Assembly (NCBI RefSeq): GCF_030295425.1
Contig: NZ_AP027081.1
Span: 1,240,001-1,304,000 of the forward strand
Reading direction: 5' to 3'
Length of the DNA stretch: 64,000 nucleotides
From: Mesoterricola sediminis
Lineage (GTDB): Bacteria; Acidobacteriota; Holophagae; Holophagales; Holophagaceae
A program made the translations under genes and the position numbers. This document shows, in pieces, positions 1 through 64,000 of the stretch. The notes under the pieces were generated by a model. It ran no database searches and was not told the origin of the DNA. It saw only the letters and a program-made list of their open reading frames with translations. Positions within the stretch are counted from its first letter, which is position 1. Each line of letters opens with the position of its first letter.

Positions 1-106
1 CCCGGTCGATGCCCTTGAGGAACTGCTTGGGCATGATGACGTCGGTGTCGACGTTGGCCGCGGGAAGGGGGGCGGCGATGCCGGTGAGGCGGATGAGGGG
101 TTCCAT
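1..106 (-). CDS. leuD: 3-isopropylmalate dehydratase small subunit, 5' part only
   Basis: The first 35 codons are visible and the gene runs off the left edge of the window. The peptide begins MEPLIRLTGIAAPLP and contains NVDTDVIMPKQFLKG, the conserved N-terminal segment of LeuD. With LeuC it forms the cytoplasmic isomerase that converts 2-isopropylmalate to 3-isopropylmalate in leucine biosynthesis. The ATG lies two bases after the leuC stop, so the two are co-transcribed and probably translationally coupled. The identification is firm from context and motif, although about four fifths of the protein is missing here. Confidence 0.9.
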   Translation of the reverse strand, partial: MEPLIRLTGIAAPLPAANVDTDVIMPKQFLKGIDR

Positions 107-108
107 GC

Positions 109-1521
109 TCAGGCCTCCAGGGCGCGGACGTCGCAGATGCGGCCGGCCACGGCTGCCGCCGCCACCATGGCGGGGCTCATGAGGTGGGTGCGGGCGCCGG
201 GTCCCTGGCGCCCCTCGAAATTGCGGTTGGTGCTGGAGGCGCAGCGGTCCCCGGGACCGAGGACATCGTCGTTCATGGCCAGGCACATGGAACAGCCGGA
301 CTGGCGCCATGAAAAGCCCGCCGCCCGGAAGATATCCGCCAGCCCTTCCGCCTCGGCCTGGGCCCGGACCCGGGTGGAGCCCGGCACCACGATGGCCTGG
401 ACGCCCGGGGCCACCCGGCGCCCCCGCAGGACCTGGGCGGCGGAGCGCAGGTCCTCGATGCGCGCGTTGGTGCAGGAGCCGATGAAGGCGTGGGACACCG
501 GGATGGCGGCCAGCGGCGTGCCGGGGGCCAGGCCCATGTAGGCCAGGGCCCGCTCCATGCCCCGCCGCTTCACGGGATCCGGTTCCGTGGCGGGATCGGG
601 GACGGCCCCGTCCACGGCCTCCGCCTGGTCCGGGCTCGTGCCCCAGGTGACCAGGGGGACGAGGGTAGAGACGTCCAGGCGGGCCTCCCGGTCGAAGGGG
701 GCGTCCGGGTCCGACCGCAGGCCCAGCCAGGCTTCCGCCGCCGCCTCCCACAGGGCGCCCGTGGGCGCGCCGGGACGGCCCCGCAGGTAGTCCAGCACCT
801 GGGCGTCCGGGGCCACCAGGGCGCCCCGCGCCCCGGCCTCCACGATCATGTTGCAGAGGGTCATGCGCCCTTCCACGCTCATGGCCTCCACGGCCGGGCC
901 CTGGAACTCCACCGCCGCGCCCGTGGCCCCGTCCGCGCCGATGGCCCGGACGACGCCCATGATGATGTCCTTGGGCGTCACCCCGGGCCCCGGAACCCCG
1001 TCGAGGACGATGCGGAGGGTCCTCAGCCGCCGGTAGGGCAGGGTCTGGGTCGCCAGGTAGTGCTCGATGTCGGAGGTCCCGATCCCGTAGCCGAGGGCCC
1101 CCAGGGCGCCGTACGTGGTGGTGTGGCTGTCGCCCGCGGCCACCACCATGCCGGGCAGGACCCGGCCCTGCTCCGCCATCACCACGTGCTCGATGCCCTG
1201 GTCCGGGCTCATCTGGTCGAAGAGCTCGATGCCGAAGTCGGCGGCGTTCCGTGCGAAATAGGAGGTCTGGAGGGCGGCCCCGGCGTCGGCCATCTCCGGC
1301 ACCCGCGCCGGGGCCGTGGGGTTGACGTGGTCCACCACCATCAGGGCGGAGGAGGGCGACCACACCTTCCGTCCCGCCTCCCGGAGGCCGCTGAAGGCCT
1401 GGGGACTCGTGTACTCGTTGAGGACGGTGCGGTCGACGTAGAGCAGCACGAGGCCGTCGTCGTCGAGAGCGCGCACCGTGTGCGAATCGACGAGCTTGTC
1501 GTAGAGGGTCCTGGGGGTCAT
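109..1521 (-). CDS. leuC: 3-isopropylmalate dehydratase large subunit
   Basis: This 470-residue aconitase-family protein is the large subunit of isopropylmalate isomerase (leucine biosynthesis, cytoplasm). The three 4Fe-4S ligands are visible: Cys350 in GSCTN and Cys410 and Cys413 in GCSMC. The substrate-loop segment RNFEGRQG also fits the family. Length matches the usual 465-470 residues. I chose the ATG at 1521 because it gives MTPRTLYDKLVDSHTV, the standard LeuC N-terminus; the reading frame stays open far upstream but that part does not resemble LeuC. It is followed by leuD after two bases. A LysR regulator is divergent, and the operator-like repeats between them suggest control of leuCD. 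Confidence 0.97.
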   Translation of the reverse strand: MTPRTLYDKLVDSHTVRALDDDGLVLLYVDRTVLNEYTSPQAFSGLREAGRKVWSPSSALMVVDHVNPTAPARVPEMADAGAALQTSYFARNAADFGIELFDQMSPDQGIEHVVMAEQGRVLPGMVVAAGDSHTTTYGALGALGYGIGTSDIEHYLATQTLPYRRLRTLRIVLDGVPGPGVTPKDIIMGVVRAIGADGATGAAVEFQGPAVEAMSVEGRMTLCNMIVEAGARGALVAPDAQVLDYLRGRPGAPTGALWEAAAEAWLGLRSDPDAPFDREARLDVSTLVPLVTWGTSPDQAEAVDGAVPDPATEPDPVKRRGMERALAYMGLAPGTPLAAIPVSHAFIGSCTNARIEDLRSAAQVLRGRRVAPGVQAIVVPGSTRVRAQAEAEGLADIFRAAGFSWRQSGCSMCLAMNDDVLGPGDRCASSTNRNFEGRQGPGARTHLMSPAMVAAAAVAGRICDVRALEA

Positions 1522-1581
1522 GGCGGGCCTTTCGGGAGCGTCGGTCGATCCAGTATCCTGGCCCAGGCCCGGCCCGGGCCA

Positions 1582-1617
1582 ATGCGGATTCCGCATGGCG
1601 GCATGCGGAATCCACAT
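1582..1617. promoter_or_regulatory. tandem LysR-type operator between leuC and the regulator
   Basis: Two near-identical 15-bp dyads, ATGCGGATTCCGCAT (1582-1596) and ATGCGGAATCCACAT (1603-1617), have centres 21 bp apart, two helical turns on the same DNA face. Each contains a T-N11-A core (TGCGG...CCGCA), the usual LysR-type binding form. They lie in the 132-bp divergent gap between leuC and the LysR gene, the classic place for an autoregulated LysR operator. The function is inferred; the repeats are seen directly. Confidence 0.65.
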
Positions 1618-1653
1618 GGAAGCCGACGTTTTAACACCCATTTCGGATCCCCC

Positions 1654-2553
1654 ATGGAATTCACCTGGCTCGACGATTTCCTCGCCCTGGCGGAAACGGG
1701 CCACTTCTCCCGGGCCGCCGAGCGCAGGAACCTCACCCAGCCGGCCTTCAGCCGACGGATCCAGGCGCTGGAGGACTGGGTGGGCGCGCCCCTCTTCCAT
1801 CGGGATGCGCGCCCCGTGGCCCTCACGGAGGCCGGGGAGCGCTTCCGGCCCGCCGCGGAGGAGGCGCTGGGCGCCCTGGCCCGGGGGCGGACCGAGGCCC
1901 GGGAGGCGGGGGGCGCCGCCGCGGCCACCCTCCGCTTCGCCGCCACCCACGCCCTGAGCCTCACCTTCCTGCCGGCCTGGCTTCACACCCTCGAGGCCGA
2001 AGTCCCCCTGGGGCCGGTGCGCCTCATGGCCGACAGCATGGAGGCCTGCGAGCGGATCCTCCTGGCCGGCCAGGCCCACTTCCTCCTCTGCCACCACCAC
2101 GATCGCGCGCCCTCCCGGCTCGACCCGGTTGAATGCCCCTTCCGGGCGCTGGGGACCGATGTCCTGATCCCGGTCTGCGCCCCGGGGCCCGGCGGCGCCC
2201 CGCGCTTCCCGGCGGTTCCGGTCGGGTCCACGCCCGCACCCCACCTGGCCTACGGCCCCGAATCGGGCATGGGGCGCATCCTGGCTGCCGCGGCGCTGCC
2301 CGCGGCCCTGGAACCCGTGTTCACCTCCCGGGTCGCCACCGTGCTGGTCACGGCGGCCCTGGATGGCCGCGGCCTCGCCTGGCTCCCCCTCTCCCTGGCG
2401 CGGGAGCACCTGGAGGCCAGGCGCCTTGTTCGGGCGGGCGACACCTCCTGGGACGTCCCCATGGAAATCCGCATCCACCGGGCCCCCCACGTGTCCCCCG
2501 CCGCGGCGGCCTTCTGGGCCCGTATCGGGGGGACGGCCCAGCCTCCGGCTTGA
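1654..2553 (+). CDS. LysR-family transcriptional regulator, probably of leuCD
   Basis: The 299-residue protein has the family's standard length. The N-terminal winged helix-turn-helix is clear: WLDDFLALAETGHFSRAAE, then LTQPAFSRRIQALED (about residues 4-45). An effector-binding domain follows, with PVGSTPAPHLAYGP and a C-terminal region rich in Leu and Arg. The ATG at 1654 gives the normal short LysR N-terminus. The gene is divergent from leuC across two tandem dyads, so it most likely senses a leucine-pathway intermediate, but the ligand cannot be read from sequence. A PAS protein follows 55 bp downstream on the same strand. Confidence 0.88.
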   Translation: MEFTWLDDFLALAETGHFSRAAERRNLTQPAFSRRIQALEDWVGAPLFHRDARPVALTEAGERFRPAAEEALGALARGRTEAREAGGAAAATLRFAATHALSLTFLPAWLHTLEAEVPLGPVRLMADSMEACERILLAGQAHFLLCHHHDRAPSRLDPVECPFRALGTDVLIPVCAPGPGGAPRFPAVPVGSTPAPHLAYGPESGMGRILAAAALPAALEPVFTSRVATVLVTAALDGRGLAWLPLSLAREHLEARRLVRAGDTSWDVPMEIRIHRAPHVSPAAAAFWARIGGTAQPPA

Positions 2554-2608
2554 ACTTCCCGGGCGCGGCTCTATCCTGGCAGGGACCCTTCTCCAGACCA
2601 GGTGCGCC

Positions 2609-3211
2609 ATGGATCGCCGTCCCCAGCCCAGCCCCGACGAGTACCGGCTCCTGGTGGAGCAGTCGCCCATCCTCATCTGGCGGGCCGGACAGGACGGCCT
2701 CTGCGACTACTTCAACGCCCGCTGGCTGGCCTTCACCGGCCGGACGATGGACCAGGAACGCGGCAACGGCTGGGCGGAAGGCGTCCATCCCGACGACCTG
2801 GAGCGCTGCGTGGCGTACTACCTGGACCACTTCGGGCGGCGGGAGGTCTTCGAAATGGAGTACCGCCTGCGCCGGCACGACGGGGCCTGGCGGTGGATCT
2901 TCGACCGCGGCGCCCCGGTCTTCGACCCGGCCACGGGGGCCTTCCTCGGCTACATCGGCTCCTGCGTGGACGTGACCGAGCGGGTCGAGGCCCAGGAGGC
3001 CCTCCTCCGGGCCAAGGAGCAGCAGATCCGCACCCTCCAGGGCCTGCTGCCCATCTGCATGATGTGCAAGCGGATCAAGGACGAGGACGGGACCTGGGAG
3101 GTCCTGGAGACCTACATTTCGGACCATTCCGCCGCCGACTTCAGCCACGGCCTCTGCCCGGAGTGCTACCCGAAGTACCTGGACCTGGCCCTCCGGGAGA
3201 TCGGAGGCTGA
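2609..3211 (+). CDS. PAS-domain protein with Cys-rich C-terminal tail
   Basis: The 200-residue protein has a PAS fold at about residues 8-130 (LLVEQSPILIWRAG near the start, then a PAC segment with MEYRLRRHDGAWRWIFDRG and DVTERVEAQEAL). A short coiled linker (LLRAKEQQIRTLQGLLP) and a compact tail with PICMMCKRIKDEDG, FSHGLCPECYPKY follow. The Cys-x2-Cys...Cys-x2-Cys tail is seen after PAS or receiver domains in environmental bacteria, where it replaces a kinase; it may bind metal or haem-type iron, but this is inference. There is no kinase, GGDEF or HTH output, so it would act through a partner. Start ATG 2609 is preceded by the end of the LysR gene. Confidence 0.75.
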   Translation: MDRRPQPSPDEYRLLVEQSPILIWRAGQDGLCDYFNARWLAFTGRTMDQERGNGWAEGVHPDDLERCVAYYLDHFGRREVFEMEYRLRRHDGAWRWIFDRGAPVFDPATGAFLGYIGSCVDVTERVEAQEALLRAKEQQIRTLQGLLPICMMCKRIKDEDGTWEVLETYISDHSAADFSHGLCPECYPKYLDLALREIGG

Positions 3212-3283
3212 GCGGGCTGCACCCGTGCAGCGTCCGCAAAGTTGCCTGAATCATCCGGGGGGAGCGGCCGCTGCACTTCCATC

Positions 3284-3346
3284 GGGGGCATAGCCCCCTA
3301 TGGCGTCGGGAAGGCAGTGCCTTCCCGACTGTCGCCCCCTGGGGGC
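3284..3346. repeat. cluster of extragenic hairpins
   Basis: Three perfect inverted repeats sit side by side: GGGGGC-ATA-GCCCCC (3284-3298), a 12-bp stem with one-base spacer (3305-3329, GTCGGGAAGGCA and its complement), and GCCCCC-T-GGGGGC (3334-3346). They follow the PAS gene and could stop transcription, but no T-tract follows. The arrangement looks like REP/BIME-type extragenic palindromes. Confidence 0.6.
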
Positions 3347-3366
3347 CCCATGCCGGGCCCCCAGAC

Positions 3367-3428
3367 CCCCGGCAAGTGCCGCGCCCATTGCGTATGGATT
3401 ATCCAAGAGGCTTGGCGGACGCGGCACT
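3367..3428. repeat. dispersed repeat R1, copy 1
   Basis: About 62 bp are roughly 85% alike, counted by eye, to 40669-40730; shared segments include GGCGGACGCGGCAC and GATCCAAG-like blocks. The copy ends exactly at the CTAG where IS copy 1 is inserted. At the other locus R1 is directly followed by repeat R2. No protein is encoded. It is probably the end of a decayed insertion element. Confidence 0.55.
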
Positions 3429-3430
3429 AG

Positions 3431-4449
3431 GGTGTGTTCGTAATCTAGGATAGTAATGGCTAATGCCCATCCGTGCCGGAGCATGGAGGAGCTGGAATAG
3501 TGAGTCTGTGCTGCAGTGCCTGATGGCGCCGCGCATTCGCAGCATCCTATTGGTACGCGGAGGCGCGGAGGATCAATGAGGATCCGGAACGCTTGTCACC
3601 CTCCGCTCATAGCCTCAGCCAGATCACGATGCAGGCCAAAGCCACCTGGGCTGAGAAACTTCGCGCCGTTTTGTCGAACCTGGTGGCCAGCGCCCTGAAC
3701 TGTTTGAGCTTGGCGAACCCATGCTCGATGGCATGGCGGGCCTTGTATAGGTGTGAGTCCCAGGCCGCCGGATTCTTGCGCCGGGGATGAGGTGGGATGA
3801 CGGCTGTCGCACCCATGGCCTCGATCGCCTTCCTTACCGGGTTCCCATCGTAGGCCCGATCTCCGAACACGTACTCTGCCTGCCAACCGCACAGCAATCC
3901 TTCAGCAGACCGGCTTTCATGGGCTTGCCCCGGAGTGACCAGGAAATCCAAAGGATTACCGTGGGCATCGCAGATCAAATGGATCTTGGTCGAGCATCCA
4001 CCCCGAGATCGTCCGAGCGCCTGGTTCCAGAGCCCCCCCTTTTGCCTGCTGAAGGTTGATGAGCGCGAAGGATGGTGCCATCCAGCATGACCCACTCCAG
4101 GTCGGCTTCCTTGCGCAGGAACTCCAGGATCCTTTGCCACACGCCGCGCTTGGTCCAGGCCTCAAATCGCGTGTACACGCTTGTCCAAGGTCCAAATTCC
4201 TCCGGCAGGTCCCTCCACGGCGCCCCAGTCCTGTGCCTCCACAGGATCGCCTCCACCATGGGACGGTTGGGGTGACGGGATCGCCCCATCCCTCCACGCT
4301 CTGGCGGAAGGAGCGGTTCAAGCTTTGCCCACATGGCATCGGTCAGGAAACTTCTCGGCATCGTTACCCCAGGAAAATTCGTGGTGTACGAGCCTTTACG
4401 TATGAGTACAAGTTAACTATTTATCTAATCTATAGATTCCGAACACAGC
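3431..4449 (-). mobile_element. IS5-family (IS427-type) insertion sequence, copy 1
   Basis: This 1019-bp element is flanked by the 4-bp direct repeat CTAG (3427-3430 and 4450-4453). Its terminal inverted repeats read GGTGTGTTCGTAATCTA and GCTGTGTTCGGAATCTA inward. It carries one transposase split over two overlapping frames on the minus strand. It is nearly identical to copies at 20364 and 63269, so it moved recently. It differs from copy 2 mainly by lacking 310 bp between the transposase gene and the distal end. It separates an R1 repeat from the isochorismatase gene, whose start is only 20 bp past the target duplication. Confidence 0.93.
3607..4361 (-). CDS. IS5-family DDE transposase, two frames joined by -1 frameshift
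   Basis: OrfA (4361-3975) begins MPRSFLTDAMWAKLEPLLPP, the IS5/IS427 N-terminal domain, and holds the first catalytic Asp in VMLDGTILRAHQ. OrfB (to 3607) carries the second Asp in GDRAYDG and the Glu in HAIEHGFAKLKQFR. The frames overlap at an A4G7 run (complement at 4033-4043), where a -1 slip fuses ...SAGKRG to GLWNQALGRSRGG, restoring an unbroken DDE transposase of about 250 residues. This is the normal expression mode of the group. It appears intact, with one residue difference near the N-terminus (Ser for Arg at position 4) from copies 2 and 3. Confidence 0.9.
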
Positions 4450-4472
4450 CTAGAATGGGGGGGGAGGCCGCC

Positions 4473-5063
4473 ATGTCCCTGCTCGATCCCGCCCGCAGCA
4501 TCCTCGTCGTCATCGACCTCCAGGGGAAGCTCGTCCACATGGTCCACCGCCCCTCGCGGGTGCTGGAGACCTCGCGCCGCCTGCTGAAGCTGGCCGACCT
4601 CTTCCAGGTGCCAGTGATCCTCACGGAGCAGTATCCCAAGGGGATCGGGCCCACGGAGGCGGGCCTCCGCGACCTGTTCGAGGGCCTGACGACGCCCCGG
4701 TTCCACCTGGAGAAGACGGCCTTCGGGTGCTGCGGGGATCCGTCCTTCGAAAGCCTCCTCGCCCAGGCCCGGCCCGGGCTGGAGCCCGCCCGCAGGCAGG
4801 TGGTCATCGCGGGCATCGAGGCCCATGTGTGCGTGCTCCAGACGGTGCTGGAGCTGCTGGCTTCCGGCCATGAGGTCCACGTGTGCTGGGACGCGGTCAG
4901 CGGCCGCGGCGAGGAGCACCGGCGCCACGCCCTGGAGCGCATGGCCACCGCCGGCGCCACCCTCACCAACCATGAATCCGTGGCCTTCGAGTGGGCCCGG
5001 ACCAAGGATCACCCCGCCTTCAAGGCCCTGTCCGCCCTCCTGAAGGAAGGCCAGCCCGAGTAA
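4473..5063 (+). CDS. isochorismatase-family cysteine hydrolase
   Basis: The 196-residue cytoplasmic hydrolase shows the isochorismatase triad: Asp in ILVVIDLQGKL, Lys in HLEKTAFGCC and the nucleophilic Cys in GIEAHVCVLQT, with the family's cis-peptide-type segment before the Cys. The length is typical of YcaC/nicotinamidase-like members, but no residues allow a substrate to be named. A GGGGGGGAGG ribosome site precedes the ATG at 4473. IS copy 1 ends 24 bp upstream of the ATG, so the native promoter has probably been displaced. The FUSC gene follows after 9 bp and is likely co-transcribed. Confidence 0.85.
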   Translation: MSLLDPARSILVVIDLQGKLVHMVHRPSRVLETSRRLLKLADLFQVPVILTEQYPKGIGPTEAGLRDLFEGLTTPRFHLEKTAFGCCGDPSFESLLAQARPGLEPARRQVVIAGIEAHVCVLQTVLELLASGHEVHVCWDAVSGRGEEHRRHALERMATAGATLTNHESVAFEWARTKDHPAFKALSALLKEGQPE

Positions 5064-5072
5064 GATCTACCC

Positions 5073-7211
5073 ATGGACATGGGCAGTCAGGCCGGGCGCT
5101 TCGCGGCCCGGGAGTGGATGGATCCGTCGGCGACCCGGGCGCTGAGGGCGACCGCTGCCTTCATGCTGCCCCTGGTCCTGGTGCCCCTGGGCCTCCTCCG
5201 GGTGAACGACGCCGTGATGGCCTCCTTCGCCGGCCATGCGGTCCTCTGCCTGGACGTGAAGGGCGCCTATGCCTTGCGCCTCCTGCTCCTGGGCGGCCTG
5301 TCCGTGGTGTTCACGGGCTCCACCTGGCTGGGGGCGATGGTGGCGCCGGACGTGCGCCTGGCGGTCCTGGCCACGGGCCTCATCGCCCTGGGAGCGGGGG
5401 CCTGGCGCCACGGCCTGGGCGAATACGGGCCCCCGGCCGCCTCCACCTCGGCCCTGCTCTTCTTCCTGGGCCTCGGATCGGCCGGCCCCGCCGATCCCCC
5501 CCTGCGCCTGGCGGCGGCCACCCTGGCCGGGTGTGTGGGCGGGATCGCCGTCCTGGCCGCCTCCTGGCCCTTCCTCGCCCAGCATCCCCTCCGACGCCCC
5601 GTGGCCCTCTGCTGGACGGCCCTCAGCGCCCTGGCCGAGGCGCTCCCGCCCGTGGAGGGGGGCGACCCCGTCCAGCGGCAGGTCAAGATCCAGGCGGCGG
5701 AGCACGGGCTCCGGGAGGCCCTGGACCAGGCGAAGCAGGTGCTGGAGGGGGCCAGGGGCGGCTCGGCCCGGCCCATGGTCAAGGAACTGGAGGCCCTCCG
5801 GCGGACGGCGGCTGAATTGGCCGTCCGGCTCGTGGCCCTCCACCCCACCCTCGACCGGCTCCTGGAACCCCCCGGCCCGGGCCCCCTCGCGGCGGGGTTC
5901 TCCGCCTTCCTGGGCTCCCTGGTGAACCTCGGCCGCTCCGTGGGCCTGGCCACCGTCTCCCATCAGAGCGGCCACCTCTCCCGGTTCGAGGTCCGCCTCA
6001 TGCGGCTCGAGCGACTCACCCAGGTGCTGCGGAAGCGGGCCGCGGCCCGGCTGGGCGGGACCCCCGAGGGGGCCCACCTGGACCGGGTCCTGGGGGACAT
6101 CCTGGACCTCCTTCCCGAGACCCGGACGCGCCTGCGCTCGGCCATGGAGCGCGCCCAGGAGCGGGGCCCCATCTCCTTCGAACTCTTCGACCTCAAGGCC
6201 TGGGCCCTGCGCCCCCTGGCCTCCGCCCTCAACTTCAGCCTCCAGGTGGATCCGGCCCTCGTGCGCTACACCTTCCGCCTGGCGGCCCTGATGATGCCCA
6301 TGACCTTCGCCTGGCAGCACTGGAACCTTCCCCACGGATTCTGGATGCCCCTGTGCGTCATGGTGGTCATCCAGCCCGACTACGGCGCCACGCGGATGCG
6401 GGCGACTCAGCGCGCCGTGGGGACCCTCGCCGGGTGTGCGACCGGCAGCCTCCTGCTTTGGCTGCGCCTGCCCCTGCCGCTCCTCCTGGCGGCCACGGCC
6501 CTCACTTGCTGGGCCTTCACCTTCTTCCTCAAGCGCGACTACAAGACGGCCGTCTTCTTCATCACCCTCCTGGTGGTGCTCCAGTTCCAGGCCGCCGGTC
6601 CCGTGACCCTCACCCTGACCCTCCAGCGCATCGGCCTCACCATGGCCGGCTGTCTCATGGCCCTCGTGGGCGCCCTGGCCTTCTGGCCCATGTGGGAGCG
6701 CGACCGCTTCCCGCCCCTCCTGGCGGAGGCCCTGCGAACCCACGCCTTCTTCGCGGACCTGCTCTGCCGGGGGCTGGCGGGGACGCCCGACATCGCACCG
6801 GCCACGGTGCTGAAGGTGAAGCGGCGGTGTCAGCGGGCCAACAGCCTCGTGTTCTCCAGCCTGAACCGCATGGCCGGCGATCCGGAGGTGAAGCAGGAGG
6901 GCATCGAACGGGCCGCCGCCCTCGCCAACCACACCCAGCGGCTGGCCCGGGCCCTCAGCGTGGCCGCCGTCCACTTCGCCCCCGGGGTGCCGCCCATCCC
7001 CGGGCTGGAGGCTACCGCCCGGGCGATCTCGGGGGCCCTGGAGGCCCTGGCCGCCGCCGTGGAGGGGGATCCCAGCCGCCTGGAAGACGCACGCACGGCT
7101 GTGGCCGTCCTGGACCTGCCCCGTCCCGCCGATCCCCATGCCGCCTGGGCCGCCGCCCAGATCGCCCTGGCCGTCAACGAGCTGGACGCCATGCTGGTGG
7201 CCGGGGTCTGA
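5073..7211 (+). CDS. FUSC-family inner-membrane transporter
   Basis: The 712-residue protein has two blocks of transmembrane helices (about residues 28-170 and 410-535) separated by a long soluble helical region and followed by a helical C-terminal domain. This is the duplicated layout of FUSC proteins such as YccS and the aromatic-acid efflux protein AaeB. The second block contains FWMPLCVMVVIQPDYGATRM, the best conserved FUSC signature. Members export organic acids or conjugates. It follows the isochorismatase-type hydrolase by 9 bp, so the pair may degrade and expel a related small acid; that link is inference. An alternative start lies 15 codons downstream. Confidence 0.85.
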   Translation: MDMGSQAGRFAAREWMDPSATRALRATAAFMLPLVLVPLGLLRVNDAVMASFAGHAVLCLDVKGAYALRLLLLGGLSVVFTGSTWLGAMVAPDVRLAVLATGLIALGAGAWRHGLGEYGPPAASTSALLFFLGLGSAGPADPPLRLAAATLAGCVGGIAVLAASWPFLAQHPLRRPVALCWTALSALAEALPPVEGGDPVQRQVKIQAAEHGLREALDQAKQVLEGARGGSARPMVKELEALRRTAAELAVRLVALHPTLDRLLEPPGPGPLAAGFSAFLGSLVNLGRSVGLATVSHQSGHLSRFEVRLMRLERLTQVLRKRAAARLGGTPEGAHLDRVLGDILDLLPETRTRLRSAMERAQERGPISFELFDLKAWALRPLASALNFSLQVDPALVRYTFRLAALMMPMTFAWQHWNLPHGFWMPLCVMVVIQPDYGATRMRATQRAVGTLAGCATGSLLLWLRLPLPLLLAATALTCWAFTFFLKRDYKTAVFFITLLVVLQFQAAGPVTLTLTLQRIGLTMAGCLMALVGALAFWPMWERDRFPPLLAEALRTHAFFADLLCRGLAGTPDIAPATVLKVKRRCQRANSLVFSSLNRMAGDPEVKQEGIERAAALANHTQRLARALSVAAVHFAPGVPPIPGLEATARAISGALEALAAAVEGDPSRLEDARTAVAVLDLPRPADPHAAWAAAQIALAVNELDAMLVAGV

Positions 7212-7215
7212 GGGG

Positions 7216-8964
7216 TCAGGCGGGGACCTGGGGCAGCCGGAGGGTGAAGACGGTGCCCGCCCCCACGACGCTGCGCACGGTCATGGTGCCGCCGCTCTGG
7301 AGCACGGTGCCCTGGACGCTGGAGAGGCCCAGCCCCGTGCCCTTGCCGATGGCCTTGGTGGTGAAGAAGGGCTCGAAGATCCGCTCCAGGTCCCCGGCGG
7401 GGATGCCGGAGCCGTCGTCGGCCACCTCCAGGATGCTGAAGGCCTCCACCGGGTCCCTGCGGGCCCGCAGGGTGAGGGTGCCCCGGGACGCCATGGCGTC
7501 GGCGGCGTTGGAGGCCAGGTTGGCCAGGGCCAGGTCCAGCTTGTCCGGATCCATGTGGACGGGGAGCTCCCCGGCCTCCAGGTCCAGGGCGAGGCGGCCC
7601 CGGCCCCCGAGCATGCCCTCGAGGCGGCCGGAGCGCTCCCGCAGGAAGTCGCCCAGGTCGAAGGTCCGGGGGGCGAGGTCCTGGACCCGGCCCGCGGCGA
7701 GGATGTCCTGGACGAGCCCCAGGGCCCGGTCCGTGGCGTCCTGGATGGTCCGGAGGCCGCGCTCCTGGTCGGGGGTGGTGGCCTCTTCGCTGAGGCGCTC
7801 CGCCCAGTTCCGGATGATGCCCAGGAGGTTCTTGAAATCGTGGGAGAACCCGGCCGCCATGGCCGCGACGAGGCGGGCCCGCTGGGAGCGCAGCAGCTCC
7901 TGCTGGCTGTGGGCGAGCTCCGCGGTCCGCTCCGCCACGCGGGTCTCCAGGGTGCGGGAGAGGGCGTTCAGGTCCCGCACGGCCAGGAACTGCCGGAAGG
8001 TGAGCACCAGGGCCATCAGGGCCCCCGTCGCCACCATCACCGGGTCGTAGGGGTGGCCGGACACGTACAGCCACGCGGCGAACCCCATGGCCACCGCGGC
8101 GAGGGCGTAGGGCAGGAGGGTGGCGTGCCGCCGGTTCCGGGAGGGCGCCTCCTCCACCTGGGGCCGGAGGGGCCAGAGCCCGGCGAAGGCGAAGCACAGC
8201 AGGCCCAGGCCGAAAAAGGCGTCCATGCGCTCCGAGGGGCCCAGGGTGCGGTACCACCCCTGGATGTTGCCCACGGCGTAGAGGGGCCACCAGGCGACGA
8301 GGATGGCCAGCCCCCAGCGCACGAAGGAGCCCGGCAGGCCCAGGCGCCCGTCGTGGATGCGGTGTTCCTGGACGACCCAGATGGCGCCCAGGGCCGTGGA
8401 CAGGAAGGGGTGGACGAGGGTGAGGGCGTAGAGGCTCCCGGTGGCCCCGTGCTCCGCCACGAGGCGGTGCAGGCAGGTGGCCCAGGCGATGAAGAAGATG
8501 GACGCGCTGATCAGGAGCCCGTCCAGGAAGGCCTGGAGGCGGTGGGTGGCCAGGAGGGAGACCACGGGCAGGCGCAGCAGCCCCAGGGCCAGCACGCAGG
8601 TGGCGGCCATGTAGCCCCCGTGCCGGAGCGTGGGGATGGGCGCCGGCAGGCGCAGGAGATCGTGGGTGACGATGAGGTAGACCGTCGTGGCCCCCAGGAT
8701 CGCCATGGCCCAGGCGAAGGCGCGCAGGAAGGGGCCGAAGGCCCTCGGGGCCAGCCGGGCCCGGGCCGACAGGCCCTGGAAGGCGGCCCAGGCCAGGACG
8801 GCCCGGGTGCCGTCGTCCACGAGGACCGCGGCGCGGCCCCACTCCGGGTGGTGCGTCAGGGCCTCCACCCCGGTCGCCGAGGCCAGCCAGAGCCCCGCCA
8901 GCAGGGTGATCCGCGTCCAGGGGGCGGTGGCCGGCGCCGGGGAGGGGGGGGCGGCGTCCGTCAT
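7216..8964 (-). CDS. membrane sensor histidine kinase
   Basis: The 582-residue protein has seven or eight hydrophobic helices (about residues 18-330), a short coiled coil (TLETRVAERTAELAHSQQEL) and a HisKA/HATPase core. The phospho-acceptor box is AAGFSHDFKNLLGIIRNW, the N-box LALANLASNAADAM, and the ATP-lid motifs DDGSGIPAGDLERIFEPF and GKGTGLGLSSVQG. The H-D-F-K form of the box is characteristic of kinases that phosphorylate NtrC-type regulators. No regulator is adjacent; the nearest NtrC-type one here is at 43676. I chose the ATG at 8964 because translation further upstream gives only low-complexity sequence. It converges on the FUSC gene with a 4-bp gap. Confidence 0.88.
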   Translation of the reverse strand: MTDAAPPSPAPATAPWTRITLLAGLWLASATGVEALTHHPEWGRAAVLVDDGTRAVLAWAAFQGLSARARLAPRAFGPFLRAFAWAMAILGATTVYLIVTHDLLRLPAPIPTLRHGGYMAATCVLALGLLRLPVVSLLATHRLQAFLDGLLISASIFFIAWATCLHRLVAEHGATGSLYALTLVHPFLSTALGAIWVVQEHRIHDGRLGLPGSFVRWGLAILVAWWPLYAVGNIQGWYRTLGPSERMDAFFGLGLLCFAFAGLWPLRPQVEEAPSRNRRHATLLPYALAAVAMGFAAWLYVSGHPYDPVMVATGALMALVLTFRQFLAVRDLNALSRTLETRVAERTAELAHSQQELLRSQRARLVAAMAAGFSHDFKNLLGIIRNWAERLSEEATTPDQERGLRTIQDATDRALGLVQDILAAGRVQDLAPRTFDLGDFLRERSGRLEGMLGGRGRLALDLEAGELPVHMDPDKLDLALANLASNAADAMASRGTLTLRARRDPVEAFSILEVADDGSGIPAGDLERIFEPFFTTKAIGKGTGLGLSSVQGTVLQSGGTMTVRSVVGAGTVFTLRLPQVPA

Positions 8965-9104
8965 GCCGGGATCGGGCCGGGGACACGCCCCATCCCCCGG
9001 CGGGGCCCGGGGGTCTCCGCCGGAGGAGGCAGGGTGGCCATTGAAGATCTCATCTCGGGTCCTAGGATCCTCGGAGTCCGCCCCGAACTCAAGGCCGCGG
9101 GCGC

Positions 9105-10061
9105 CTACTTCACCTTCCGGACCGCATCGGTGAGTTCCGGCAGCAGCTCGAGCAGGTCGGCCACCACCCCGACGGAGGCGGCCTGGAAGATGGGCGCCTT
9201 GGGGTTCTTGTTGACGGCCACGAGGAAGGGACTCCCCTTGATGCCGCCCAGGTGCTGGAAGGAGCCGCTGATGCCCAGGGCCAGGTAGACCTTGGGGCGG
9301 ACCGTCTGGCCGGAGGTGCCCACCTGCCGGCCCTTGTCCAGCCACTTGGCGTCCACGATGGGCCTGGAGCAGGACAGGGCGGCGCCCATGGCCTCCGCCA
9401 GTTCCTCCGCCAGCGCGATGTTCTCCTGGTCGCCAATCCCCCGGCCCACGGAGACGAGCACCTCCTCCCGGGCGATGTCCACGTCGCCCGCGGGCGCCGC
9501 CACCACCTCCCGGAAGCGCCGGCGGGGCTGGACGGCCGGGATGTCGGCGGAGCGGTCGACGACCGTGCCGCCGGGTCCGGCCGGGGCCGGCACGAAGGCG
9601 CCGGACCGCACGGTGATGACGGCCCCCTGGGCGGCGTCGCAGGCGACCCGGGCGTGGACCTGGCCCCCGAACTCCTGGCGCACCAGGCGCAGCCAGGACC
9701 CGTCCGCGCCCTCGGCCCCCACCACGTCGGGGGCGTAGGCCGCGCCCAGGCGCACGGAAAGGCCGGGCGCCAGGTCCATGGCCAGGGTGCCGTGGGGCAA
9801 GAGCAGGCAGGCGCCGGCCGGGAGGACCTTGGCCAGCAGGGGGCGGAGGCGCTCGGCGTCGGGATGGGCCAGGTCCGGCGCGTCGAAGCTCCAGACCTGG
9901 GGGAAGGCGCGGGCGGCGTCGCGGGCGGCGGCGGCCAGGGCCTCGCCGTGGCCCGCCACGAGGGCCGTGGGCGCGGCGCCCGGGAAGAGGGCGGCGGCGG
10001 CGGCGGAGAGCTCGGCGGCGCTGTCGTCGGCGCCGGGTACGAACACGAAGACCTGGTCCAT
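9105..10061 (-). CDS. etfA: electron transfer flavoprotein alpha subunit
   Basis: The 318-residue protein is EtfA: the C-terminal FAD-binding domain shows VSVGRGIGDQENIALAEELA, then VGTSGQTVRPKVYLALGISG and QHLGGIKGSPFLVAVNKNP, all diagnostic. With EtfB it carries electrons from acyl-CoA dehydrogenases to the membrane quinone reductase. Its ATG overlaps the etfB stop by one base (TGATG), so translation is coupled. It is the last gene of an operon etfD-etfB-etfA downstream of an acyl-CoA dehydrogenase. The ATG at 10061 gives MDQVFVFVPG, the expected start. Confidence 0.96.
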   Translation of the reverse strand: MDQVFVFVPGADDSAAELSAAAAALFPGAAPTALVAGHGEALAAAARDAARAFPQVWSFDAPDLAHPDAERLRPLLAKVLPAGACLLLPHGTLAMDLAPGLSVRLGAAYAPDVVGAEGADGSWLRLVRQEFGGQVHARVACDAAQGAVITVRSGAFVPAPAGPGGTVVDRSADIPAVQPRRRFREVVAAPAGDVDIAREEVLVSVGRGIGDQENIALAEELAEAMGAALSCSRPIVDAKWLDKGRQVGTSGQTVRPKVYLALGISGSFQHLGGIKGSPFLVAVNKNPKAPIFQAASVGVVADLLELLPELTDAVRKVK

Positions 10062-10825
10062 CACTTGATCCCTCCCTTGGCCTTGAGGATTCCGGCGAGG
10101 CGGGCCGCGACCTCCGGGATGCCGCCCTCGAGCAGTTCGGCCCCGGGGCCCGTCTCCGGGACGAAGTAGGCGAGGCGGCGCACCCGGGGGGCGGCTGGCT
10201 CGACACCCAGGGCCGCGGCGTCCAGCACGGGGATCTCGGCCGAGGCCACCTTGCGGATGCCCCGGAGGCCCACGTAACGGGGCTCGTTGATGCCCGTCTG
10301 GACGGAGAGGACGCAGGGCAGGTCGATGTCGGAGACCTCCTGGGCCCCGCCCTCGATCTCCCGTCCGATGCGCAGGGGGCCGGCGCCCTCCACGCGATTG
10401 ACCAGGGACGCGAAGGGCCAATCCAGCAGTTCGGCGAGCATGCCGCCCACCTGGGCCGCGCCGTCGTCGGCCATGGCCCCCGTGAGGACCAGGTCGTAGG
10501 CGCCCTTCCGCACCGCGGCGGCCAGGATCCGGGCGACGCCGAGCCCGTCCGCGTCCGCGAAGGCCGGATCCGACAGGAGCAGGGCCTTCTCGGCCCCCAT
10601 GGCCATCTCCCGGCGGAGGGTCTCGTCGGCTTCGGGCCCGCCCACGGTGGCGACCGTGACGCTCCCGCCCTCCCGCTCCACGATGCGCAGGGCCTCCTCC
10701 ACGGCGTAGTTGTCCCATTCGTTGACGGCGTAGACGAGGTCGTCGCGCCGGATGCCCCCGCCCTCCACGGCGATCTCGTTCTCGGCGGGATCGGGAACGC
10801 GTTTCACGCAGACCAGGATCTCCAT
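10061..10825 (-). CDS. etfB: electron transfer flavoprotein beta subunit
   Basis: The 254-residue protein starts MEILVCVKRVPDPAENEI, the standard EtfB N-terminus, and contains the AMP-binding region ETLRREMAMGAEKALLL and the recognition-loop sector LPCVLSVQTGINEPRYVGLRGIRK (first part). It partners EtfA and lies 17 bp downstream of the membrane Fe-S oxidoreductase gene. The non-bifurcating type is suggested by association with beta-oxidation and the quinone-linked partner, not by any residue I can see. Confidence 0.96.
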   Translation of the reverse strand: MEILVCVKRVPDPAENEIAVEGGGIRRDDLVYAVNEWDNYAVEEALRIVEREGGSVTVATVGGPEADETLRREMAMGAEKALLLSDPAFADADGLGVARILAAAVRKGAYDLVLTGAMADDGAAQVGGMLAELLDWPFASLVNRVEGAGPLRIGREIEGGAQEVSDIDLPCVLSVQTGINEPRYVGLRGIRKVASAEIPVLDAAALGVEPAAPRVRRLAYFVPETGPGAELLEGGIPEVAARLAGILKAKGGIK

Positions 10826-10842
10826 TCGGCTCCTCCGTAGGT

Positions 10843-12867
10843 TCAGTCCAGCTGCCCGTCGACGAGTTCGGCCAGGTCGACGGCCTCCATCCGGCCCTCG
10901 AGGCCGGACACCTTGATCGCGTCCTCGATGTTCGTGAGGCAGTAGGGGCAGGCGGTGACGATCACGTCCGCGCCAGCGGCCCGGGCCATCTCCACCCGCT
11001 TCACGCCCATGCGCTGCTCCTCCTCGTGCTCCTGGAAGAGCGTGAGCCCGCCGCCTCCGCAGCAGAAGGAGCGGTCCCGGCAGTTGCCCTCCATCTCGAC
11101 CCTGCGGAGGCCGGGGATGGCGTCGAGGGCCTCCCGGGGCGCGTCGTACACCCCGTTGTGGCGGCCCAGGTAGCAGGGGTCGTGGAGGGTGTAGGTGCGC
11201 TGGGGGCCCTCCAGGGGCCTGGGCTTCAGCTTCCCCCGCTTCACGCCTTCCGCGATGAGCTCGCTGATGTGGCGCACGGGAGGCACGCCGGGATAGTCGT
11301 TGCGCAGGGCGTTGAGGGCGTGGGGGTCGTTCACCACGATCTCCGTGGCCCCGGAGGCCGCGATGGCCTCGAGGTTCATGTCGCGCAGGCTCTGGAAGAG
11401 GGTCTCCTCCCCGAAGCGGCGGACGTCGTGGCCGCTGTCGCGCTCCTCCTTGCCGAGGATGGCGAAGTCGGCCCCCGCGCGGCTGAGGATCCGCGCCGAG
11501 GCCTGGGCGATGCGCTGGCTCCGGTCGTCGTACGAGGTCATGCTGTCCACGAAATAGAGCATCGGGGCCGTCTCGCCCCGTTCGGCGGACTTCACCTCGA
11601 TGCCGGCCCCCGCAGTCCACTCGCCCCGCTTCTTCTCGAGCTTGCCCCAGGGGTTGCCGCGCTTCTCCAGGGCCGAGAGCGGCTTCTGCAGGGACTGGGG
11701 GACCATGCCCTCGTCCACCATCCCGCGGCGCAGGTCCACGATCTTGTCGATGTACTCGATGCCCAGCGGGCACTCCTCCTCGCAGGCGCCGCACGTGGTG
11801 CAGGACCAGATCTCGGCCTCCGAGTAGATGCCCCCGATGAGCGGGACCGACGGCGCGTTCCCCCCCAGCACCGGGTACTGGGCGAAGGCCAGGTCCCGGC
11901 CCTTGATGCTGATGAAGCGGGGCGACAGGGGCCGGCCCACGGCGTTGGCGGGGCAGCGATCGGTGCAGCGCCCGCAGTCCGCGCAGCTGTAGAAGTCCAG
12001 CAGGTGCTTCCAGGTGAAGTCCTCCAGCTTCTTGACGCCGAAGGAGGGGACCTCGTCCAGGCGGTCGTCCGGAACCCCGTGGCGCACCGGCTTCACGTTC
12101 CCCGCCGCCGTCCGCATGAAGAAGACGTTGAAGAGGGACGTGATCACGTGGAAGTGCTTGCCCAGGGGCAGCAGGCAGAGGAAGCCGAAGAAGGCCAGGT
12201 CGTGGACCGCGTAGGCCGCCGTGTGGAGCCCCGCCAGGGTCTCCCGGGAGGCCCCGGCGAGCAGGTGGGACGCGGCCCAGGGCAGGGTGAGGGGCAGGGC
12301 CCAGCCCCCCGTGGCGGCCAGGAGGCTGCCCTCGAAGAGCCCTTCGCTGACGAGCAGGGTGGTGATCAGGCCCAGGATCAGCAGGGCCTCGGGGGTGTGG
12401 TCCTTCCCCTGGCCGGGGGGCACCTTGTACCGGGCCGGCATGAAGGCCGCCCGGCGCACCGCCAGGATCAGCACCGCCGCCAGGGTGGCCGCCGCCGCCG
12501 CGTCCTTAGCCACGGCGTAGGCCGGGCCGAGGCCCGGCAGGGAGAAGCCCTCGACGAAGCCGAGGAAGACCATCTGCAGGGAGCGCGCCCCCAGCACGAG
12601 GAAGCCGGCGAAGAGGACGATGTGGAGCACCCCGGCCAGGAGGTACCGGGGGTGGCGCCCCTGGGCCAGCCAGAGCCGGAGCACGAGCAGGATCCGGGCG
12701 GGGACCTTGTCCAGGCGCGGGTCCGGGGCGGCCCGGAACAGGGGTTCCAGGCGCCGCCGGAGGGTCCACGCGAAGGTGGCGATCCCGGCGAGGGGGATGA
12801 GGACGAAGAGGGGCCACAGGGGGAGGCCCCCCAGGGTGGCCGTCGCGGGCGAGAAGGGCGGGGTCAT
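10843..12867 (-). CDS. membrane ETF:(mena)quinone oxidoreductase, Fe-S/CCG protein
   Basis: The 674-residue protein combines a NarI-like membrane domain with six or so helices (about residues 15-265), a ferredoxin-type double cluster (CADCGRCTDRCP and CTTCGACEEECPLG) and an HdrB/D-type CCG domain (HDPCYLGRHNGVYD, then RSFCCGGGG). This is the architecture of the EMO/EtfD/FadF family, shown in Geobacter, Syntrophus and mycobacteria to move electrons from ETF to menaquinone. His residues in the helices would bind haem b. It sits directly upstream of etfBA and 13 bp downstream of an acyl-CoA dehydrogenase, which fits a route from fatty-acid oxidation into the quinone pool. The family is often mislabelled heterodisulfide reductase. 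Confidence 0.9.
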   Translation of the reverse strand: MTPPFSPATATLGGLPLWPLFVLIPLAGIATFAWTLRRRLEPLFRAAPDPRLDKVPARILLVLRLWLAQGRHPRYLLAGVLHIVLFAGFLVLGARSLQMVFLGFVEGFSLPGLGPAYAVAKDAAAAATLAAVLILAVRRAAFMPARYKVPPGQGKDHTPEALLILGLITTLLVSEGLFEGSLLAATGGWALPLTLPWAASHLLAGASRETLAGLHTAAYAVHDLAFFGFLCLLPLGKHFHVITSLFNVFFMRTAAGNVKPVRHGVPDDRLDEVPSFGVKKLEDFTWKHLLDFYSCADCGRCTDRCPANAVGRPLSPRFISIKGRDLAFAQYPVLGGNAPSVPLIGGIYSEAEIWSCTTCGACEEECPLGIEYIDKIVDLRRGMVDEGMVPQSLQKPLSALEKRGNPWGKLEKKRGEWTAGAGIEVKSAERGETAPMLYFVDSMTSYDDRSQRIAQASARILSRAGADFAILGKEERDSGHDVRRFGEETLFQSLRDMNLEAIAASGATEIVVNDPHALNALRNDYPGVPPVRHISELIAEGVKRGKLKPRPLEGPQRTYTLHDPCYLGRHNGVYDAPREALDAIPGLRRVEMEGNCRDRSFCCGGGGLTLFQEHEEEQRMGVKRVEMARAAGADVIVTACPYCLTNIEDAIKVSGLEGRMEAVDLAELVDGQLD

Positions 12868-12880
12868 GGGCGGCTCCGGT

Positions 12881-14698
12881 TCACTTGCCGCCGAACCCGT
12901 CCTCGGGCATGTCCAGGGCCGCGGTGCAGCCCGAGAGCACGGCCTCCATCCTCCCGAGGGCCTGGGGCAGCAGCATGCGGGTCCAGAACTCGCAGGAGCG
13001 GACCTGGCCTTCGTAGAAGGCGGCGTCGCGCTCCCGGGCGCCGGCGGCCAGGGCCTGGGCGGCGACCCGGGCCCGCCACAGCAGCATCCAGCCGGTGACC
13101 ACGTCGCCGCAGGCCTCCATGAAGGGATAGGCGTGGGCGGAGGCGGTCAGCAGGTCGCCGTACATCGCCGTCATGCCCATGTGCCGCGCCACTTCCTCGA
13201 GCTTGACCAGGGCCGGTTCCAGCGCCTCCGCGAAGGGGGCCGTGCGGTCCACCCCCGCGGCCTCGGAGATGGCCGCACGGATCTCCTCGCCAAGGTCCAT
13301 GATGGGCTTGCCCCCGTTCTGGCCCAGCTTGCGGCCGAGCAGGTCCATGGCCTGGATGCCGTTGGTGCCCTCGTAGATGGCCGTGATGCGGCAGTCCCGG
13401 AGCAGCTGCTCCATGGGGTACTCCCGGACGTAGCCGTAGCCCCCGTAGACCTGGACGCCCAGGCTGCAGACCTCGAAGGAGCGGTCGGTGACGTAGGCCT
13501 TCGCGATGGGGATGAGGAAGTCGATCATGCCGTGGAGGCGGTCCTTCTCCTCGGCGTCGGCCGACACCGCGATGCGGTCGTGGTAGTTGGAGATGAGGTA
13601 GACCAGGCTCCGCATGGCCTCCACGTGGAGCTTCATCGTCGAGAGCATCCGGCGCACGTCGGGGTGCTGGATGATGGGTACGGCCGGCGCGCTCTTGTCC
13701 AGCAGGCGGGACAGGTGGCGCCCCTGGTGGCGGGTGCGGGCGTAGTTGACCGCGTAGAGGTAGGCGGGGCTCGCGCAGGAGAGGCCCTGGTGGCCCACCA
13801 TCAGCCGCGCGTCGTTCATCATCTGGAACATGGCGCGCATGCCCTTGTTGGCCTCGCCGAGCAGGGTCCCGCGGCAGCCGCCCTTGCCGCCCAGGGCGAT
13901 GGAGCACGTGGCGTTGCCGTGGATGCCCATCTTCTCCTCGATGCCCGTGCAGACCACGTCGTTGGGCTCGCCGAGGGAGCCGTCGTCGTTGACGCGGATC
14001 TTGGGGACGAGGAAGAGGGAGATGCCGGCGGTTCCCGCGGGGGCGCCCTCGATGCGCGCCAGCACCGGGTGGACGATGTTGGGCGTGAGGTCGTGCTCGC
14101 CGCCGGAAATGAAGATCTTGTTGCCCGTGATGGCGTAGGTTCCGTCGGGCTGGGGGACGGCGGTGGTGGTCAGGGCGCCCACGTCGGAACCGGCCTCGGG
14201 CTCGGTGAGGAGCATCGTCCCGGTCCATTCGCCCGTGTAGAGCTTCTTCAGGAAGAGGCGCTTCTGGCGGTCGTCGCCGAAGGTCTCCACCAGCTTGCCG
14301 GCGCCGTGGGTGAGCCCCGCGTGCATGAGGAACGCGAAGCTGGCGCCCATGAGGTAATCCGAGGCGGCCGTCGCCACCGTGCGGGGCATGCCCTGGCCGC
14401 CCCACTCGGGCGCCTCGGTCATGGCGAGCCACTCCCCTTCGCGGAGGGCCTTCCAGGCCTTGTGGAAGGATTCCGGCACCCGCACGGCGCCCGCGTCGAA
14501 GCGGGCCCCGATGCGATCGCCGTCCGTCTGGGTGGGGAGCACCTCCTTCACCGCGAGGTTGCGGGCCTCCGTCACGATGAGGTCCACGGCCTTGCGATTG
14601 AAGTCCGCGAACTTCTCATGGCTGGCGAGGGTCTCCACTTTCAATTGCTCATGGAGAACGAAGTCGATGTCCCTGCGGTCGGCCAGGATCTGGGCCAT
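12881..14698 (-). CDS. long-form acyl-CoA dehydrogenase (FadE-like)
   Basis: The 605-residue FAD enzyme resembles the FadE5/DmdC group, with an extra C-terminal helical domain beyond the 380-residue core. Visible motifs are LTEPEAGSDVGALTT (FAD/substrate contact), HGNATCSIALGGKGG and RDCRITAIYEGTNGIQAMDL, whose Glu in YEGT is the catalytic base. It introduces the trans-2 double bond into acyl-CoA and donates electrons to ETF, whose genes lie immediately downstream. A TGAC/GTCA dyad lies about 60 bp upstream. Medium- to long-chain substrates are likely from the family, but chain length cannot be read here. Confidence 0.92.
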   Translation of the reverse strand: MAQILADRRDIDFVLHEQLKVETLASHEKFADFNRKAVDLIVTEARNLAVKEVLPTQTDGDRIGARFDAGAVRVPESFHKAWKALREGEWLAMTEAPEWGGQGMPRTVATAASDYLMGASFAFLMHAGLTHGAGKLVETFGDDRQKRLFLKKLYTGEWTGTMLLTEPEAGSDVGALTTTAVPQPDGTYAITGNKIFISGGEHDLTPNIVHPVLARIEGAPAGTAGISLFLVPKIRVNDDGSLGEPNDVVCTGIEEKMGIHGNATCSIALGGKGGCRGTLLGEANKGMRAMFQMMNDARLMVGHQGLSCASPAYLYAVNYARTRHQGRHLSRLLDKSAPAVPIIQHPDVRRMLSTMKLHVEAMRSLVYLISNYHDRIAVSADAEEKDRLHGMIDFLIPIAKAYVTDRSFEVCSLGVQVYGGYGYVREYPMEQLLRDCRITAIYEGTNGIQAMDLLGRKLGQNGGKPIMDLGEEIRAAISEAAGVDRTAPFAEALEPALVKLEEVARHMGMTAMYGDLLTASAHAYPFMEACGDVVTGWMLLWRARVAAQALAAGARERDAAFYEGQVRSCEFWTRMLLPQALGRMEAVLSGCTAALDMPEDGFGGK

Positions 14699-14756
14699 GG
14701 ATGCCTCCGGGGTGGATGGAATTGGGACGGAGCTGGGGAAAGGCTGGAGGGAGTTT

Positions 14757-14773
14757 AATGACTGGCGGTCATT
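14757..14773. promoter_or_regulatory. dyad operator upstream of the acyl-CoA dehydrogenase operon
   Basis: A perfect inverted repeat AATGAC-TGGCG-GTCATT lies 59 bp upstream of the dehydrogenase ATG in an AT-rich stretch, followed by CATTCG and GAATGA half-site-like words. Size and position fit a TetR-type fatty-acid repressor (Bacillus FadR-like sites contain TGAATGA...TCATTCA). No such regulator gene lies in the window. Confidence 0.5.
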
Positions 14774-14880
14774 CGTTCCATGGAGAATTTTTTATTGATT
14801 GAATGAAGGATGGGGTTGTCATTAATCGGCATGGTTGTTGGGTTTTTGATCACCCGGCTCTGGCCTCCGTACCCGCCCTG

Positions 14881-14918
14881 GCCTCCGCGGCGCGCCGGCC
14901 AGGGCGCGCCGCGGAGGC
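14881..14918 (-). terminator. 16-bp GC-rich hairpin after fadA
   Basis: GCCTCCGCGGCGCGCC (14881-14896) is perfectly complementary to 14903-14918 with a six-base loop. It lies 22 bp past the fadA stop and before the promoter of the next operon. There is no T-tract, so it is either a Rho-assisted terminator or an RNA-stabilising stem. Confidence 0.55.
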
Positions 14919-14939
14919 GGGTGGTGGGACGGGGGACCT

Positions 14940-16106
<1,167 letters not shown>

Positions 16107-18263
16107 TCACTTCTCCTGGTGGAAGGTGCCGCCCGCCTGGGCGAGTTCGCGCATGCGGGCCGTGGGCTCGTAGAGCCGGCCCAGGGACAGGAAGGCCTCG
16201 GCCCGCTCGCAGAGGGCCTTCAGGCCGACGGCGTCGGCGTGGCGCAGGGCCCCGCCCCGGAAGGGGGGGAAGCCCAGGCCGTAGACGAGGGCGATGTCGA
16301 GCTCGGTGGGGGTGCCGACGATGCCGTCCTCCAGGCACCGGGCGCTCTCGATGATCAGGGGGAGCATCATGCGGTCCACGATGTCCGCGTCGGAAAGCTC
16401 GGCCGGGGCCGCGGCCTGGACCGGCCGCAGCAGGCCGGCCACCTCCGGGTCCGGTTCCTTCTTGGGGGTCCCCTTGCGGTCGGGCACGTACCGATAGAAG
16501 CCCTTCCCGTTCTTCTGGCCGAACCGGCCGGCCTCGAACATGGCCTTGAGGGCGGAGGGGCCCGAATCGTCCATGCGGTCCGGGAAGCCCTTCGCCATCA
16601 CGGCCGCGGCGTGGCGCGCCGTGTCGATGCCAACCACGTCCAGGAGGTAGGCCGGGCCCATGGGCCAGCCGAACTTCTCCAGGAGCCGGTCGATGCGGAG
16701 GAAATCCACCCCCTCGCCGACGAGCAGGTTGAAGGCGGCGAAGTAGGGGAAGAGGATCCGGTTCACCAGGAAGCCGGGGCAGTCGTTGACGACCACCGGG
16801 GTCTTGCCCAGGGCCAGGGCGTAGCCCACGGTGGTGGCCACGGCGGCGTCCGAGGTGAGCGCGCCGCGGATCACCTCCACGAGGGGCATCTTGTGGACGG
16901 GGTTGAAGAAGTGCATGCCGCAGAAGTCGCCGGGCCGCTGGAGGCCCTCCGCGAGGCGGGTGATGGAGATGGTGGAGGTGTTGCTGGCGAGCACCGTGCC
17001 CGGCCGGACCCGGCCCTCCACGTCCGCGAGGACGGCCTTCTTCACCTCCTCCTTCTCGACCACGGCCTCCACGACCAGGTCCACCTCCCCGAAGTCGCCG
17101 TAGCCCAGCGTCGGCCGGATGCGCCCGAGGGTCGCGGCCATGTCGGCGGGCGTCAGCTTGCCGCGCTCGATGCGCTTCCCGAGAAGCTTGGCGGCCTCGG
17201 AGAGGCCCAGCTCCAGGGCGGGTTCCGCGATGTCCTTCATGACGATGCGCACCCCTCGGCTGGCGGACTGGTACGCGATGCCGCCCCCCATGATGCCGGC
17301 GCCCAGCACGGCCGAGGCGCGCACGTGGACGCCCTCGCGGGCGAGCTTCTTGGCGATGCGGTTCACGGCGGCGTCGCCCAGGAAGATGGAGACGAGGTTG
17401 CGGGCCGTGGCGGTCTTGGCCATGCGGGCGAAGGCCGCGGCCTCGATGGGCAGGGCGTCGTCGCGCCTGCGGGTGGCCCCCTTCTGCATGGCCTCGATGG
17501 CGGCCACGGGCGAGGGGTAGTTGGGGCCGGCCTTGCCGGCGACGAAGGCCTTGGCGCCCTCGAAGGCCATCATGGCCTCGGTGGGATTGAGCTGCAGGGG
17601 GGCCTTCTTCTCCTCCACCCGGGCCTTCCAGTCCCGGCGGCCCTCCATGGCCTCGCGCAGGAGGTGGAGGGCGGCCTCCCGGACGCGGGCGGGCTCCACC
17701 ACCGCGTCCACGGCGCCCACCTTGAAGGCCGCCTCGGGCCCGTGCTGCTCGCCGCCGGCGATCCATTCGATGGCGTTGTCGGCGCCGGTCAGGCGGGAGA
17801 GGCGGACCGTCCCGCCCCAGCCGGGGAAGATGCCGAGCTTCGTCTCGGGCACGCCGATCCGCGTGCCGGAGGCCATCACCCGGTAGGTGGCGGCGAGGGC
17901 GAACTCCAGGCCGCCGCCGAGGGCGAAGCCGTTGATGGCGGCGACGGACGGGAAGGGGAAGTCCTCCACCGTGTTGAACAGGGCGTCCACCTCCAGGAGC
18001 CAGGCCGCGAGCTGGTCCTCGGTGTTGCGGAAGTAGGTGAGGAATTCAGTGACGTCGGCGCCGACGATGAAGCAGTCCTTGCCGCTGGTGACGAGGAGGC
18101 CGCGCACGGCGGGGTCGGCCTTGATGGCGGCCACGGCCTCCCTCAGCTCGTCGAGGGTGGCGCGGTTGAACTTGTTGATCGGCTCGCCCTGGAGGTCGAA
18201 CCGCAGCTCTGCAATGCCGCCCTCGAGCATGGCGCACTGGATGGATTGGCCTTCGAATGTCAT
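16107..18263 (-). CDS. fadB: fatty-acid oxidation complex alpha subunit (hydratase/dehydrogenase)
   Basis: The 718-residue bifunctional protein has an N-terminal crotonase domain ([18 protein letters not shown] and [17 protein letters not shown] hold the two catalytic Glu residues) and a C-terminal 3-hydroxyacyl-CoA dehydrogenase ([20 protein letters not shown] site at about residue 320; [15 protein letters not shown] with catalytic His near 450; the duplicated C-terminal domain ends [10 protein letters not shown]). It performs hydration and NAD-dependent oxidation in beta-oxidation. It is first in the fadBA operon and divergent from an acyl-CoA synthetase across a 240-bp control region. Confidence 0.97.
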
Positions 18264-18414
18264 GGGTGGGCGCTCCTACGGAGGTGGAGGGGGAGGATTT
18301 CGATCAGGACATATCGAGATGGATTTAATCGATTCGCCGTCCGGAAGCCCCCCGAGAAATGCCGATGCGGGGCCTGACGGGACATCGGTTTTGAAGATGC
18401 CGCATTCTGCGGCC

Positions 18415-18464
18415 GCATCGTCTTCGATGCAAGAAATCGTTCCTAGTTTTTTCCGGAGAACGAT
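18415..18464. promoter_or_regulatory. paired dyads in the fadB / acyl-CoA synthetase divergent region
   Basis: Two inverted repeats lie together: GCATCG-TCTT-CGATGC (18415-18430) and ATCGTTC (18436-18442) with GAACGAT (18458-18464). A possible -10 TAGGAT (18466-18471) for the synthetase overlaps the second. The sites are well placed for a repressor controlling both directions, but the regulator is unknown. The rest of 18264-18503 holds no gene. Confidence 0.4.
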
Positions 18465-18503
18465 CTAGGATGTGCCATCCCAGTTTCGGAGGCGGTCCAT
18501 TTG

Positions 18504-20312
18504 ATGAAATCAATCGCGGAGCTGTTCTACAAAGCCCTCGAACGGGATCTGCCTGACGCCCTGGCCGCCAAATCAGGCGGCACGTATGTCCTCTATTCGC
18601 ACCGGGAGGTGCAGGCGCGGGTGGAGCGCCTCGTCCTCGCGCTGGAGCGCCGGGGCCTGGCGGCGGGGGACCGGATCGCGATCCTCTCGGAGAACCGCCC
18701 CGAGTGGGCCATGGCGGACTATGCCTGCGCGATCCTGGGCATCGTCACGGCCCCGGTGTACCCGACCCTCAATCCGGTCTCGACCGAATACATCCTCCGC
18801 CACAGCGGCGCGCGCGTGGTGTTCTGCTCCACGGCGGCCCAGCTCGCCAAGGTCGCCGAGGTGTGGCACCGCCTCCCCCTCCTCGAGGCCGCCGTGCTCA
18901 TGGAGGGCGTCCCCGAGCCGTTCCCCGGCCGCGCCGTCCTGGCGTGGGAGGAACTGCAGGCGGAAGGCGCGGCCCGGGAGGCGGACCGGCCCCGAGTGCG
19001 GGCCCTGGCCGCGGAGCGGGACCCCGGCCAGCTCCTGACCCTCATCTACACCTCCGGCACGACGGGGGAGCCCAAGGGCGCCATGCTCACCCACGGCAAC
19101 CTGGTCTCCAACATCCTGGCGGCGCTGGAGGTGCTCCAGATCGGCCCCGGCCGGCGCTGCCTCAGCTTCCTGCCCCTCTCGCACATCTTCGAGCGCATGG
19201 GCGGGCACTACACCATGTTCCACTGCGGCGTCTCCATCTACTACGTGGACAACCTGGAGAACCTCCCGGCCGCGTTCCTGGAGGTGCGTCCCCAGGTGCT
19301 GATGGCCGTCCCCCGGGTCTACGAGAAGGTGTACGCGCGCATCCGCGAGACGGTGTCGGCCTCCAGCCCCGTCCGCCGCCGGATCTTCGCGCTGGCCCTG
19401 GAGGCGGGCCGGCGCATGGCGGCCCACCGGTACCGCGGCTCGCGGCCGGGACCCGTCCTGGCCCTCCTCTACGGGCTCGCGGACCGCATCGTGTTCGCCA
19501 AGGTGCGGGAGCGCCTCGGCGGGCGCCTGGAGCTCTCCGCCTCCGGCGGCGCCCCCCTCGCGCCCCAGGTCATGGAGTTCTTCTGGGCCGCCGGGGTCCC
19601 CATCTTCGAGGGCTACGGGCTGTCCGAGACGGCCCCCATCCTGACCCTCACGCGGCGGAACGAGGTGAGGCCCGGCTACGTCGGCAGGCCCCTCCTGGAG
19701 ACCTGGCGCGGGGCGCCCTTCCTCAAGCTGGCCGAGGACGGCGAGATCCTCTGCCAGGGCCCGAACGTGACGATGGGCTACTGGGACGACCCCTTCGCCA
19801 CGAGCCAGGCCTTCGACGCCGACGGCTACTTCCGCACCGGCGACATCGGCACCCTGGACGAGCTGGGGCGCCTCCGCATCACCGACCGCAAGAAGGAGCT
19901 CCTCGTCACCTCCGGCGGCAAGAACGTCGCCCCCCAGCCCCTGGAGCGCCGGCTGGCCATGGACAAGTACATCGCCCAGGCCGTGGTGGTCGGCGACCGG
20001 CGGAACTTCCTCGCCGCTGTCGTCGTCGCCAACATGGCCAACCTGAGGCGCTGGGCCGAGAAGGCCGGGATCCCCTACGCCTCCGACGCGGAACTCGCCG
20101 CGCGCCCGGAGGCCGTGGCCAAGGTCATGGCCCGCATCGAGCGCATCAACGAGGGCCTCTCCAAGTACGAGCGCATCCGCCGCATCGTCCTCACCCACGA
20201 GGAGATGACCCTGGAATCCGGGCTCCTCACGCCCTCCCTCAAGGTCAAGCGCAAGGCGGTGATGGAGCGGTACGGGGAGCGCATCGAGGCCCTGTACGAA
20301 GGCTCCAGCTAG
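18504..20312 (+). CDS. long-chain acyl-CoA synthetase (AMP-forming)
   Basis: The 602-residue ANL enzyme activates fatty acids with ATP and CoA. It shows the P-loop LIYTSGTTGEPKGAMLTHGN, the A5 region FEGYGLSETAPILT, and A7-A8 in YFRTGDIGTLDELGRLRITD and RKKELLVTSGGKNV (FACS signature). The ATG at 18504 is preceded by an in-frame TTG at 18501, which is better spaced from the GGAGG at 18488-18492; either could be used. It is divergent from fadB and is probably the entry step of the pathway. A second synthetase at 36527 is a clear paralogue; both end in Ser-Ser before TAG. Confidence 0.93.
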   Translation: MKSIAELFYKALERDLPDALAAKSGGTYVLYSHREVQARVERLVLALERRGLAAGDRIAILSENRPEWAMADYACAILGIVTAPVYPTLNPVSTEYILRHSGARVVFCSTAAQLAKVAEVWHRLPLLEAAVLMEGVPEPFPGRAVLAWEELQAEGAAREADRPRVRALAAERDPGQLLTLIYTSGTTGEPKGAMLTHGNLVSNILAALEVLQIGPGRRCLSFLPLSHIFERMGGHYTMFHCGVSIYYVDNLENLPAAFLEVRPQVLMAVPRVYEKVYARIRETVSASSPVRRRIFALALEAGRRMAAHRYRGSRPGPVLALLYGLADRIVFAKVRERLGGRLELSASGGAPLAPQVMEFFWAAGVPIFEGYGLSETAPILTLTRRNEVRPGYVGRPLLETWRGAPFLKLAEDGEILCQGPNVTMGYWDDPFATSQAFDADGYFRTGDIGTLDELGRLRITDRKKELLVTSGGKNVAPQPLERRLAMDKYIAQAVVVGDRRNFLAAVVVANMANLRRWAEKAGIPYASDAELAARPEAVAKVMARIERINEGLSKYERIRRIVLTHEEMTLESGLLTPSLKVKRKAVMERYGERIEALYEGSS

Positions 20313-20363
20313 ACATCATGGATTGGCCCCTCGTTCATTGCGGGGTCTGCACATGATGTCTAG
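20309..20363 (+). terminator. hairpin after the acyl-CoA synthetase, split from hypD by IS copy 2
   Basis: CTAGACATCATG (20309-20320) and CATGATGTCTAG (20352-20363) are perfect 12-bp complements with a CCCC/GGGG inner pairing in the loop. The left arm contains the synthetase stop codon. The right arm ends in the CTAG used as the insertion target of IS copy 2, and the hypD stop codon lies in the other copy of that CTAG. Before insertion this was a shared terminator between convergent genes. Confidence 0.65.
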
Positions 20364-20451
20364 GCTGTGTTCGGAATCTATAGATTAGATAAATAGTTAA
20401 CTTGTACTCATACGTAAAGGCTCGTACACCACGAATTTTCCTGGGGTAACG

Positions 20452-21206
20452 ATGCCGAGACGTTTCCTGACCGATGCCATGTGGGCAAAGCTTGAACCGC
20501 TCCTTCCGCCAGAGCGTGGAGGGATGGGGCGATCCCGTCACCCCAACCGTCCCATGGTGGAGGCGATCCTGTGGAGGCACAGGACTGGGGCGCCGTGGAG
20601 GGACCTGCCGGAGGAATTTGGACCTTGGACAAGCGTGTACACGCGATTTGAGGCCTGGACCAAGCGCGGCGTGTGGCAAAGGATCCTGGAGTTCCTGCGC
20701 AAGGAAGCCGACCTGGAGTGGGTCATGCTGGATGGCACCATCCTTCGCGCTCATCAACCTTCAGCAGGCAAAAGGGGGGGCTCTGGAACCAGGCGCTCGG
20801 ACGATCTCGGGGTGGATGCTCGACCAAGATCCATTTGATCTGCGATGCCCACGGTAATCCTTTGGATTTCCTGGTCACTCCGGGGCAAGCCCATGAAAGC
20901 CGGTCTGCTGAAGGATTGCTGTGCGGTTGGCAGGCAGAGTACGTGTCCGGAGATCGGGCCTACGATGGGAACCCGGTAAGGAAGGCGATCGAGGCCATGG
21001 GTGCGACAGCCGTCATCCCACCTCATCCCCGGCGCAAGAATCCGGCGGCCTGGGACTCACACCTATACAAGGCCCGCCATGCCATCGAGCATGGGTTCGC
21101 CAAGCTCAAACAGTTCAGGGCGCTGGCCACCAGGTTCGACAAAACGGCGCGAAGTTTCTCAGCCCAGGTGGCTTTGGCCTGCATCGTGATCTGGCTGAGG
21201 CTATGA
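20452..21206 (+). CDS. IS5-family DDE transposase of copy 2, -1 frameshift
   Basis: OrfA 20452-20838 and OrfB up to 21206 are joined by a -1 slip on the A4G7 run at 20770-20780. The DDE residues lie in MLDGTILRAHQ, GDRAYDG and AIEHGFAKLKQ. Compared with copy 1 it has Arg at position 4 and Ser for Phe just before GDRAYDG. Both reading frames are otherwise open, so the enzyme is likely active. Its promoter lies in the AT-rich 20370-20450 leader. Confidence 0.9.
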
Positions 21207-21239
21207 GCGGAGGGTGACAAGCGTTCCGGATCCTCATTG

Positions 21240-21577
21240 ATCCTATGAAACGCGGAGGCGCGGAGGATCTCGCAGAGGGTCGCGGAGGAAAGCGCTCCTG
21301 GAACCTGCCACCTCCCAATGACACGTCCCAACGGGAGGCGTGATGGGAAGGCATTGGGGAGAGGTCGACGGGGAGGAACATCCGCACAAGGAGATCACCC
21401 AGGCCATCATCGGGGAGGCCATCGAGATCCAGAAGGCTCTGGGGCACGGACTCCTGGAAGATCCCTACAAGGTCTGTCTGGCGCACTCCCTGAGACTGGC
21501 CGGCCATAAGGTGAAGCGGGAGGTTTTCCTGGATATCGGAGCCAGCGAGATCCTCCGCGCCTCCGCGTTCCAATAGG
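21240..21577. repeat. inverted-repeat-bounded cassette inside IS copy 2
   Basis: A perfect 24-bp inverted repeat (21250-21273 against 21545-21568, outer word ACGCGGAGGCGCGGAGG) bounds the GxxExxY fragment. ATCCTAT on both outer sides extends the symmetry imperfectly. Copy 1 keeps one arm of the repeat and none of the gene. The structure is that of a small non-autonomous element or a stem-loop-bounded cassette. Confidence 0.7.
21343..21576 (+). pseudogene. truncated GxxExxY (PDDEXK_3-type) protein
   Basis: The 77-residue frame carries KEITQAIIGEAIEIQKALG and GHGLLEDPYKVCLAHSLRL, matching GxxExxY-family proteins including the name motif GLLEDPY. Family members are about 120-140 residues. Here similarity stops after REVFLDIG, before the Tyr-x-x-Asp and Glu-x-Lys segments that complete the predicted nuclease core, and the frame runs into the inverted repeat (EILRASAFQ). 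It therefore looks like an internally truncated remnant. GGGAGG at 21332-21338 precedes the start, and an in-frame GTG lies at 21340. It sits inside an IS, between transposase and distal end. Confidence 0.65.
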
Positions 21578-21692
21578 ATGCTGCGAATGCGCGGCGCCAT
21601 CAGGCACTGCAGCACAGACTCACTATTCCAGCTCCTCCATGCTCCGGCACGGATGGGTATTAGCCATTACTATCCTAGATTACGAACACACC

Positions 21693-24053
21693 CTAGTCGA
21701 AGGACTGGTGCTCCGTGCGGCGGATGATCTCCTCCTGGAGCTCGGGGCTGAGGTCGCAGAAGTAGTCGGAATAGCCGGCGACCCGGACGATGAGGTCCCG
21801 GTGGCGGCCGGGGTCGCGCTGGGCTTCGCGGAGCTTCTCGGCGGTGACTACGTTGAACTGGACGTGGTGGCCGTCCATCTTGAAGTAGGCGCGGACGAGG
21901 TGGTGGAGGCGGTCGATGCCCGCGTCCCCGGCCAGGAGGGTGGGGGAGAATTTCATGTTCAGGAGGGTGCCGCCCGTCTTCACGTGGTCCATCTTCCCCG
22001 CGGAGCGGAGCACGGCCGTCGGGCCCCTGCGGTCCGCGCCCTGGACGGGGGAGATGCCCTCGGACAGGGGTTCCCCGGCGCGGCGCCCGTCGGCGGAGGC
22101 CAGGCACACGGAGCCGAAGTAGACGTGGCACGTGGTCGGCAGCATCTCCAGGCGGTAGGCGCCGCCCTTGCCGTTGGGCCTGCCGTCGATGGCCTCGAAG
22201 AGGAAGCGGAAGACCCGGACCATGAGCTCGTCGGCGGCCGGATCATCATTGCCGTACTTCGGCGCCCGGTTGGCCAGGCGCAGGCGGAGGGGCTCCTGGT
22301 CCCGGAAGTCGGCATCGAGGGCGGCCACGAAGGCGGGCAGGTCGAGGCCCTTGGCCAGGACCTCCGACTGGAGGGCGGCCAGGGCGTCCGTGAGGCTCCC
22401 GATCCCCACGGCCTGGATGAAGGTGTTGTTGTAGCGGGCGCCGCCCGCGTTGTAGTCCCGGCCCGTGAGGATGCAGTCGTCGGTGAGGACGGACAGGAAG
22501 GGGGCCGGCATCCGGGTGGCATAGAGGCGCTCGATGACCTGGTTGCCCCGGATCTTGATGTCCAGGAAGTGGCGGGTCTGGGCCTCGAAGGCGCGGAGGA
22601 TGTCGTCGAGGGTCCGCAGATCCGCGGCGGCGCCGGTGCGGGGGCCGAGCTGCTCCCCGGTGCGGGGATCCAGCCCGTCGTGGAGGGCCAGTTCCAGCAT
22701 CTTGGGCAGGTTGAAGTAGCCCGTGAGGATGTAGGCCTCCTTGCCGAAGGCGCCCACCTCGACGCAGCCCGAGCAGCCGCCGGCCCTGGCGTCCTCCAGG
22801 GCCTTGCCCTGGCGGAGCTGCTCCTCGACCACGGAATCGGCGTTGAAGAGGGAGGGGAAGCCGTAGCCGTTCCGGATGACCCGCAGGGCGTGCTTCAGCA
22901 CGGCGTCGGGGGTCTTGCGGGAGACCTGCACGTTGCTGCTGGGCTGGAGGAGGTGCATCTCGTCGATGACGTCCAGGAGCAGGTCCGTCACCTCGTTGCT
23001 GCCGTCGCTGCCGTCCGGGAGGAGGCCGGCGAGGTTGATGTTGGCGAAGTCCGTGTAGGTGCCGCTCTCGGCCGCGGTCACGCCCACCTTGGGCGGGGCG
23101 GTGTGGTTGTTGAACTTGACGAAGAAGCACTCCAGCAGCTCCCGGGCGGATTCCCGGGTGAGGGTCCCCGCGCGGAGGCCGGCGCGGTAGAAGGGGAGCA
23201 GGTGCTGGTCCAGGTGGCCGGGGCTGAAGGCGTCCCAGCCGTTGAGCTCGGTGATCACCGCCAGGTGGCAGAACCAGTAGTAATGCAGGGCCTCCTGGAA
23301 GTCACGGGGGGCCTCCGCGGGCACCCGCCGGCAGACCCGGGCGAGGGTCTCCAGCTCCCCGCGCCGGACCGGGTCCGCGCAGGCCGCGGCCTGGCGCTCC
23401 GCCTCCTCCGCGTGGCGCTCGGCCAGCAGGATGAGGGCATCGCAGGAGATGTGCATGGCCTCGAGCTCGGCGCGCTTGTCCACCGCCTCCGGATCCCCGG
23501 CGTAGTCCAGGCGGGCCAGGCTGGCGCGGATATCGGCCTGGAAGTCCCGCAGGCCCTTGCCGTAGATCTTCCCGTCGAGGACGGTGTGCCCCGGGGCACG
23601 CTGCTCCATGAACTCCGTGAACACGCCGGCGGCGTAGGCGGCGTGCCATTCGGCGGGCAGGACCTCGAAGATCTGGTCCCGGAGGCTCCGGCCCCGCCAA
23701 TAGGGGATCACCTCCCGCTCGTAGGCCTCGATCATGGCCGGGTCGACCTTGTAGCTGGTCTTCGGGCGGACGTCGAGGATCCGCAGGTCCTCCGCGGAAT
23801 GGCAGGTCAGCTCGGGGAAGGTGGGAACGGCCTTGGGCCGGGGACCCCGCTCCCCGACGATGAGCTCGCCCTCGCCGATCCAGACCGCCTTGTGGCGGCA
23901 GAGGTGCTCGAAGCAGCGGGCGCGGAGGACCGGGACCGGGTGGCGGCCCAGGTGCTCGCGGTGGAAGGCCGTGACAAGCAGGGCGCGCTCCGGGGTGAGG
24001 GCGGGGACGGCGTCCAGGCTCTCCTGGCGCAGGCGGGCGGTTCGTTCGTTCAT
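21693..24053 (-). CDS. hypD: glycyl radical enzyme, HypD (trans-4-hydroxyproline dehydratase)-like
   Basis: The 786-residue enzyme has the thiyl-radical loop GGCSGCVEVGAFGKEAY and the glycyl-radical loop DLIVRVAGYSDYF (Gly about 760). Stretches such as FTEFMEQRAPGHTV, GTYTDFANIN, LPTTCHVYFG and MDHVKTGGTLLN agree with the HypD/PflD group, which dehydrates trans-4-hydroxy-L-proline to pyrroline-5-carboxylate, and length is right (about 789). Annotation as pyruvate formate-lyase would be wrong: the PFL double-Cys catalytic pair is absent. The ATG at 24053 overlaps the activase stop (ATGA). Its stop codon sits in the CTAG where IS copy 2 inserted and is preserved. Oxygen-sensitive chemistry implies anaerobic use. 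A usual partner, proC, is not adjacent. Confidence 0.78.
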   Translation of the reverse strand: MNERTARLRQESLDAVPALTPERALLVTAFHREHLGRHPVPVLRARCFEHLCRHKAVWIGEGELIVGERGPRPKAVPTFPELTCHSAEDLRILDVRPKTSYKVDPAMIEAYEREVIPYWRGRSLRDQIFEVLPAEWHAAYAAGVFTEFMEQRAPGHTVLDGKIYGKGLRDFQADIRASLARLDYAGDPEAVDKRAELEAMHISCDALILLAERHAEEAERQAAACADPVRRGELETLARVCRRVPAEAPRDFQEALHYYWFCHLAVITELNGWDAFSPGHLDQHLLPFYRAGLRAGTLTRESARELLECFFVKFNNHTAPPKVGVTAAESGTYTDFANINLAGLLPDGSDGSNEVTDLLLDVIDEMHLLQPSSNVQVSRKTPDAVLKHALRVIRNGYGFPSLFNADSVVEEQLRQGKALEDARAGGCSGCVEVGAFGKEAYILTGYFNLPKMLELALHDGLDPRTGEQLGPRTGAAADLRTLDDILRAFEAQTRHFLDIKIRGNQVIERLYATRMPAPFLSVLTDDCILTGRDYNAGGARYNNTFIQAVGIGSLTDALAALQSEVLAKGLDLPAFVAALDADFRDQEPLRLRLANRAPKYGNDDPAADELMVRVFRFLFEAIDGRPNGKGGAYRLEMLPTTCHVYFGSVCLASADGRRAGEPLSEGISPVQGADRRGPTAVLRSAGKMDHVKTGGTLLNMKFSPTLLAGDAGIDRLHHLVRAYFKMDGHHVQFNVVTAEKLREAQRDPGRHRDLIVRVAGYSDYFCDLSPELQEEIIRRTEHQSFD

Positions 24054-24907
24054 GGGTTCACTCCGGCAGGGATGCCGCGGGATCGGAAGTGGCCGGCGAT
24101 GTCCTCCACCCGGGCCGGGTCGGGGGGCCTGAGGGCGTCCAGGAGGTAGGTGCGGCCCAGGCGCCGGAACTTGGCGGCGCCCGTGCCGTGGTAGGGCAGC
24201 AGGTCGAGCCCCTCGATCCCGGGGAGGGAGGCCACGAACCGGGCCGTGGCCTCGATGTTCGCGTCGCCGTCGTTCACCCCGGGCACCAGGGGGATGCGGA
24301 TCCGCACGTGCCGGTGGGCCCGGGTGAGGGCCTCCAGGTTGGCGAGGATGGGGCCGTTGCCCGCGCCGGTCCACTTCCGGTGCTCCCCGTCGTCCATGTG
24401 CTTGAGGTCGAACAGCACCAGGTCGGCCTCCGCCGCCGCCCGGGCCAGGTCCTGCCAGGGCGCGAGGCCGCAGGTGTCCAGGGCCGTGTGCACGCCCCGG
24501 GCCCGCAGGGCGCCCAGGAGGTCCGCCGTGAACCCCGCCTGGAGCAGGGGTTCGCCCCCGGACAGGGTGGCGCCGCCGCCGGACTGGTCGAAGAAGATGC
24601 GGTCCCGCAGGACCTCCTCCACGACCTCGTCCACGGTCAGGTCCCGGCCCAGCAGGGCCCGGGCCTCGGTGGGGCAGGCCCCGGCGGCGCCCGCCAGGTC
24701 CCCGGCCTCGACGGCCTCCCCGCAGGCGCCGCAGCCCACGCAGCGGGCCTCGTTGCGGACGAGGACGGGCTCCGGATCCTGGCTCTCGGGGTTGTGGCAC
24801 CAGGCGCAGTCCAGGGGACAGCCCTTCAGGAAGACGGTCGTCCGGAGGCCGGGGCCGTCATGGAGGGAATAGCGCTGGATATGGAGGATCCTGCCTGGGG
24901 CACCCAT
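24050..24907 (-). CDS. glycyl-radical-enzyme activating enzyme (radical SAM)
   Basis: The 285-residue radical-SAM enzyme has Cys30-x3-Cys34-x2-Cys37 in LKGCPLDCAWCHNPESQ, a ferredoxin-like insert (CVGCGACGEAV...CPTEA) and the GGEPLLQ SAM motif. It abstracts the Gly hydrogen of the enzyme encoded immediately downstream, with which it overlaps by 4 bp. The inserted cluster region has four Cys, enough for one auxiliary 4Fe-4S cluster. It lies 25 bp downstream of the tricorn protease gene on the same strand. Confidence 0.9.
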   Translation of the reverse strand: MGAPGRILHIQRYSLHDGPGLRTTVFLKGCPLDCAWCHNPESQDPEPVLVRNEARCVGCGACGEAVEAGDLAGAAGACPTEARALLGRDLTVDEVVEEVLRDRIFFDQSGGGATLSGGEPLLQAGFTADLLGALRARGVHTALDTCGLAPWQDLARAAAEADLVLFDLKHMDDGEHRKWTGAGNGPILANLEALTRAHRHVRIRIPLVPGVNDGDANIEATARFVASLPGIEGLDLLPYHGTGAAKFRRLGRTYLLDALRPPDPARVEDIAGHFRSRGIPAGVNP

Positions 24908-24932
24908 GGGAGGGATTGTACCATCCGGCCGG

Positions 24933-27900
24933 TCAGCGGACGGGGTAGGGGGGCCGGGCGGGGAAGGCGGGGGTGGGGTTCTCCTTGAGCTGTTTCAGGA
25001 GGGTCTCCACCCCGGTCTCCAATTGACGGTCGTGGCCCGCCATCCAGGTGGCGGGGTCGTTCTCCACGCGGATATCGGGCTCGGCACCGTGGTTCTCGAT
25101 CCACCAGGTCCCCTCGCGGCCGTAGAAGGCGTTGTTGGGCTGGTTGACGGACCCGCCGTCGAGGGTGGGCTGGGCGTTGACGATCCCCACCAGGCCGCCC
25201 CAGCTGGGGACGCCGACGAGGGTGCCCAGGTTGCGGGCCTTGACGTGGGCCAGGAAGGCCTCGCCGTCGCTGCCGTTCAGCTCGTTGCTGAGGAAGACGT
25301 AGCGCCCGTCGGACGCGGTGTTGGGGTAGCGGAAGGGGTTCATGCCCTGGAGGACGTTGAAGCCCACCTGGCGGTTCTCGAGCCTGGAGACGAGGAAGTA
25401 CTCCGTCCAGCCGCCCCCGTTGCCGCGCACGTCCACCACGATGCCCTTCCGGTACCTGAAGGCCCGCCAGTACTTGTCGAACTGGCCGATGTTGGGGCCC
25501 GCCATGGCGGTGATGTGCATGTAGCCCAGCTGGCCGCCGCTGAGGCGCTCCACGGTCTCGATGTTGCCGGCCACCCACGCCGCGTACCGGAGGTCCATGT
25601 CCTGGGGCACCGTCTCCACCTCCAGGACCCGCGCGCCCTCGAGGGAGGGCCTGGTGTTGACGGAGATGCGGACCTTCTGGCCGCGCGTAGCCTGGAGGCG
25701 CCGGTAGACGGCCTCGGGCGCCTTCAGGGGCTCGCCGTCGATGGCCACGAGGTAGTCTCCCTCCTTCGCCTTGCCCGTCAGGGGACCCTTGAGCTCCGGC
25801 GCGTAGGGGGTGGGGCCGTAGACCTTCTCGAAGCGGTAGAAGCCCTCGGGGCCGGCCTTGAGGTCGGCGCCCAGGAGCCCCGCGGTCTTCACGGGGGCCG
25901 GGGCCTGCTGCGGGCCCTGGTCGCCCCCGCCCACGTAGGTGTGGCTCACGCACAGCTCGCCCACGAGCTGGGAGAGGAGCCAGTTCACGTCGGCGCGGCT
26001 CGTGGCCTGGGGCAGCCAGGAGCGGAAGCCCTCGCCCACGGCCTTCCAGTCCTTCCCGTGCATGTTCACGTCGTAGAAGAAGTCGCGGTACCAGCGCCAG
26101 GTGTCGCTGAAGATCTGGTTCCACTCCTGCTTCGGGTCCACGGTCACCGTGAGCCGGTCCAGGTCCACGCGTGCGGGGAGGTTGCGCGAGGCCAGGACCT
26201 GCTGGAGCCCGCCGGCGTGGAGCGCGTCGGGCCTCCTCGCCCAGAAGGCGGTGCCGCCGGGGTCCAGGCCCCATTCGGACACGGGCTCGGGCAGGGTCAC
26301 TTCGGCCTTGGCCCCCTTCTCCAGGAAATGGACGGTCCACTTGGCCTGGCCCCGGGGCCGGTAGACCTCCTCGACCACGCTGTCGTCCCAGCCCTCGACG
26401 GAGGACCAGCCCACCACGCCCTTGCCGGCCTGGAGGTGGAAGAGGTTCCCGGGCTTCGCGGCGAGGCGGGTGACCCGGCCCGCCAGCCCCTCCAGGTCGA
26501 TGCGGAAGGGGCCGTCGGAGGTCTCGTCCTTGCGCAGCTGGACGGCCATGACGGAGGTGGGCGCCTGCTCGATGGCGTTGGCTTCGCCCGGATCCAGCCG
26601 GATCTGGAAGTTGTTGTAGGAAAGGAAGTAGAGGGTCGTCCCATCCTGGTCGAAGCGCGGATTGAGGGCGTCGAAGAACCCGTCGGTGACCGGCGACTTC
26701 TTCCCGGTCTTCACGTTGTGCAGCCAGACGCGGGCGTTGCGGTTGTCCTCCACCAGGGTGTAGGCGATCCAGGCCGAATCCGGGGACCAGGCGTAGTCCG
26801 CCGTCTCCCAGGTGAATTCGTCGTTCTTGAGGTTGCGGCTGGTGGCGATGACCTCCCCCTTGCCGCTGGCCACGTCCACCAGGTGGAGGGCGAAGGTCTT
26901 GTCGCCGAAGAGGAGCTTCGTGCCGTCGGGGCTCCACGCCAGGTGGTACACCGTGGTGGCCAGGCCCGTGGGGATGCGGCGGGCGGGGCCCCCCTCCGCG
27001 GGGCGCACGTACAGGTCGTATTCCCCGCTCTCGTCGGAGAAGTAGGCCACCTGCTTCCCGTCGGGGGACACGGCCGGGAAGCGCTCCCGGACCCCGGAGG
27101 TGCGGGTGAGGTTCCGCGCGGGGGCGTCGGCCTCCACGGGGAGGACGAAGAGGTCGCCGCGGGCCTCCACCACGAACCGCTTCCCGCCCGGGGCGAGGCT
27201 CACGTGCTGGAGGGTGTCCTTGGCGTTCACGGTGCGGGGCAGGGTCCGCACGAGGTCCGAGGGGGCGGTGATGTCCAGGCGGCGCTCGGCGCCCGTGGCC
27301 AGGTCCAGCACATGGAGCTGCCCGGCCTGGCTGAACACGACGCGGCGGCCGTCGGTGGAGGGCCACTGCACGTCGTAGTCGGTGAAGGAGGTGAGGGCCG
27401 CCGCGCCGCCCGTGGCGAGGTCCAGCCGGTAGAGGTTGGAGACGCCGCGGTCCCCGCGGTCGCTCACGAAGAGGGCCCCGCCTTCGGCGGTCCACATGGG
27501 ATGCGCATTCTTGCCCACGTAGGGCGTCACGCGCCGGTGCGTGCCGGCCTTGAGGTCGGCGAGCCAGATCTCGGGATGCTGGCCGCCCTTGTACCGCTTC
27601 CAGTAGTACTCCTCCTGGCCCTTGGGGTTGTACAGGATGCGCCCGCCGTCGGGGCTGTAGGCGGCCTGGGCGGCGATGCCCAGGGGCAGCGCCTCGGGTT
27701 CGCTGCCCTCCAGGTCCACGGCCCACACTTGGCTCACCGGCCGGCTTTCGCTGCGGGCGGCCATGCTGAACAGGACCTTTCGCCCATCCGGGCTCCAGCC
27801 CCGCACCTGGCATGCGCCGCGCCAAGTGAGCCGGCGGGGCGTGCCGCCCTGGGCGGGCATGACGTACACATTCTGCCCCCCGTCGTACCCCGCGCTGAAG

Positions 27901-28139
27901 GCGATCCAGCGGCCGTCGGGCGAAAACCGGGCGGCAAACTCGGTGCCGGGATGGGAGGTGAGGCGCGTCGCCGGGCCGCCCTTCACGTCGCCGGCCCACA
28001 GGTCGCCGTCGTAGGTGAAGACCACCCGTTCCCCATGGATGTCGGGGAAGGACACGAAGCGGGGCGGGACCGGCGCGGGCGTCTGGGCGGCCAGGATGGC
28101 GGGGGCCAGGACGAGGGCGAAGCGGATCGGGTGGGTCAT
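24933..28139 (-). CDS. tricorn-like S41 protease with beta-propellers
   Basis: The 1068-residue protein has a signal peptide (FALVLAPAILAAQTPAP), then TolB/WD40-like blades with repeated SPDG motifs through about residue 640 (two propellers), a C1/helical segment, a PDZ domain (about 760-850; GDYLVAIDGEPLKAPE) and a C-terminal S41 domain. The likely nucleophile is Ser in LNGSDGEAF, near KGIVVDVRGNGGG. Family members degrade peptides of 6-12 residues; the bacterial secreted forms act in the periplasm. It is divergent from the HtrA protease gene across an 84-bp gap with a TACCTCG dyad, which suggests joint control of envelope proteolysis. Confidence 0.9.
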   Translation of the reverse strand: MTHPIRFALVLAPAILAAQTPAPVPPRFVSFPDIHGERVVFTYDGDLWAGDVKGGPATRLTSHPGTEFAARFSPDGRWIAFSAGYDGGQNVYVMPAQGGTPRRLTWRGACQVRGWSPDGRKVLFSMAARSESRPVSQVWAVDLEGSEPEALPLGIAAQAAYSPDGGRILYNPKGQEEYYWKRYKGGQHPEIWLADLKAGTHRRVTPYVGKNAHPMWTAEGGALFVSDRGDRGVSNLYRLDLATGGAAALTSFTDYDVQWPSTDGRRVVFSQAGQLHVLDLATGAERRLDITAPSDLVRTLPRTVNAKDTLQHVSLAPGGKRFVVEARGDLFVLPVEADAPARNLTRTSGVRERFPAVSPDGKQVAYFSDESGEYDLYVRPAEGGPARRIPTGLATTVYHLAWSPDGTKLLFGDKTFALHLVDVASGKGEVIATSRNLKNDEFTWETADYAWSPDSAWIAYTLVEDNRNARVWLHNVKTGKKSPVTDGFFDALNPRFDQDGTTLYFLSYNNFQIRLDPGEANAIEQAPTSVMAVQLRKDETSDGPFRIDLEGLAGRVTRLAAKPGNLFHLQAGKGVVGWSSVEGWDDSVVEEVYRPRGQAKWTVHFLEKGAKAEVTLPEPVSEWGLDPGGTAFWARRPDALHAGGLQQVLASRNLPARVDLDRLTVTVDPKQEWNQIFSDTWRWYRDFFYDVNMHGKDWKAVGEGFRSWLPQATSRADVNWLLSQLVGELCVSHTYVGGGDQGPQQAPAPVKTAGLLGADLKAGPEGFYRFEKVYGPTPYAPELKGPLTGKAKEGDYLVAIDGEPLKAPEAVYRRLQATRGQKVRISVNTRPSLEGARVLEVETVPQDMDLRYAAWVAGNIETVERLSGGQLGYMHITAMAGPNIGQFDKYWRAFRYRKGIVVDVRGNGGGWTEYFLVSRLENRQVGFNVLQGMNPFRYPNTASDGRYVFLSNELNGSDGEAFLAHVKARNLGTLVGVPSWGGLVGIVNAQPTLDGGSVNQPNNAFYGREGTWWIENHGAEPDIRVENDPATWMAGHDRQLETGVETLLKQLKENPTPAFPARPPYPVR

Positions 28140-28165
28140 GGGCGCTCCAGGGTGTTCCCTGACTT

Positions 28166-28184
28166 TACCTCGATTCCCGAGGTA
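28166..28184. promoter_or_regulatory. dyad between tricorn and HtrA genes
   Basis: The perfect 7-bp inverted repeat TACCTCG-ATTCC-CGAGGTA is centred in the 84-bp divergent gap. It could be an operator for both genes. TAAGAT at 28195-28200 resembles a -10 but lies unusually close to the HtrA start. Confidence 0.4.
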
Positions 28185-28223
28185 TGTCCGCTTGCTAAGA
28201 TGGGGGGCGTCCAGGTGGAGACC

Positions 28224-29330
28224 ATGCGCAAGATCGCCGCCATCACCCTCATTCTCTCCGCAGGCCTCGTCATCGGCTGGTGTTCGGGCCAGGTCGGGTC
28301 CCTGGCCTCGGGCCGGGGGGCCGCCGCCCCCCGCGCCGTGACCCCCCGGGGCCCGCTGCCCGCCGCCGAGCAGGCCGTCGTCGATCGCTTCAAGGAGGCC
28401 CGGTCCTCCGTCGTCTACCTGACGAGCCTGGGCTACCAGCAGGACTTCTGGTCCCTGGACGTGCAGGCGGTGCCCCTGGGCACGGGGTCCGGCTTCATCT
28501 GGGACGCCGAAGGGCACATCGTGACCAACTTCCACGTCATCCAGGACGCCCAGGAGGTGGAGGCGGCCCTGGCGGACGGTTCCCGCCACAAGGCCCGGGT
28601 GATCGGGGTGGCCCCCGAGAAGGACCTGGCGGTGCTCAGGCTCCAGGACGCGGGCGCCCTCAAGCTGCGGCCCATCCCCCTGGGCTCCTCCGCGGACCTC
28701 CAGGTGGGCCAGAGCGTCCTCGCCATCGGCAACCCCTTCGGCCTGGACCAGACCCTGACCACCGGCGTCGTGTCCGCCCTGGGCCGCGAGATCCAGAGCG
28801 CCACCCGGCGCCGGATCACCGGGGTCATCCAGACGGACGCGGCCATCAACCCGGGCAATTCCGGCGGCCCCCTCCTGGACAGCGCCGGGCGGCTCATCGG
28901 CATCAACACGGCCATCCAGAGCACCTCGGGGAGCTCCGCGGGCATCGGCTTCGCCGTCCCGGTGGACACCATCAACCGGATCGTGCCCCAGCTCATCAGC
29001 CGGGGCCAGCCGGTGCGCGTCGACCTGGGCTTCGACACCATCCCCGACACCTGGGCGGCCCACATGGGCGTCCCCTCCGGCGTGATCGTGGGCCGGGTGG
29101 TGCGGGGCGGCGCGGCGGACCGGGCGGGTCTCCGGGGCCTCACCCGGACCGTGCGCGGCTATGTCCTGGGCGACGTCATCCTCGCCGCCAACGGCGTCCA
29201 GGTGAAGGACATCGACCGTCTCCTGGACCTGGCCGAGGCCCTGCCGGCGGATGCCCGCATCCAGCTGGAAGTCCTGCGGGATGGCCGCAAGGTCAAGCTC
29301 ACCCTGGAGCTCGGCGGCGGCCGCGTCTGA
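28224..29330 (+). CDS. HtrA/DegP-like S1C serine protease
   Basis: The 368-residue protease has an N-terminal membrane anchor or signal (IAAITLILSAGLVIGWCSG). The triad is His104 in TNFHVIQ, Asp134 in EKDLAVLRL and Ser213 in NPGNSGGPLLD. One C-terminal PDZ domain follows (GVIVGRVVRGGAADRAGL, then LGDVILAANGVQVKDI). Such proteins degrade damaged periplasmic proteins. The ATG at 28224 is preceded by GGTGGAG at good spacing; an in-frame ATG 8 codons upstream is less likely. The Cys20 after Trp is not in a clean lipobox. Confidence 0.92.
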   Translation: MRKIAAITLILSAGLVIGWCSGQVGSLASGRGAAAPRAVTPRGPLPAAEQAVVDRFKEARSSVVYLTSLGYQQDFWSLDVQAVPLGTGSGFIWDAEGHIVTNFHVIQDAQEVEAALADGSRHKARVIGVAPEKDLAVLRLQDAGALKLRPIPLGSSADLQVGQSVLAIGNPFGLDQTLTTGVVSALGREIQSATRRRITGVIQTDAAINPGNSGGPLLDSAGRLIGINTAIQSTSGSSAGIGFAVPVDTINRIVPQLISRGQPVRVDLGFDTIPDTWAAHMGVPSGVIVGRVVRGGAADRAGLRGLTRTVRGYVLGDVILAANGVQVKDIDRLLDLAEALPADARIQLEVLRDGRKVKLTLELGGGRV

Positions 29331-29412
29331 TTTTTCCCAATCCGGGCGTTGACGATGCATGCCCTCCGTCGCATAGTACCGCCAAGGTTCAACGGGATCG
29401 GAGGCGGGCGCC

Positions 29413-30588
29413 ATGGCGGAACTCACGCGTGACGAAGTCATCGAGCACGTCAAGAACAAGGTCTCCCTGGAGTACGCCAACCTGGCGGGGCTGGACCTCC
29501 GCGGCATCGACTTCCGCAAGGCCAACCTGAGCGGGGCGGACCTCACCGGCTGCCGCCTGCAGGACGCCCACCTGCTGGAGAGCAACCTGGTGCGGGCGGT
29601 CCTGTACGAGGCGGACCTCTCGGGCTCCAACCTGGCCGGGGCCGACCTTTCGGGCGCGAACATGCAGAAGGCCGCCCTGGTCGAGGCGAACATGGCCAAC
29701 GCGAGGCTCGTCTCCTCCAGCCTGCGCCAGGCCGACCTCACCCAGGCGGACTGCACGAACTCGGACCTGGCCAAGGCCGACCTCCACTTCGCCAAGTGCA
29801 GCGGCACCGACTTCCGCCGGGCCGTCCTCGCGGGGGCCGACTTCGGCAAGGCCTTCCTGCGGGGGGCCCTCTTCCGGGGCGCCAACATCCAGGGGGCGGT
29901 CTTCGAGGGGGCCCTGGGGCTCGACCCCGCCCTCCTCAAGGGCGGCGTCTTCGCGGAGACCGAGGCCGAGGAGCCCGCGCCGGCGCCGAAGGTGTCGCGG
30001 TTCCTGGGCGCCAAGGGGCAGAAGGGCCCCGTGGACTACCAGGCCCCGAGGCCCCTGGAGGTTCCGGGCGCCCCGGCCCGGAAGTCCAAGTACCATCCCC
30101 CCCTCCGCTCCATCCCTTCCGTGATCTTCACCACGGGCGGCTGGATCCGGGGCGTCTTCCACGTGCCGACCATGCACGGCTTCGTCGAGCACCTGAACCT
30201 GTCCGGGGAGATGCTCAAGCTCACGAACGTGATCCTGCCCTACCTCTCCCTGGAGCTGCGGTTCTTCGGCCTGCGCCGGAGCAAGGCCCTCCTCGTGATG
30301 CCCGACTGCGACCTGGCCCTGCTGAAGCTGCCCGAGCCCACCGCCGAGTACCACGTGCACCGGGTCTCCTTCCTCCTGGAGGGCGGCACCGTCACCGGCA
30401 GCCTCGCCATCGAGGAGGACATCCGGGTCTCCGACTACCTGGCCAACCACAGCGGGTTCGTCGTCCTCCGCAACTGCCGCTTCGGGGCCCACGACGCCCC
30501 GGTGGAGGAGGAGAGCCACTTCCCCCTCCTCCTGGTGAACTGCGCCACGGTGGTCGGCGCCTCCGACGAGCGCCTGCGGGAAGGCTAG
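29413..30588 (+). CDS. pentapeptide-repeat protein with bactofilin/PilZ-like unknown C-terminal half
   Basis: The 391-residue protein has an N-terminal right-handed quadrilateral helix made of A(D/N)LxX pentapeptides (about residues 20-165; NLAGLDLRGIDFRKANLSG, ADLSGSNLAGADLSGANMQ), a Pro/Ala linker, and a C-terminal domain (about 215-390) I do not recognise, with the segment HVPTMHGFVEHLNLSGEMLK. It is likely cytoplasmic since there is no signal peptide. The stop TAG is part of the CTAG at 30585-30588, where a palindromic element begins. Function unknown; the repeats usually mediate protein-protein contacts. Confidence 0.8.
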   Translation: MAELTRDEVIEHVKNKVSLEYANLAGLDLRGIDFRKANLSGADLTGCRLQDAHLLESNLVRAVLYEADLSGSNLAGADLSGANMQKAALVEANMANARLVSSSLRQADLTQADCTNSDLAKADLHFAKCSGTDFRRAVLAGADFGKAFLRGALFRGANIQGAVFEGALGLDPALLKGGVFAETEAEEPAPAPKVSRFLGAKGQKGPVDYQAPRPLEVPGAPARKSKYHPPLRSIPSVIFTTGGWIRGVFHVPTMHGFVEHLNLSGEMLKLTNVILPYLSLELRFFGLRRSKALLVMPDCDLALLKLPEPTAEYHVHRVSFLLEGGTVTGSLAIEEDIRVSDYLANHSGFVVLRNCRFGAHDAPVEEESHFPLLLVNCATVVGASDERLREG

Positions 30589-31117
30589 TGCTGGTAGATC
30601 GGATCACCTGAACGAGCGTGTCCCGTCCCTTCGTAACGGCGAGGGAATGTCAATTACCCGTACGCCGAGTGCGCCGAGAAGCCGAGTTGCGCTGAGCCAG
30701 CTTCGCGATCCACCGCGCCACCCCACACCACCCAGGCCCTGGCCCGCTGGCGCGGGCCGCGATGCTGCGCATCGCTCGGCTGGGGGCTCCGGGCCTTCCG
30801 CATGCATGCCTGTGGGTGCCCTGCGCCCCCAGCCTTGGACGGGCCTGGGAATGAGGTTCAGCCCAAGATGCCGGATCCTGCTGCTGCTCCCGGACGGGAC
30901 CGGGGTTCGGCCCACCGCCGACCAGCCCCAGGTGGATTGCAACACCGTCCGGCGGTGGCGGGCCAGGGCCTGGGTGGAATGGGTCGGCGCGGTGGGTCGC
31001 GAAGCTGACTCCGCGTGACTCGGTGTCTCAGCGCACTCGGCGTACGGGTTTTTTACTCACCCTCGCCAGCACGAAGGATCGGAACAACGCGATTCCGGTG
31101 ATTCGATCTACCGACAC
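30588..31117. mobile_element. palindromic IS630-like remnant inserted in CTAG
   Basis: About 530 bp lie between two CTAG words (30585-30588, 31117-31120). The ends are long imperfect inverted repeats: GTGCTGGTAGATCGGATCAC inward from the left and GTGTCGGTAGATCGAATCAC inward from the right, continuing for roughly 130 bp with GTACGCCGAGTGCGC-type blocks. The centre encodes CRILLLLPDG and DCNTVRRWRARAWVEWV, which look like the helix-turn-helix of an IS630-type transposase, with no catalytic domain. IS630 elements target CTAG. Convergent stop codons of both neighbours lie in the CTAG words. No intact gene is present in this stretch. Confidence 0.6.
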
Positions 31118-32754
31118 TAGTCCCTGGCCAGCCGGATCGTTCCGGGGGGACGCTTGCCGGGGCCGAGGACGCCCTCCCAGCGCCGGTGTCCGCGAAGGGT
31201 CACGACGAGGGGCAGGGCATGGTCGGGCACGGGGACGCCGCGGCAGGGGGAGGTGCCCAGGGGACGGCCCCCCAGGGTGACGGCGGCTCCCGGCGGGTCG
31301 GTCACGACGTCGATCCAGCTGGTGGCGGCCTGGAGGGAGAGGACGAGGGGGCTCTCGCCGCCCCGGAACTCCTGGACGATCGTGTCGTAGCCGTCCTTGC
31401 GGACCTCCAGCATGTGGGTCCCGAACGTGGTGCGGCCGGAGTAGGGCGTGAGGCCGACGTCCTTGCCGTCCACGAGGACCTTGGCCTCACCGGGGGTGCT
31501 GTGCACCACGAGGGTCCGCGGGAAGAGAAAGAAGCCCGCCACGGCCGCCGCGACGGCCAGGCCTCCGATCAGGAAGCGGCCGCGGGAATCGTCCGACGGG
31601 GTCCGGGGCGGAGTCCAGGCCCGGGGCGTGCTCCGCATGGCCCGGGGGGAGGCGGGGGGGCCGGCGGGTTGCTCCAGGGGGCCGGTGCTGCGGGCCGCGG
31701 GGGCCGGGCTCCGGTCCGGTGCCGGGCTCCCCTTGAGGAGTTCCTTGGGCGGGCCCGTGAGCCGCGCCGCCCCCTTCACCGGGGCCTCGGCCGCGGGGGA
31801 CGCGGCGGGGACCGGGGAAGCGGGCATGGGCCGGGCCATGCCGGGCAGGGAGAAGGCCTCGGTTTCGTCCGGGCGGCTGGTCCTGGCCGCCCCGGGATGG
31901 GAGGCCGCGGCGTCGGGGCCGAGGCCCCGGGTGACGAGCTTGTCGCGCACGCCCAGGGCCTCGCTCAGGGCGGTCAGGAAGGCCAGGATCGACTCGTAGC
32001 GCCGGGACGGGTCCTTGTGCAGGGCCTTGAAGAACACCCGCGCCAGGGGGGCGGGGGTGCCCTCGGGGATGGCCGGGGGCTCGTGGGCGATGTGGTTCAG
32101 CACGGCCGAGAGGGTCTCGCCCGGGTGGGGCAGGCGCCCGAGGACCATCTGGAAGGCCAGGACGCAGAAGGCCCAGCGGTCGGTGATGGGGGTGGCCCGG
32201 TCCCCGCCGAGGAGTTCGGGCGCGGTGTGGGTCGGGGTGCCCATCATGGTGCCGGTGTTGGTCAGGCTGCTGGTGTCATCCCGGGCCAGGCCGAAGTCCG
32301 TGAGCTTGATCTGGCCGTCCTTGCTGACCAGGACGTTCTCCGGCTTGATGTCCCGGTGCACGACCCCGGCCCGCTCGGCGGCCACGAGCGCCTGGCCAAG
32401 CTGGCAGAGCAGGTCCAGGATCGTGGCCGGATCCAGGCCCCCGTCCGCGATGCGCTTGGAGAGGGCGCAGCCGTCCACGAACTCCATGGTGAGGAAGGGG
32501 CCGACGACCGGATCCACGCCCACGTCGAAGACCGTGATGATGTTGGGGTGGTTCAGCTGGGCGCTGATCTCGGACTCGCGCTGGAACCGCGCGTTCATGA
32601 TCTCGCTGTCGCTGCGGGCCTTCAGGACGATCTTGACGGCCACCTTGCGCTTGAGGAGCGGATCCTGGCAGAGGTAGACCGCGCCCATGGCGCCCGCCCC
32701 CAGCCTGGAGAGGACGGCGTACCTGCCTACTGCTACGGGATCTTCGAAGTCCAT
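31117..32754 (-). CDS. Ser/Thr protein kinase with PEGA domains
   Basis: The 545-residue Hanks-type kinase has a Gly-rich loop LGAGAMGAVYLCQD, Lys in KVAVKIV, catalytic loop VVHRDIKPENVLVS, DFGLARDD and HTAPELLGG (residues about 10-265). A Pro/Ala-rich linker leads to one transmembrane helix (FLIGGLAVAAAVAGFFLFP) and two PEGA domains outside (VVHSTPGEAKVLVDGKDVG; VVTDPPGAAVTLGGRPLG). It would sense an envelope signal and phosphorylate cytoplasmic proteins. The start is ATG 32754. The phosphatase/FHA gene ends 10 bp upstream on the same strand, a functional pair. The stop lies in the CTAG of the adjoining element. Confidence 0.93.
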   Translation of the reverse strand: MDFEDPVAVGRYAVLSRLGAGAMGAVYLCQDPLLKRKVAVKIVLKARSDSEIMNARFQRESEISAQLNHPNIITVFDVGVDPVVGPFLTMEFVDGCALSKRIADGGLDPATILDLLCQLGQALVAAERAGVVHRDIKPENVLVSKDGQIKLTDFGLARDDTSSLTNTGTMMGTPTHTAPELLGGDRATPITDRWAFCVLAFQMVLGRLPHPGETLSAVLNHIAHEPPAIPEGTPAPLARVFFKALHKDPSRRYESILAFLTALSEALGVRDKLVTRGLGPDAAASHPGAARTSRPDETEAFSLPGMARPMPASPVPAASPAAEAPVKGAARLTGPPKELLKGSPAPDRSPAPAARSTGPLEQPAGPPASPRAMRSTPRAWTPPRTPSDDSRGRFLIGGLAVAAAVAGFFLFPRTLVVHSTPGEAKVLVDGKDVGLTPYSGRTTFGTHMLEVRKDGYDTIVQEFRGGESPLVLSLQAATSWIDVVTDPPGAAVTLGGRPLGTSPCRGVPVPDHALPLVVTLRGHRRWEGVLGPGKRPPGTIRLARD

Positions 32755-32764
32755 CAAGCCTCCT

Positions 32765-34387
32765 TCAGCGCCGCCTGACCATCACGATGGTGCGGTCGTC
32801 GGTGGACGGGGCGCCCCGCGTGTGGGCGAGCACCGCCGCGTCGAGCCCGCGGAACAGCTCCGGCAGGGGCAATGGCCCCAGGGCCCTCAGGGTCCGGCAG
32901 GCGAGGTCGAGCTCGAACTCCGTCCCCTCGGGGTCGGCGGCCTCGGTGATCCCGTCGGTGTACATGAAGAGGAGGTCGCCCGGATCGAGGCGGACGGTGC
33001 CCTGCCCGTAGTCGCTTCCCGGGAACATGGCGAGGGGGAAGCCCTGGGAGGCGAGGAACTCGGTGCCGCCCCCGGCCCGGAGCACCGGGATGGGGTTGTG
33101 CCCCGCGTTGGTGTAGGCGATCGTTCCCGCGGCCGGGTCGATCAGGGCCAGGAAGGCGGTGATGAACCGGTTCCGGGTGGTGCGCCGGCTGAGGGCCTGG
33201 GAGATCTTGCGGGCCAGGGGGGCCGGCTCCGCGGCGCCCTCGCACCAGGCCTGCATCAGGGCCTGGAAGGTCGCCATCAGCAGGCCCGGCCCGATCCCCT
33301 TGCCGGAGACGTCCGCGATGGCGAGCCACGTGGTGCCGCCGGGGCCCGGCCAGAACCCGTACAGGTCGCCGGACACGTTCCGGCAGGCCTGGTTGACCCC
33401 GAAGAGCTCGTAGTCGGCCATGTCGGGGAAGCGGTCCGGGAGCAGCCGCTCCTGGATCCTGCGGGCCACCTCGAACTCCTTCTCCATGGCCCGCTTCACC
33501 ACCAGCTCCTCCTGGAGCCGGAGCGTCCGGATCTTGGCGGCGGCCATGTGCCCCAGCACGGCGAGGAGCTGCAGGTCCTCCTCGGTGAAGGGCTCGCGCG
33601 TGGGGCCGGCGTCCATGTAGATGATGCCCACCACCTCGCCGCCGTGCTCCAGCGGCACCGTCATGATGGAGGTCACCCCGCTGGCCATCAGGGACTGGGC
33701 CTGGGCGAGGCGGGCGTCGAGCCTGGGGTCGTTGATGAGCAGGGCCTCGCGGCGCTCGACGGTGGCCTCGATGGTGGTGCGGGAGAGCTGCACCTTGAAG
33801 TCCCCGCTGCGGCTGCGGGAGCGGGCCGCGACCTGGGTCATGGCGCCGGTGGCGTCGCGCAGCAGCACGGCGGCGCGGCCCGGTCTCAGGAACCCGAAGA
33901 GCCGCTCCACCAGGTCGGACAGCATGGCCTCCGCGGTGGCCTCGCCGAGCATGTCCAGGCTCAGGGCGTGCACGATCCCGAGGGCCTCCTGCCAGCGCTT
34001 CGCCGGCCCCGCGGCCTCGATGCCCGAGGCCGAGGAACGCAGGCGGTCCACGTCCATCAGGAAGGAGACGCTGGGGTCCAGGTCGTCGGGGGCCGCCGGG
34101 CGGCCTTCCAGGTCCGCGCGCACGCGACCCAGGAGGATCTCGTCACCGGCCCGGATGGGCAGGACCCCGTCCACCCGCACGCCGTTCACCAGGGTGCCGT
34201 TGCGGGAGCCGAGATCCTCCAGGCAGGGCCGTCCGTCCCGCAGGGAGAAGCGCGCGTGGGCGCGGGAGAGGCTGGGGTCTTCCAGCACGAGGTCGTTGCC
34301 GGGGTCGCGGCCCACGGTCAGGAGCGGCTTGTTCCGGTCGAGCTTGACCGGGGGTCGGTCCGGGAGGCGGATCCAATACTCTTCCAT
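32765..34387 (-). CDS. FHA-GAF-SpoIIE (PP2C) phosphatase
   Basis: The 540-residue protein starts with an FHA domain (about 20-95; TVGRDPGNDLVLEDPSLSR, LGSRNGTLVNG), then a GAF domain (about 150-300) and a PP2C/SpoIIE phosphatase (about 320-540) with metal-binding Asp residues in NVSGDLYGF, IADVSGKG and MYTDGITEA. FHA reads phospho-threonine, so the protein fits as the partner that opposes or follows the Ser/Thr kinase directly downstream. Similar proteins act on anti-sigma-factor antagonists; none is seen here. Confidence 0.92.
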   Translation of the reverse strand: MEEYWIRLPDRPPVKLDRNKPLLTVGRDPGNDLVLEDPSLSRAHARFSLRDGRPCLEDLGSRNGTLVNGVRVDGVLPIRAGDEILLGRVRADLEGRPAAPDDLDPSVSFLMDVDRLRSSASGIEAAGPAKRWQEALGIVHALSLDMLGEATAEAMLSDLVERLFGFLRPGRAAVLLRDATGAMTQVAARSRSRSGDFKVQLSRTTIEATVERREALLINDPRLDARLAQAQSLMASGVTSIMTVPLEHGGEVVGIIYMDAGPTREPFTEEDLQLLAVLGHMAAAKIRTLRLQEELVVKRAMEKEFEVARRIQERLLPDRFPDMADYELFGVNQACRNVSGDLYGFWPGPGGTTWLAIADVSGKGIGPGLLMATFQALMQAWCEGAAEPAPLARKISQALSRRTTRNRFITAFLALIDPAAGTIAYTNAGHNPIPVLRAGGGTEFLASQGFPLAMFPGSDYGQGTVRLDPGDLLFMYTDGITEAADPEGTEFELDLACRTLRALGPLPLPELFRGLDAAVLAHTRGAPSTDDRTIVMVRRR

Positions 34388-34475
34388 GGGAGGCTCTGGC
34401 TATGCCTATGGTCGATTGTTTCCTTGTTTTGTCAACAACTCTTTGTAAATACTCGCGCCGGGGTGGGTTCGGGAA

Positions 34476-34496
34476 GGGCCGGACCCGATCCGGCCC
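34476..34496. terminator. hairpin in the gap before the phosphatase gene
   Basis: The 8-bp stem GGGCCGGA-CCCGA-TCCGGCCC lies in the 192-bp gap between the FHA phosphatase and the acyltransferase gene. No T-run follows. The rest of the gap is AT-rich next to the phosphatase start (promoter) and shows nothing else. Confidence 0.4.
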
Positions 34497-34579
34497 GGGG
34501 AGGGAAAGGCGGGGGGGACTATCTCACGGATCCAGGAGCTGTCAATTGAAGAGTCGAGGTTCCGAAACGTCCCGGGGGG

Positions 34580-35410
34580 TCAGGCGCCCAGGGTCGCGGA
34601 GGGGTCCGCCACGTCCCCCCGGATCAGGCGCTTGATGGCCTCCATCTCCTCGCGGGGGATGGGCCGGGCGGGGACGCCGCCCCAGGTCTCGCCCGCGCCC
34701 ACCCGGCTCCCGGGAAGGAGGACGCTCTCGGGGAGGATCACGGCGTCGTCGCCGATCACCACGTCGCCCATGACGCAGCAGGCCAGGCCCAGGGTGGCCC
34801 GGTTTCCGACTTTGACCGGGGCGATCACGAGGTTGCCCCCGCCTCCGTAGTGGGCGAAGATCCGGACGCTCCCGCCGATCACCGCGTCGTCGCCGATGGT
34901 GATGAGGGAGGGGTCGCTGATGAACTCGGTGTTCACGAAGGCGTGGCGGCCGATGCGCATGCCCATGGCCTTCAGGAACCACACGCCGTAGGGCGTGAGC
35001 GTCACGAAGGGCAGGAAGGTGAACCGGACCAGGTAGAAGAGGCCGTTGTGGAGGAACCAGGGCAGGGCCTCCAGGGCGTAGTAGCCGCCGCGGTAGGGCC
35101 GGAGCCGGGTGGGGAGGATCCGGTTGTAGGCCGCCACCACGGCCAGGAGGGCCATGCCGAAGACGAACCACCCGCAGGCCGCGGCGAAGCCCCGCAGGAG
35201 CCAGGCCGGCACGGACGGGAGGCGCGCGGCGAGGCCGAAGGCCGCGTGCACGAGGGCCAGGGCCGGGGCGAGGGCCGCGCCCAGGGCCGTCGCGGCGAGG
35301 AGGTAGAGCAGGAGGATGGCGAGGCCGTAGGCGGCCCGGCTGAACCGGCGCAGGAGGCGCTCCGGCAGGTTCCGGGGCGGTGCGGACTTGGCTTGCCCGA
35401 AGGCGGTCAT
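34580..35410 (-). CDS. membrane-anchored hexapeptide-repeat acyltransferase
   Basis: The 276-residue protein has two or three hydrophobic helices in residues 30-100 and a left-handed beta-helix of hexapeptides (about 155-255; VNTEFISDPSLITIGDDAVI, GNRATLGLACCVMGDVVIG). The layout resembles the C-terminal part of Pls/PosA-type peptide synthetases and stand-alone relatives of unknown substrate. It may acylate an envelope molecule. The ATG is 25 bp from the carbonic anhydrase stop on the same strand. Confidence 0.75.
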   Translation of the reverse strand: MTAFGQAKSAPPRNLPERLLRRFSRAAYGLAILLLYLLAATALGAALAPALALVHAAFGLAARLPSVPAWLLRGFAAACGWFVFGMALLAVVAAYNRILPTRLRPYRGGYYALEALPWFLHNGLFYLVRFTFLPFVTLTPYGVWFLKAMGMRIGRHAFVNTEFISDPSLITIGDDAVIGGSVRIFAHYGGGGNLVIAPVKVGNRATLGLACCVMGDVVIGDDAVILPESVLLPGSRVGAGETWGGVPARPIPREEMEAIKRLIRGDVADPSATLGA

Positions 35411-35435
35411 GGGTGGCCTGGAGGGGTTCCGCCCA

Positions 35436-36038
35436 TTATCCGGCGTTGCCCACGGTCACGTCCAGGTCGCGGATGAGCCCGTCGCGCAGGTCGTAGATCC
35501 AGCCGTGGATGGCCAGGACGGCGCCCCGGGACCAGGCCTGGTGGATCACGTGGGTCGAGGCCAGGTTGCGCACCTGGGCCACCACGTTCAGCTCGCAGAG
35601 GCGGTCCCACCGGGCCTGGGGGTCCGTGAGGGCGGCGAGCTCCGCCTGGGCCTCCTCGGCGACGTGGCGCACCTGCTGGAGCCAGAGTCCGGGCGCCCCC
35701 CGGAGCCCCCCGGCCAGGGCGGCGCGCACGCCCTCGCAGCGGTAGTGGCCGCAGACGATGATGTGGCGGATCCCGATGTTCTCCACCGCGAACTCGACGA
35801 CGGACATGGTGTTCACGTCGGAGAGGGGGACGATGTTGGCCAGGTTCCGGTGGACGAACAGCTCGCCCGGCTCCATCCCCACGATCTCGTTGGCGGGAAC
35901 CCGGCTATCCGAGCAACCGAGCCACAGGTGCTCGGGCTTGTGGATGGCGCACAGGCGATCGAAGTAGGCGGGGTCGGCGGCCAGCTTGGCCCCCGCCCAG
36001 GCGCGGTTGCGTTCGAAGAGCTCGGGCAGGAATTTCAT
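35436..36038 (-). CDS. beta-carbonic anhydrase
   Basis: The 200-residue enzyme has zinc ligands Cys42, His98 and Cys101 and the Asp44-Arg46 dyad (LGCSDSRVPANEI, IVCGHYRCEGV). It interconverts CO2 and bicarbonate and could feed the biotin carboxylase reactions elsewhere in the window, an inference. It overlaps the upstream PilZ gene by 4 bp (ATGA), so the two are co-translated. Confidence 0.95.
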   Translation of the reverse strand: MKFLPELFERNRAWAGAKLAADPAYFDRLCAIHKPEHLWLGCSDSRVPANEIVGMEPGELFVHRNLANIVPLSDVNTMSVVEFAVENIGIRHIIVCGHYRCEGVRAALAGGLRGAPGLWLQQVRHVAEEAQAELAALTDPQARWDRLCELNVVAQVRNLASTHVIHQAWSRGAVLAIHGWIYDLRDGLIRDLDVTVGNAG

Positions 36039-36424
36039 GCCTTCCTTCGGATCCCGGCGTGGGACTGGAACTCCCCCTCGACCCGGTCCACGTCGCCGGC
36101 GTTGAAGAGGACGAGGTTGCGCAGATGGATGTAGCTTTCCAGCCCGTCGATGGTGGAGAACTCCATGCCGAAGCCCTCGGGGTGATCGGCGGCCACGCGG
36201 CCTGACATCCGGATCTCCACCTCCCCTTCCACCAGGACGATCACGGCCGAGCAGGGTGTGCCGATGGGGAAGCGCTCCGGGGTGACCACCAGCATCCCCT
36301 TCATGCTCAGGTCGTGGACGAGGCAGCCCTCCAGGGCGCGGCCGTCCACCGACACCTCCACGCCGAAGGAGATGGGGACCCGTGTGAACTCGCGCTGCTC
36401 ATGTTCTCCGGCCATGGTCGCCAT
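36035..36424 (-). CDS. PilZ-domain protein
   Basis: The 129-residue single-domain protein starts with the c-di-GMP-binding form HEQREFTRVPISFGVEV and carries CLVHDLSMKGMLVVTPE, equivalent to the RxxxR and D/NxSxxG motifs. It probably binds c-di-GMP and regulates a partner. Two in-frame ATGs exist, 36424 and 36415; the first is better placed relative to GGGGAGG. Coupling to carbonic anhydrase is unusual. Confidence 0.85.
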   Translation of the reverse strand: MATMAGEHEQREFTRVPISFGVEVSVDGRALEGCLVHDLSMKGMLVVTPERFPIGTPCSAVIVLVEGEVEIRMSGRVAADHPEGFGMEFSTIDGLESYIHLRNLVLFNAGDVDRVEGEFQSHAGIRRKA

Positions 36425-36479
36425 ACCCTCCCCCTCCCCATAGGATACATTCGCTTCGGCAGGAGGCCCCCCCGTGAGG

Positions 36480-36525
36480 TATAATGGGGCACACCCCTGG
36501 AGCATCTTACCCTCCAGGGTTTTTT
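36480..36525 (+). promoter_or_regulatory. TATAAT box followed at once by a terminator-like hairpin
   Basis: A perfect -10 TATAAT (36480-36485; no clear -35) is followed by CCCTGGAG (36495-36502), a 9-base loop, CTCCAGGG (36512-36519) and six T residues (36520-36525). The GTG start of the acyl-CoA synthetase is at 36527. The only ribosome-site-like words (GGAG, AGGG) are inside the stem. This has the form of an attenuator or translation switch. Confidence 0.6.
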
Positions 36526-36526
36526 C

Positions 36527-38350
36527 GTGGGGGGCAGGTTGGCCCGGGACATCCATCTGATCAGGTTCTTCAGGGAAGCGGCCGTGCAGAGGGGCGAGAC
36601 CCCGGCCCTCCTCGCCCACGGCGGGGGGGAGACGGTCACCTGGATCGAACTGGGGCGCCGCATGGACCTGGCGGCCCGCGGCCTCATCGCCCTCGGCCAC
36701 CGGGCCGGGGACAAGGTGGGCATCTGCGCCCGGAACATGCCGGAATGGACCCAGGCGGACCTGGGCATCCTGGCGGCCAGGGGCGTCACCGTCTCCCTGT
36801 ACCCCACCAGCCTGCTGGAGCAGGCCACCTTCATCCTCCGGGACGCGGGCATCCGGATCCTCTTCGCCGGCGAGGCCGCCCAGCTGGATCTGGGGACCCG
36901 CCTCCTGGACCTGGGCGAGATCGACCACCTCATCCTCCTCGACCCGGCCCTCGCGGCCCCCGGGGATCCCCGGATCCTGGGCTTCCACGACCTGCTGAAG
37001 CTCGGCGGGGACCCCGCCCTGGACGCCGCCCACCAGGAGCGCCTGGACGGCATGTCCATGGACGACCTCTTCACCCTCGTGTACACCTCGGGGACGACGG
37101 GCGAACCCAAGGGCGTGATGCTGGACTTCGCGAACCTGGGGGCCGCCATGCGCCTCCACGACCGGCGGCTCACGGTGGGCCCGGACGACTCGTCCCTCTG
37201 CATGCTGCCCCTCTGCCACATCTTCGAGCGGGCCTGGACCTTCTACGTGCTCTACCGGGGCGCGCGGAACGTCTACCTGCGGGATCCCCAGACCGTGGTG
37301 AAGGCCATCGGCGAGGTGCGCCCCACCCTCATGTGCTCGGTGCCGCGGGTCTACGAGAAGGCCTACGCGGGCATCTACGCCCGCATGGAGAACGCCGGGC
37401 GGCTCATGGGCGGCCTCTTCCACTGGGCCGTGGCCGCCGGCCTCGAGGTCCAGCGCCGCCGCGCCGCCGGCCAGGGCCTGGGGCTCGGCCTGCGCCTGCG
37501 GGCCAGCCTCGCCGAGCGCCTCGTGTTCCGGAAGCTCCGGGCCCTGTTCGGGGGGCGCTGCCGCTTCCTGCCTGTGGCCGGCGCCAGCCTCGCGGACGAC
37601 GTGAACCTCTTCTTCCAGGCCATCGGCCTGAAGCTCAAGTACGGCTACGGCCTTTCCGAGACCTGCGCGACCGTCTCCTGCTACGAGGACGGCCTGCCCC
37701 CCATCGGGACCATCGGCACCCCCCTGGACACCCTGGAGGTCCGCCTGGGCGAGGACAACGAGATCCAGGTGAAGGGGCCCACCATCATGCGGGGCTACTA
37801 CAACCGGCCGGAAGAGACCGCCCGGGCCTTCACCGCCGACGGCTTCCTCCGCACCGGCGACGCCGGCGCCCTGGACGGCCAGGGACATCTCATCTTCACG
37901 GAGCGGATCAAGGAGCTCATGAAGACCTCCAACGGCCAGTACGTGGCTCCCCAGCGGGTGGAGGGCACCCTGGCCAAGGACGCCTACATCGAGCAGGTGG
38001 CCATCATCGCCGACAGCCGGAACTTCGTCTCGGCCCTGATCGTTCCCTACTTCGACCGTTTGGAGGAGCACGCCCGGAGCATGGGCATCACCTGGCGCAG
38101 CCCCGCCGAGCTCCTGAAGAACAGCCGCATCGTGGACTTCTTCGAATCCCGGCTCGCCGAACTCCAGAAGGGCCTCAGCAAGTACGAGCAGGTCAAGCGC
38201 TTCACCCTGCTCCACCGCCCCTTCTCCATGGACCTGGGCGAGCTGACGCCCACCCTCAAGCTCCGCCGCAAGTCCATCGAACAGGCCTTCCGGGCGGAGA
38301 TCGAGGCCATGTACGCGGGCATCCAGGGCAAGCAGGAACACTCCAGCTAG
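36527..38350 (+). CDS. long-chain acyl-CoA synthetase (AMP-forming), second copy
   Basis: The 607-residue ANL enzyme has LVYTSGTTGEPKGVMLDF, YGYGLSETCATVSCYEDG, FLRTGDAGALDGQGHLIFTE and KELMKTSNGQYVAPQ. It is a paralogue of the 18504 gene with about the same length. GTG 36527 has a weak site (AGGG) in the hairpin 3' arm; TTG 36539 is an alternative. The stop TAG is part of a CTAG that is directly followed by repeat R2. It is isolated from the beta-oxidation block and may serve lipid synthesis or another acid. Confidence 0.9.
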   Translation: MGGRLARDIHLIRFFREAAVQRGETPALLAHGGGETVTWIELGRRMDLAARGLIALGHRAGDKVGICARNMPEWTQADLGILAARGVTVSLYPTSLLEQATFILRDAGIRILFAGEAAQLDLGTRLLDLGEIDHLILLDPALAAPGDPRILGFHDLLKLGGDPALDAAHQERLDGMSMDDLFTLVYTSGTTGEPKGVMLDFANLGAAMRLHDRRLTVGPDDSSLCMLPLCHIFERAWTFYVLYRGARNVYLRDPQTVVKAIGEVRPTLMCSVPRVYEKAYAGIYARMENAGRLMGGLFHWAVAAGLEVQRRRAAGQGLGLGLRLRASLAERLVFRKLRALFGGRCRFLPVAGASLADDVNLFFQAIGLKLKYGYGLSETCATVSCYEDGLPPIGTIGTPLDTLEVRLGEDNEIQVKGPTIMRGYYNRPEETARAFTADGFLRTGDAGALDGQGHLIFTERIKELMKTSNGQYVAPQRVEGTLAKDAYIEQVAIIADSRNFVSALIVPYFDRLEEHARSMGITWRSPAELLKNSRIVDFFESRLAELQKGLSKYEQVKRFTLLHRPFSMDLGELTPTLKLRRKSIEQAFRAEIEAMYAGIQGKQEHSS

Positions 38351-38985
38351 GGGGGGGTGGATCGAATCACCGGAACCCCGCTGTTCCAGATTGTCATCCC
38401 GGGCGGTGCGGGGGAGCGGCGCCTGGGCGGACGGCGATGGCGGCCGGTGAGGGCGTCCACCCCGTCGATCCAGCCGGCCCGGGCCTCCGGGAAGGCGTCG
38501 GCGCAGGGGACGTAGCACATTTCCATATACCTGATGTCGACAATTTGTGTGTGTTGGTATCTGTGTCTGAAACTGTTCGTTTGAATTGACAGGTGTCCAG
38601 ATTTTCCGCATTAGCAAATTCGAGTAGAGTTTGGGGGTCTGGTGGCCCCAGAATTGACCAAATTTGCTGGTTGTACTTATTTCAGGGCCGACCTACCAGA
38701 CGCATGCGTGCGGACCTGTCAGCAAGCTACCGAATGGATGCGCTGCTCGGGTTCCCGATCGCAGAAAGCATGGGAATTCGCTCCTGAAGGGATCATGCGG
38801 AGGCCCGGGTTCGTACCCGAAGTTGGTCCAGGTCTGGAACATTGGGGGAAAATAGGTTATTTGAGTTAAAACATGTTTAATATACAGGCGTTGAGCAAAA
38901 GAACGGGGTTGTTTTTTCGATTCATGGTTGTACGTTTCACGTCGACCGGCAAATTTCTTGCAGACCATGCATTTGGAGCTGCTCC
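38351..38985. other. gene-free edge of the AT-rich island, with R2 and a trmO-tail relic
   Basis: 38356-38514 is a near copy of 40727-40927 with 42 bp missing between two TGGCGGCCGG words. Read on the minus strand it includes about 24 codons from the 3' end of trmO. The remainder (38515-38985) is AT-rich and has no convincing gene; it contains the promoter region of the small secreted protein, with GGAG at 38975-38978. Confidence 0.75.
38356..38514. repeat. direct repeat A (R2 plus trmO 3' relic)
   Basis: Begins GGTGGATCGAATCACCGGAA and ends in GGGGACGTA. It is matched by repeat B at 40727-40927. The R2 part also resembles both ends of the palindromic element at 30588-31117 (GGTAGATCGAATCACCGGAA). 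It starts six bases after the synthetase stop codon. Confidence 0.8.
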
Positions 38986-39279
38986 ATGCGATTGTCCAGA
39001 CGAATCCTTCCCATCTTCCTTGGTCTTGCGGTAATCCCGATTCACGCCCAGGATAATAATGGACATCCTGGGGTCCAAACGCCTTCATTTCCTCTCGAAA
39101 ATGTAACCTCAGGCGGTGCAGGAAGCATTACCCCACGTCAGGAATGCCTGAATCAATGCTGGAATGAGTGGGCCAGGGTGACTAAAGAATGCGTCATCTT
39201 GGAAGGTTTTGATCGGGTCGTTTGTGCTGCCATGGCTCAACTCCGATATAACGATTGTCAAAGGAACTGGCCTGAGTAG
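38986..39279 (+). CDS. small secreted Cys-containing protein of unknown function
   Basis: The 97-residue product has a signal peptide (ILPIFLGLAVIPIHAQ) and a mature part with five Cys residues in the C-terminal half, in RQECLNQCWNEW, TKECVIL, VVCAAMA and NDCQRNW. The spacing suggests a helical disulfide-stabilised fold. Base composition is visibly lower in G+C than the surroundings. GGAG 7 bases before the ATG supports the start. I do not recognise a family. It is followed after 124 bp by another secreted protein gene on the same strand. Confidence 0.6.
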   Translation: MRLSRRILPIFLGLAVIPIHAQDNNGHPGVQTPSFPLENVTSGGAGSITPRQECLNQCWNEWARVTKECVILEGFDRVVCAAMAQLRYNDCQRNWPE

Positions 39280-39403
39280 TTGTCATTGAATAGGATTATG
39301 GTGTTCAGGCTCCTCTTGATTGCCTTTAATGGAGCCTGCCTTCTCATTGACATATTTCTTTGCTGATGAATTTGACTTTGCCGATCATCTGGAAGGATCT
39401 ATT

Positions 39404-40591
39404 ATGAAGCACTTTAAGTCTATCCTTGTTCTGCTCCTTTGTTGGAATCCAGCACGCGCAGCAGGGGCCAATCCAGCAGAAAGCGGGAAGGAGGTAAGGG
39501 TCGCGGACCAACCCACTGTATTTCAATGGGCGGGCGATCAATTCATTGTTACAAATAGTACGCAATCATGGATCAAAGCTAAGGATCATTTAAGTGGCAA
39601 AATATCGATCCTCAAATTGTCAGATGGCGCAATGGGGCAGACCCTGTGGAACGGCGTAGTCACATCATTCAGGCTCGTGAATCAGCGAACAGCACTTTCA
39701 AGAAGGGCTCTTCAGGGAACTTGGCGGGATTATCCTACTATCCTGGATAGAGGCATTGGTAGCAACGGGATGCGGGGATATCCATTCCTTTTGTTTGAGT
39801 CTTCTAAAGAGGGTCGATTTTTTTCTTACAGCCGAATGCCTGGATTTGTACTAGGGGAAGAATCCTCCATTTGCTCATGGTGGAAGCAGGGACCCAACGG
39901 AACCCTGGAGCCGGATGATCTAATTCATTTAGAACTTGAATACCCCATTTTCCTTGCGGAGCACTTGGCTCCAAACGCAACGACCATCGCCACCTCTAAC
40001 CGGTATCTCGGGCTTGAACCATTCTTGGATTATCCCCTTAGGTTTTCGGGTGGCTTTGTCGTTGTTTCCTGGGGGGCTGGAGTGATATGGATTATATCTG
40101 ACGATCCAACTGTTTCAAATAGGACGATAAAACTAGCCGCTTCTGATCAAGGTTTTTTTTCTGGTAAAAAAAGACACAATCCTGCACTCCTGGGAATCCA
40201 GGTCACTCCAAATAACCGGATTCTGGCAGCTCTTCGTTCTGATGTATTGCTTTACGAGGGGCTGGAAGAAGGAGAAAAGGGATTTAAAAATGTGCCTGCT
40301 TGCAAAGACGAGAGCGAGAGTGCCCAAAAAACAAAGGAGCTTCATAAAATTTTATGGAAAGAAATTGACCCAAGCGACGGAAATATTACTGAACCCGACT
40401 TGCTGAATTATCCAGGCGCTCCTGCGGCGTTTATCCCCGATGAACCATTCAGGTTTTCATTTGATTTGAATGGAGTAATTGTAATTAATGGTCGTGAAGA
40501 GCGCCCCCCGGAAGCAGGAGAAGACGCAGAGAAACCAAATAAGGAGAAGGCTTCAGAAGCCATGAAGCCAAAGAATCTGAAAACCAAATGA
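39404..40591 (+). CDS. secreted protein of unknown function, AT-rich island
   Basis: The 395-residue product starts MKHFKSILVLLLCWNPARAA, a signal peptide; the C-terminus is charged and low in complexity (EDAEKPNKEKASEAMKPKN). No motif is recognised. The middle region has aromatic, beta-rich segments (GGFVVVSWGAGVIWIISDD, NPALLGIQVTPNNRILAALR) that could form a propeller or beta-sandwich. GGAAGGA precedes the ATG at 39404; an upstream in-frame ATG at 39329 lacks a ribosome site. Codon use (many A/T-ending codons) differs sharply from neighbours, which suggests acquisition. Confidence 0.65.
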   Translation: MKHFKSILVLLLCWNPARAAGANPAESGKEVRVADQPTVFQWAGDQFIVTNSTQSWIKAKDHLSGKISILKLSDGAMGQTLWNGVVTSFRLVNQRTALSRRALQGTWRDYPTILDRGIGSNGMRGYPFLLFESSKEGRFFSYSRMPGFVLGEESSICSWWKQGPNGTLEPDDLIHLELEYPIFLAEHLAPNATTIATSNRYLGLEPFLDYPLRFSGGFVVVSWGAGVIWIISDDPTVSNRTIKLAASDQGFFSGKKRHNPALLGIQVTPNNRILAALRSDVLLYEGLEEGEKGFKNVPACKDESESAQKTKELHKILWKEIDPSDGNITEPDLLNYPGAPAAFIPDEPFRFSFDLNGVIVINGREERPPEAGEDAEKPNKEKASEAMKPKNLKTK

Positions 40592-40668
40592 GAAGCTTCA
40601 TGATTAAAAACAATTTAAACATTCACCTTGGTTCCATCCTTTCTGCGAAGCCCCTCTGCCCCCGGCAA

Positions 40669-40730
40669 GGGCCGCTCCCATCGCGTACGGATGCTCCAAG
40701 AGACTTGGCGGACGCGGCACGAGGGGGGTG
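40669..40730. repeat. dispersed repeat R1, copy 2
   Basis: Roughly 85% like 3367-3428 (words CTTGGCGGACGCGGCAC and CCCCCGGCAAG shared). It abuts repeat B directly. The 228-bp gap 40592-40819 contains only R1 and repeat B and no gene. Confidence 0.55.
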
Positions 40731-40927
40731 GATCGAATCACCGGAACCCTGCTGTTCCAGATATTCATCCCGGGCGTTGCGGGGGAGCGACGCCTGGGCG
40801 GACGGCGATGGCGGCCGGTCTACCTCGGCCGCTTGAGGCCGGGGGAGGCGTGGCGGCCGGTGAGGGCGTCCACCCCGTCGATCCAGCCGGCCCGGGCCTC
40901 CGGGAAGGCGTCGGCGTAGGGGACGTA
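40727..40927. repeat. direct repeat B, overlapping the trmO 3' end
   Basis: The longer partner of repeat A. It runs from GGTGGATCGAATCACCGGAA across the trmO stop (40820-40822) and into its last 35 or so codons. TGGCGGCCGG occurs twice (40809-40818 and 40851-40860), and the 42 bp between are missing from A. Confidence 0.8.
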
Positions 40928-41332
40928 CGGCTTGATGTCCAGGACGGGCGTGCCGTCCAGCAAGTCCACGCCCCGCAGCCGGAGGGTCCGGCCCTCGATG
41001 CCCACCAGTTCCACGGCCGATAGGCCGATGGGGTTGGGGCGGTGGGGCGAACGGGTGGCAAAGAGGCCCCGCTTGGTGCGGGGGCCCCGGGGGGGGTGGA
41101 CCCGCGGGGCCCAGCCCTCGCTCCGGTGGAACACGAAGATCAGCCAGATCCGGTCGAACCCGTCCAGGTCCTGGAGGACCTCCACCGGCAGATCGGCCGC
41201 GAGCTCCAGCACCGCCTCGGCCGGGTCGCCCCCCTCCACCGTCGGCTGGTGGGGCGCATCGATGCGCTCCCGGTAGGGGGAGCGGAGGATCCCGATGGGG
41301 CGGAACGGAAGGGAAGGCGGGACGGCGTCCAT
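40820..41332 (-). CDS. trmO: tRNA (N6-threonylcarbamoyl-A37) methyltransferase
   Basis: The 170-residue protein belongs to the TsaA/TrmO family, which N6-methylates t6A37 in tRNA-Thr using SAM. Motifs: FRPIGILRSPYRERIDAPHQP, RIWLIFVFHRS, RGLFATRSPHRPNPIGLSAV and VLDIKPYVPYADAFPEA. The ATG 41332 gives MDAVPPSLPFRPIG. Its 3' end lies within repeat B and a relic of that end is duplicated at 38400-38514. Confidence 0.93.
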   Translation of the reverse strand: MDAVPPSLPFRPIGILRSPYRERIDAPHQPTVEGGDPAEAVLELAADLPVEVLQDLDGFDRIWLIFVFHRSEGWAPRVHPPRGPRTKRGLFATRSPHRPNPIGLSAVELVGIEGRTLRLRGVDLLDGTPVLDIKPYVPYADAFPEARAGWIDGVDALTGRHASPGLKRPR

Positions 41333-41393
41333 CCTGCCCAGCGTATCCTGCCGGCGCGGGAGGGGATACCATGGTCCCTTCACGGGGGGTCAC

Positions 41394-41900
41394 ATGGGCC
41401 GGCTGATCGGGTTCGCGCTGCTGGCGCCCGCGGCCGTGGCCGGAGACGTCCAGGTGCTGACCCAGGCGTTCCTGGAGGAGATGGCCGAGGTGCTCGGCCG
41501 CAATTCGGAGGCCCCCACCGCGGAGAAGCTCGCCGCCATCGCCCGCCTGGACGCGGCACGGACGGTCAGCCCCCTGGGGGCCGCCCTGCTCCTGGACCGG
41601 GGCAACCCCCGGTTCGAACCGGATCCGGTCATCCGCGAAGCCGCCGTCAGGGCCCTCCGCCACGTGGCCGAACCCCGCAACCGCATGTCGGCCCTGCGCC
41701 TCGTGCGCATCGCCGATCCCGCCCATGAACCGGAACCCGCCGTCCGGGCCGCGGCCCTGGGCATCCTGGCGAGCCTCCAGGTCGCGGAGGCCGCCGCCCG
41801 GGTGCTGGATTCCACCCGGGAGGACCGGGAGCCGGATCCGGCCGTCCGCAAGACCGCCTCCGACCTCGTCGCCCGGGGACTGGCCGCGGGCGCCTACTGA
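41394..41900 (+). CDS. exported HEAT-repeat protein
   Basis: The 168-residue product has a hydrophobic N-terminus (LIGFALLAPAAVAG) and about three HEAT-like helical repeats with a recurring EPDP-VR motif (FEPDPVIREAAVRALRHVAE, EPEPAVRAAALGILASL, REPDPAVRKTASDLVA). The function is unknown; the domain suggests protein binding. It overlaps the convergent bacteriohemerythrin gene by 7 bp at the 3' end. Confidence 0.7.
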   Translation: MGRLIGFALLAPAAVAGDVQVLTQAFLEEMAEVLGRNSEAPTAEKLAAIARLDAARTVSPLGAALLLDRGNPRFEPDPVIREAAVRALRHVAEPRNRMSALRLVRIADPAHEPEPAVRAAALGILASLQVAEAAARVLDSTREDREPDPAVRKTASDLVARGLAAGAY

Positions 41901-42313
41901 GGCGCTCCAGGCTGGGGATGCGTCCGGAGGTGGTCGAACAGGGCGAGGTCCCAGCCGAGGATGTGGCTCTGGAGCCAGTCCCCCAGGAACCGGGCCAGGC
42001 CCTCCGCCGGCACCAGCGCCGGATCCTGGTCCCGCAGGTCCCGGATGAACTTGACCCGGGCGATGAGCCGGTCGTGCTCTTGCTTGTGGCGGGCGAGGCC
42101 AGGGAAGCCCGCGCCGAGCATCAGGAACTCCTCCGTGCTGAAGTGCTCCTGCACGTAGCGGGCCAGGAAGTCGAGGGTCTCGTCCAGGCGCTCCCGGGAC
42201 ATGCCCGCCTCCAGGTTCTCGTCGAAGGCGTTCACCGCCTCGAAGAGGGCCTGGTGCTGCCGGTCGACGAGCGCGTTCCCGGTGGCGAACTTCGGGCTCC
42301 ACTGGATGAGCAT
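41894..42313 (-). CDS. bacteriohemerythrin
   Basis: The 139-residue protein carries all diiron ligands: His20, His57, Glu61, His76, His80, His117 and Asp122 (VDRQHQALFEAV, QEHFSTEEFL, HKQEHDRLI, LQSHILGWDLALF). It binds O2 reversibly and may store, deliver or sense oxygen. It lies 22 bp downstream of the LpdD-like gene on the same strand. Confidence 0.93.
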   Translation of the reverse strand: MLIQWSPKFATGNALVDRQHQALFEAVNAFDENLEAGMSRERLDETLDFLARYVQEHFSTEEFLMLGAGFPGLARHKQEHDRLIARVKFIRDLRDQDPALVPAEGLARFLGDWLQSHILGWDLALFDHLRTHPQPGAPQ

Positions 42314-42335
42314 GCCGTTTCCTCCTGGGGCGGGA

Positions 42336-42758
42336 TCAGCCTCCATGGTGGCCCGGGGCCCCCTCCGTGTCCATGGCGCCGGGCCGCTCCAGCGCCTCCG
42401 CCAGCTCCCGGGCCAGGTCCGCGGTCAGCCCGGCCACGTCCGCCCGTTCCGCGGCCGTGATGGCGTCCAGGTGGATCCCGCAGGCCACGGTGACGGTCGT
42501 GCCGAGGCGCGCGGCCAGCTCCAGCGCGATGGCCCGGGCCAGTTCGTCCTCCTTGTGCCCCAGGAGGGCCAGCACCGAGGCCGTGGCGCTCCGGCGCCCG
42601 CCGTCCTCCAGGCTCGGCCGCGGCTGGGCCAGGGCCACGGCGCCGGTGTGGGGCAGGCCGCCGCCGGCGATCGCCACCACGAGGTCTCGGCCCATGGGCA
42701 CGCAGGTGAGCTGGATGGTCAGGCGGCCCTTGGATGCCTCCAGGCGCAGGGTCTCCAT
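42336..42758 (-). CDS. LpdD-like (prenylated-flavin chaperone-like) domain protein
   Basis: The 140-residue protein shows DLVVAIAGGGLPHTGAVALA, RRSATASVLALLGHKEDELA and VTVACGIHLDAITAAE, segments typical of the LpdD family, first seen as the small subunit of gallate decarboxylase and thought to help load prenylated FMN. No UbiD-type decarboxylase or UbiX gene is nearby, so its partner must be elsewhere or it has another role. GGAGGAGGA precedes the ATG. Confidence 0.7.
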   Translation of the reverse strand: METLRLEASKGRLTIQLTCVPMGRDLVVAIAGGGLPHTGAVALAQPRPSLEDGGRRSATASVLALLGHKEDELARAIALELAARLGTTVTVACGIHLDAITAAERADVAGLTADLARELAEALERPGAMDTEGAPGHHGG

Positions 42759-42851
42759 GGGCTCCTCCTCCGGTCCAGCATCCCTGGAAAAACCCGCCCC
42801 GGCAACCGCCTCATGTGCAAGGATGGAAGGGATCCCTAGACAGGTGGCGAC

Positions 42852-43511
42852 GTGGGCGAACTGTTCGGCAAGGAAGTCTTCACGATCGGTATCATCGGCG
42901 GCGGCCGCGGCGGGCTCGGGCTCCTGAAGTTCTTCGGCACCAGTTCCGTGGCCCGGGTGGTCTTCATGGTCGACCCCAATCCCTCCGCGCTCGGCATCGC
43001 CGAGGCGCGCAGCCGCGGGATCCGCACCTACGCCGACGACGAGGAGGCCATGCGCGGCGAGCTTCCCGACTTCCTCTTCGACGCCAGCGGGGACGCCGAT
43101 CTGGAGACCCGCATCCGCCAGCGCCTGCGCGGCACCTCCACGATGCTGATCACCCCCCTCACCAGCCGGATGATGGTGGAGGTCCTCACCGAGAACAACG
43201 CGCGCATGCGCGAGGAGATCTCGGAAGTGGTCTCGACCATCAAGAGCGAGCTCTCCACGAGCCTCGACGCGAGCAACAGCATCGTCGCGCGCATCAACTC
43301 CATCATGAGCAACATGCAGATGCTCGCCCTGAACGCCAGCATCGAGGCCTCCAAGGCCGGCGTCCACGGCCGCGGGTTCACCGTGGTGGCCGACCACCTG
43401 GGCAAGTCGGTGGAGGCCGTGCGGAACCTGACCCAGGAGATCAACCGGGTCAACGAGAACATCATCCACGTCTCCCACCGGAGCGACACGGTGCTGGAGA
43501 AGTTGAAGTAA
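42852..43511 (+). CDS. cytosolic Rossmann-domain / chemoreceptor-tip hybrid
   Basis: The 219-residue protein lacks transmembrane segments. Residues 8-105 form a nucleotide-binding Rossmann fold (FTIGIIGGGRGGLGLLKFFG, VVFMVDPNPSALGIAEARS, LPDFLFDASGD). Residues 108-219 form a short methyl-accepting-type coiled coil with the signalling hairpin MLALNASIEASKAG at 158-170, then HGRGFTVVADHLGKSVEAV. The tip keeps the residues that contact CheA/CheW. The coiled coil is far shorter than in normal receptors. It starts with GTG behind AGGTGG. It may be a soluble redox or NAD(H) or CoA-ligand sensor. No che genes are in the window. Confidence 0.75.
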   Translation: MGELFGKEVFTIGIIGGGRGGLGLLKFFGTSSVARVVFMVDPNPSALGIAEARSRGIRTYADDEEAMRGELPDFLFDASGDADLETRIRQRLRGTSTMLITPLTSRMMVEVLTENNARMREEISEVVSTIKSELSTSLDASNSIVARINSIMSNMQMLALNASIEASKAGVHGRGFTVVADHLGKSVEAVRNLTQEINRVNENIIHVSHRSDTVLEKLK

Positions 43512-43675
43512 CGGTTAATAATTACGCCGCGGGCACTTAGCGGGACTACCATGGGCCCGGGGCCGGCGGCGCCCGCCGAGGCGGCCCCCGCCGGAGCGCC
43601 CCATGGATCCCGCCGAAGCCTGCCCCGACCCCGCCCCCGGCGCGACGCGCCGGTCCCTCCCCGGTTGAGTCCCCC

Positions 43676-45007
43676 GTGGGCCGGCCCCGCATCCTCGTGG
43701 TGGACGACGAGCCCCTGGCGGCGGGCCTCCTGGGGGAGTTCCTGGCCCGCCGGGGGGTGGCCGTGGACGCAGCCGCCACCTGCGCCGAGGCGGAGGCCCG
43801 CTTCGGCCGGGAGGTCTACGACGCCGTCCTCCTCGACTACGGCCTTCCGGACGGCAACGGCCTGGATCTGCTCGGGCGGCTCCGGGCGGCGGACCCCGGG
43901 GTGCCCATCGTCCTCGTCACCGGCCAGGGGAGCATTGCCCTCGCCGTCGACGCCATCAAGCTCGGGGCCGAACAGTTCCTCGTGAAACCCGTGGATCTGG
44001 GCCTGCTGGCCCAGGTGCTGGACCGGGTGATGGAGACCCAGCGGGCCCGCCGACGCCAGGCGGCCCTGGCGGCCGAACCGGACCGGCCGCCCCGGCTCTT
44101 CCTGGGCACGAGCCCGGCGATCCGGCGCCTGGAAGCGGAGGCCCGCCTCGCCGCGGCCGCCGAGGCCCCGGTCCTCCTGCTGGGGCCCACCGGCACCGGG
44201 AAGAGCGAACTGGCGCGGTGGCTCCACCGGCAGAGCCCCCGCGCCGCCGAGCCCTTCCTGGAGCTCAACTGCGCGGGCCTCACCCGGGAGTTCCTGGACA
44301 CCGAGCTCTTCGGGCACGAGAAGGGGGCCTTCACCGGGGCCGTGGCCGCCAAGATGGGCCTCCTGGAGGCCGCGAACCGGGGCACCGTGCTCCTGGACGA
44401 ACTGGGCGACATGGACCTCCTGATCCAGCCGAAGCTGCTCAAGGCCCTGGAGGAGAAGCGGTTCCGGCGCCTGGGGGACCTGCGGGACCGCCGCGTGGAC
44501 TTCCGCCTCGTCTCGGCCACCCACCGGGACCTGGAGGCGCTGGTGGAGGCGGGCGCCTTCCGGGCCGACCTGTTCTACCGCGTCAGCGCCCTGCAGATCG
44601 CCGTGCCGTCCCTGGCGGAGCGGACCGAGGACATCCCCCTCCTGGCCGGCGAGCTCCTCGCGCGGTCGGCGGCGGCCTGGGGCCGGGAAACCCCGGCCCT
44701 GGAACCCGCCGCGGCCGGGCTCCTGGCGCGCCAGCCCTGGCCGGGGAACATCCGGGAGCTGCGCAACGTGCTGGAACGGGCCCTCCTCGCGACGCCCGGG
44801 CCCCTCATCCCCGCCTCGGCCCTGGCCCTCCGGCCCGGGCCCGCGCCGGCCGCCGAGGGGGGCCGCATGACGCTGCGCGAGCTGGAGCGCGCCCACATCG
44901 CCCTCGCCCTCCGCGAGGAGGGCCGGGTGGACGCCGCCGCGCGGCGCCTCGGCATTCCCCGCAGCACCCTCTACCAGCGGCTCAAGGCCCTGGGCCTCCG
45001 GCCCTGA
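43676..45007 (+). CDS. NtrC-family sigma-54-dependent response regulator
   Basis: The 443-residue regulator has a receiver domain with Asp54 (YDAVLLDYGLPDGNG) and Lys in FLVKPVD, an AAA+ domain (about 138-375; GPTGTGKSELARWLHR, the sigma-54 contact loop EKGAFTGAV, Walker B TVLLDELGDMDL) and a Fis-type HTH (AARRLGIPRSTLYQRLKALG). It activates sigma-54 promoters after phosphorylation. No kinase is adjacent; the H-D-F-K kinase at 7216 is a possible but distant candidate. It starts with GTG. The preceding gap 43512-43675 shows no gene. Confidence 0.93.
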   Translation: MGRPRILVVDDEPLAAGLLGEFLARRGVAVDAAATCAEAEARFGREVYDAVLLDYGLPDGNGLDLLGRLRAADPGVPIVLVTGQGSIALAVDAIKLGAEQFLVKPVDLGLLAQVLDRVMETQRARRRQAALAAEPDRPPRLFLGTSPAIRRLEAEARLAAAAEAPVLLLGPTGTGKSELARWLHRQSPRAAEPFLELNCAGLTREFLDTELFGHEKGAFTGAVAAKMGLLEAANRGTVLLDELGDMDLLIQPKLLKALEEKRFRRLGDLRDRRVDFRLVSATHRDLEALVEAGAFRADLFYRVSALQIAVPSLAERTEDIPLLAGELLARSAAAWGRETPALEPAAAGLLARQPWPGNIRELRNVLERALLATPGPLIPASALALRPGPAPAAEGGRMTLRELERAHIALALREEGRVDAAARRLGIPRSTLYQRLKALGLRP

Positions 45008-45025
45008 GGCGTGACGGGCGCCGGA

Positions 45026-45574
45026 TCAGGGCCTCGGCGCGTTGCGCGCCGCGAAGTCGAGGAAGGCCAGGACGGCCTTCTGGACCTCGCCGGCGGTACG
45101 GGGATCCTGGGGGGTGCCGTCGGCGGCCAGGGTGTGGTCCGCCTGGGGCACGGCGACGCCCAGGGGGTGGACGAAGGCGCCCATGTTGGCCAGCGTGGCC
45201 CGCCACTGCACCTGGCAGCGCGCGCCGCCGAAGGCGCCGGGGCTCGCCGAGGCCACCAGGACCGGCATGCCCCGGAAGGGGTTGGGGGTCATGGTGGAGA
45301 CCCAGTCGATGGCGTTCTTCAGGTGGGGCGGGATGCCGGCGTTGTACTCCGGCGAGACGATCACGACCCCCTGCGCGTCCGAGACGAGGGCGTGGAGGGC
45401 CACGGCCTCGGGGGGCGGGGCCTGCTCGGGATCGACCATGGCCATCCTCAGCTCGTCCCCGGTGACGGTGCGGACGTGGGGGCCCTGGGCGCCGATCGCG
45501 CGCACGAGATGGTGCAGCAGCTTGAGGTTCAGCGACTCGCGCCTGAGGCTGCCGCCGATGACTGTGATTTTCAA
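45026..45574 (-). CDS. NADPH-dependent FMN reductase
   Basis: The 182-residue flavodoxin-like protein has ITVIGGSLRRESLNLKLL (FMN phosphate site), VIVSPEYNAGIPPHLKNAID and the segment PVLVASASPGAFGG, typical of the ChrR/azoreductase/SsuE-like family. It may reduce quinones, azo dyes or FMN. The start is TTG at 45574, supported by GGGAGGTGG seven bases before it and by family alignment. It lies 68 bp downstream of the AttH-like hydrolase and may be in the same operon. Confidence 0.88.
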   Translation of the reverse strand: MKITVIGGSLRRESLNLKLLHHLVRAIGAQGPHVRTVTGDELRMAMVDPEQAPPPEAVALHALVSDAQGVVIVSPEYNAGIPPHLKNAIDWVSTMTPNPFRGMPVLVASASPGAFGGARCQVQWRATLANMGAFVHPLGVAVPQADHTLAADGTPQDPRTAGEVQKAVLAFLDFAARNAPRP

Positions 45575-45642
45575 GGCCCACCTCCCGGATGACGGCGAGA
45601 ATATACAACGCCTCCGGCGCGGAAGCCACGGAAAAGAGGGCC

Positions 45643-46698
45643 TCAGAACCTTCCGGCCATGGGGTGGGCGTAGCCGGTCAGCTCCACGTAGGCGTCCCCG
45701 GCGTCGCGGCCCTCCCGGTCCAGGACCCGGCAGGCCCCTTCCCAGTAGGTGATCCGGGTGCCGGCGCGGGTGAGCAGCTCCTGGCCGGGGATGAGGGGCT
45801 GCAGCGTCCAGGTCTCCCCCAGCGCCTCCAGGCGCAGGGGCAGGGGGTACGTCGCGCCCGAGGCGGGGCTGGTCCAGGCCCCGCCCCCGAGGCGGAAGGA
45901 CCGGGTGGCCCGGGCGGGACGGCCGGAGGCGTCCACCTCCGACAGCAGGGACCAGGGATCCTGGCTCCCGTCGTCCCGGCGCATCCGGTAGACCATGAGG
46001 CTGCGGCCGTCCCGGAGCTGGATCCCGGCCCAGTCCCAGCCCCGCTGCCCCCGGGAGAGCTGGGCGGAGCTGAACTCGTGGTCCATCCAGGAGAGGCCCG
46101 CGAGGGTCTCGGCCCGCGGGCCCGTGAGGGTGCCCCGGGTGGGGAGCCGGGGGTAGGTGAGGTAGTGGCTGGCCGCGCCCGGGTCGTCCCCCTTGCGCAC
46201 GACCCCGTCCTCCCCGAAGACCACGGGGGCCGGCGGCGCCGCCAGCTCCAGCTCGAGGGTGGCGTCCCGGACCGTGAAGGCAAGGCGGATGAGCCCCCCG
46301 GGCTCCATCCGGGCCGTCCAGCCGGCATTGCGCAGGTCCAGGCCGGCCGCGGAGGCCGCGGCGGGGATTCCGGCGCGCCCCAGGCGCTCGTCGAAGGTGA
46401 ACCGCCCGCCGGCGGCGTCCGTGAGGGCGGCGTGGGCCAGGTGGATCTCGTCGGTGCGCCACGCGGGGCTGCCCGCGGGACCTCCGGGCTGGAGGGCCCT
46501 GCGGAAGAACGTGAGCTGGTAGCCGTAGCGCCGCCGCCCGTCGGCGCTGCGCAGGTGGCCCGTGAAGTACCACCACTCGGTGCTGAAGTCCGGGTGGGCG
46601 CCGTGGTCGCGGGGGAACGCGAAGCGGCGCCCCGGCTCCGCGAAGCGGAAGGGCTGGACGGCGGCGAGGGCCGCCAGGAGGAGCGCGGCGGGCCTCAT
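45643..46698 (-). CDS. secreted AttH/CrtC-like lipocalin-fold hydrolase
   Basis: The 351-residue protein has a short signal (PAALLLAALAAVQPF) and the CrtC/AttH fold: FSTEWWYFTGHLRS, YGYQLTFFRRAL, LSWMDHEFSS, GWDWAGIQLRDGRSLMVYRM. Related enzymes hydrate carotenoid-like alkenes (CrtC); AttH works with ABC proteins in Agrobacterium. It overlaps the permease gene by 4 bp and is last in a four-gene coupled operon. Confidence 0.88.
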   Translation of the reverse strand: MRPAALLLAALAAVQPFRFAEPGRRFAFPRDHGAHPDFSTEWWYFTGHLRSADGRRRYGYQLTFFRRALQPGGPAGSPAWRTDEIHLAHAALTDAAGGRFTFDERLGRAGIPAAASAAGLDLRNAGWTARMEPGGLIRLAFTVRDATLELELAAPPAPVVFGEDGVVRKGDDPGAASHYLTYPRLPTRGTLTGPRAETLAGLSWMDHEFSSAQLSRGQRGWDWAGIQLRDGRSLMVYRMRRDDGSQDPWSLLSEVDASGRPARATRSFRLGGGAWTSPASGATYPLPLRLEALGETWTLQPLIPGQELLTRAGTRITYWEGACRVLDREGRDAGDAYVELTGYAHPMAGRF

Positions 46699-49187
46699 GT
46701 GGCGCCCTCCTCGGCCTGGCGGTCCACGGGGAGCCGGGCCGCCCTCAGGGCCACGGGCCACTGGGCCAGGGCCGCCGCCGCCAGGCAGAGCCCCGTAAGG
46801 CCCGCCAGGGCCCCCCAGGGGAGGCGGAAGGCCAGGGTCCACCCGAAGGCCTGGGGGTTGAGGACGGAGACGAGGATCCGCGCCAGGGCCAGGCCGAGCC
46901 CGAGGCCACCCAGCACGCCGGCCGCGGCGACGCCGCAGCCCTCCCCGAGGAGCACCGCGGCCACGGGGGCGTCCCCCGCCCCCAGGGCCCGGAGGGTGAG
47001 GAGGTCGCCCCGGCGCTCCAGGGCGAGGCCCGCCATGGACTGGACGAGGCCCGCCAGCGCCACGGCGAGGCCGATGACCTCCAGGGCGTAGGTGATGGCG
47101 AAGGTCTGGTGGAAGATCCGTTCCACCTGCGTCCGCAGCGCGCGGTTGGAGCGGAGGAGGAGCCCGGGCCGGGCCCGGGCCTCCCGCGCCGCGAAGGCCT
47201 CGGCGTCCTCCCCGGGGCGGAGGTAGAGGGCCAGGCTCGCGGCGCGGGCCTCGCCCGTCCAGGCCTGGAAGACGGGGCGGTCCAGGATCAGGCTGCCCCG
47301 CTCGTTGCCGTAGTCGCCGTAGACGCCCCGGAGGGTGAGCCGCCGGCCCGCGCCCAGGTCCAGGCGGTCGCCAGGGCGGACCCCGAAACGGCGGGCGAAG
47401 GTCTCGCTGGCCACGGCGCCGGGGTCGGCCAGCCCATCGCGCCGGATCCGGGCGAGCACCTCCCGGCTGGCGCCCCCGGCCACCATGGGCAGGTGCCCCC
47501 GGGTGCCGAGCACCGCGAAGTCCCCGGCGGCCAGGGTGGTGGGGCGGCCCCGGAAGAGGAAGGGCACCGCCTGGTAGCGGTCCACGGCCGCCACGGCGGG
47601 GTCCGCCGCCAGCGCCGCGGCGTCGGCCTCCGGGATGCGGTGGCGGCTCCCGGCCCCGCCCGCGCCCAGGGGGGCCACGTAGACGTCCGCCCGGAGGCTG
47701 TCCCCGATCCACCCCTCCACGGTGGCCTCGAAGCTGCGGACCATCACGCCCATGCCCACGGTCATGCCGATGGCCACGGCCATGGCGGCGGCCGCGAAGC
47801 CGTGGCGGCCGGTGGGCAGGGCCAGGGGGCGCAGGGCGAGGCGGGCGCGCCAGTCCCGGACGAGCCGCCCCAGGGCACCAAGGGCGGGGAGGAGGGCCAC
47901 CGAGGCCAGGCTCCCCCCGAAGATCACGAGGGCCGAGCCCAGGTAGGCGTGCCAGAGGGTCCCCTGGGGCAGCCGGGGCAGGAAGGCCAGGGCCAGACCC
48001 GCGGCCAGCAGGGCGGCCCCGCCCAGGGCCAGGGGGGCCCAGGCCATGGGGCGGGCGGCGGCGCCCCGGGCCAGAAGCTGCACGGGCGGTGTGGCCGCCG
48101 CCCGGCGCGCCGGGATCCAGGCCGCGGCCAGGCAGGTGAGGGTGCCCAGGACGAGGGCCGCGGCCGCCTCCCCGGGGCCGAGGGCCGCGTGGCGCGCGGA
48201 GGCCGCGCCGTAGAGGGCCTCCAGGGTCCGGGCCACGAAGCGCACGGCGCCCTGGGCGCCCGCCCAGCCCAGGCCGATGCCCAGGAGGCTGCCCAGGCTG
48301 CCCAGCAGGGCCGCCTCCAGGAGGACGAACCGGAGGATCCGGCGGGGGGGACATCCGAGGGCGGCCAGGAGGGCCCAGGTCTCCCGGCGCCGGTTGACGG
48401 CGGCGTCGAAGGCCTGGAAGAGCAGGTAGGCCCCCACCGCCAGGGCGATGAGCGAAAGCACGGTGAGGTTCAGGCGGAAGGCGCCGCTCATGGCGCGGCC
48501 ACTGCTGGCCCGCTGCTCGGCGTCCTCCAGCACCCAGCCATCGGGAAGGTGGGCCGCGATGGCCTCCCGGCTTGGCGTCCGCCCCGGCCAGGGGCCCAGG
48601 TCCAGGCGGTCGAGCCGGCCGGGCCGGCCCAGAAGGGCTTGGCCCGCCGGCAGGTCCAGCACCAGCAGGGTCGGGGGCGGCGCGGGCCGGCCGGGGGATT
48701 CGGGCAGGAGGCCGGCCACCCGCAGGGTGACCCGCCGCCCGTCCACGAGGCCCGGCAGGGCGGCCCCCGGGGCGAGGCCGAGGCGCGGGGACACGAGGGC
48801 GCCCCCCAGATCCGGCAGGCCGGCCCCGTCGCCGCCCTCCCCCCCGAGGCCCACCAGGTCCGTCGCCAGGATCTGGAAGGCCGCGAAGTCGGGCTCCCGG
48901 CTGAAGGAACCCTCCAGCACGGGGCGGATCCACAGGTCCCGCCGCAGGGGGGCGAGGGCGGACAGGCGGCGCTCGTCCAGGTCCCCGAAGGGGGCCCGCA
49001 CCACGTATTCGGCCCCGGTGCCCACGCCCCGGGTGAAGGCGTCGAAGCTGGCGATCGCCGCCCGGTTGGCAAGGCGAATGGCCAGGAAGGCCGCCACCCC
49101 CAGGGCCACGGTGAGGACGGCCAGGGCGGCCCGGGCCGGCGCCAGGGCGAGGGGCCGAAGCACCAGGCGCCCCGCCAGACCCTTCAC
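46695..49187 (-). CDS. FtsX-like ABC transporter permease (fused, AttFG-like)
   Basis: The 830-residue membrane protein has an N-terminal helix (ALAVLTVALGVAAFLAIRLA), a periplasmic domain, a first FtsX core (about 245-400; LIALAVGAYLLFQAFDAAV), a central helix pair, a second periplasmic domain and a C-terminal FtsX core (about 700-820). The two halves look like a fusion of two permeases, as AttF and AttG in one chain. It pairs with the ATPase encoded immediately upstream (GTGA overlap), likely to move lipids or lipoproteins out of the inner membrane. Confidence 0.85.
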   Translation of the reverse strand: MKGLAGRLVLRPLALAPARAALAVLTVALGVAAFLAIRLANRAAIASFDAFTRGVGTGAEYVVRAPFGDLDERRLSALAPLRRDLWIRPVLEGSFSREPDFAAFQILATDLVGLGGEGGDGAGLPDLGGALVSPRLGLAPGAALPGLVDGRRVTLRVAGLLPESPGRPAPPPTLLVLDLPAGQALLGRPGRLDRLDLGPWPGRTPSREAIAAHLPDGWVLEDAEQRASSGRAMSGAFRLNLTVLSLIALAVGAYLLFQAFDAAVNRRRETWALLAALGCPPRRILRFVLLEAALLGSLGSLLGIGLGWAGAQGAVRFVARTLEALYGAASARHAALGPGEAAAALVLGTLTCLAAAWIPARRAAATPPVQLLARGAAARPMAWAPLALGGAALLAAGLALAFLPRLPQGTLWHAYLGSALVIFGGSLASVALLPALGALGRLVRDWRARLALRPLALPTGRHGFAAAAMAVAIGMTVGMGVMVRSFEATVEGWIGDSLRADVYVAPLGAGGAGSRHRIPEADAAALAADPAVAAVDRYQAVPFLFRGRPTTLAAGDFAVLGTRGHLPMVAGGASREVLARIRRDGLADPGAVASETFARRFGVRPGDRLDLGAGRRLTLRGVYGDYGNERGSLILDRPVFQAWTGEARAASLALYLRPGEDAEAFAAREARARPGLLLRSNRALRTQVERIFHQTFAITYALEVIGLAVALAGLVQSMAGLALERRGDLLTLRALGAGDAPVAAVLLGEGCGVAAAGVLGGLGLGLALARILVSVLNPQAFGWTLAFRLPWGALAGLTGLCLAAAALAQWPVALRAARLPVDRQAEEGAT

Positions 49188-49852
49188 CGGCCGGCCTCCA
49201 GGATCCGCCCGTCCTTCATGCGCACGATCCGATGGCAGGCCGCCGCGGCGGCCTCGCTGTGGGTGACCATGACCAGGGCCGCGCCCTCCCGCTCGGTGAG
49301 CTCCGCCAGCAGGGCCAGGACCCGCTCTCCCGCGGTGCTGTCCAGGTTGCCCGTGGGCTCATCGGCCAGGAGGATGCCGGGCCGGCCGGCCAGGGCCCGG
49401 GCCACGGCCACCCGCTGCATCTCCCCGCCGGAGAGCTCCCGGGGGAAGGCCTCCGCCCGCGGCGCCAGGCCCACGGCCTCCAGGAGGTCGCCGGCCCGGG
49501 CCTCCAGAGCCTCCCGTCCCCAGCCCAGGAGCTGGAGGGGGAGCTCCACGTTCTCCCGGGCGGTGAGCGTAGGGATCAGGTGGAAGAACTGGAAGACGGT
49601 CCCCAGCCGCTCCCGCCTCAGCTGGGCGAGGCGTGCGGGGGCCGCGGCGCCCAGGTCCTCCCCCGCGAGGGCGACCCGGCCTTCGTCCGGACGGTCCAGG
49701 CCGCCCAGGAGGTTCAGGAGCGTGGTCTTGCCGCAGCCGGAGGGGCCCAGGAGGGCCAGGCGCTCGCCGGGGGCGACCGTCAGGTCCACCCCCCGCAGGA
49801 CCCAGCGCCCGCCGTAGGCCCTGCCGACGCCGCGGGCTTCGAGCAGGCTCAC
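49184..49852 (-). CDS. ABC transporter ATP-binding protein (LolD/AttE-like)
   Basis: The 222-residue ATPase has Walker A LLGPSGCGKTTLLNLLGG, Q-loop VFQFFHLIPTLTAREN, signature LSGGEMQRVAVARAL, Walker B ILLADEPTGNLDS and the switch His in VMVTHSE. It energises the FtsX-like permease downstream. The start is GTG 49852, overlapping the stop of the preceding gene (GTGA). Confidence 0.94.
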   Translation of the reverse strand: MSLLEARGVGRAYGGRWVLRGVDLTVAPGERLALLGPSGCGKTTLLNLLGGLDRPDEGRVALAGEDLGAAAPARLAQLRRERLGTVFQFFHLIPTLTARENVELPLQLLGWGREALEARAGDLLEAVGLAPRAEAFPRELSGGEMQRVAVARALAGRPGILLADEPTGNLDSTAGERVLALLAELTEREGAALVMVTHSEAAAAACHRIVRMKDGRILEAGR

Positions 49853-50337
49853 GGGGCGGCCTTGTAGGCCAGGGCGTACACGAGGGGCTTGGGGAGCTTG
49901 CCGCTGGAGACGGTGACGTTGATCGTCAGCGTCCGCGTCGCGGGGTCCACGTGGTAGACGTTGGTGCGCTGGCCGTCGTGGGTGTGGTAGGTCTGCACCA
50001 GATCCTCGCCCTGGAGGCGCATGGACAGGTCGAAGGTCTCCCCGTCCTCCCGGGTCCACTTCACCACGGCGCCGCTGGCGGGCATGCGCTGGGGTTTGCG
50101 GGCGTCGAAGGTGACGACGAAGGTGTCCTCCTTGCGCTCGATCACCACCCGCTGGTACGCGGGGTTGGTCTTCTTCAGGCGGCCGCGGGCGATGGGGCGG
50201 ATGAGGAAGCTCGTCTCCTTGACCGCGGCCTCCACGGCGGCGTCGAGGTCGGGGGCCTTGGCCAGGGTCCAGGTCCCCAGCGGGGCCTGGGCCGCCAGGG
50301 CCGGGGCGAGGAGGAGGAGCGGCAGGAATCGGGACAC
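49849..50337 (-). CDS. secreted lipocalin-like protein, first gene of the Att-like operon
   Basis: The 162-residue product has a signal peptide (SRFLPLLLLAPALAAQA) and a beta-rich mature part (GTWTLAKAPDLDAAVEAAV, VVKWTREDGETFDLSMRL, LTINVTVSSGKLPKPLVYAL) resembling small lipid-binding barrels. It starts with GTG and overlaps the ATPase gene by 4 bp. It may deliver cargo to or from the transporter; this is inferred from position only. Confidence 0.7.
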   Translation of the reverse strand: MSRFLPLLLLAPALAAQAPLGTWTLAKAPDLDAAVEAAVKETSFLIRPIARGRLKKTNPAYQRVVIERKEDTFVVTFDARKPQRMPASGAVVKWTREDGETFDLSMRLQGEDLVQTYHTHDGQRTNVYHVDPATRTLTINVTVSSGKLPKPLVYALAYKAAP

Positions 50338-50429
50338 GGGGCCTCCTGGGGCGTGGAACCACCATACACGCGTTGGCGTTCCGGGGCCCCGGGCGGGGTG
50401 ATAGCGTTGGATATCCCAACGGAGCCCCC

Positions 50430-51551
50430 ATGCCCGCAGCCCTCGTCCTCGCCACCGCCCTCGGCCTCGCCCAGGCCGCCCTCGGCCAGGCCCCCGCGCC
50501 GGCCCCGGCACCGACGCTGGAGCAGACCCGGAAGGCCATGGGCATCCCCTCCGCCGGCGACCTCCGCGGCCAGCAGGACATCGTGGGCTTCGCCTCCCGC
50601 GCGGACCAGATGGCCCGCGTGTGGGAGCTGGCGGGGACCCCGCCGGCGCCCGAGGCCTTCGGGCCCCTCCCCGCCCCGGGGGTGAAGGGCGCCATCTGCC
50701 CCCACGACGACTACCTCTACGCGGGCCGGGTCTACCGGCGCCTCATCCCGCTCGTCACGGCCCGGACCGTCGTGCTGGTGGGGGTCTTCCACAAGTACCG
50801 CCGCTACGGGGCCCGGAACGTCATGGCCTTCGACGCCTACCGGGCCTGGCGGGGCCCGGACGGCGAGATCCCCGTCTCGCCCCTGCGCGCGGAGGTGCTG
50901 GCGCGCCTGGATCCCCGCGAGGCGGTCCAGGAACCCGCGTGGCAGGACAGCGAGCATTCCCTGGAGGCCGTGGCCTACTGGCTCAAGCACCAGGACCCGA
51001 AGGTGGAGATCCTGCCCATCCTCCTCCCCTCCGCCTCCTTCGACCGGCTCGCGTCCATGGCGGAGCACCTGGGGGCCGCCCTCGCCGCCGCCATGCGGGG
51101 CCGGGGCTGGACCCTCGGCCGGGACGTGGCCGTCGTCATCTCCTCCGACGGCATCCACTACGGCGAGGACTTCCGGTACGCCCCCTTCGGCGCGGGGGGG
51201 CCGGGGGCCTACCTCCAGGCCATGGACCAGGACCGGCGCCTCCTCACGGGCCCCCTCTCGGGTCCCGTCTCCCCCGCCAAGGCCCGCGCCTTCTTCGAGG
51301 CCGTCGTGGACCCCGCCGATCCCGACGTCTACCGCATGCCGTGGTGCGGGCGCTTCTCCATCCCCTTCGGGCTGCTCCTCCTGGACGCCACCTCCAGGCA
51401 CCTTGGGACCGCCGCCCCCGCGGGCCGCCCCGTGGCCTTCGGCGCCAGCGTCGACGTGCCCGAACTCCCCGTGAAGGCCCTCGGCATGGGCGCCACCGCC
51501 CCCGCCAGCCTCTACCACTTCGTGAGCTTCCCCGCCGTCGCCTACGACTGA
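50430..51551 (+). CDS. secreted Memo-family (AmmeMemoRadiSam system protein B-like) protein
   Basis: The 373-residue protein has an N-terminal signal (LVLATALGLAQAALGQ) and then the Memo fold: GAICPHDDYLYAGRVYRRL, VVLVGVFHKYRR, SEHSLEAVAYWLKH, VVISSDGIHYGEDF. These match the metal-binding His and Asp positions of Memo/LigB-like enzymes, with the usual PHAGY changed to PHDDY. AMMECR1 and radical-SAM partners are absent nearby. The export signal makes a periplasmic role likely. Confidence 0.8.
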   Translation: MPAALVLATALGLAQAALGQAPAPAPAPTLEQTRKAMGIPSAGDLRGQQDIVGFASRADQMARVWELAGTPPAPEAFGPLPAPGVKGAICPHDDYLYAGRVYRRLIPLVTARTVVLVGVFHKYRRYGARNVMAFDAYRAWRGPDGEIPVSPLRAEVLARLDPREAVQEPAWQDSEHSLEAVAYWLKHQDPKVEILPILLPSASFDRLASMAEHLGAALAAAMRGRGWTLGRDVAVVISSDGIHYGEDFRYAPFGAGGPGAYLQAMDQDRRLLTGPLSGPVSPAKARAFFEAVVDPADPDVYRMPWCGRFSIPFGLLLLDATSRHLGTAAPAGRPVAFGASVDVPELPVKALGMGATAPASLYHFVSFPAVAYD

Positions 51552-51697
51552 AGGGCCGCCAGGCCCGGCCGTTCCAGGTTCCGCGCGGCGACGCGCACCT
51601 TGACCTCCCGGGGGATCGGATCCCATCCTGGTCCCTTCCACGCCACCTCCGCGGGCCGTTCCTGTCTGCCGCCCCGGGGGCCCCCGCCGGAGACTTC

Positions 51698-52471
51698 ATG
51701 CAAGGTGCCGCCCCCAGCCTGCTGCTCGAGTTCCAGAAGCTGCTCGGCACCCTGGCCATGCCCGCGGGCCTCGTGTGGCTGGCCCTCCTGGGCCTCACCG
51801 TCTGGCTCGCCCGTCGTCGCCAGTTCCTGCCCTTCGCGGGGGCCCTGGCCATCTGGGCGGCCTACGGCCTCGCCGGCAACCCCTACGTGGGCGCCGCCCT
51901 CATCGCGCGCCTGGAGCGCCGCGTCCCCCCCCTGCCGGACCAGGCCCCGCCCTTCGACGCCGTCTTCGTGCTGGGGGGCGGCACCGAGGTGGACCCCGCG
52001 GGCGCGCCGATCCTGGGCAGCGCCGGGGACCGGGTGGTCCAGGCGGCCCGGCTCTGGCACGCCGGGCGCGCCCGCACCCTGGTGGCCAGCGGCTGGTTCC
52101 GGGACACGGTGGGAGGCCCGCGCGACGGCGGGCAGGACACCCGCGCCCTCTGGCGCTCCCTGGGCGTGCCCGAGGCCGCCATCGTCGTGGTGGACGAGCC
52201 CTGCTGGATCACCCAGGACGAGATCCGGGCCTACGCGCGCCTGAAGGCCGCCCACGGCTGGAAGCGCACCGCGCTCCTCTCCTCCGCCTGGCACCTGCCC
52301 CGGGCCCTCGTCCTGGCGGGGAAGGCGGGCCTGGACGTGACCCCGGTGGGTGCGGACTGGCGGGGCCGCGACCGGGCCTTCCGCCTGGACGGCCTCGTGC
52401 CCCAGGACCGCGGCTTCATGCTCATCCACCGGGCCGCCTGGGAGGCGCTGGGCCGGGCCATGGGGCGCTGA
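51698..52471 (+). CDS. YdcF-family (DUF218) membrane protein
   Basis: The 257-residue protein has two N-terminal helices (about 20-65) and a DUF218 domain (FDAVFVLGGGTEVDPAG, ARTLVASGWFRD, ITQDEIRAYARLK, TALLSSAWHLPRALVLA). Family members such as ElyC act in envelope carrier-lipid metabolism; the substrate here is unknown. GGAG precedes ATG 51698. It lies 146 bp downstream of the Memo-like gene. Confidence 0.85.
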   Translation: MQGAAPSLLLEFQKLLGTLAMPAGLVWLALLGLTVWLARRRQFLPFAGALAIWAAYGLAGNPYVGAALIARLERRVPPLPDQAPPFDAVFVLGGGTEVDPAGAPILGSAGDRVVQAARLWHAGRARTLVASGWFRDTVGGPRDGGQDTRALWRSLGVPEAAIVVVDEPCWITQDEIRAYARLKAAHGWKRTALLSSAWHLPRALVLAGKAGLDVTPVGADWRGRDRAFRLDGLVPQDRGFMLIHRAAWEALGRAMGR

Positions 52472-52494
52472 GGCACCCCCCGCGGCGGAACCGG

Positions 52495-54438
52495 TCAGTC
52501 CACCACGGCCAGGGGCGCGGGTGCGGTGAGCACCTGCCCGGGCGCCACGAGGACCCGGGCCAGCCTGCCCGCGGCGGGGGCGGTGATCTCGAACTGCATC
52601 TTCATGGATTCCAGCACGAAGAGCACCTGCCCCTTGGCCACGGGTTCGCCCTCGGCGGCGAGCACCTCCAGGATCTTGCCGGCCATGGGGGCGAGGATCT
52701 CGCCGGCTTCGGCGGCGGCCTCGCCAGGCGTGTCCGGGTCCACGAAGGGGCTGTCCAGGGTGAGGGTGTCGCCCAGCAGGGCCAGGGCCATGCGGCCTCC
52801 CGGCAGCCGACAGGCCCGGAAGGGCAGCCCGGTGGGGGCGCCGAGGCGCGCCGGGGCGGGGCCCTGGAGCCGGAACCGGTCCGGCCCCGGACCGGCCTCC
52901 ACCCGGAAGGCGGGCTGCTCCCGGGGACTGCCGCAGGTCAGGTCCCGGACCCCCGCCTGGGCCAGGAACCGCGCGGCGGGGGCGGACACGGGCGCGCCCG
53001 CGCCTTGGAGGGCGGCGTCCAGGGCCTCCCGGAAGGCCGGGGTCCCGAGGAAGGTGCTCCAGGGCTCGGGCAGGAGGGGGGCCGTGAGCTGGTCCAGGTG
53101 CGCGGGGATCCAGGCGGTGGAGGTGCGCCCCTCCCGGAACGCCTCCGTGCGGGCGATGGCCTGGAGGAAGGGGAGGTTGGTGGTGCAGCCCAGGATCGTG
53201 TAGTCCGCGAGGGCCCGGGCGAGCCGGGCCACGGCCTGGGGCCGGTCCGGCCCCCAGACCACCAGCTTGGCGATCATGGGGTCGAAGGCGGCGTTGACCC
53301 GGCCGCCCTGGGCGACCCCGGTGTCCACCCGGACGCCTTCGCCCGCCGGTTCCTCGTACACCCGCAGGGGGCCCGGCGTCGGCAGGAACCCCGCCCGGGG
53401 ATCCTCGGCCAGGATGCGCGCCTCCAGGGCCACCCCCCGGGCCTCCGGCACCCGGAAGACGCCGGGGTCCCCCAGCTGGGCGGGCCACGCGCCCTCGGCC
53501 AGCTCCAGCTGGGCCAGCACCAGGTCCACGCCGTGGACGAGCTCCGTCACCGGGTGCTCCACCTGCAGGCGGGTGTTCATCTCCAGGAACCAGAACCGGT
53601 CCCCTTCCACGAGGAACTCCACCGTGCCCGCGCCCCGGTAGGCCGTCGCCGCCACGAGGGCCAGGGCGGCGCGGCCCATGGCCTCCCGCAGGGCGGGCGC
53701 CAGGTGCGCCGCCGGGGCCTCCTCCACGACCTTCTGGTGGCGGCGCTGCAGGGAGCACTCGCGCTCGCCGAGGAAGACCCCGCCGCCGCGCCCGTCCCCG
53801 AAGACCTGCGCCTCCACGTGGCGGGGCGCCGCCAGGAGGGGCTCCACGAAGACCCGCCCGTCCCCGAAGCCCGCCAGGGCCTCGCTGGAGGCCCGGGCCA
53901 CCGCGTCGGGAAGGTCCTCCGCCGAGGCCACGGCCCGCATGCCGCGGCCGCCTCCGCCGCCGCTGGCCTTCACGAGCCAGGGCAGGGGGACGCCGCGCGC
54001 GGCCAGGGCCCCCGCCCACGCCCCGGGGGGCAGCGCGGCCAGGTCCTCGGACCCCAGCGCCTCCAGGACGGGGATCCCGGCCGCGCGGGCCAGGGCCTTG
54101 GCGGATTCCTTGCCTCCCAGGGCCTCCATTGCCTCGGGGGTGGGCCCCACGAACCGGATGCCGGCGGCCTCCACGGCCCGGGCGAAGGCGGGGCGCTCGC
54201 TGAGGTAGCCGTAGCCCGGGTGGAGCAGGTCGGCCCCCCAGCTCCGGGCGGCGGCGACGATGGCGTCCCCGTCCAGGAAGGAGGGCACCTCCAGCACGGC
54301 GTCGGCCTCCCGGCGGGGCAGGGCGTCCGCGTCCTCCGGCGTGGAGACGACGGCGGCGGCGTGGCCCCGGGTCCGGGCGGCCCGCAGGATGCGCAGGGCG
54401 ATCTCCCCGCGGTTGGCGATGACGAGGCGGCCCATCAT
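52495..54438 (-). CDS. acyl-CoA carboxylase, biotin carboxylase/BCCP subunit
   Basis: The 647-residue protein comprises biotin carboxylase (about 1-445; LVIANRGEIALRILRAAR, KASGGGGGRGMRAV, FLEMNTRLQVEHPVTE), a linker domain, and a C-terminal biotinyl domain with ESMKM (Lys613 carries biotin). The alpha subunit of methylcrotonyl-, geranyl- or related CoA carboxylase. Its ATG overlaps the hydratase stop by 4 bp. The matching beta subunit is three genes upstream. Confidence 0.93.
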   Translation of the reverse strand: MMGRLVIANRGEIALRILRAARTRGHAAAVVSTPEDADALPRREADAVLEVPSFLDGDAIVAAARSWGADLLHPGYGYLSERPAFARAVEAAGIRFVGPTPEAMEALGGKESAKALARAAGIPVLEALGSEDLAALPPGAWAGALAARGVPLPWLVKASGGGGGRGMRAVASAEDLPDAVARASSEALAGFGDGRVFVEPLLAAPRHVEAQVFGDGRGGGVFLGERECSLQRRHQKVVEEAPAAHLAPALREAMGRAALALVAATAYRGAGTVEFLVEGDRFWFLEMNTRLQVEHPVTELVHGVDLVLAQLELAEGAWPAQLGDPGVFRVPEARGVALEARILAEDPRAGFLPTPGPLRVYEEPAGEGVRVDTGVAQGGRVNAAFDPMIAKLVVWGPDRPQAVARLARALADYTILGCTTNLPFLQAIARTEAFREGRTSTAWIPAHLDQLTAPLLPEPWSTFLGTPAFREALDAALQGAGAPVSAPAARFLAQAGVRDLTCGSPREQPAFRVEAGPGPDRFRLQGPAPARLGAPTGLPFRACRLPGGRMALALLGDTLTLDSPFVDPDTPGEAAAEAGEILAPMAGKILEVLAAEGEPVAKGQVLFVLESMKMQFEITAPAAGRLARVLVAPGQVLTAPAPLAVVD

Positions 54439-55280
54439 TCCGCCCCGGGGACCCAGGACGGGGCCGCCTTGCGGAAGAAGGCCTTCAGGCCCTCCTGGCC
54501 TTCGGCGGACCCCCGGGCCGAGGCGATGGTGTGGGCCGTGAACTCCATCAGCTCGGGATCCGGCAGCGGGCTGATGCGCCGCAGCAGCTCCCGCGTCGCG
54601 CGCGCGGCCCTGGGCCCCGCGGCCAGGCATTCCCGCACCAGGCGGGTCAGGGCCTCGTCGAAGGTCCCGGGGGGCTCCGCCAGGCGCTGGACGAGGCCGA
54701 GGGCGAGGGCCTCCGCGCCCCGGATCCGGCGGCCCGTCAGCATGAGGGGGGCGGCGTTGGCCAGCCCGATCTTGCGGACGATGTAGGGGCCGATGACGGC
54801 GGGGACGATGCCCAGGAGCACTTCGGAGGTGGCGAAGGCCGCGGTGGGCTCGGCCAGGACGAGGTCGCTGACCGTGGTCAGGCCCAGGCCCCCGCCGATG
54901 GCCGCGCCCCGGACGGCGCACACCACGGGCGCCGGGAAGGAGGCGAGGCGGTGGAACATGCGCGCCACCTCGCGGGCGGCCTCCAGGTTCTGCTCGGGGG
55001 TGGCGGCGCCCTGTTCCTTCATGGTGGCCAGGTCCGCCCCGGCGCAGAACACGGGCCCCTCCGCGTCCAGCAGGAGCAGCCGGACCTCCTGGCCCTGGGG
55101 CGCCGCGCCCAGCTCGGCCACGGCCAGGCCGATCTCCCGGATCATGGCCGCGTTGAAGGCGTTGCGCACCTCGGGACGGTCCAGCACGAGGCGGCGCACC
55201 CCGCAGGCGCGGGCCTCCATGCGCACGTACTGTCCCCGGTAGGGCACCGAGGCGACGGGGAAGGCGGCCAGGTCGGTCAT
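54435..55280 (-). CDS. enoyl-CoA hydratase (methylglutaconyl-CoA hydratase-like)
   Basis: The 281-residue crotonase has VLDRPEVRNAFNAAM, GPVFCAGADLATMKE, GAAIGGGLGLTTVSD and the second catalytic region SEVLLGIVPAVIGPYIVRK, which resembles LiuC/AtuE-type hydratases. It would hydrate the product of the carboxylase. It overlaps the AtuA gene start by 4 bp on one side and the carboxylase gene on the other. Confidence 0.9.
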   Translation of the reverse strand: MTDLAAFPVASVPYRGQYVRMEARACGVRRLVLDRPEVRNAFNAAMIREIGLAVAELGAAPQGQEVRLLLLDAEGPVFCAGADLATMKEQGAATPEQNLEAAREVARMFHRLASFPAPVVCAVRGAAIGGGLGLTTVSDLVLAEPTAAFATSEVLLGIVPAVIGPYIVRKIGLANAAPLMLTGRRIRGAEALALGLVQRLAEPPGTFDEALTRLVRECLAAGPRAARATRELLRRISPLPDPELMEFTAHTIASARGSAEGQEGLKAFFRKAAPSWVPGAE

Positions 55281-57148
55281 GGGCGGCCTCCGGTCACCGG
55301 CAGCTCCCCGGGGCAGGCCCGGTTCTCCGGCGCGAGGGTGGCGAGGAGGGCCCGGGGCACCTCCACCTCGCAGCGGAGGAGGGCCTGGGCCAGGGTCTTG
55401 CCCTGGGGATCGATGGCGAGGCCCACGGTCCCGCCGCCGCCCAGGGCCTCCTCCAGCAGGAAGTTGAGGGCCCAGAGGCGGGGCACCGCGTGGCGCTCCA
55501 CCCGGCCCCTGGCGTGGGCGGCGAACCAGGCCTTGACCCGGTCGGCGGTCACGTGGTCCCGGAGCCAGGCGTAGCACGGACCCGACCTGCCGATGAGCCC
55601 GATGTTGGCGGTGTCCCCCTTGTCGCCGCTCCGGGCGTGGGCGATGGCCATCAGGGGCACCCGGACCAGGGGGCCCTCCCCGGCGGCCAGGGTCCAGGGG
55701 TCCGGCGTCTCCGGGGGCGGGGCCCCGGGCCCGGGGCCTTCGGGCCAGGGCAGGGGGCCGGAGGCGGCGATCTCCTTCAGGCCGTCGCCGGCCTCCTCCA
55801 GCAGGCGCACCCGGGGCAGGGCCCGGTCGCGCCGCACGAGGGCCGGCCAGTAGCTGACCACCTCGGAGATCCCGGGCGCCCCGCCCGCGACGGCGATGCC
55901 CGCGGGGCCCGAGAGGATGAGGGCGGGCAGGAGCTTGCGGAAGGCCTCCAGGGGCTCCCGCGACGCGGCCCGCGCCGAGACGCGCAGGAGGATCTCCCGG
56001 GCCCGGCCGGGCGGGGTGAGGGCGCGGTGGGTGGCGTCGTCGCCCACGAACTCGGTGAGGGTCTCGGCCAGGCCCGGCACCTCCCGCCGGCAGCGCTCGG
56101 CGAGCACCGCCGCGAGGACCTCGGCCTTGGCCCGGGCGTCGGGCCCGGGGACGATGAGGGCGCCCTGGCACTTGTACCCGTCCGCGTAGGCCAGGGAGAC
56201 CTTCAGGAAGTCCGTGGGGGGCCGGCCCGTCACGCCGCGGACCCGCACCCGGTCGCGCCCGTCCGGGGCGAGGTCGATGGTGCTGAAGTCGGCCGTGACG
56301 TCGGGGGTGAGGTAGGCCCGGGGGTGGCCCATCTCGTAGAGGAGCTGTTCCCGCACGGTCTGGCACGTGACGAGGCCCCCGGAGTCCGGGTGCTTGGTGA
56401 CGGTGAAGGAGCCGTCCGGCGCGCACTCCACGATGGGGTAGCCCATGTCGAGGAAGGAGGGGACCTTCCGCCAGTCCGTGAAGTTCCCGCCCGTGGCCTG
56501 GGCCCCGCACTCGATGATGTGGCCGGCCACGATGCCCGAGGCCAGGCGGTCGTAGTCCGCCGGGCCCCAGCCGAAGGCGTGCATGAGGGGGCCCAGGGTG
56601 ATGCCGGTGTCCGTGACGCGGCCGCACACCACCACGTGGGGGCCGCCCTCCAGGGCCTTGGCCACGGGCAGGGCCCCGAAATAGGCGTTGGCCGCCAGGA
56701 CCCGGTCCGCCAGGGGCGCCAGGGGGGCGCCGGTGTCCATGTGCCGCAGCTCCTCGCCCGCGTCCAGGAGCTCCCCGATCCGGGGGGCGAGGTCGTCGCC
56801 CTCCACCACCGCGATGCGCAGGCGCACGCCGCGCCGCCGCGCCTCCGCCGCAAGGGCCTCCGCGCAGGCGCCCGGGTTGACGCCGCCCGCGTTGGTGACG
56901 AGGCGGATGCCCTTCGCGACGATCTCCTCCAGGAGGGGGCCTGCCTGGACGACGAAGTCCCGGGCGTAGCCCAGGCCGGGGTCCCGGGCCTTCTGCTTGC
57001 GCAGGATGCTCATGGTGATCTCGGCCAGGTAGTCGATGGAGATGACGTCCAGGGGGATCGCCCCCCTGACCTGCCGGGCCAGGGCCTGGGGGTCGTCGCC
57101 CCAGTAGCCGCCCGCGTTGCCGATCCTCACCAGCGTCCTTCCCGTCAT
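55277..57148 (-). CDS. atuA: AtuA-family (acyclic terpene utilisation) protein
   Basis: The 623-residue protein starts TLVRIGNAGGYWGDDPQA and contains VTNAGGVNPGACAEALAAEA, VVCGRVTDTGITLGPLMHA and HARSGDKGDTANIGLIGRS, features of AtuA/DUF1446. Pseudomonas AtuA belongs to the citronellol/geraniol degradation cluster; its reaction is not firmly known. It sits between carboxylase beta subunit and hydratase genes in one coupled operon. Confidence 0.88.
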   Translation of the reverse strand: MTGRTLVRIGNAGGYWGDDPQALARQVRGAIPLDVISIDYLAEITMSILRKQKARDPGLGYARDFVVQAGPLLEEIVAKGIRLVTNAGGVNPGACAEALAAEARRRGVRLRIAVVEGDDLAPRIGELLDAGEELRHMDTGAPLAPLADRVLAANAYFGALPVAKALEGGPHVVVCGRVTDTGITLGPLMHAFGWGPADYDRLASGIVAGHIIECGAQATGGNFTDWRKVPSFLDMGYPIVECAPDGSFTVTKHPDSGGLVTCQTVREQLLYEMGHPRAYLTPDVTADFSTIDLAPDGRDRVRVRGVTGRPPTDFLKVSLAYADGYKCQGALIVPGPDARAKAEVLAAVLAERCRREVPGLAETLTEFVGDDATHRALTPPGRAREILLRVSARAASREPLEAFRKLLPALILSGPAGIAVAGGAPGISEVVSYWPALVRRDRALPRVRLLEEAGDGLKEIAASGPLPWPEGPGPGAPPPETPDPWTLAAGEGPLVRVPLMAIAHARSGDKGDTANIGLIGRSGPCYAWLRDHVTADRVKAWFAAHARGRVERHAVPRLWALNFLLEEALGGGGTVGLAIDPQGKTLAQALLRCEVEVPRALLATLAPENRACPGELPVTGGRP

Positions 57149-57155
57149 GGTCCCC

Positions 57156-58763
57156 TCACATCCTCAGCACGCCCGTGCGCGTGTCCTCGATGGGCGCGCA
57201 GAGGCTCGTGGCCAGGGACGCCGCGAGCCATCCCCGCGTGTCCCGCATGTCCATCACCCCGTCGTCCCAGAGCCGCGCCGAGGCGTAGGCGGGATGCCCC
57301 TCCCGCTCGTACTTCTCCCGGATGGGGGCGGCGATGGCCTCGGCCTCCTCGTGGGAGAGGGCGCGCCCCTCGCGCTCCAGCTGGTCCCGCTTCACCGTCA
57401 CGAGGACCTGGGCGGCCTGCTCCCCGCCCATGACGGAGATCCTGGCGCTGGGCCAGCTCCAGAGGAAGCGGGGGCCGTAGGCGCGGCCGCACATGCCGTA
57501 GTTGCCCGCCCCGAAGCTGCCGCCCATGAGGAGGGTGATGCGGGGCACCCGGGCCGTGGCGACGGCGTGGACCATCTTGGCGCCGTCCTTGGCGATGCCG
57601 GCCCGCTCCGCCTGGGCTCCCACCATGAAGCCGGTGATGTTCTGGAGGAAGAGCAGGGGCACCTTCTGGGCGCAGCAGAGCTCGATGAAGTGGGTGGCCT
57701 TGAGGGCGCTGGCGGAGAAGAGCACCCCGTTGCTGGCCACGATCCCGCAGGGCATCCCCTCGATGTGGGCGAAGCCGGTGACCAGGGTCGTGCCGTAGCG
57801 CTCCTTGAACTCGAAGAGGCGGCTTCCGTCCACGATCCGGGCGATCACCTCGCGCACGTCGGCCTTCCTGCGCAGGTCCGCGGGCCAGACCCCGAGCAGT
57901 TCCTCCGGGTCGTAGGCCGGGGGCTCGGGGCTCCGGAGATCCACGTCCGCGCGGGGCGCCCGTCCCAGGTGGGACACGAGCTCCCGGAGGATCCGGAGGG
58001 CGTGGGCGTCGTCGCGGGCGTAGTGATCGGCGACGCCGGAGATCTCCGTGTGGACGCGGGCGCCGCCGAGCTCGTCGGCGTCCACGTCCTCGCCCGTCGC
58101 GGCCTTCACCAGGGGCGGGCCCCCCAGGAAGATGGTCCCCGTGCCCTCCACGATGACGGCCTGGTCGCTCATGGCCGGGACGTAGGCGCCCCCTGCCGTG
58201 CAGCTGCCCATGACGGCGGCGATCTGGGGGATGCCGGCGGCGGAGAGGAGGGCCTGGTTGTGGAAGATGCGGCCGAAGTGGTCCCGGTCCGGGAAGACCT
58301 CGGCCTGCAGGGGCAGGTAGGCGCCGCCGCTGTCCACCAGGTAGAGGCAGGGCAGCCGGTTCTCCAGGGCGATCTCCTGGGCGCGCAGGTGCTTCTTCAC
58401 GGTCAGGGGGTAGTAGGTGCCCCCCTTCACCGTGGCGTCGTTGGCCACGATCATGCAGGGGCGTCCCTGGACGGTCCCGACGCCGGCCACGAGGCCCGCG
58501 GCGGGGACGGCTTCCCCGTAGACCCCGTGGGCCGCCAGCAGCCCGATCTCCAGGAAGGGGGAACCGGGGTCCAGGAGGCCCGCGATGCGGTCCCGCACGA
58601 AGAGCTTCCCCTGGGCCGCGTGGCGGGCGCGGGCCCGGGCGTCGCCCCCCTCCCGGAGGGCGGCCTTGAGGGCCTGGAGCTCCTCGCAGAGGGCGAGGTT
58701 GTGCTCCCGGTTGCGGCGGAAGGCCTCCGAGGCGGTCCGGGCCTGGCTCTGGATCACGCCCAC
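57156..58763 (-). CDS. acyl-CoA carboxylase carboxyltransferase (beta) subunit
   Basis: The 535-residue protein is a methylcrotonyl/geranyl-CoA carboxylase beta homologue: [74 protein letters not shown] (acyl-CoA-binding oxyanion holes). It moves carboxyl from biotin to the gamma-carbon of an enoyl-CoA. LiuB versus AtuC cannot be settled by eye. The start is GTG 58763, three bases after the dehydrogenase stop. Confidence 0.93.
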
Positions 58764-58766
58764 GCG

Positions 58767-59912
58767 TCAGTACTCCTTCAGCAGGTGGCGGGCGATGACC
58801 ATGCGCTGGATCTCGCTGGTGCCCTCGCCGATGGTGCAGAGCTTCACGTCCCGGTAGTACTTCTCCGCCGGGTAGTCCTTGATGAAGCCATAGCCGCCGT
58901 GGATCTGGACCGCCTCCTCCGCGACGCGGCAGGCCGTCTCCGAGGCGTGGAGCTTGGCGATGGCGGCGGCCTGGGCGTAGGGCCGGCCCTGGTCCTTGAG
59001 GGTGGCCGCCTTGTAGACCAGGAGGCGGGAGGCCTCGATGCCCACCTGCATGTCGGCGAGCTTGAACTGGATGGCCTGGTGCTCGGCGAGGGTCTTGCCG
59101 AAGGCCTTGCGGATGCGCGCGTACTTGACCGAGGCCTCGAAGGCCCCCTGGGCCATGCCCAGCGCCAGGGCGGCGATGCCGATGCGGCCGCCGTCCAGCG
59201 TCTTCATGGCCTGCTTGAAGCCCACGCCCTCCTCCCCCAGGAGGTTCGCCTCCGGGACCCGCACGTCCTCGAGGATCAGCTCGGAGGTGTCGCTGGCGCG
59301 CATGCCCAGCTTGTTCTCCTGCTTCCCGGCCCGGAAGCCGGGCGTCCCCTTCTCCACCACGAAGGCGCTGATGCCCTCGGGCCCCGACCCGTGGCGGGTC
59401 CGGGCCATCACCACGCAGACCCCCCCGACCGTGCCGTGGGTGGCGAAGCACTTGGACCCGTTGAGGACCCAGTGGTCCCCGTCCTTCCGGGCCGTGGTCC
59501 GGAGGGCGCCGGCGTCGCTGCCCGCCTCCGGTTCCGTCAGGGCCCAGGCCCCCAGCATCCGCCCCGAGGCCAGGGGCCGCAGCCAGCGCTCCCGCTGCGC
59601 CTCGGTGCCCATGGCGTAGATGTGGTTGGAGCAGAGGCTGTTGTGGGCCGCCACCCCGAGGCCCACGCTCCCGTCCACCCGGCTCAGTTCCTCGACCACC
59701 ACGGCGTACTCCAGGTACCCCATCCCGGCCCCGTCGTAGGCCTCCGGGAAGATCACGCCGAGCATGCCCATCTCCCCGAGGCGGCGCATCACGTCCTCGG
59801 GGAAGGTCCCCTCCTCGTCCCAGGTCATGACGTGGGGAAGGATCTCCTCGTGGGCGAAGCGCCGCACCTCGTCCCGGAGGGCCTCCACGTGGTCGGGCAG
59901 GTTGAAGTCCAT
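58767..59912 (-). CDS. acyl-CoA dehydrogenase, first gene of the carboxylase operon
   Basis: The 381-residue flavoenzyme has WALTEPEAGSDAGALRTTA and IHGGYGFIKDYPAEKYYRDV, and it ends IGEGTSEIQRMVIARHLLKEY (within it Glu363 at the position of MCAD Glu376). Isovaleryl-CoA dehydrogenases normally have Gly/Ala there and use another Glu, so this enzyme looks more like the straight-chain group despite its liu-like neighbours. It passes electrons to ETF. Its promoter lies in 59913-60086, where no gene or tRNA is present. Confidence 0.9.
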   Translation of the reverse strand: MDFNLPDHVEALRDEVRRFAHEEILPHVMTWDEEGTFPEDVMRRLGEMGMLGVIFPEAYDGAGMGYLEYAVVVEELSRVDGSVGLGVAAHNSLCSNHIYAMGTEAQRERWLRPLASGRMLGAWALTEPEAGSDAGALRTTARKDGDHWVLNGSKCFATHGTVGGVCVVMARTRHGSGPEGISAFVVEKGTPGFRAGKQENKLGMRASDTSELILEDVRVPEANLLGEEGVGFKQAMKTLDGGRIGIAALALGMAQGAFEASVKYARIRKAFGKTLAEHQAIQFKLADMQVGIEASRLLVYKAATLKDQGRPYAQAAAIAKLHASETACRVAEEAVQIHGGYGFIKDYPAEKYYRDVKLCTIGEGTSEIQRMVIARHLLKEY

Positions 59913-60086
59913 GGCTCGCCTCGCTTGATCGTTCTTGCCGCCGCATGACCGGGCCGGAGAACCGCCGGATTTGGAAAAAGCAAGGTCACTATACCCGCCG
60001 GTTCGAGTCTTTCCAGTGTTGGATGCAGCTATTTCAAGGGATCTTGAGGTCGACAATACGGAACACCCCCGCCTGGGCGTACAGGG

Positions 60087-60128
60087 CTTCCGGCGGTGCC
60101 CGCGGCGCGCCGCGGGAACCGCCGGAAG
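60087..60128. terminator. 42-bp palindrome after gltA
   Basis: A near-perfect palindrome: CTTCCGGCGGT + G + CCCGCGGCG, then its complement, with one mismatched pair (G60098/A60117) and no loop. It lies 16 bp past the gltA stop and probably ends or protects the transcript. The core CGCGGCGCGCC is shared with the hairpin at 14881. Confidence 0.6.
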
Positions 60129-60144
60129 GGCCGGGGGGACCGGT

Positions 60145-61431
60145 CTACCGCTCGAAGAGGGGCACGTAATGGTTCAGCTTGTTGCCCTGGTAGATCTGGC
60201 GGGGGCGGTAGATGCGGCTGTCGCCGCTCTCCGCGACTTCCTTGTAGTTGGCGATCCAGCCCGGCATGCGGCCGATGGCGAAGATCACGGTGAACATCTC
60301 CACGGGGATCCCGATGGCCTGCATGATGATGCCGCTGTAGAAGTCCACGTTGGGGTAGAGGCGGCGCTCGATGAAGTAGGGATCGTTGAGGGCCGTCTCC
60401 TCCAGCTTCTTGGCGATGTCCAGGAGGGGATCGCTGATGCCCATCTTGTTGAGCACCTCGTCGCACTTGCGCTTGATGATGCGGGCGCGGGGGTCGTAGT
60501 TCTTGTAGACCCGGTGGCCGAAGCCCATGAGCTTGGCGCCCTGGCCCTTGTTCTTGACGCGGTCCAGGAAGTGGGTGCCGTCGTCCTTGGTGGCGCGGAT
60601 CTCCTGGAGCATCTCGATGACGGCCTGGTTCGCGCCGCCGTGGAGGGGGCCCCAGAGGGCGCACACGCCCGCGGAGGCCGAGGCGAAGAGGTTCGCGCGG
60701 CTCGACGCCACCATGCGCACCGTGGCCGTGGAGCAGTTCTGCTCGTGGTCCGCGTGCAGGAGGAAGATCAGGTCAAGCGCGTCGACCACGGCGGGATCGA
60801 GCTCGTAGTCCTCGTCGGGCTCCGAGAACATCATGTGCAGGAAGTTCTCGGTGAACATGTACTTCTTCTTCGGGTAGATCGAGGGCAGGCCCCGGGACTT
60901 GCGGTAGGCGTAGGCGGCCAGCGTGCGCACCTGGCTCAGGAGGTGGGCCGCCTGGATCTCGAACCGCTCGGGATCGTACTCGGTGTTCAGCTGGGGCAGG
61001 AAGCACCCGGCGGCGTTGATCATGGCCGACAGGATGGCCATGGGGTGGGCCGAGGAGGGGAAGCCCTCGAAGTGGAACTTCATGTCCTCGTGGATCATCT
61101 GGTACTTGGTCAGCAGGCCCGAGAACTTCAGGCGCTCGGATTCGGTGGGCAGCCTGCCGAAGATGATCAGGTAGGCGGCCTGCACGAAGGTGGACCCCTC
61201 CGCCAGCTCCTCGATGGGGATGCCCCGGTAGCGGAGGATGCCCTTCTCGCCGTCGATGAAGGTGATCCGGCTCTGGCAGCTTCCGGTGTTCGCGTAGGAC
61301 TCGTCGTAGGTGATGTAGCCGGTCTTCGCCCGGAGATCCCTCACGTCGACGGCCTTCTCGTTCTCGGTGCCCTCGATGACGGGAAGCTCGTAGGTCTTGC
61401 CGTCCAGCTCCAGTTTCGCCGTGTTGGTCAT
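60145..61431 (-). CDS. gltA: citrate synthase (hexameric type)
   Basis: The 428-residue enzyme condenses acetyl-CoA and oxaloacetate. Catalytic His in [12 protein letters not shown] and [13 protein letters not shown], and Asp in NVDFYSGII, are present; the N-terminal beta domain ([19 protein letters not shown]) and the length match the type II, NADH-sensitive enzymes. It is monocistronic, with a hairpin downstream and a TATAAA box upstream. It is the natural sink for acetyl-CoA from the beta-oxidation genes. Confidence 0.96.
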
Positions 61432-61462
61432 GAAGTCCCCTCAGGTGGCCGTGATGGAGCAT

Positions 61463-61468
61463 TTTATA
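61463..61468 (-). promoter_or_regulatory. candidate -10 box of gltA
   Basis: On the minus strand the sequence CGTATAAAAT lies 31-40 bp before the gltA ATG. No convincing -35 is seen at 17 bp. The rest of the 212-bp divergent gap to msrBA shows no gene. Confidence 0.35.
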
Positions 61469-61643
61469 CGCCAATGATGACTTCGGCGCTCCAGTTTATT
61501 TCGCGGAAACCTGCGCCCAATCGAGATCTCAGGATCGAGTGCCGGAAAAATCCCCCCGGGGCGGGGTGCGCAAATTCCCTTGCCCCGGCCGCCTGAGAAG
61601 CGGTCACAATATCAACGTCCCGGGCAGGGACGAGGAGCGGACC

Positions 61644-62699
61644 ATGGCCATCCCCCGCAAGGCGATTCTGGGATTCCTGATCCTGGGCCTGGGCGTCCTG
61701 GGCGCCATGGCCCTCCCCGGCGGACGCCCCGGGGATCAACGACGGGAGGCACGCGTGGAAGGCAGGGAATCCAAGGAGGAGCTTCGCAAGCGGCTGACGC
61801 CGGAGCAGTACCGGGTCACCCAGGAGGCCGGGACGGAGGCCCCGTTCACGGGGGAGTACTGGAACACCAAGGCCGACGGCATCTACGTGGACGTGGTCTC
61901 GGGCGAACCGCTGTTCTCCAGCAAGGACAAGTTCGACGCCGGCTGCGGCTGGCCCAGCTTCACCAGGCCCCTGGAGGCCGGCGAGATCGCGGAGCGCCGC
62001 GACGACTCCCACGGCATGGTGCGCACCGAGGTCCGCTCCAGGACGGCCGGCAGCCACCTGGGCCACGTCTTCGACGACGGGCCGGCCCCCACGGGCCAGC
62101 GCTACTGCATCAACTCCGCGGCGCTGCGCTTCGTGCCCGCCTCCGAACTGGAGGCCCAGGGCTACGCCAAGTACCTCCCCCTCTTCGGGCTGGTCCCCTC
62201 GCGCCGGACCGAGGTGGCCACCCTCGCCGGGGGCTGCTTCTGGGGCATGGAGGAGCTGTTCCGGGAGAAGCCCGGCGTCCTCTCCACGCGGGTGGGCTAC
62301 ACCGGCGGCACCACGGACCATCCCGTCTACGAGCAGGTGAAGACGGGCCGCACGGGCCACGCCGAATCCCTCGAGGTGACCTTCGATCCCGCGAAGCTCT
62401 CCTACGAGGACCTGTTGAAGTTCTTCTTCACCCTCCACGACCCCACCACCCCGAACCGCCAGGGCAACGACATCGGCACCCAGTACCGGTCCGCCATCTT
62501 CGTCCACGACGCGGCCCAGCGGAAGACCGCCGAGCGCGTGAAGGCCCTCGTGGAGGCCTCCGGCAAGTGGGGCCGCCCCCTCACCACCGAGATCGTCGAG
62601 GCCCGCACCTTCTGGCCCGCCGAGGACTACCACCAGAAGTACCTGGAGAAGCACCCCGGCGGCTACACCTGCCACTACGTGAGGCCCCTCAGCTTCTGA
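61644..62699 (+). CDS. msrBA: fused peptide methionine sulfoxide reductase MsrB-MsrA, exported
   Basis: The 351-residue protein has an N-terminal anchor/signal ([19 protein letters not shown]), an MsrB domain (about 45-175; [14 protein letters not shown], catalytic Cys in [12 protein letters not shown]) and an MsrA domain (about 190-351; [25 protein letters not shown]). The two CxxC zinc pairs of many MsrB enzymes are missing, as in the fused PilB type. The domain order is MsrB then MsrA. It repairs oxidised Met in the periplasm. ATG 61644 follows GAGGAGCGG. Confidence 0.94.
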
Positions 62700-62753
62700 G
62701 CGGGAAGGCGCCCCTCCGGGACGCGCGGCCCCTTCGTCCGCGGGTTCCGGAGG

Positions 62754-63191
62754 TCAGGGCCGGGGGAGGGGCAGGCAGGTATACGCCTGGATCCGGTCGT
62801 CGGGATCCGTCCGGACGGTGAGGAGGTGGTGCGTGGAGGCCGGGGCCTTCAGGAGGGGGGCCGGGGCGGGCGTGCCCGGCGCCACCCGCGGCTCCTGGAA
62901 GGCGCTGGGGGCCCCCAGGCCCAGGGGCGCGGGTTCGTTGGTGATGTTCTGGGGACGGGCGGGGCCGGCGGGGGGCAGGGCGACTTCCTCCCAGGTGGTC
63001 ACGTCGAAGGTATAGACCGTGCCGTCGGCCCCCTTCTGGACCCGGGCGGGGCGCAGGCCGCTGTCGGCCAGGAAGGCCTGGATGGGCTTGCCGACGAAGG
63101 CCCCGATCCGGGCCGGCCCCGCGGGGGGCGCGCAGGCGACGCCCAGGCCGAGGGCCAGGGCGAGGAAGGGCAGGACCTTGCTGGACGCCAT
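62754..63191 (-). CDS. lipoprotein of unknown function
   Basis: The 145-residue product has a lipobox (LALGLGVACAPP, Cys20) and a mature domain with IGAFVGKPIQAFLADSGL and TVYTFDVTTWEEVAL, resembling short outer-membrane-assembly (SmpA/OmlA-like) or hypothetical lipoproteins in its first part, then a Pro/Ala-rich tail. No family is assigned. It converges on msrBA. IS copy 3 lies upstream with its target CTAG 74 bp from the ATG. Confidence 0.65.
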   Translation of the reverse strand: MASSKVLPFLALALGLGVACAPPAGPARIGAFVGKPIQAFLADSGLRPARVQKGADGTVYTFDVTTWEEVALPPAGPARPQNITNEPAPLGLGAPSAFQEPRVAPGTPAPAPLLKAPASTHHLLTVRTDPDDRIQAYTCLPLPRP

Positions 63192-63268
63192 GGTCGCTCC
63201 AAGGGGAGGTAGGACTGAATGGTATCTCCATCCTCGTGCAGGCCGCCAGAAGAAGCGGTAACACCTAG

Positions 63269-64000
63269 GCTGTGTTCGGAATCTATAGATTAGATAAATA
63301 GTTAACTTGTACTCATACGTAAAGGCTCGTACACCACGAATTTTCCTGGGGTAACGATGCCGAGACGTTTCCTGACCGATGCCATGTGGGCAAAGCTTGA
63401 ACCGCTCCTTCCGCCAGAGCGTGGAGGGATGGGGCGATCCCGTCACCCCAACCGTCCCATGGTGGAGGCGATCCTGTGGAGGCACAGGACTGGGGCGCCG
63501 TGGAGGGACCTGCCGGAGGAATTTGGACCTTGGACAAGCGTGTACACGCGATTTGAGGCCTGGACCAAGCGCGGCGTGTGGCAAAGGATCCTGGAGTTCC
63601 TGCGCAAGGAAGCCGACCTGGAGTGGGTCATGCTGGATGGCACCATCATTCGCGCTCATCAACCTTCAGCAGGCAAAAGGGGGGGCTCTGGAACCAGGCG
63701 CTCGGACGATCTCGGGGTGGATGCTCGACCAAGATCCATTTGATCTGCGATGCCCACGGTAATCCTTTGGATTTCCTGGTCACTCCGGGGCAGTCACTCC
63801 GGGGCAAGCCCATGAAAGCCGGTCTGCTGAAGGATTGCTGTGCGGTTGGCAGGCAGAGTACGTGTTCGGAGATCGGGCCTACGATGGGAACCCGGTAAGG
63901 AAGGCGATCGAGGCCATGGGTGCGACAGCCGTCATCCCACCTCATCCCCGGCGCAAGAATCCGGCGGCCTGGGACTCACACCTATACAAGGCCCGCCATG
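63269..64000 (+). mobile_element. IS5-family insertion sequence, copy 3 (cut by window end)
   Basis: The left terminal repeat GCTGTGTTCGGAATCTA follows the target CTAG (63265-63268). The sequence is almost the same as copy 2 for 730 bp, in the same orientation, apart from one base in the first catalytic region (Ile for Leu after GTI) and a 14-bp tandem duplication. The right end lies outside the window. Confidence 0.93.
63357..64000 (+). pseudogene. transposase of copy 3, frameshifted by a 14-bp duplication
   Basis: OrfA (63357-63743) is intact and the A4G7 slip site is present. OrfB is broken by a tandem duplication of GTCACTCCGGGGCA (63779-63792 and 63793-63806). The shift ends the reading frame at 63898, before the second catalytic Asp (GDRAYDG) can be read in frame. 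This copy can probably move only if another copy supplies transposase. Confidence 0.88.

What the first reader, a model, noticed from the sequence alone, without database searches (positions are those of the whole stretch)
42852..43511. Rossmann domain fused to a miniature chemoreceptor tip
The protein combines an intact dinucleotide-binding motif (GIIGGGRGGLG) with a CheA-binding hairpin and almost no coiled-coil stalk. It would be one of the smallest chemoreceptor-like signalling proteins, perhaps reporting NAD(H) or acyl-CoA status to a chemosensory array, or acting outside one. Oxygen-binding bacteriohemerythrin and an NtrC regulator lie beside it.
Basis: partly seen in the sequence, partly recalled or inferred. 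Interest (0 to 1): 0.6.

Follow-up and report, generated by a model that had tools for sequence, protein, structure and literature searches.

The report
Rossmann sensor on chemoreceptor-like hairpin
This small bacterial protein joins a domain that looks built to read a cell's NAD-type cofactors to just the tip of a chemoreceptor; relatives share the same cut and an altered tip, suggesting an undescribed way of linking metabolic state to the swimming-control machinery, although its ligand and binding partner are untested.

Summary
The fusion is real. The ORF at 42852-43511 (+, GTG start, 219 aa) is an NAD-type Rossmann domain (residues about 10-101) joined by one long helix to an MCP-type hairpin (about 120-219). 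I found 19 near-identical-length proteins in 15 of 77 Holophagaceae genomes, and two distant ones in another Acidobacteriota family. GxGxxG and the acidic residue ending beta-2 (D41) are kept. The same Rossmann domain also heads sigma-54 activators; weaker matches head PAS-histidine-kinase and GAF proteins. It looks like an input module, not an enzyme.

The hairpin is not an ordinary CheA/CheW tip. All 19 end at the position of Tsr residue 439 (glycine hinge), with no adaptation region. The tip core is kept, but two of three receptor residues that make strong CheW contacts in E. coli (E402, R404) are lost in 19 of 19, while all 25 other MCPs in this genome keep them (R or K at 404). Some full-length MCPs elsewhere also lack them, so array membership is weakened, not refuted. 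The fusion was found only in genomes with FliG and CheW.

Best reading: a soluble, dinucleotide-gated, chemoreceptor-like signalling protein with a rewired tip. Ligand and partner are untested. The hemerythrin and NtrC neighbours are not conserved outside the genus.

The parts
42852..43511 (+). Whole gene: Rossmann-hairpin fusion protein, 219 aa, GTG start
42879..43154 (+). NAD-type Rossmann domain, residues about 10-101
   Evidence: AF2 model; 4lrs/1nvm acetaldehyde dehydrogenase fold match
42897..42914 (+). GxGxxG dinucleotide motif, residues 16-21 (G-G-G-R-G-G)
   Evidence: G16 and G18 invariant, G21 at least 90% in 18 aligned domains
42972..42974 (+). D41, acidic residue at the end of beta-2 (NAD(H)-type ribose contact by analogy)
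   Evidence: invariant in 18 aligned domains
43155..43208 (+). Connector: first part of the long helix, residues 102-119, leading straight from the Rossmann fold into the hairpin
   Evidence: AF2 helix 102-169; nearly constant length in all members
43209..43358 (+). Hairpin N-arm, residues 120-169 (Tsr 340-389 equivalent)
   Evidence: Pfam MCPsignal; AF2
43359..43370 (+). Hairpin turn, residues 170-173 (GVHG)
   Evidence: AF2
43371..43508 (+). Hairpin C-arm, residues 174-219; the C-terminus falls on the Tsr G439 position
   Evidence: 64 residues from Q156 to the C-terminus in 19/19
43395..43403 (+). H182 and G184: positions of Tsr E402 and R404 (CheW salt bridges in E. coli), replaced in all members
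   Evidence: PMC6954272
42336..42761 (-). Divergent neighbour: bacterial proteasome-assembling-chaperone-like protein (PF21758); context only
41894..42346 (-). Bacteriohemerythrin (NF033749); context only
43676..45007 (+). NtrC-type response regulator (receiver, sigma-54 AAA+, Fis HTH); context only

Best explanation
A soluble, stalkless chemoreceptor-like signalling protein. Shown by sequence and model: an NAD-type Rossmann domain runs by one continuous helix into the kinase-control hairpin of an MCP, cut at the glycine hinge, with no membrane, HAMP or methylation parts. Inferred: binding of a dinucleotide (most likely NAD(H)) changes the Rossmann domain, and the change travels along the connector helix into the hairpin. 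The hairpin pairs into a four-helix bundle and acts on the cell's chemosensory system, probably by associating with receptor trimers or with a particular CheW-type partner through a rewired contact face. Cofactor or redox state would thus bias swimming. It has no methylation helices, so it should not adapt by methylation.
For: Conserved family of 19 with constant architecture. GxGxxG, D41 and G80 conserved. No cysteine in this protein and no catalytic domain, so it is not an acylating dehydrogenase. The same Rossmann domain heads sigma-54 activators (E=3e-32 and 1.8e-31), with weaker matches heading a PAS-HisKA protein (2.9e-15) and GAF proteins (4e-11): an input module. The tip is the most constrained part (dN/dS about 0.1). 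Tip core (L378, L380, N381, E385, K388, F396, V398) kept 19/19. Fusion-bearing Holophagaceae all have FliG (15/15 against 41/62 of the rest, Fisher p=0.008) and CheW (15/15 against 46/62, p=0.03).
Against: E402 and R404, which bridge to CheW in E. coli, are lost in 19/19, as are Q374 (17/19 non-Q) and L406. It was never seen beside che genes in the stretches read. The co-occurrence test ignores relatedness of the genomes. Ligand binding was not tested, and the AF2 Rossmann part is only moderately confident (a replicate from L010 was poor there).
Confidence: 0.5

Rival explanations
1. An ordinary, if very short, soluble chemoreceptor: it joins arrays, binds CheA and CheW in the usual way and reports NAD(H), like HemAT reports oxygen.
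For: MCPsignal above cut-off; trimer-core residues and R/K394 kept (17/19); all carriers have CheW and flagellar FliG; full-length MCPs with Q/G at 402/404 exist (L103).
Against: Unlike all 25 canonical MCPs of its own genome it lacks E402 and R/K404, and N376 is Q in 19/19. No adaptation region.
Confidence: 0.25
2. The hairpin has been re-used outside chemotaxis, as a dimerisation or docking rod for another partner (for example a kinase or regulator), so the protein is a metabolic-state reporter unrelated to swimming.
For: CheW-face residues replaced by other conserved residues (H/N/Q182, K185, S186); the same Rossmann domain drives sigma-54 and kinase outputs elsewhere; relatives in G256/G327 have lost GRGF altogether.
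Against: Found only in FliG-positive, CheW-positive genomes; tip residues specific to receptor packing (N381, E385, K388, F396) are kept.
Confidence: 0.15
3. An array modulator: it packs into receptor trimers by the conserved core but cannot hold CheW, so it dilutes or caps arrays in a cofactor-dependent way.
For: Kept trimer ionic-lock and stacking positions E385/K388 and F396 (PMC8144572) together with lost CheW bridges.
Against: The trimer contact Q374-R404' is also lost; no direct test.
Confidence: 0.1

Closest known systems
Soluble chemoreceptors (HemAT, YfmS of Bacillus subtilis; FrzCD of Myxococcus)
   Same: Cytoplasmic input domain directly joined to an MCP signalling hairpin, no membrane segment
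   Different: Here the input is a Rossmann domain, the hairpin stops at the glycine hinge, and the CheW face is altered; HemAT is 432 aa (PMC7542364)
Diacid_rec mini-MCP (L065, 282 aa, found here in a relative)
   Same: Short soluble protein, tip with the same 'TQML/MQML' wording in place of 'TNLL'
   Different: Diacid_rec input domain; keeps R at 404, has A at 402; longer C-arm
NAD-binding domain of acylating acetaldehyde dehydrogenase (DmpF/4lrs/1nvm)
   Same: Best sequence and fold match to the Rossmann part
   Different: No catalytic cysteine or catalytic domain
Rossmann-sigma-54 activators of Acidobacteriota (L060, L061)
   Same: Same Rossmann domain family at the N-terminus, E about 1e-31 to 1e-32
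   Different: Output is a sigma-54 AAA+ and HTH
Rex redox sensor
   Same: Works-like analogy only: a Rossmann domain used to sense NADH/NAD+ (from memory, not tested)
   Different: Rex is a DNA-binding repressor; no sequence match was tested

Membership tests
MCP signalling domain (PF00015) | Score above the curated cut-off | tested here: met
   55.5 bits vs 34.6
MCP signalling domain (PF00015) | Antiparallel helical hairpin with conserved tip core | tested here: met
   AF2 helices 102-169 and 174-218 (hairpin repeated); core residues 19/19
Canonical methyl-accepting chemotaxis protein | Methylation helices and glycine hinge beyond the hairpin | tested here: not met
   C-terminus at the Tsr 439 position in 19/19 (hinge G340/G341/G439 from PMC6606802)
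Canonical methyl-accepting chemotaxis protein | CheW-bridging residues E402, R404, R394 | tested here: not met
   R/K394 17/19, E402 0/19, R404 0/19; own MCPs E402 25/25, R/K404 25/25. Not universal in MCPs
Canonical methyl-accepting chemotaxis protein | Binds CheA/CheW in arrays | not testable with these tools
   needs pull-down or cryo-ET
NAD-type Rossmann domain | GxGxxG and acidic residue at the end of beta-2 | tested here: met
   G16, G18, D41 invariant, G21 at least 90% in 18 domains
NAD-type Rossmann domain | Binds NAD(H) | not testable with these tools
   no ligand assay
Acylating acetaldehyde dehydrogenase | Catalytic cysteine and catalytic domain | tested here: not met
   no Cys in the protein; match ends near residue 104-117

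The most novel reading that the evidence does not exclude
A distinct class of mini-receptors in which a dinucleotide sensor works through an MCP hairpin whose CheW face has been rewired, so that cofactor state tunes chemosensory arrays without the usual CheW contacts and without methylation-based adaptation.
Probability: 0.2. Interest if true: 0.75.

Novelty: new variant of a known kind. Interest (0 to 1): 0.5.

Why it matters
Known energy- and redox-sensing receptors mostly use PAS-FAD or heme inputs (from memory). A Rossmann input would read the NAD(H) pool directly. A natural receptor reduced to the kinase-control hairpin, constant in length across 19 proteins, would also test what part of a receptor is enough to signal, and whether the CheW bridges are needed.

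Tried and rejected
Chance or artefact: rejected (family of 19, purifying selection). Truncated MCP or frameshift: rejected (same ends in all). Operon-based function: gene neighbours checked around the homologues; hemerythrin, PAC_bac, TrmO and the acyl-CoA ligase persist in most genus g1 genomes, and NtrC in the g1 genomes whose stretch reaches that far; G069/L010 keeps only PAC_bac. Several other genera place the fusion divergently from a protein that reads like Tex (by eye, not scanned), so no functional link was drawn. Acyl-CoA ligase paralogues nearby in g8/g10 (about 31-35% identity): too common to weigh. Viral contigs and plasmids: only generic MCPs or partial matches. No literature hit for a Rossmann-MCP or Rossmann-sigma-54 module in the held library (RtcR's CARF domain is a different Rossmann-type input); most subscription papers are not held. 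Foldseek/VIA lists were filled by Rossmann and long-helix chains, so absence of MCP chains there means nothing.

Full report
OBSERVATION. The ORF at 42852-43511 (+) is a real gene. It starts at the first start codon after an in-frame stop, has third-position GC of 0.96, and evolves under purifying selection against orthologues in the genus (dN/dS about 0.25 overall, about 0.1 in the tip). It encodes 219 aa. Pfam finds the MCP signalling domain at residues 115-216 above its cut-off and only a weak Rossmann hit. NCBIfam and PDB sequence searches link residues 6-104 to acylating acetaldehyde dehydrogenase. An AlphaFold2 model from three sequences (mean pLDDT 77) gives a Rossmann-type alpha/beta fold followed by helix 102-169, a turn and helix 174-218. 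Foldseek and VIA-align put acetaldehyde dehydrogenase NAD domains first (Z 12.5 to 4lrs), though VIA rows within 1 Z are tied and include another NAD dehydrogenase.

FAMILY. The window lies in a 4.52 Mb single-contig genome; named relatives are Holophagaceae. The full fusion occurs in 15 of 77 genomes of the family in 19 copies, with a tandem pair and a third copy in one genome, and in two genomes of another Acidobacteriota family in a more diverged form. No member varies in the length of the hairpin C-arm: from the tip glutamine (Q156) to the C-terminus is 64 residues in 19 of 19. By alignment this end is Tsr residue 439, one of the three glycine-hinge residues (G340, G341, G439; PMC6606802). 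The proteins are therefore cut exactly at the hinge: hairpin kept, methylation bundle, HAMP and membrane parts absent.

THE INPUT DOMAIN. G16, G18, D41, A46 and A52 are invariant, and G21 and G80 nearly so, over 18 aligned domains, including ones with other outputs. The acidic residue at the end of beta-2 is the usual mark of NAD(H) use (established knowledge). The protein has no cysteine and no catalytic domain, so it is not an acetaldehyde dehydrogenase. A profile of this domain alone over 396 Acidobacteriota genomes finds it at the N-terminus of two sigma-54 activators (E 3e-32 and 2e-31; both were already in the profile, having first been found with the whole-protein profile at E 6e-19 for G146). 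Weaker matches, not in the profile, lie at the head of a PAS-HisKA protein (3e-15) and of GAF-repeat proteins (4e-11 to 3e-10). A domain that swaps between such outputs is best read as a signal-input module. That the weaker matches are the same module, not just another Rossmann domain, is less certain.

THE HAIRPIN. In the E. coli core signalling unit model, three strong receptor-CheW contacts are R40-E402, D107-R404 and E18-R394 (PMC6954272). In the 25 other MCPs of this genome, position 402 is E in 25, 404 is R or K in 25, and 394 is R or K in 25. In the 19 fusion proteins, 402 is H, Q or N; 404 is G, T, A, N or S; 394 is R or K in 17. Position 376 is Q and 377 is M in all 19 (N and L in the 25 MCPs), while L378, L380, N381, E385, K388, F396 and V398 stay. 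The substitutions are themselves conserved, so this is a changed surface, not decay. A caution: full-length MCPs from unrelated bacteria met in the viral-contig scan have Q at 402 and G, K, R or N at 404, so the loss does not by itself exclude CheW binding. The attempt to find matching changes in CheW paralogues was inconclusive.

CONTEXT. In genus g1 the fusion mostly keeps its neighbours (acyl-CoA ligase, TrmO, HEAT protein, bacteriohemerythrin, PAC_bac on one side, NtrC-type regulator on the other where the stretch reaches), but not in other genera. The gene was not seen beside che genes in the stretches read. In Holophagaceae all 15 carriers have FliG and CheW, against 41/62 and 46/62 of non-carriers (Fisher p 0.008 and 0.03; relatedness ignored). 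Both carriers of the diverged form also have FliG and CheW.

MECHANISM. Most likely: dinucleotide binding in a Rossmann dimer shifts the continuous connector helix, changing packing of the hairpin bundle, which acts on chemosensory complexes through a non-standard face. Shown: parts, conservation, truncation point, changed residues, co-occurrence. Inferred: ligand, dimer state, partner, effect. Without methylation helices, methylation-based adaptation is not expected; the response would follow cofactor state directly.

VERDICT. A genuine, conserved and apparently undescribed domain combination (within the literature held here), best called a new variant of the soluble chemoreceptor kind. It is not filed as a canonical MCP because tested defining features are missing.

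Noticed in passing
L135:4385-5893 (+), own genome C1 about 101384-102892: A 502-aa protein of three CheW domains, beside CheA (711 aa) and a CheW protein with a long helical C-terminus; repeats of the triple-CheW protein recur across flagellated Holophagaceae.
   Followed up: partly
L065:2592-3437 (-): A 282-aa Diacid_rec plus MCP-hairpin protein in a relative, a second soluble mini-receptor with a similar tip.
   Followed up: partly
L060:1506-2849 (-) and L061:3292-4683 (+): Sigma-54 activators with the same Rossmann input domain, apparently an undescribed class of regulator.
   Followed up: partly
window 42336-42761 (-): PAC_bac (proteasome-assembling-chaperone-like) gene divergent from the fusion and kept near it in genus g1, on the other side in L010.
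   Followed up: no
L073:10956-12369 (+): Tandem pair of fusion genes, with a third, diverged copy elsewhere in the same genome.
   Followed up: no
L063:4134-4811 (+) and L062: Relatives of another Acidobacteriota family with the same architecture but a tip that has lost GRGF and has R/H at the 402/404 positions.
   Followed up: partly
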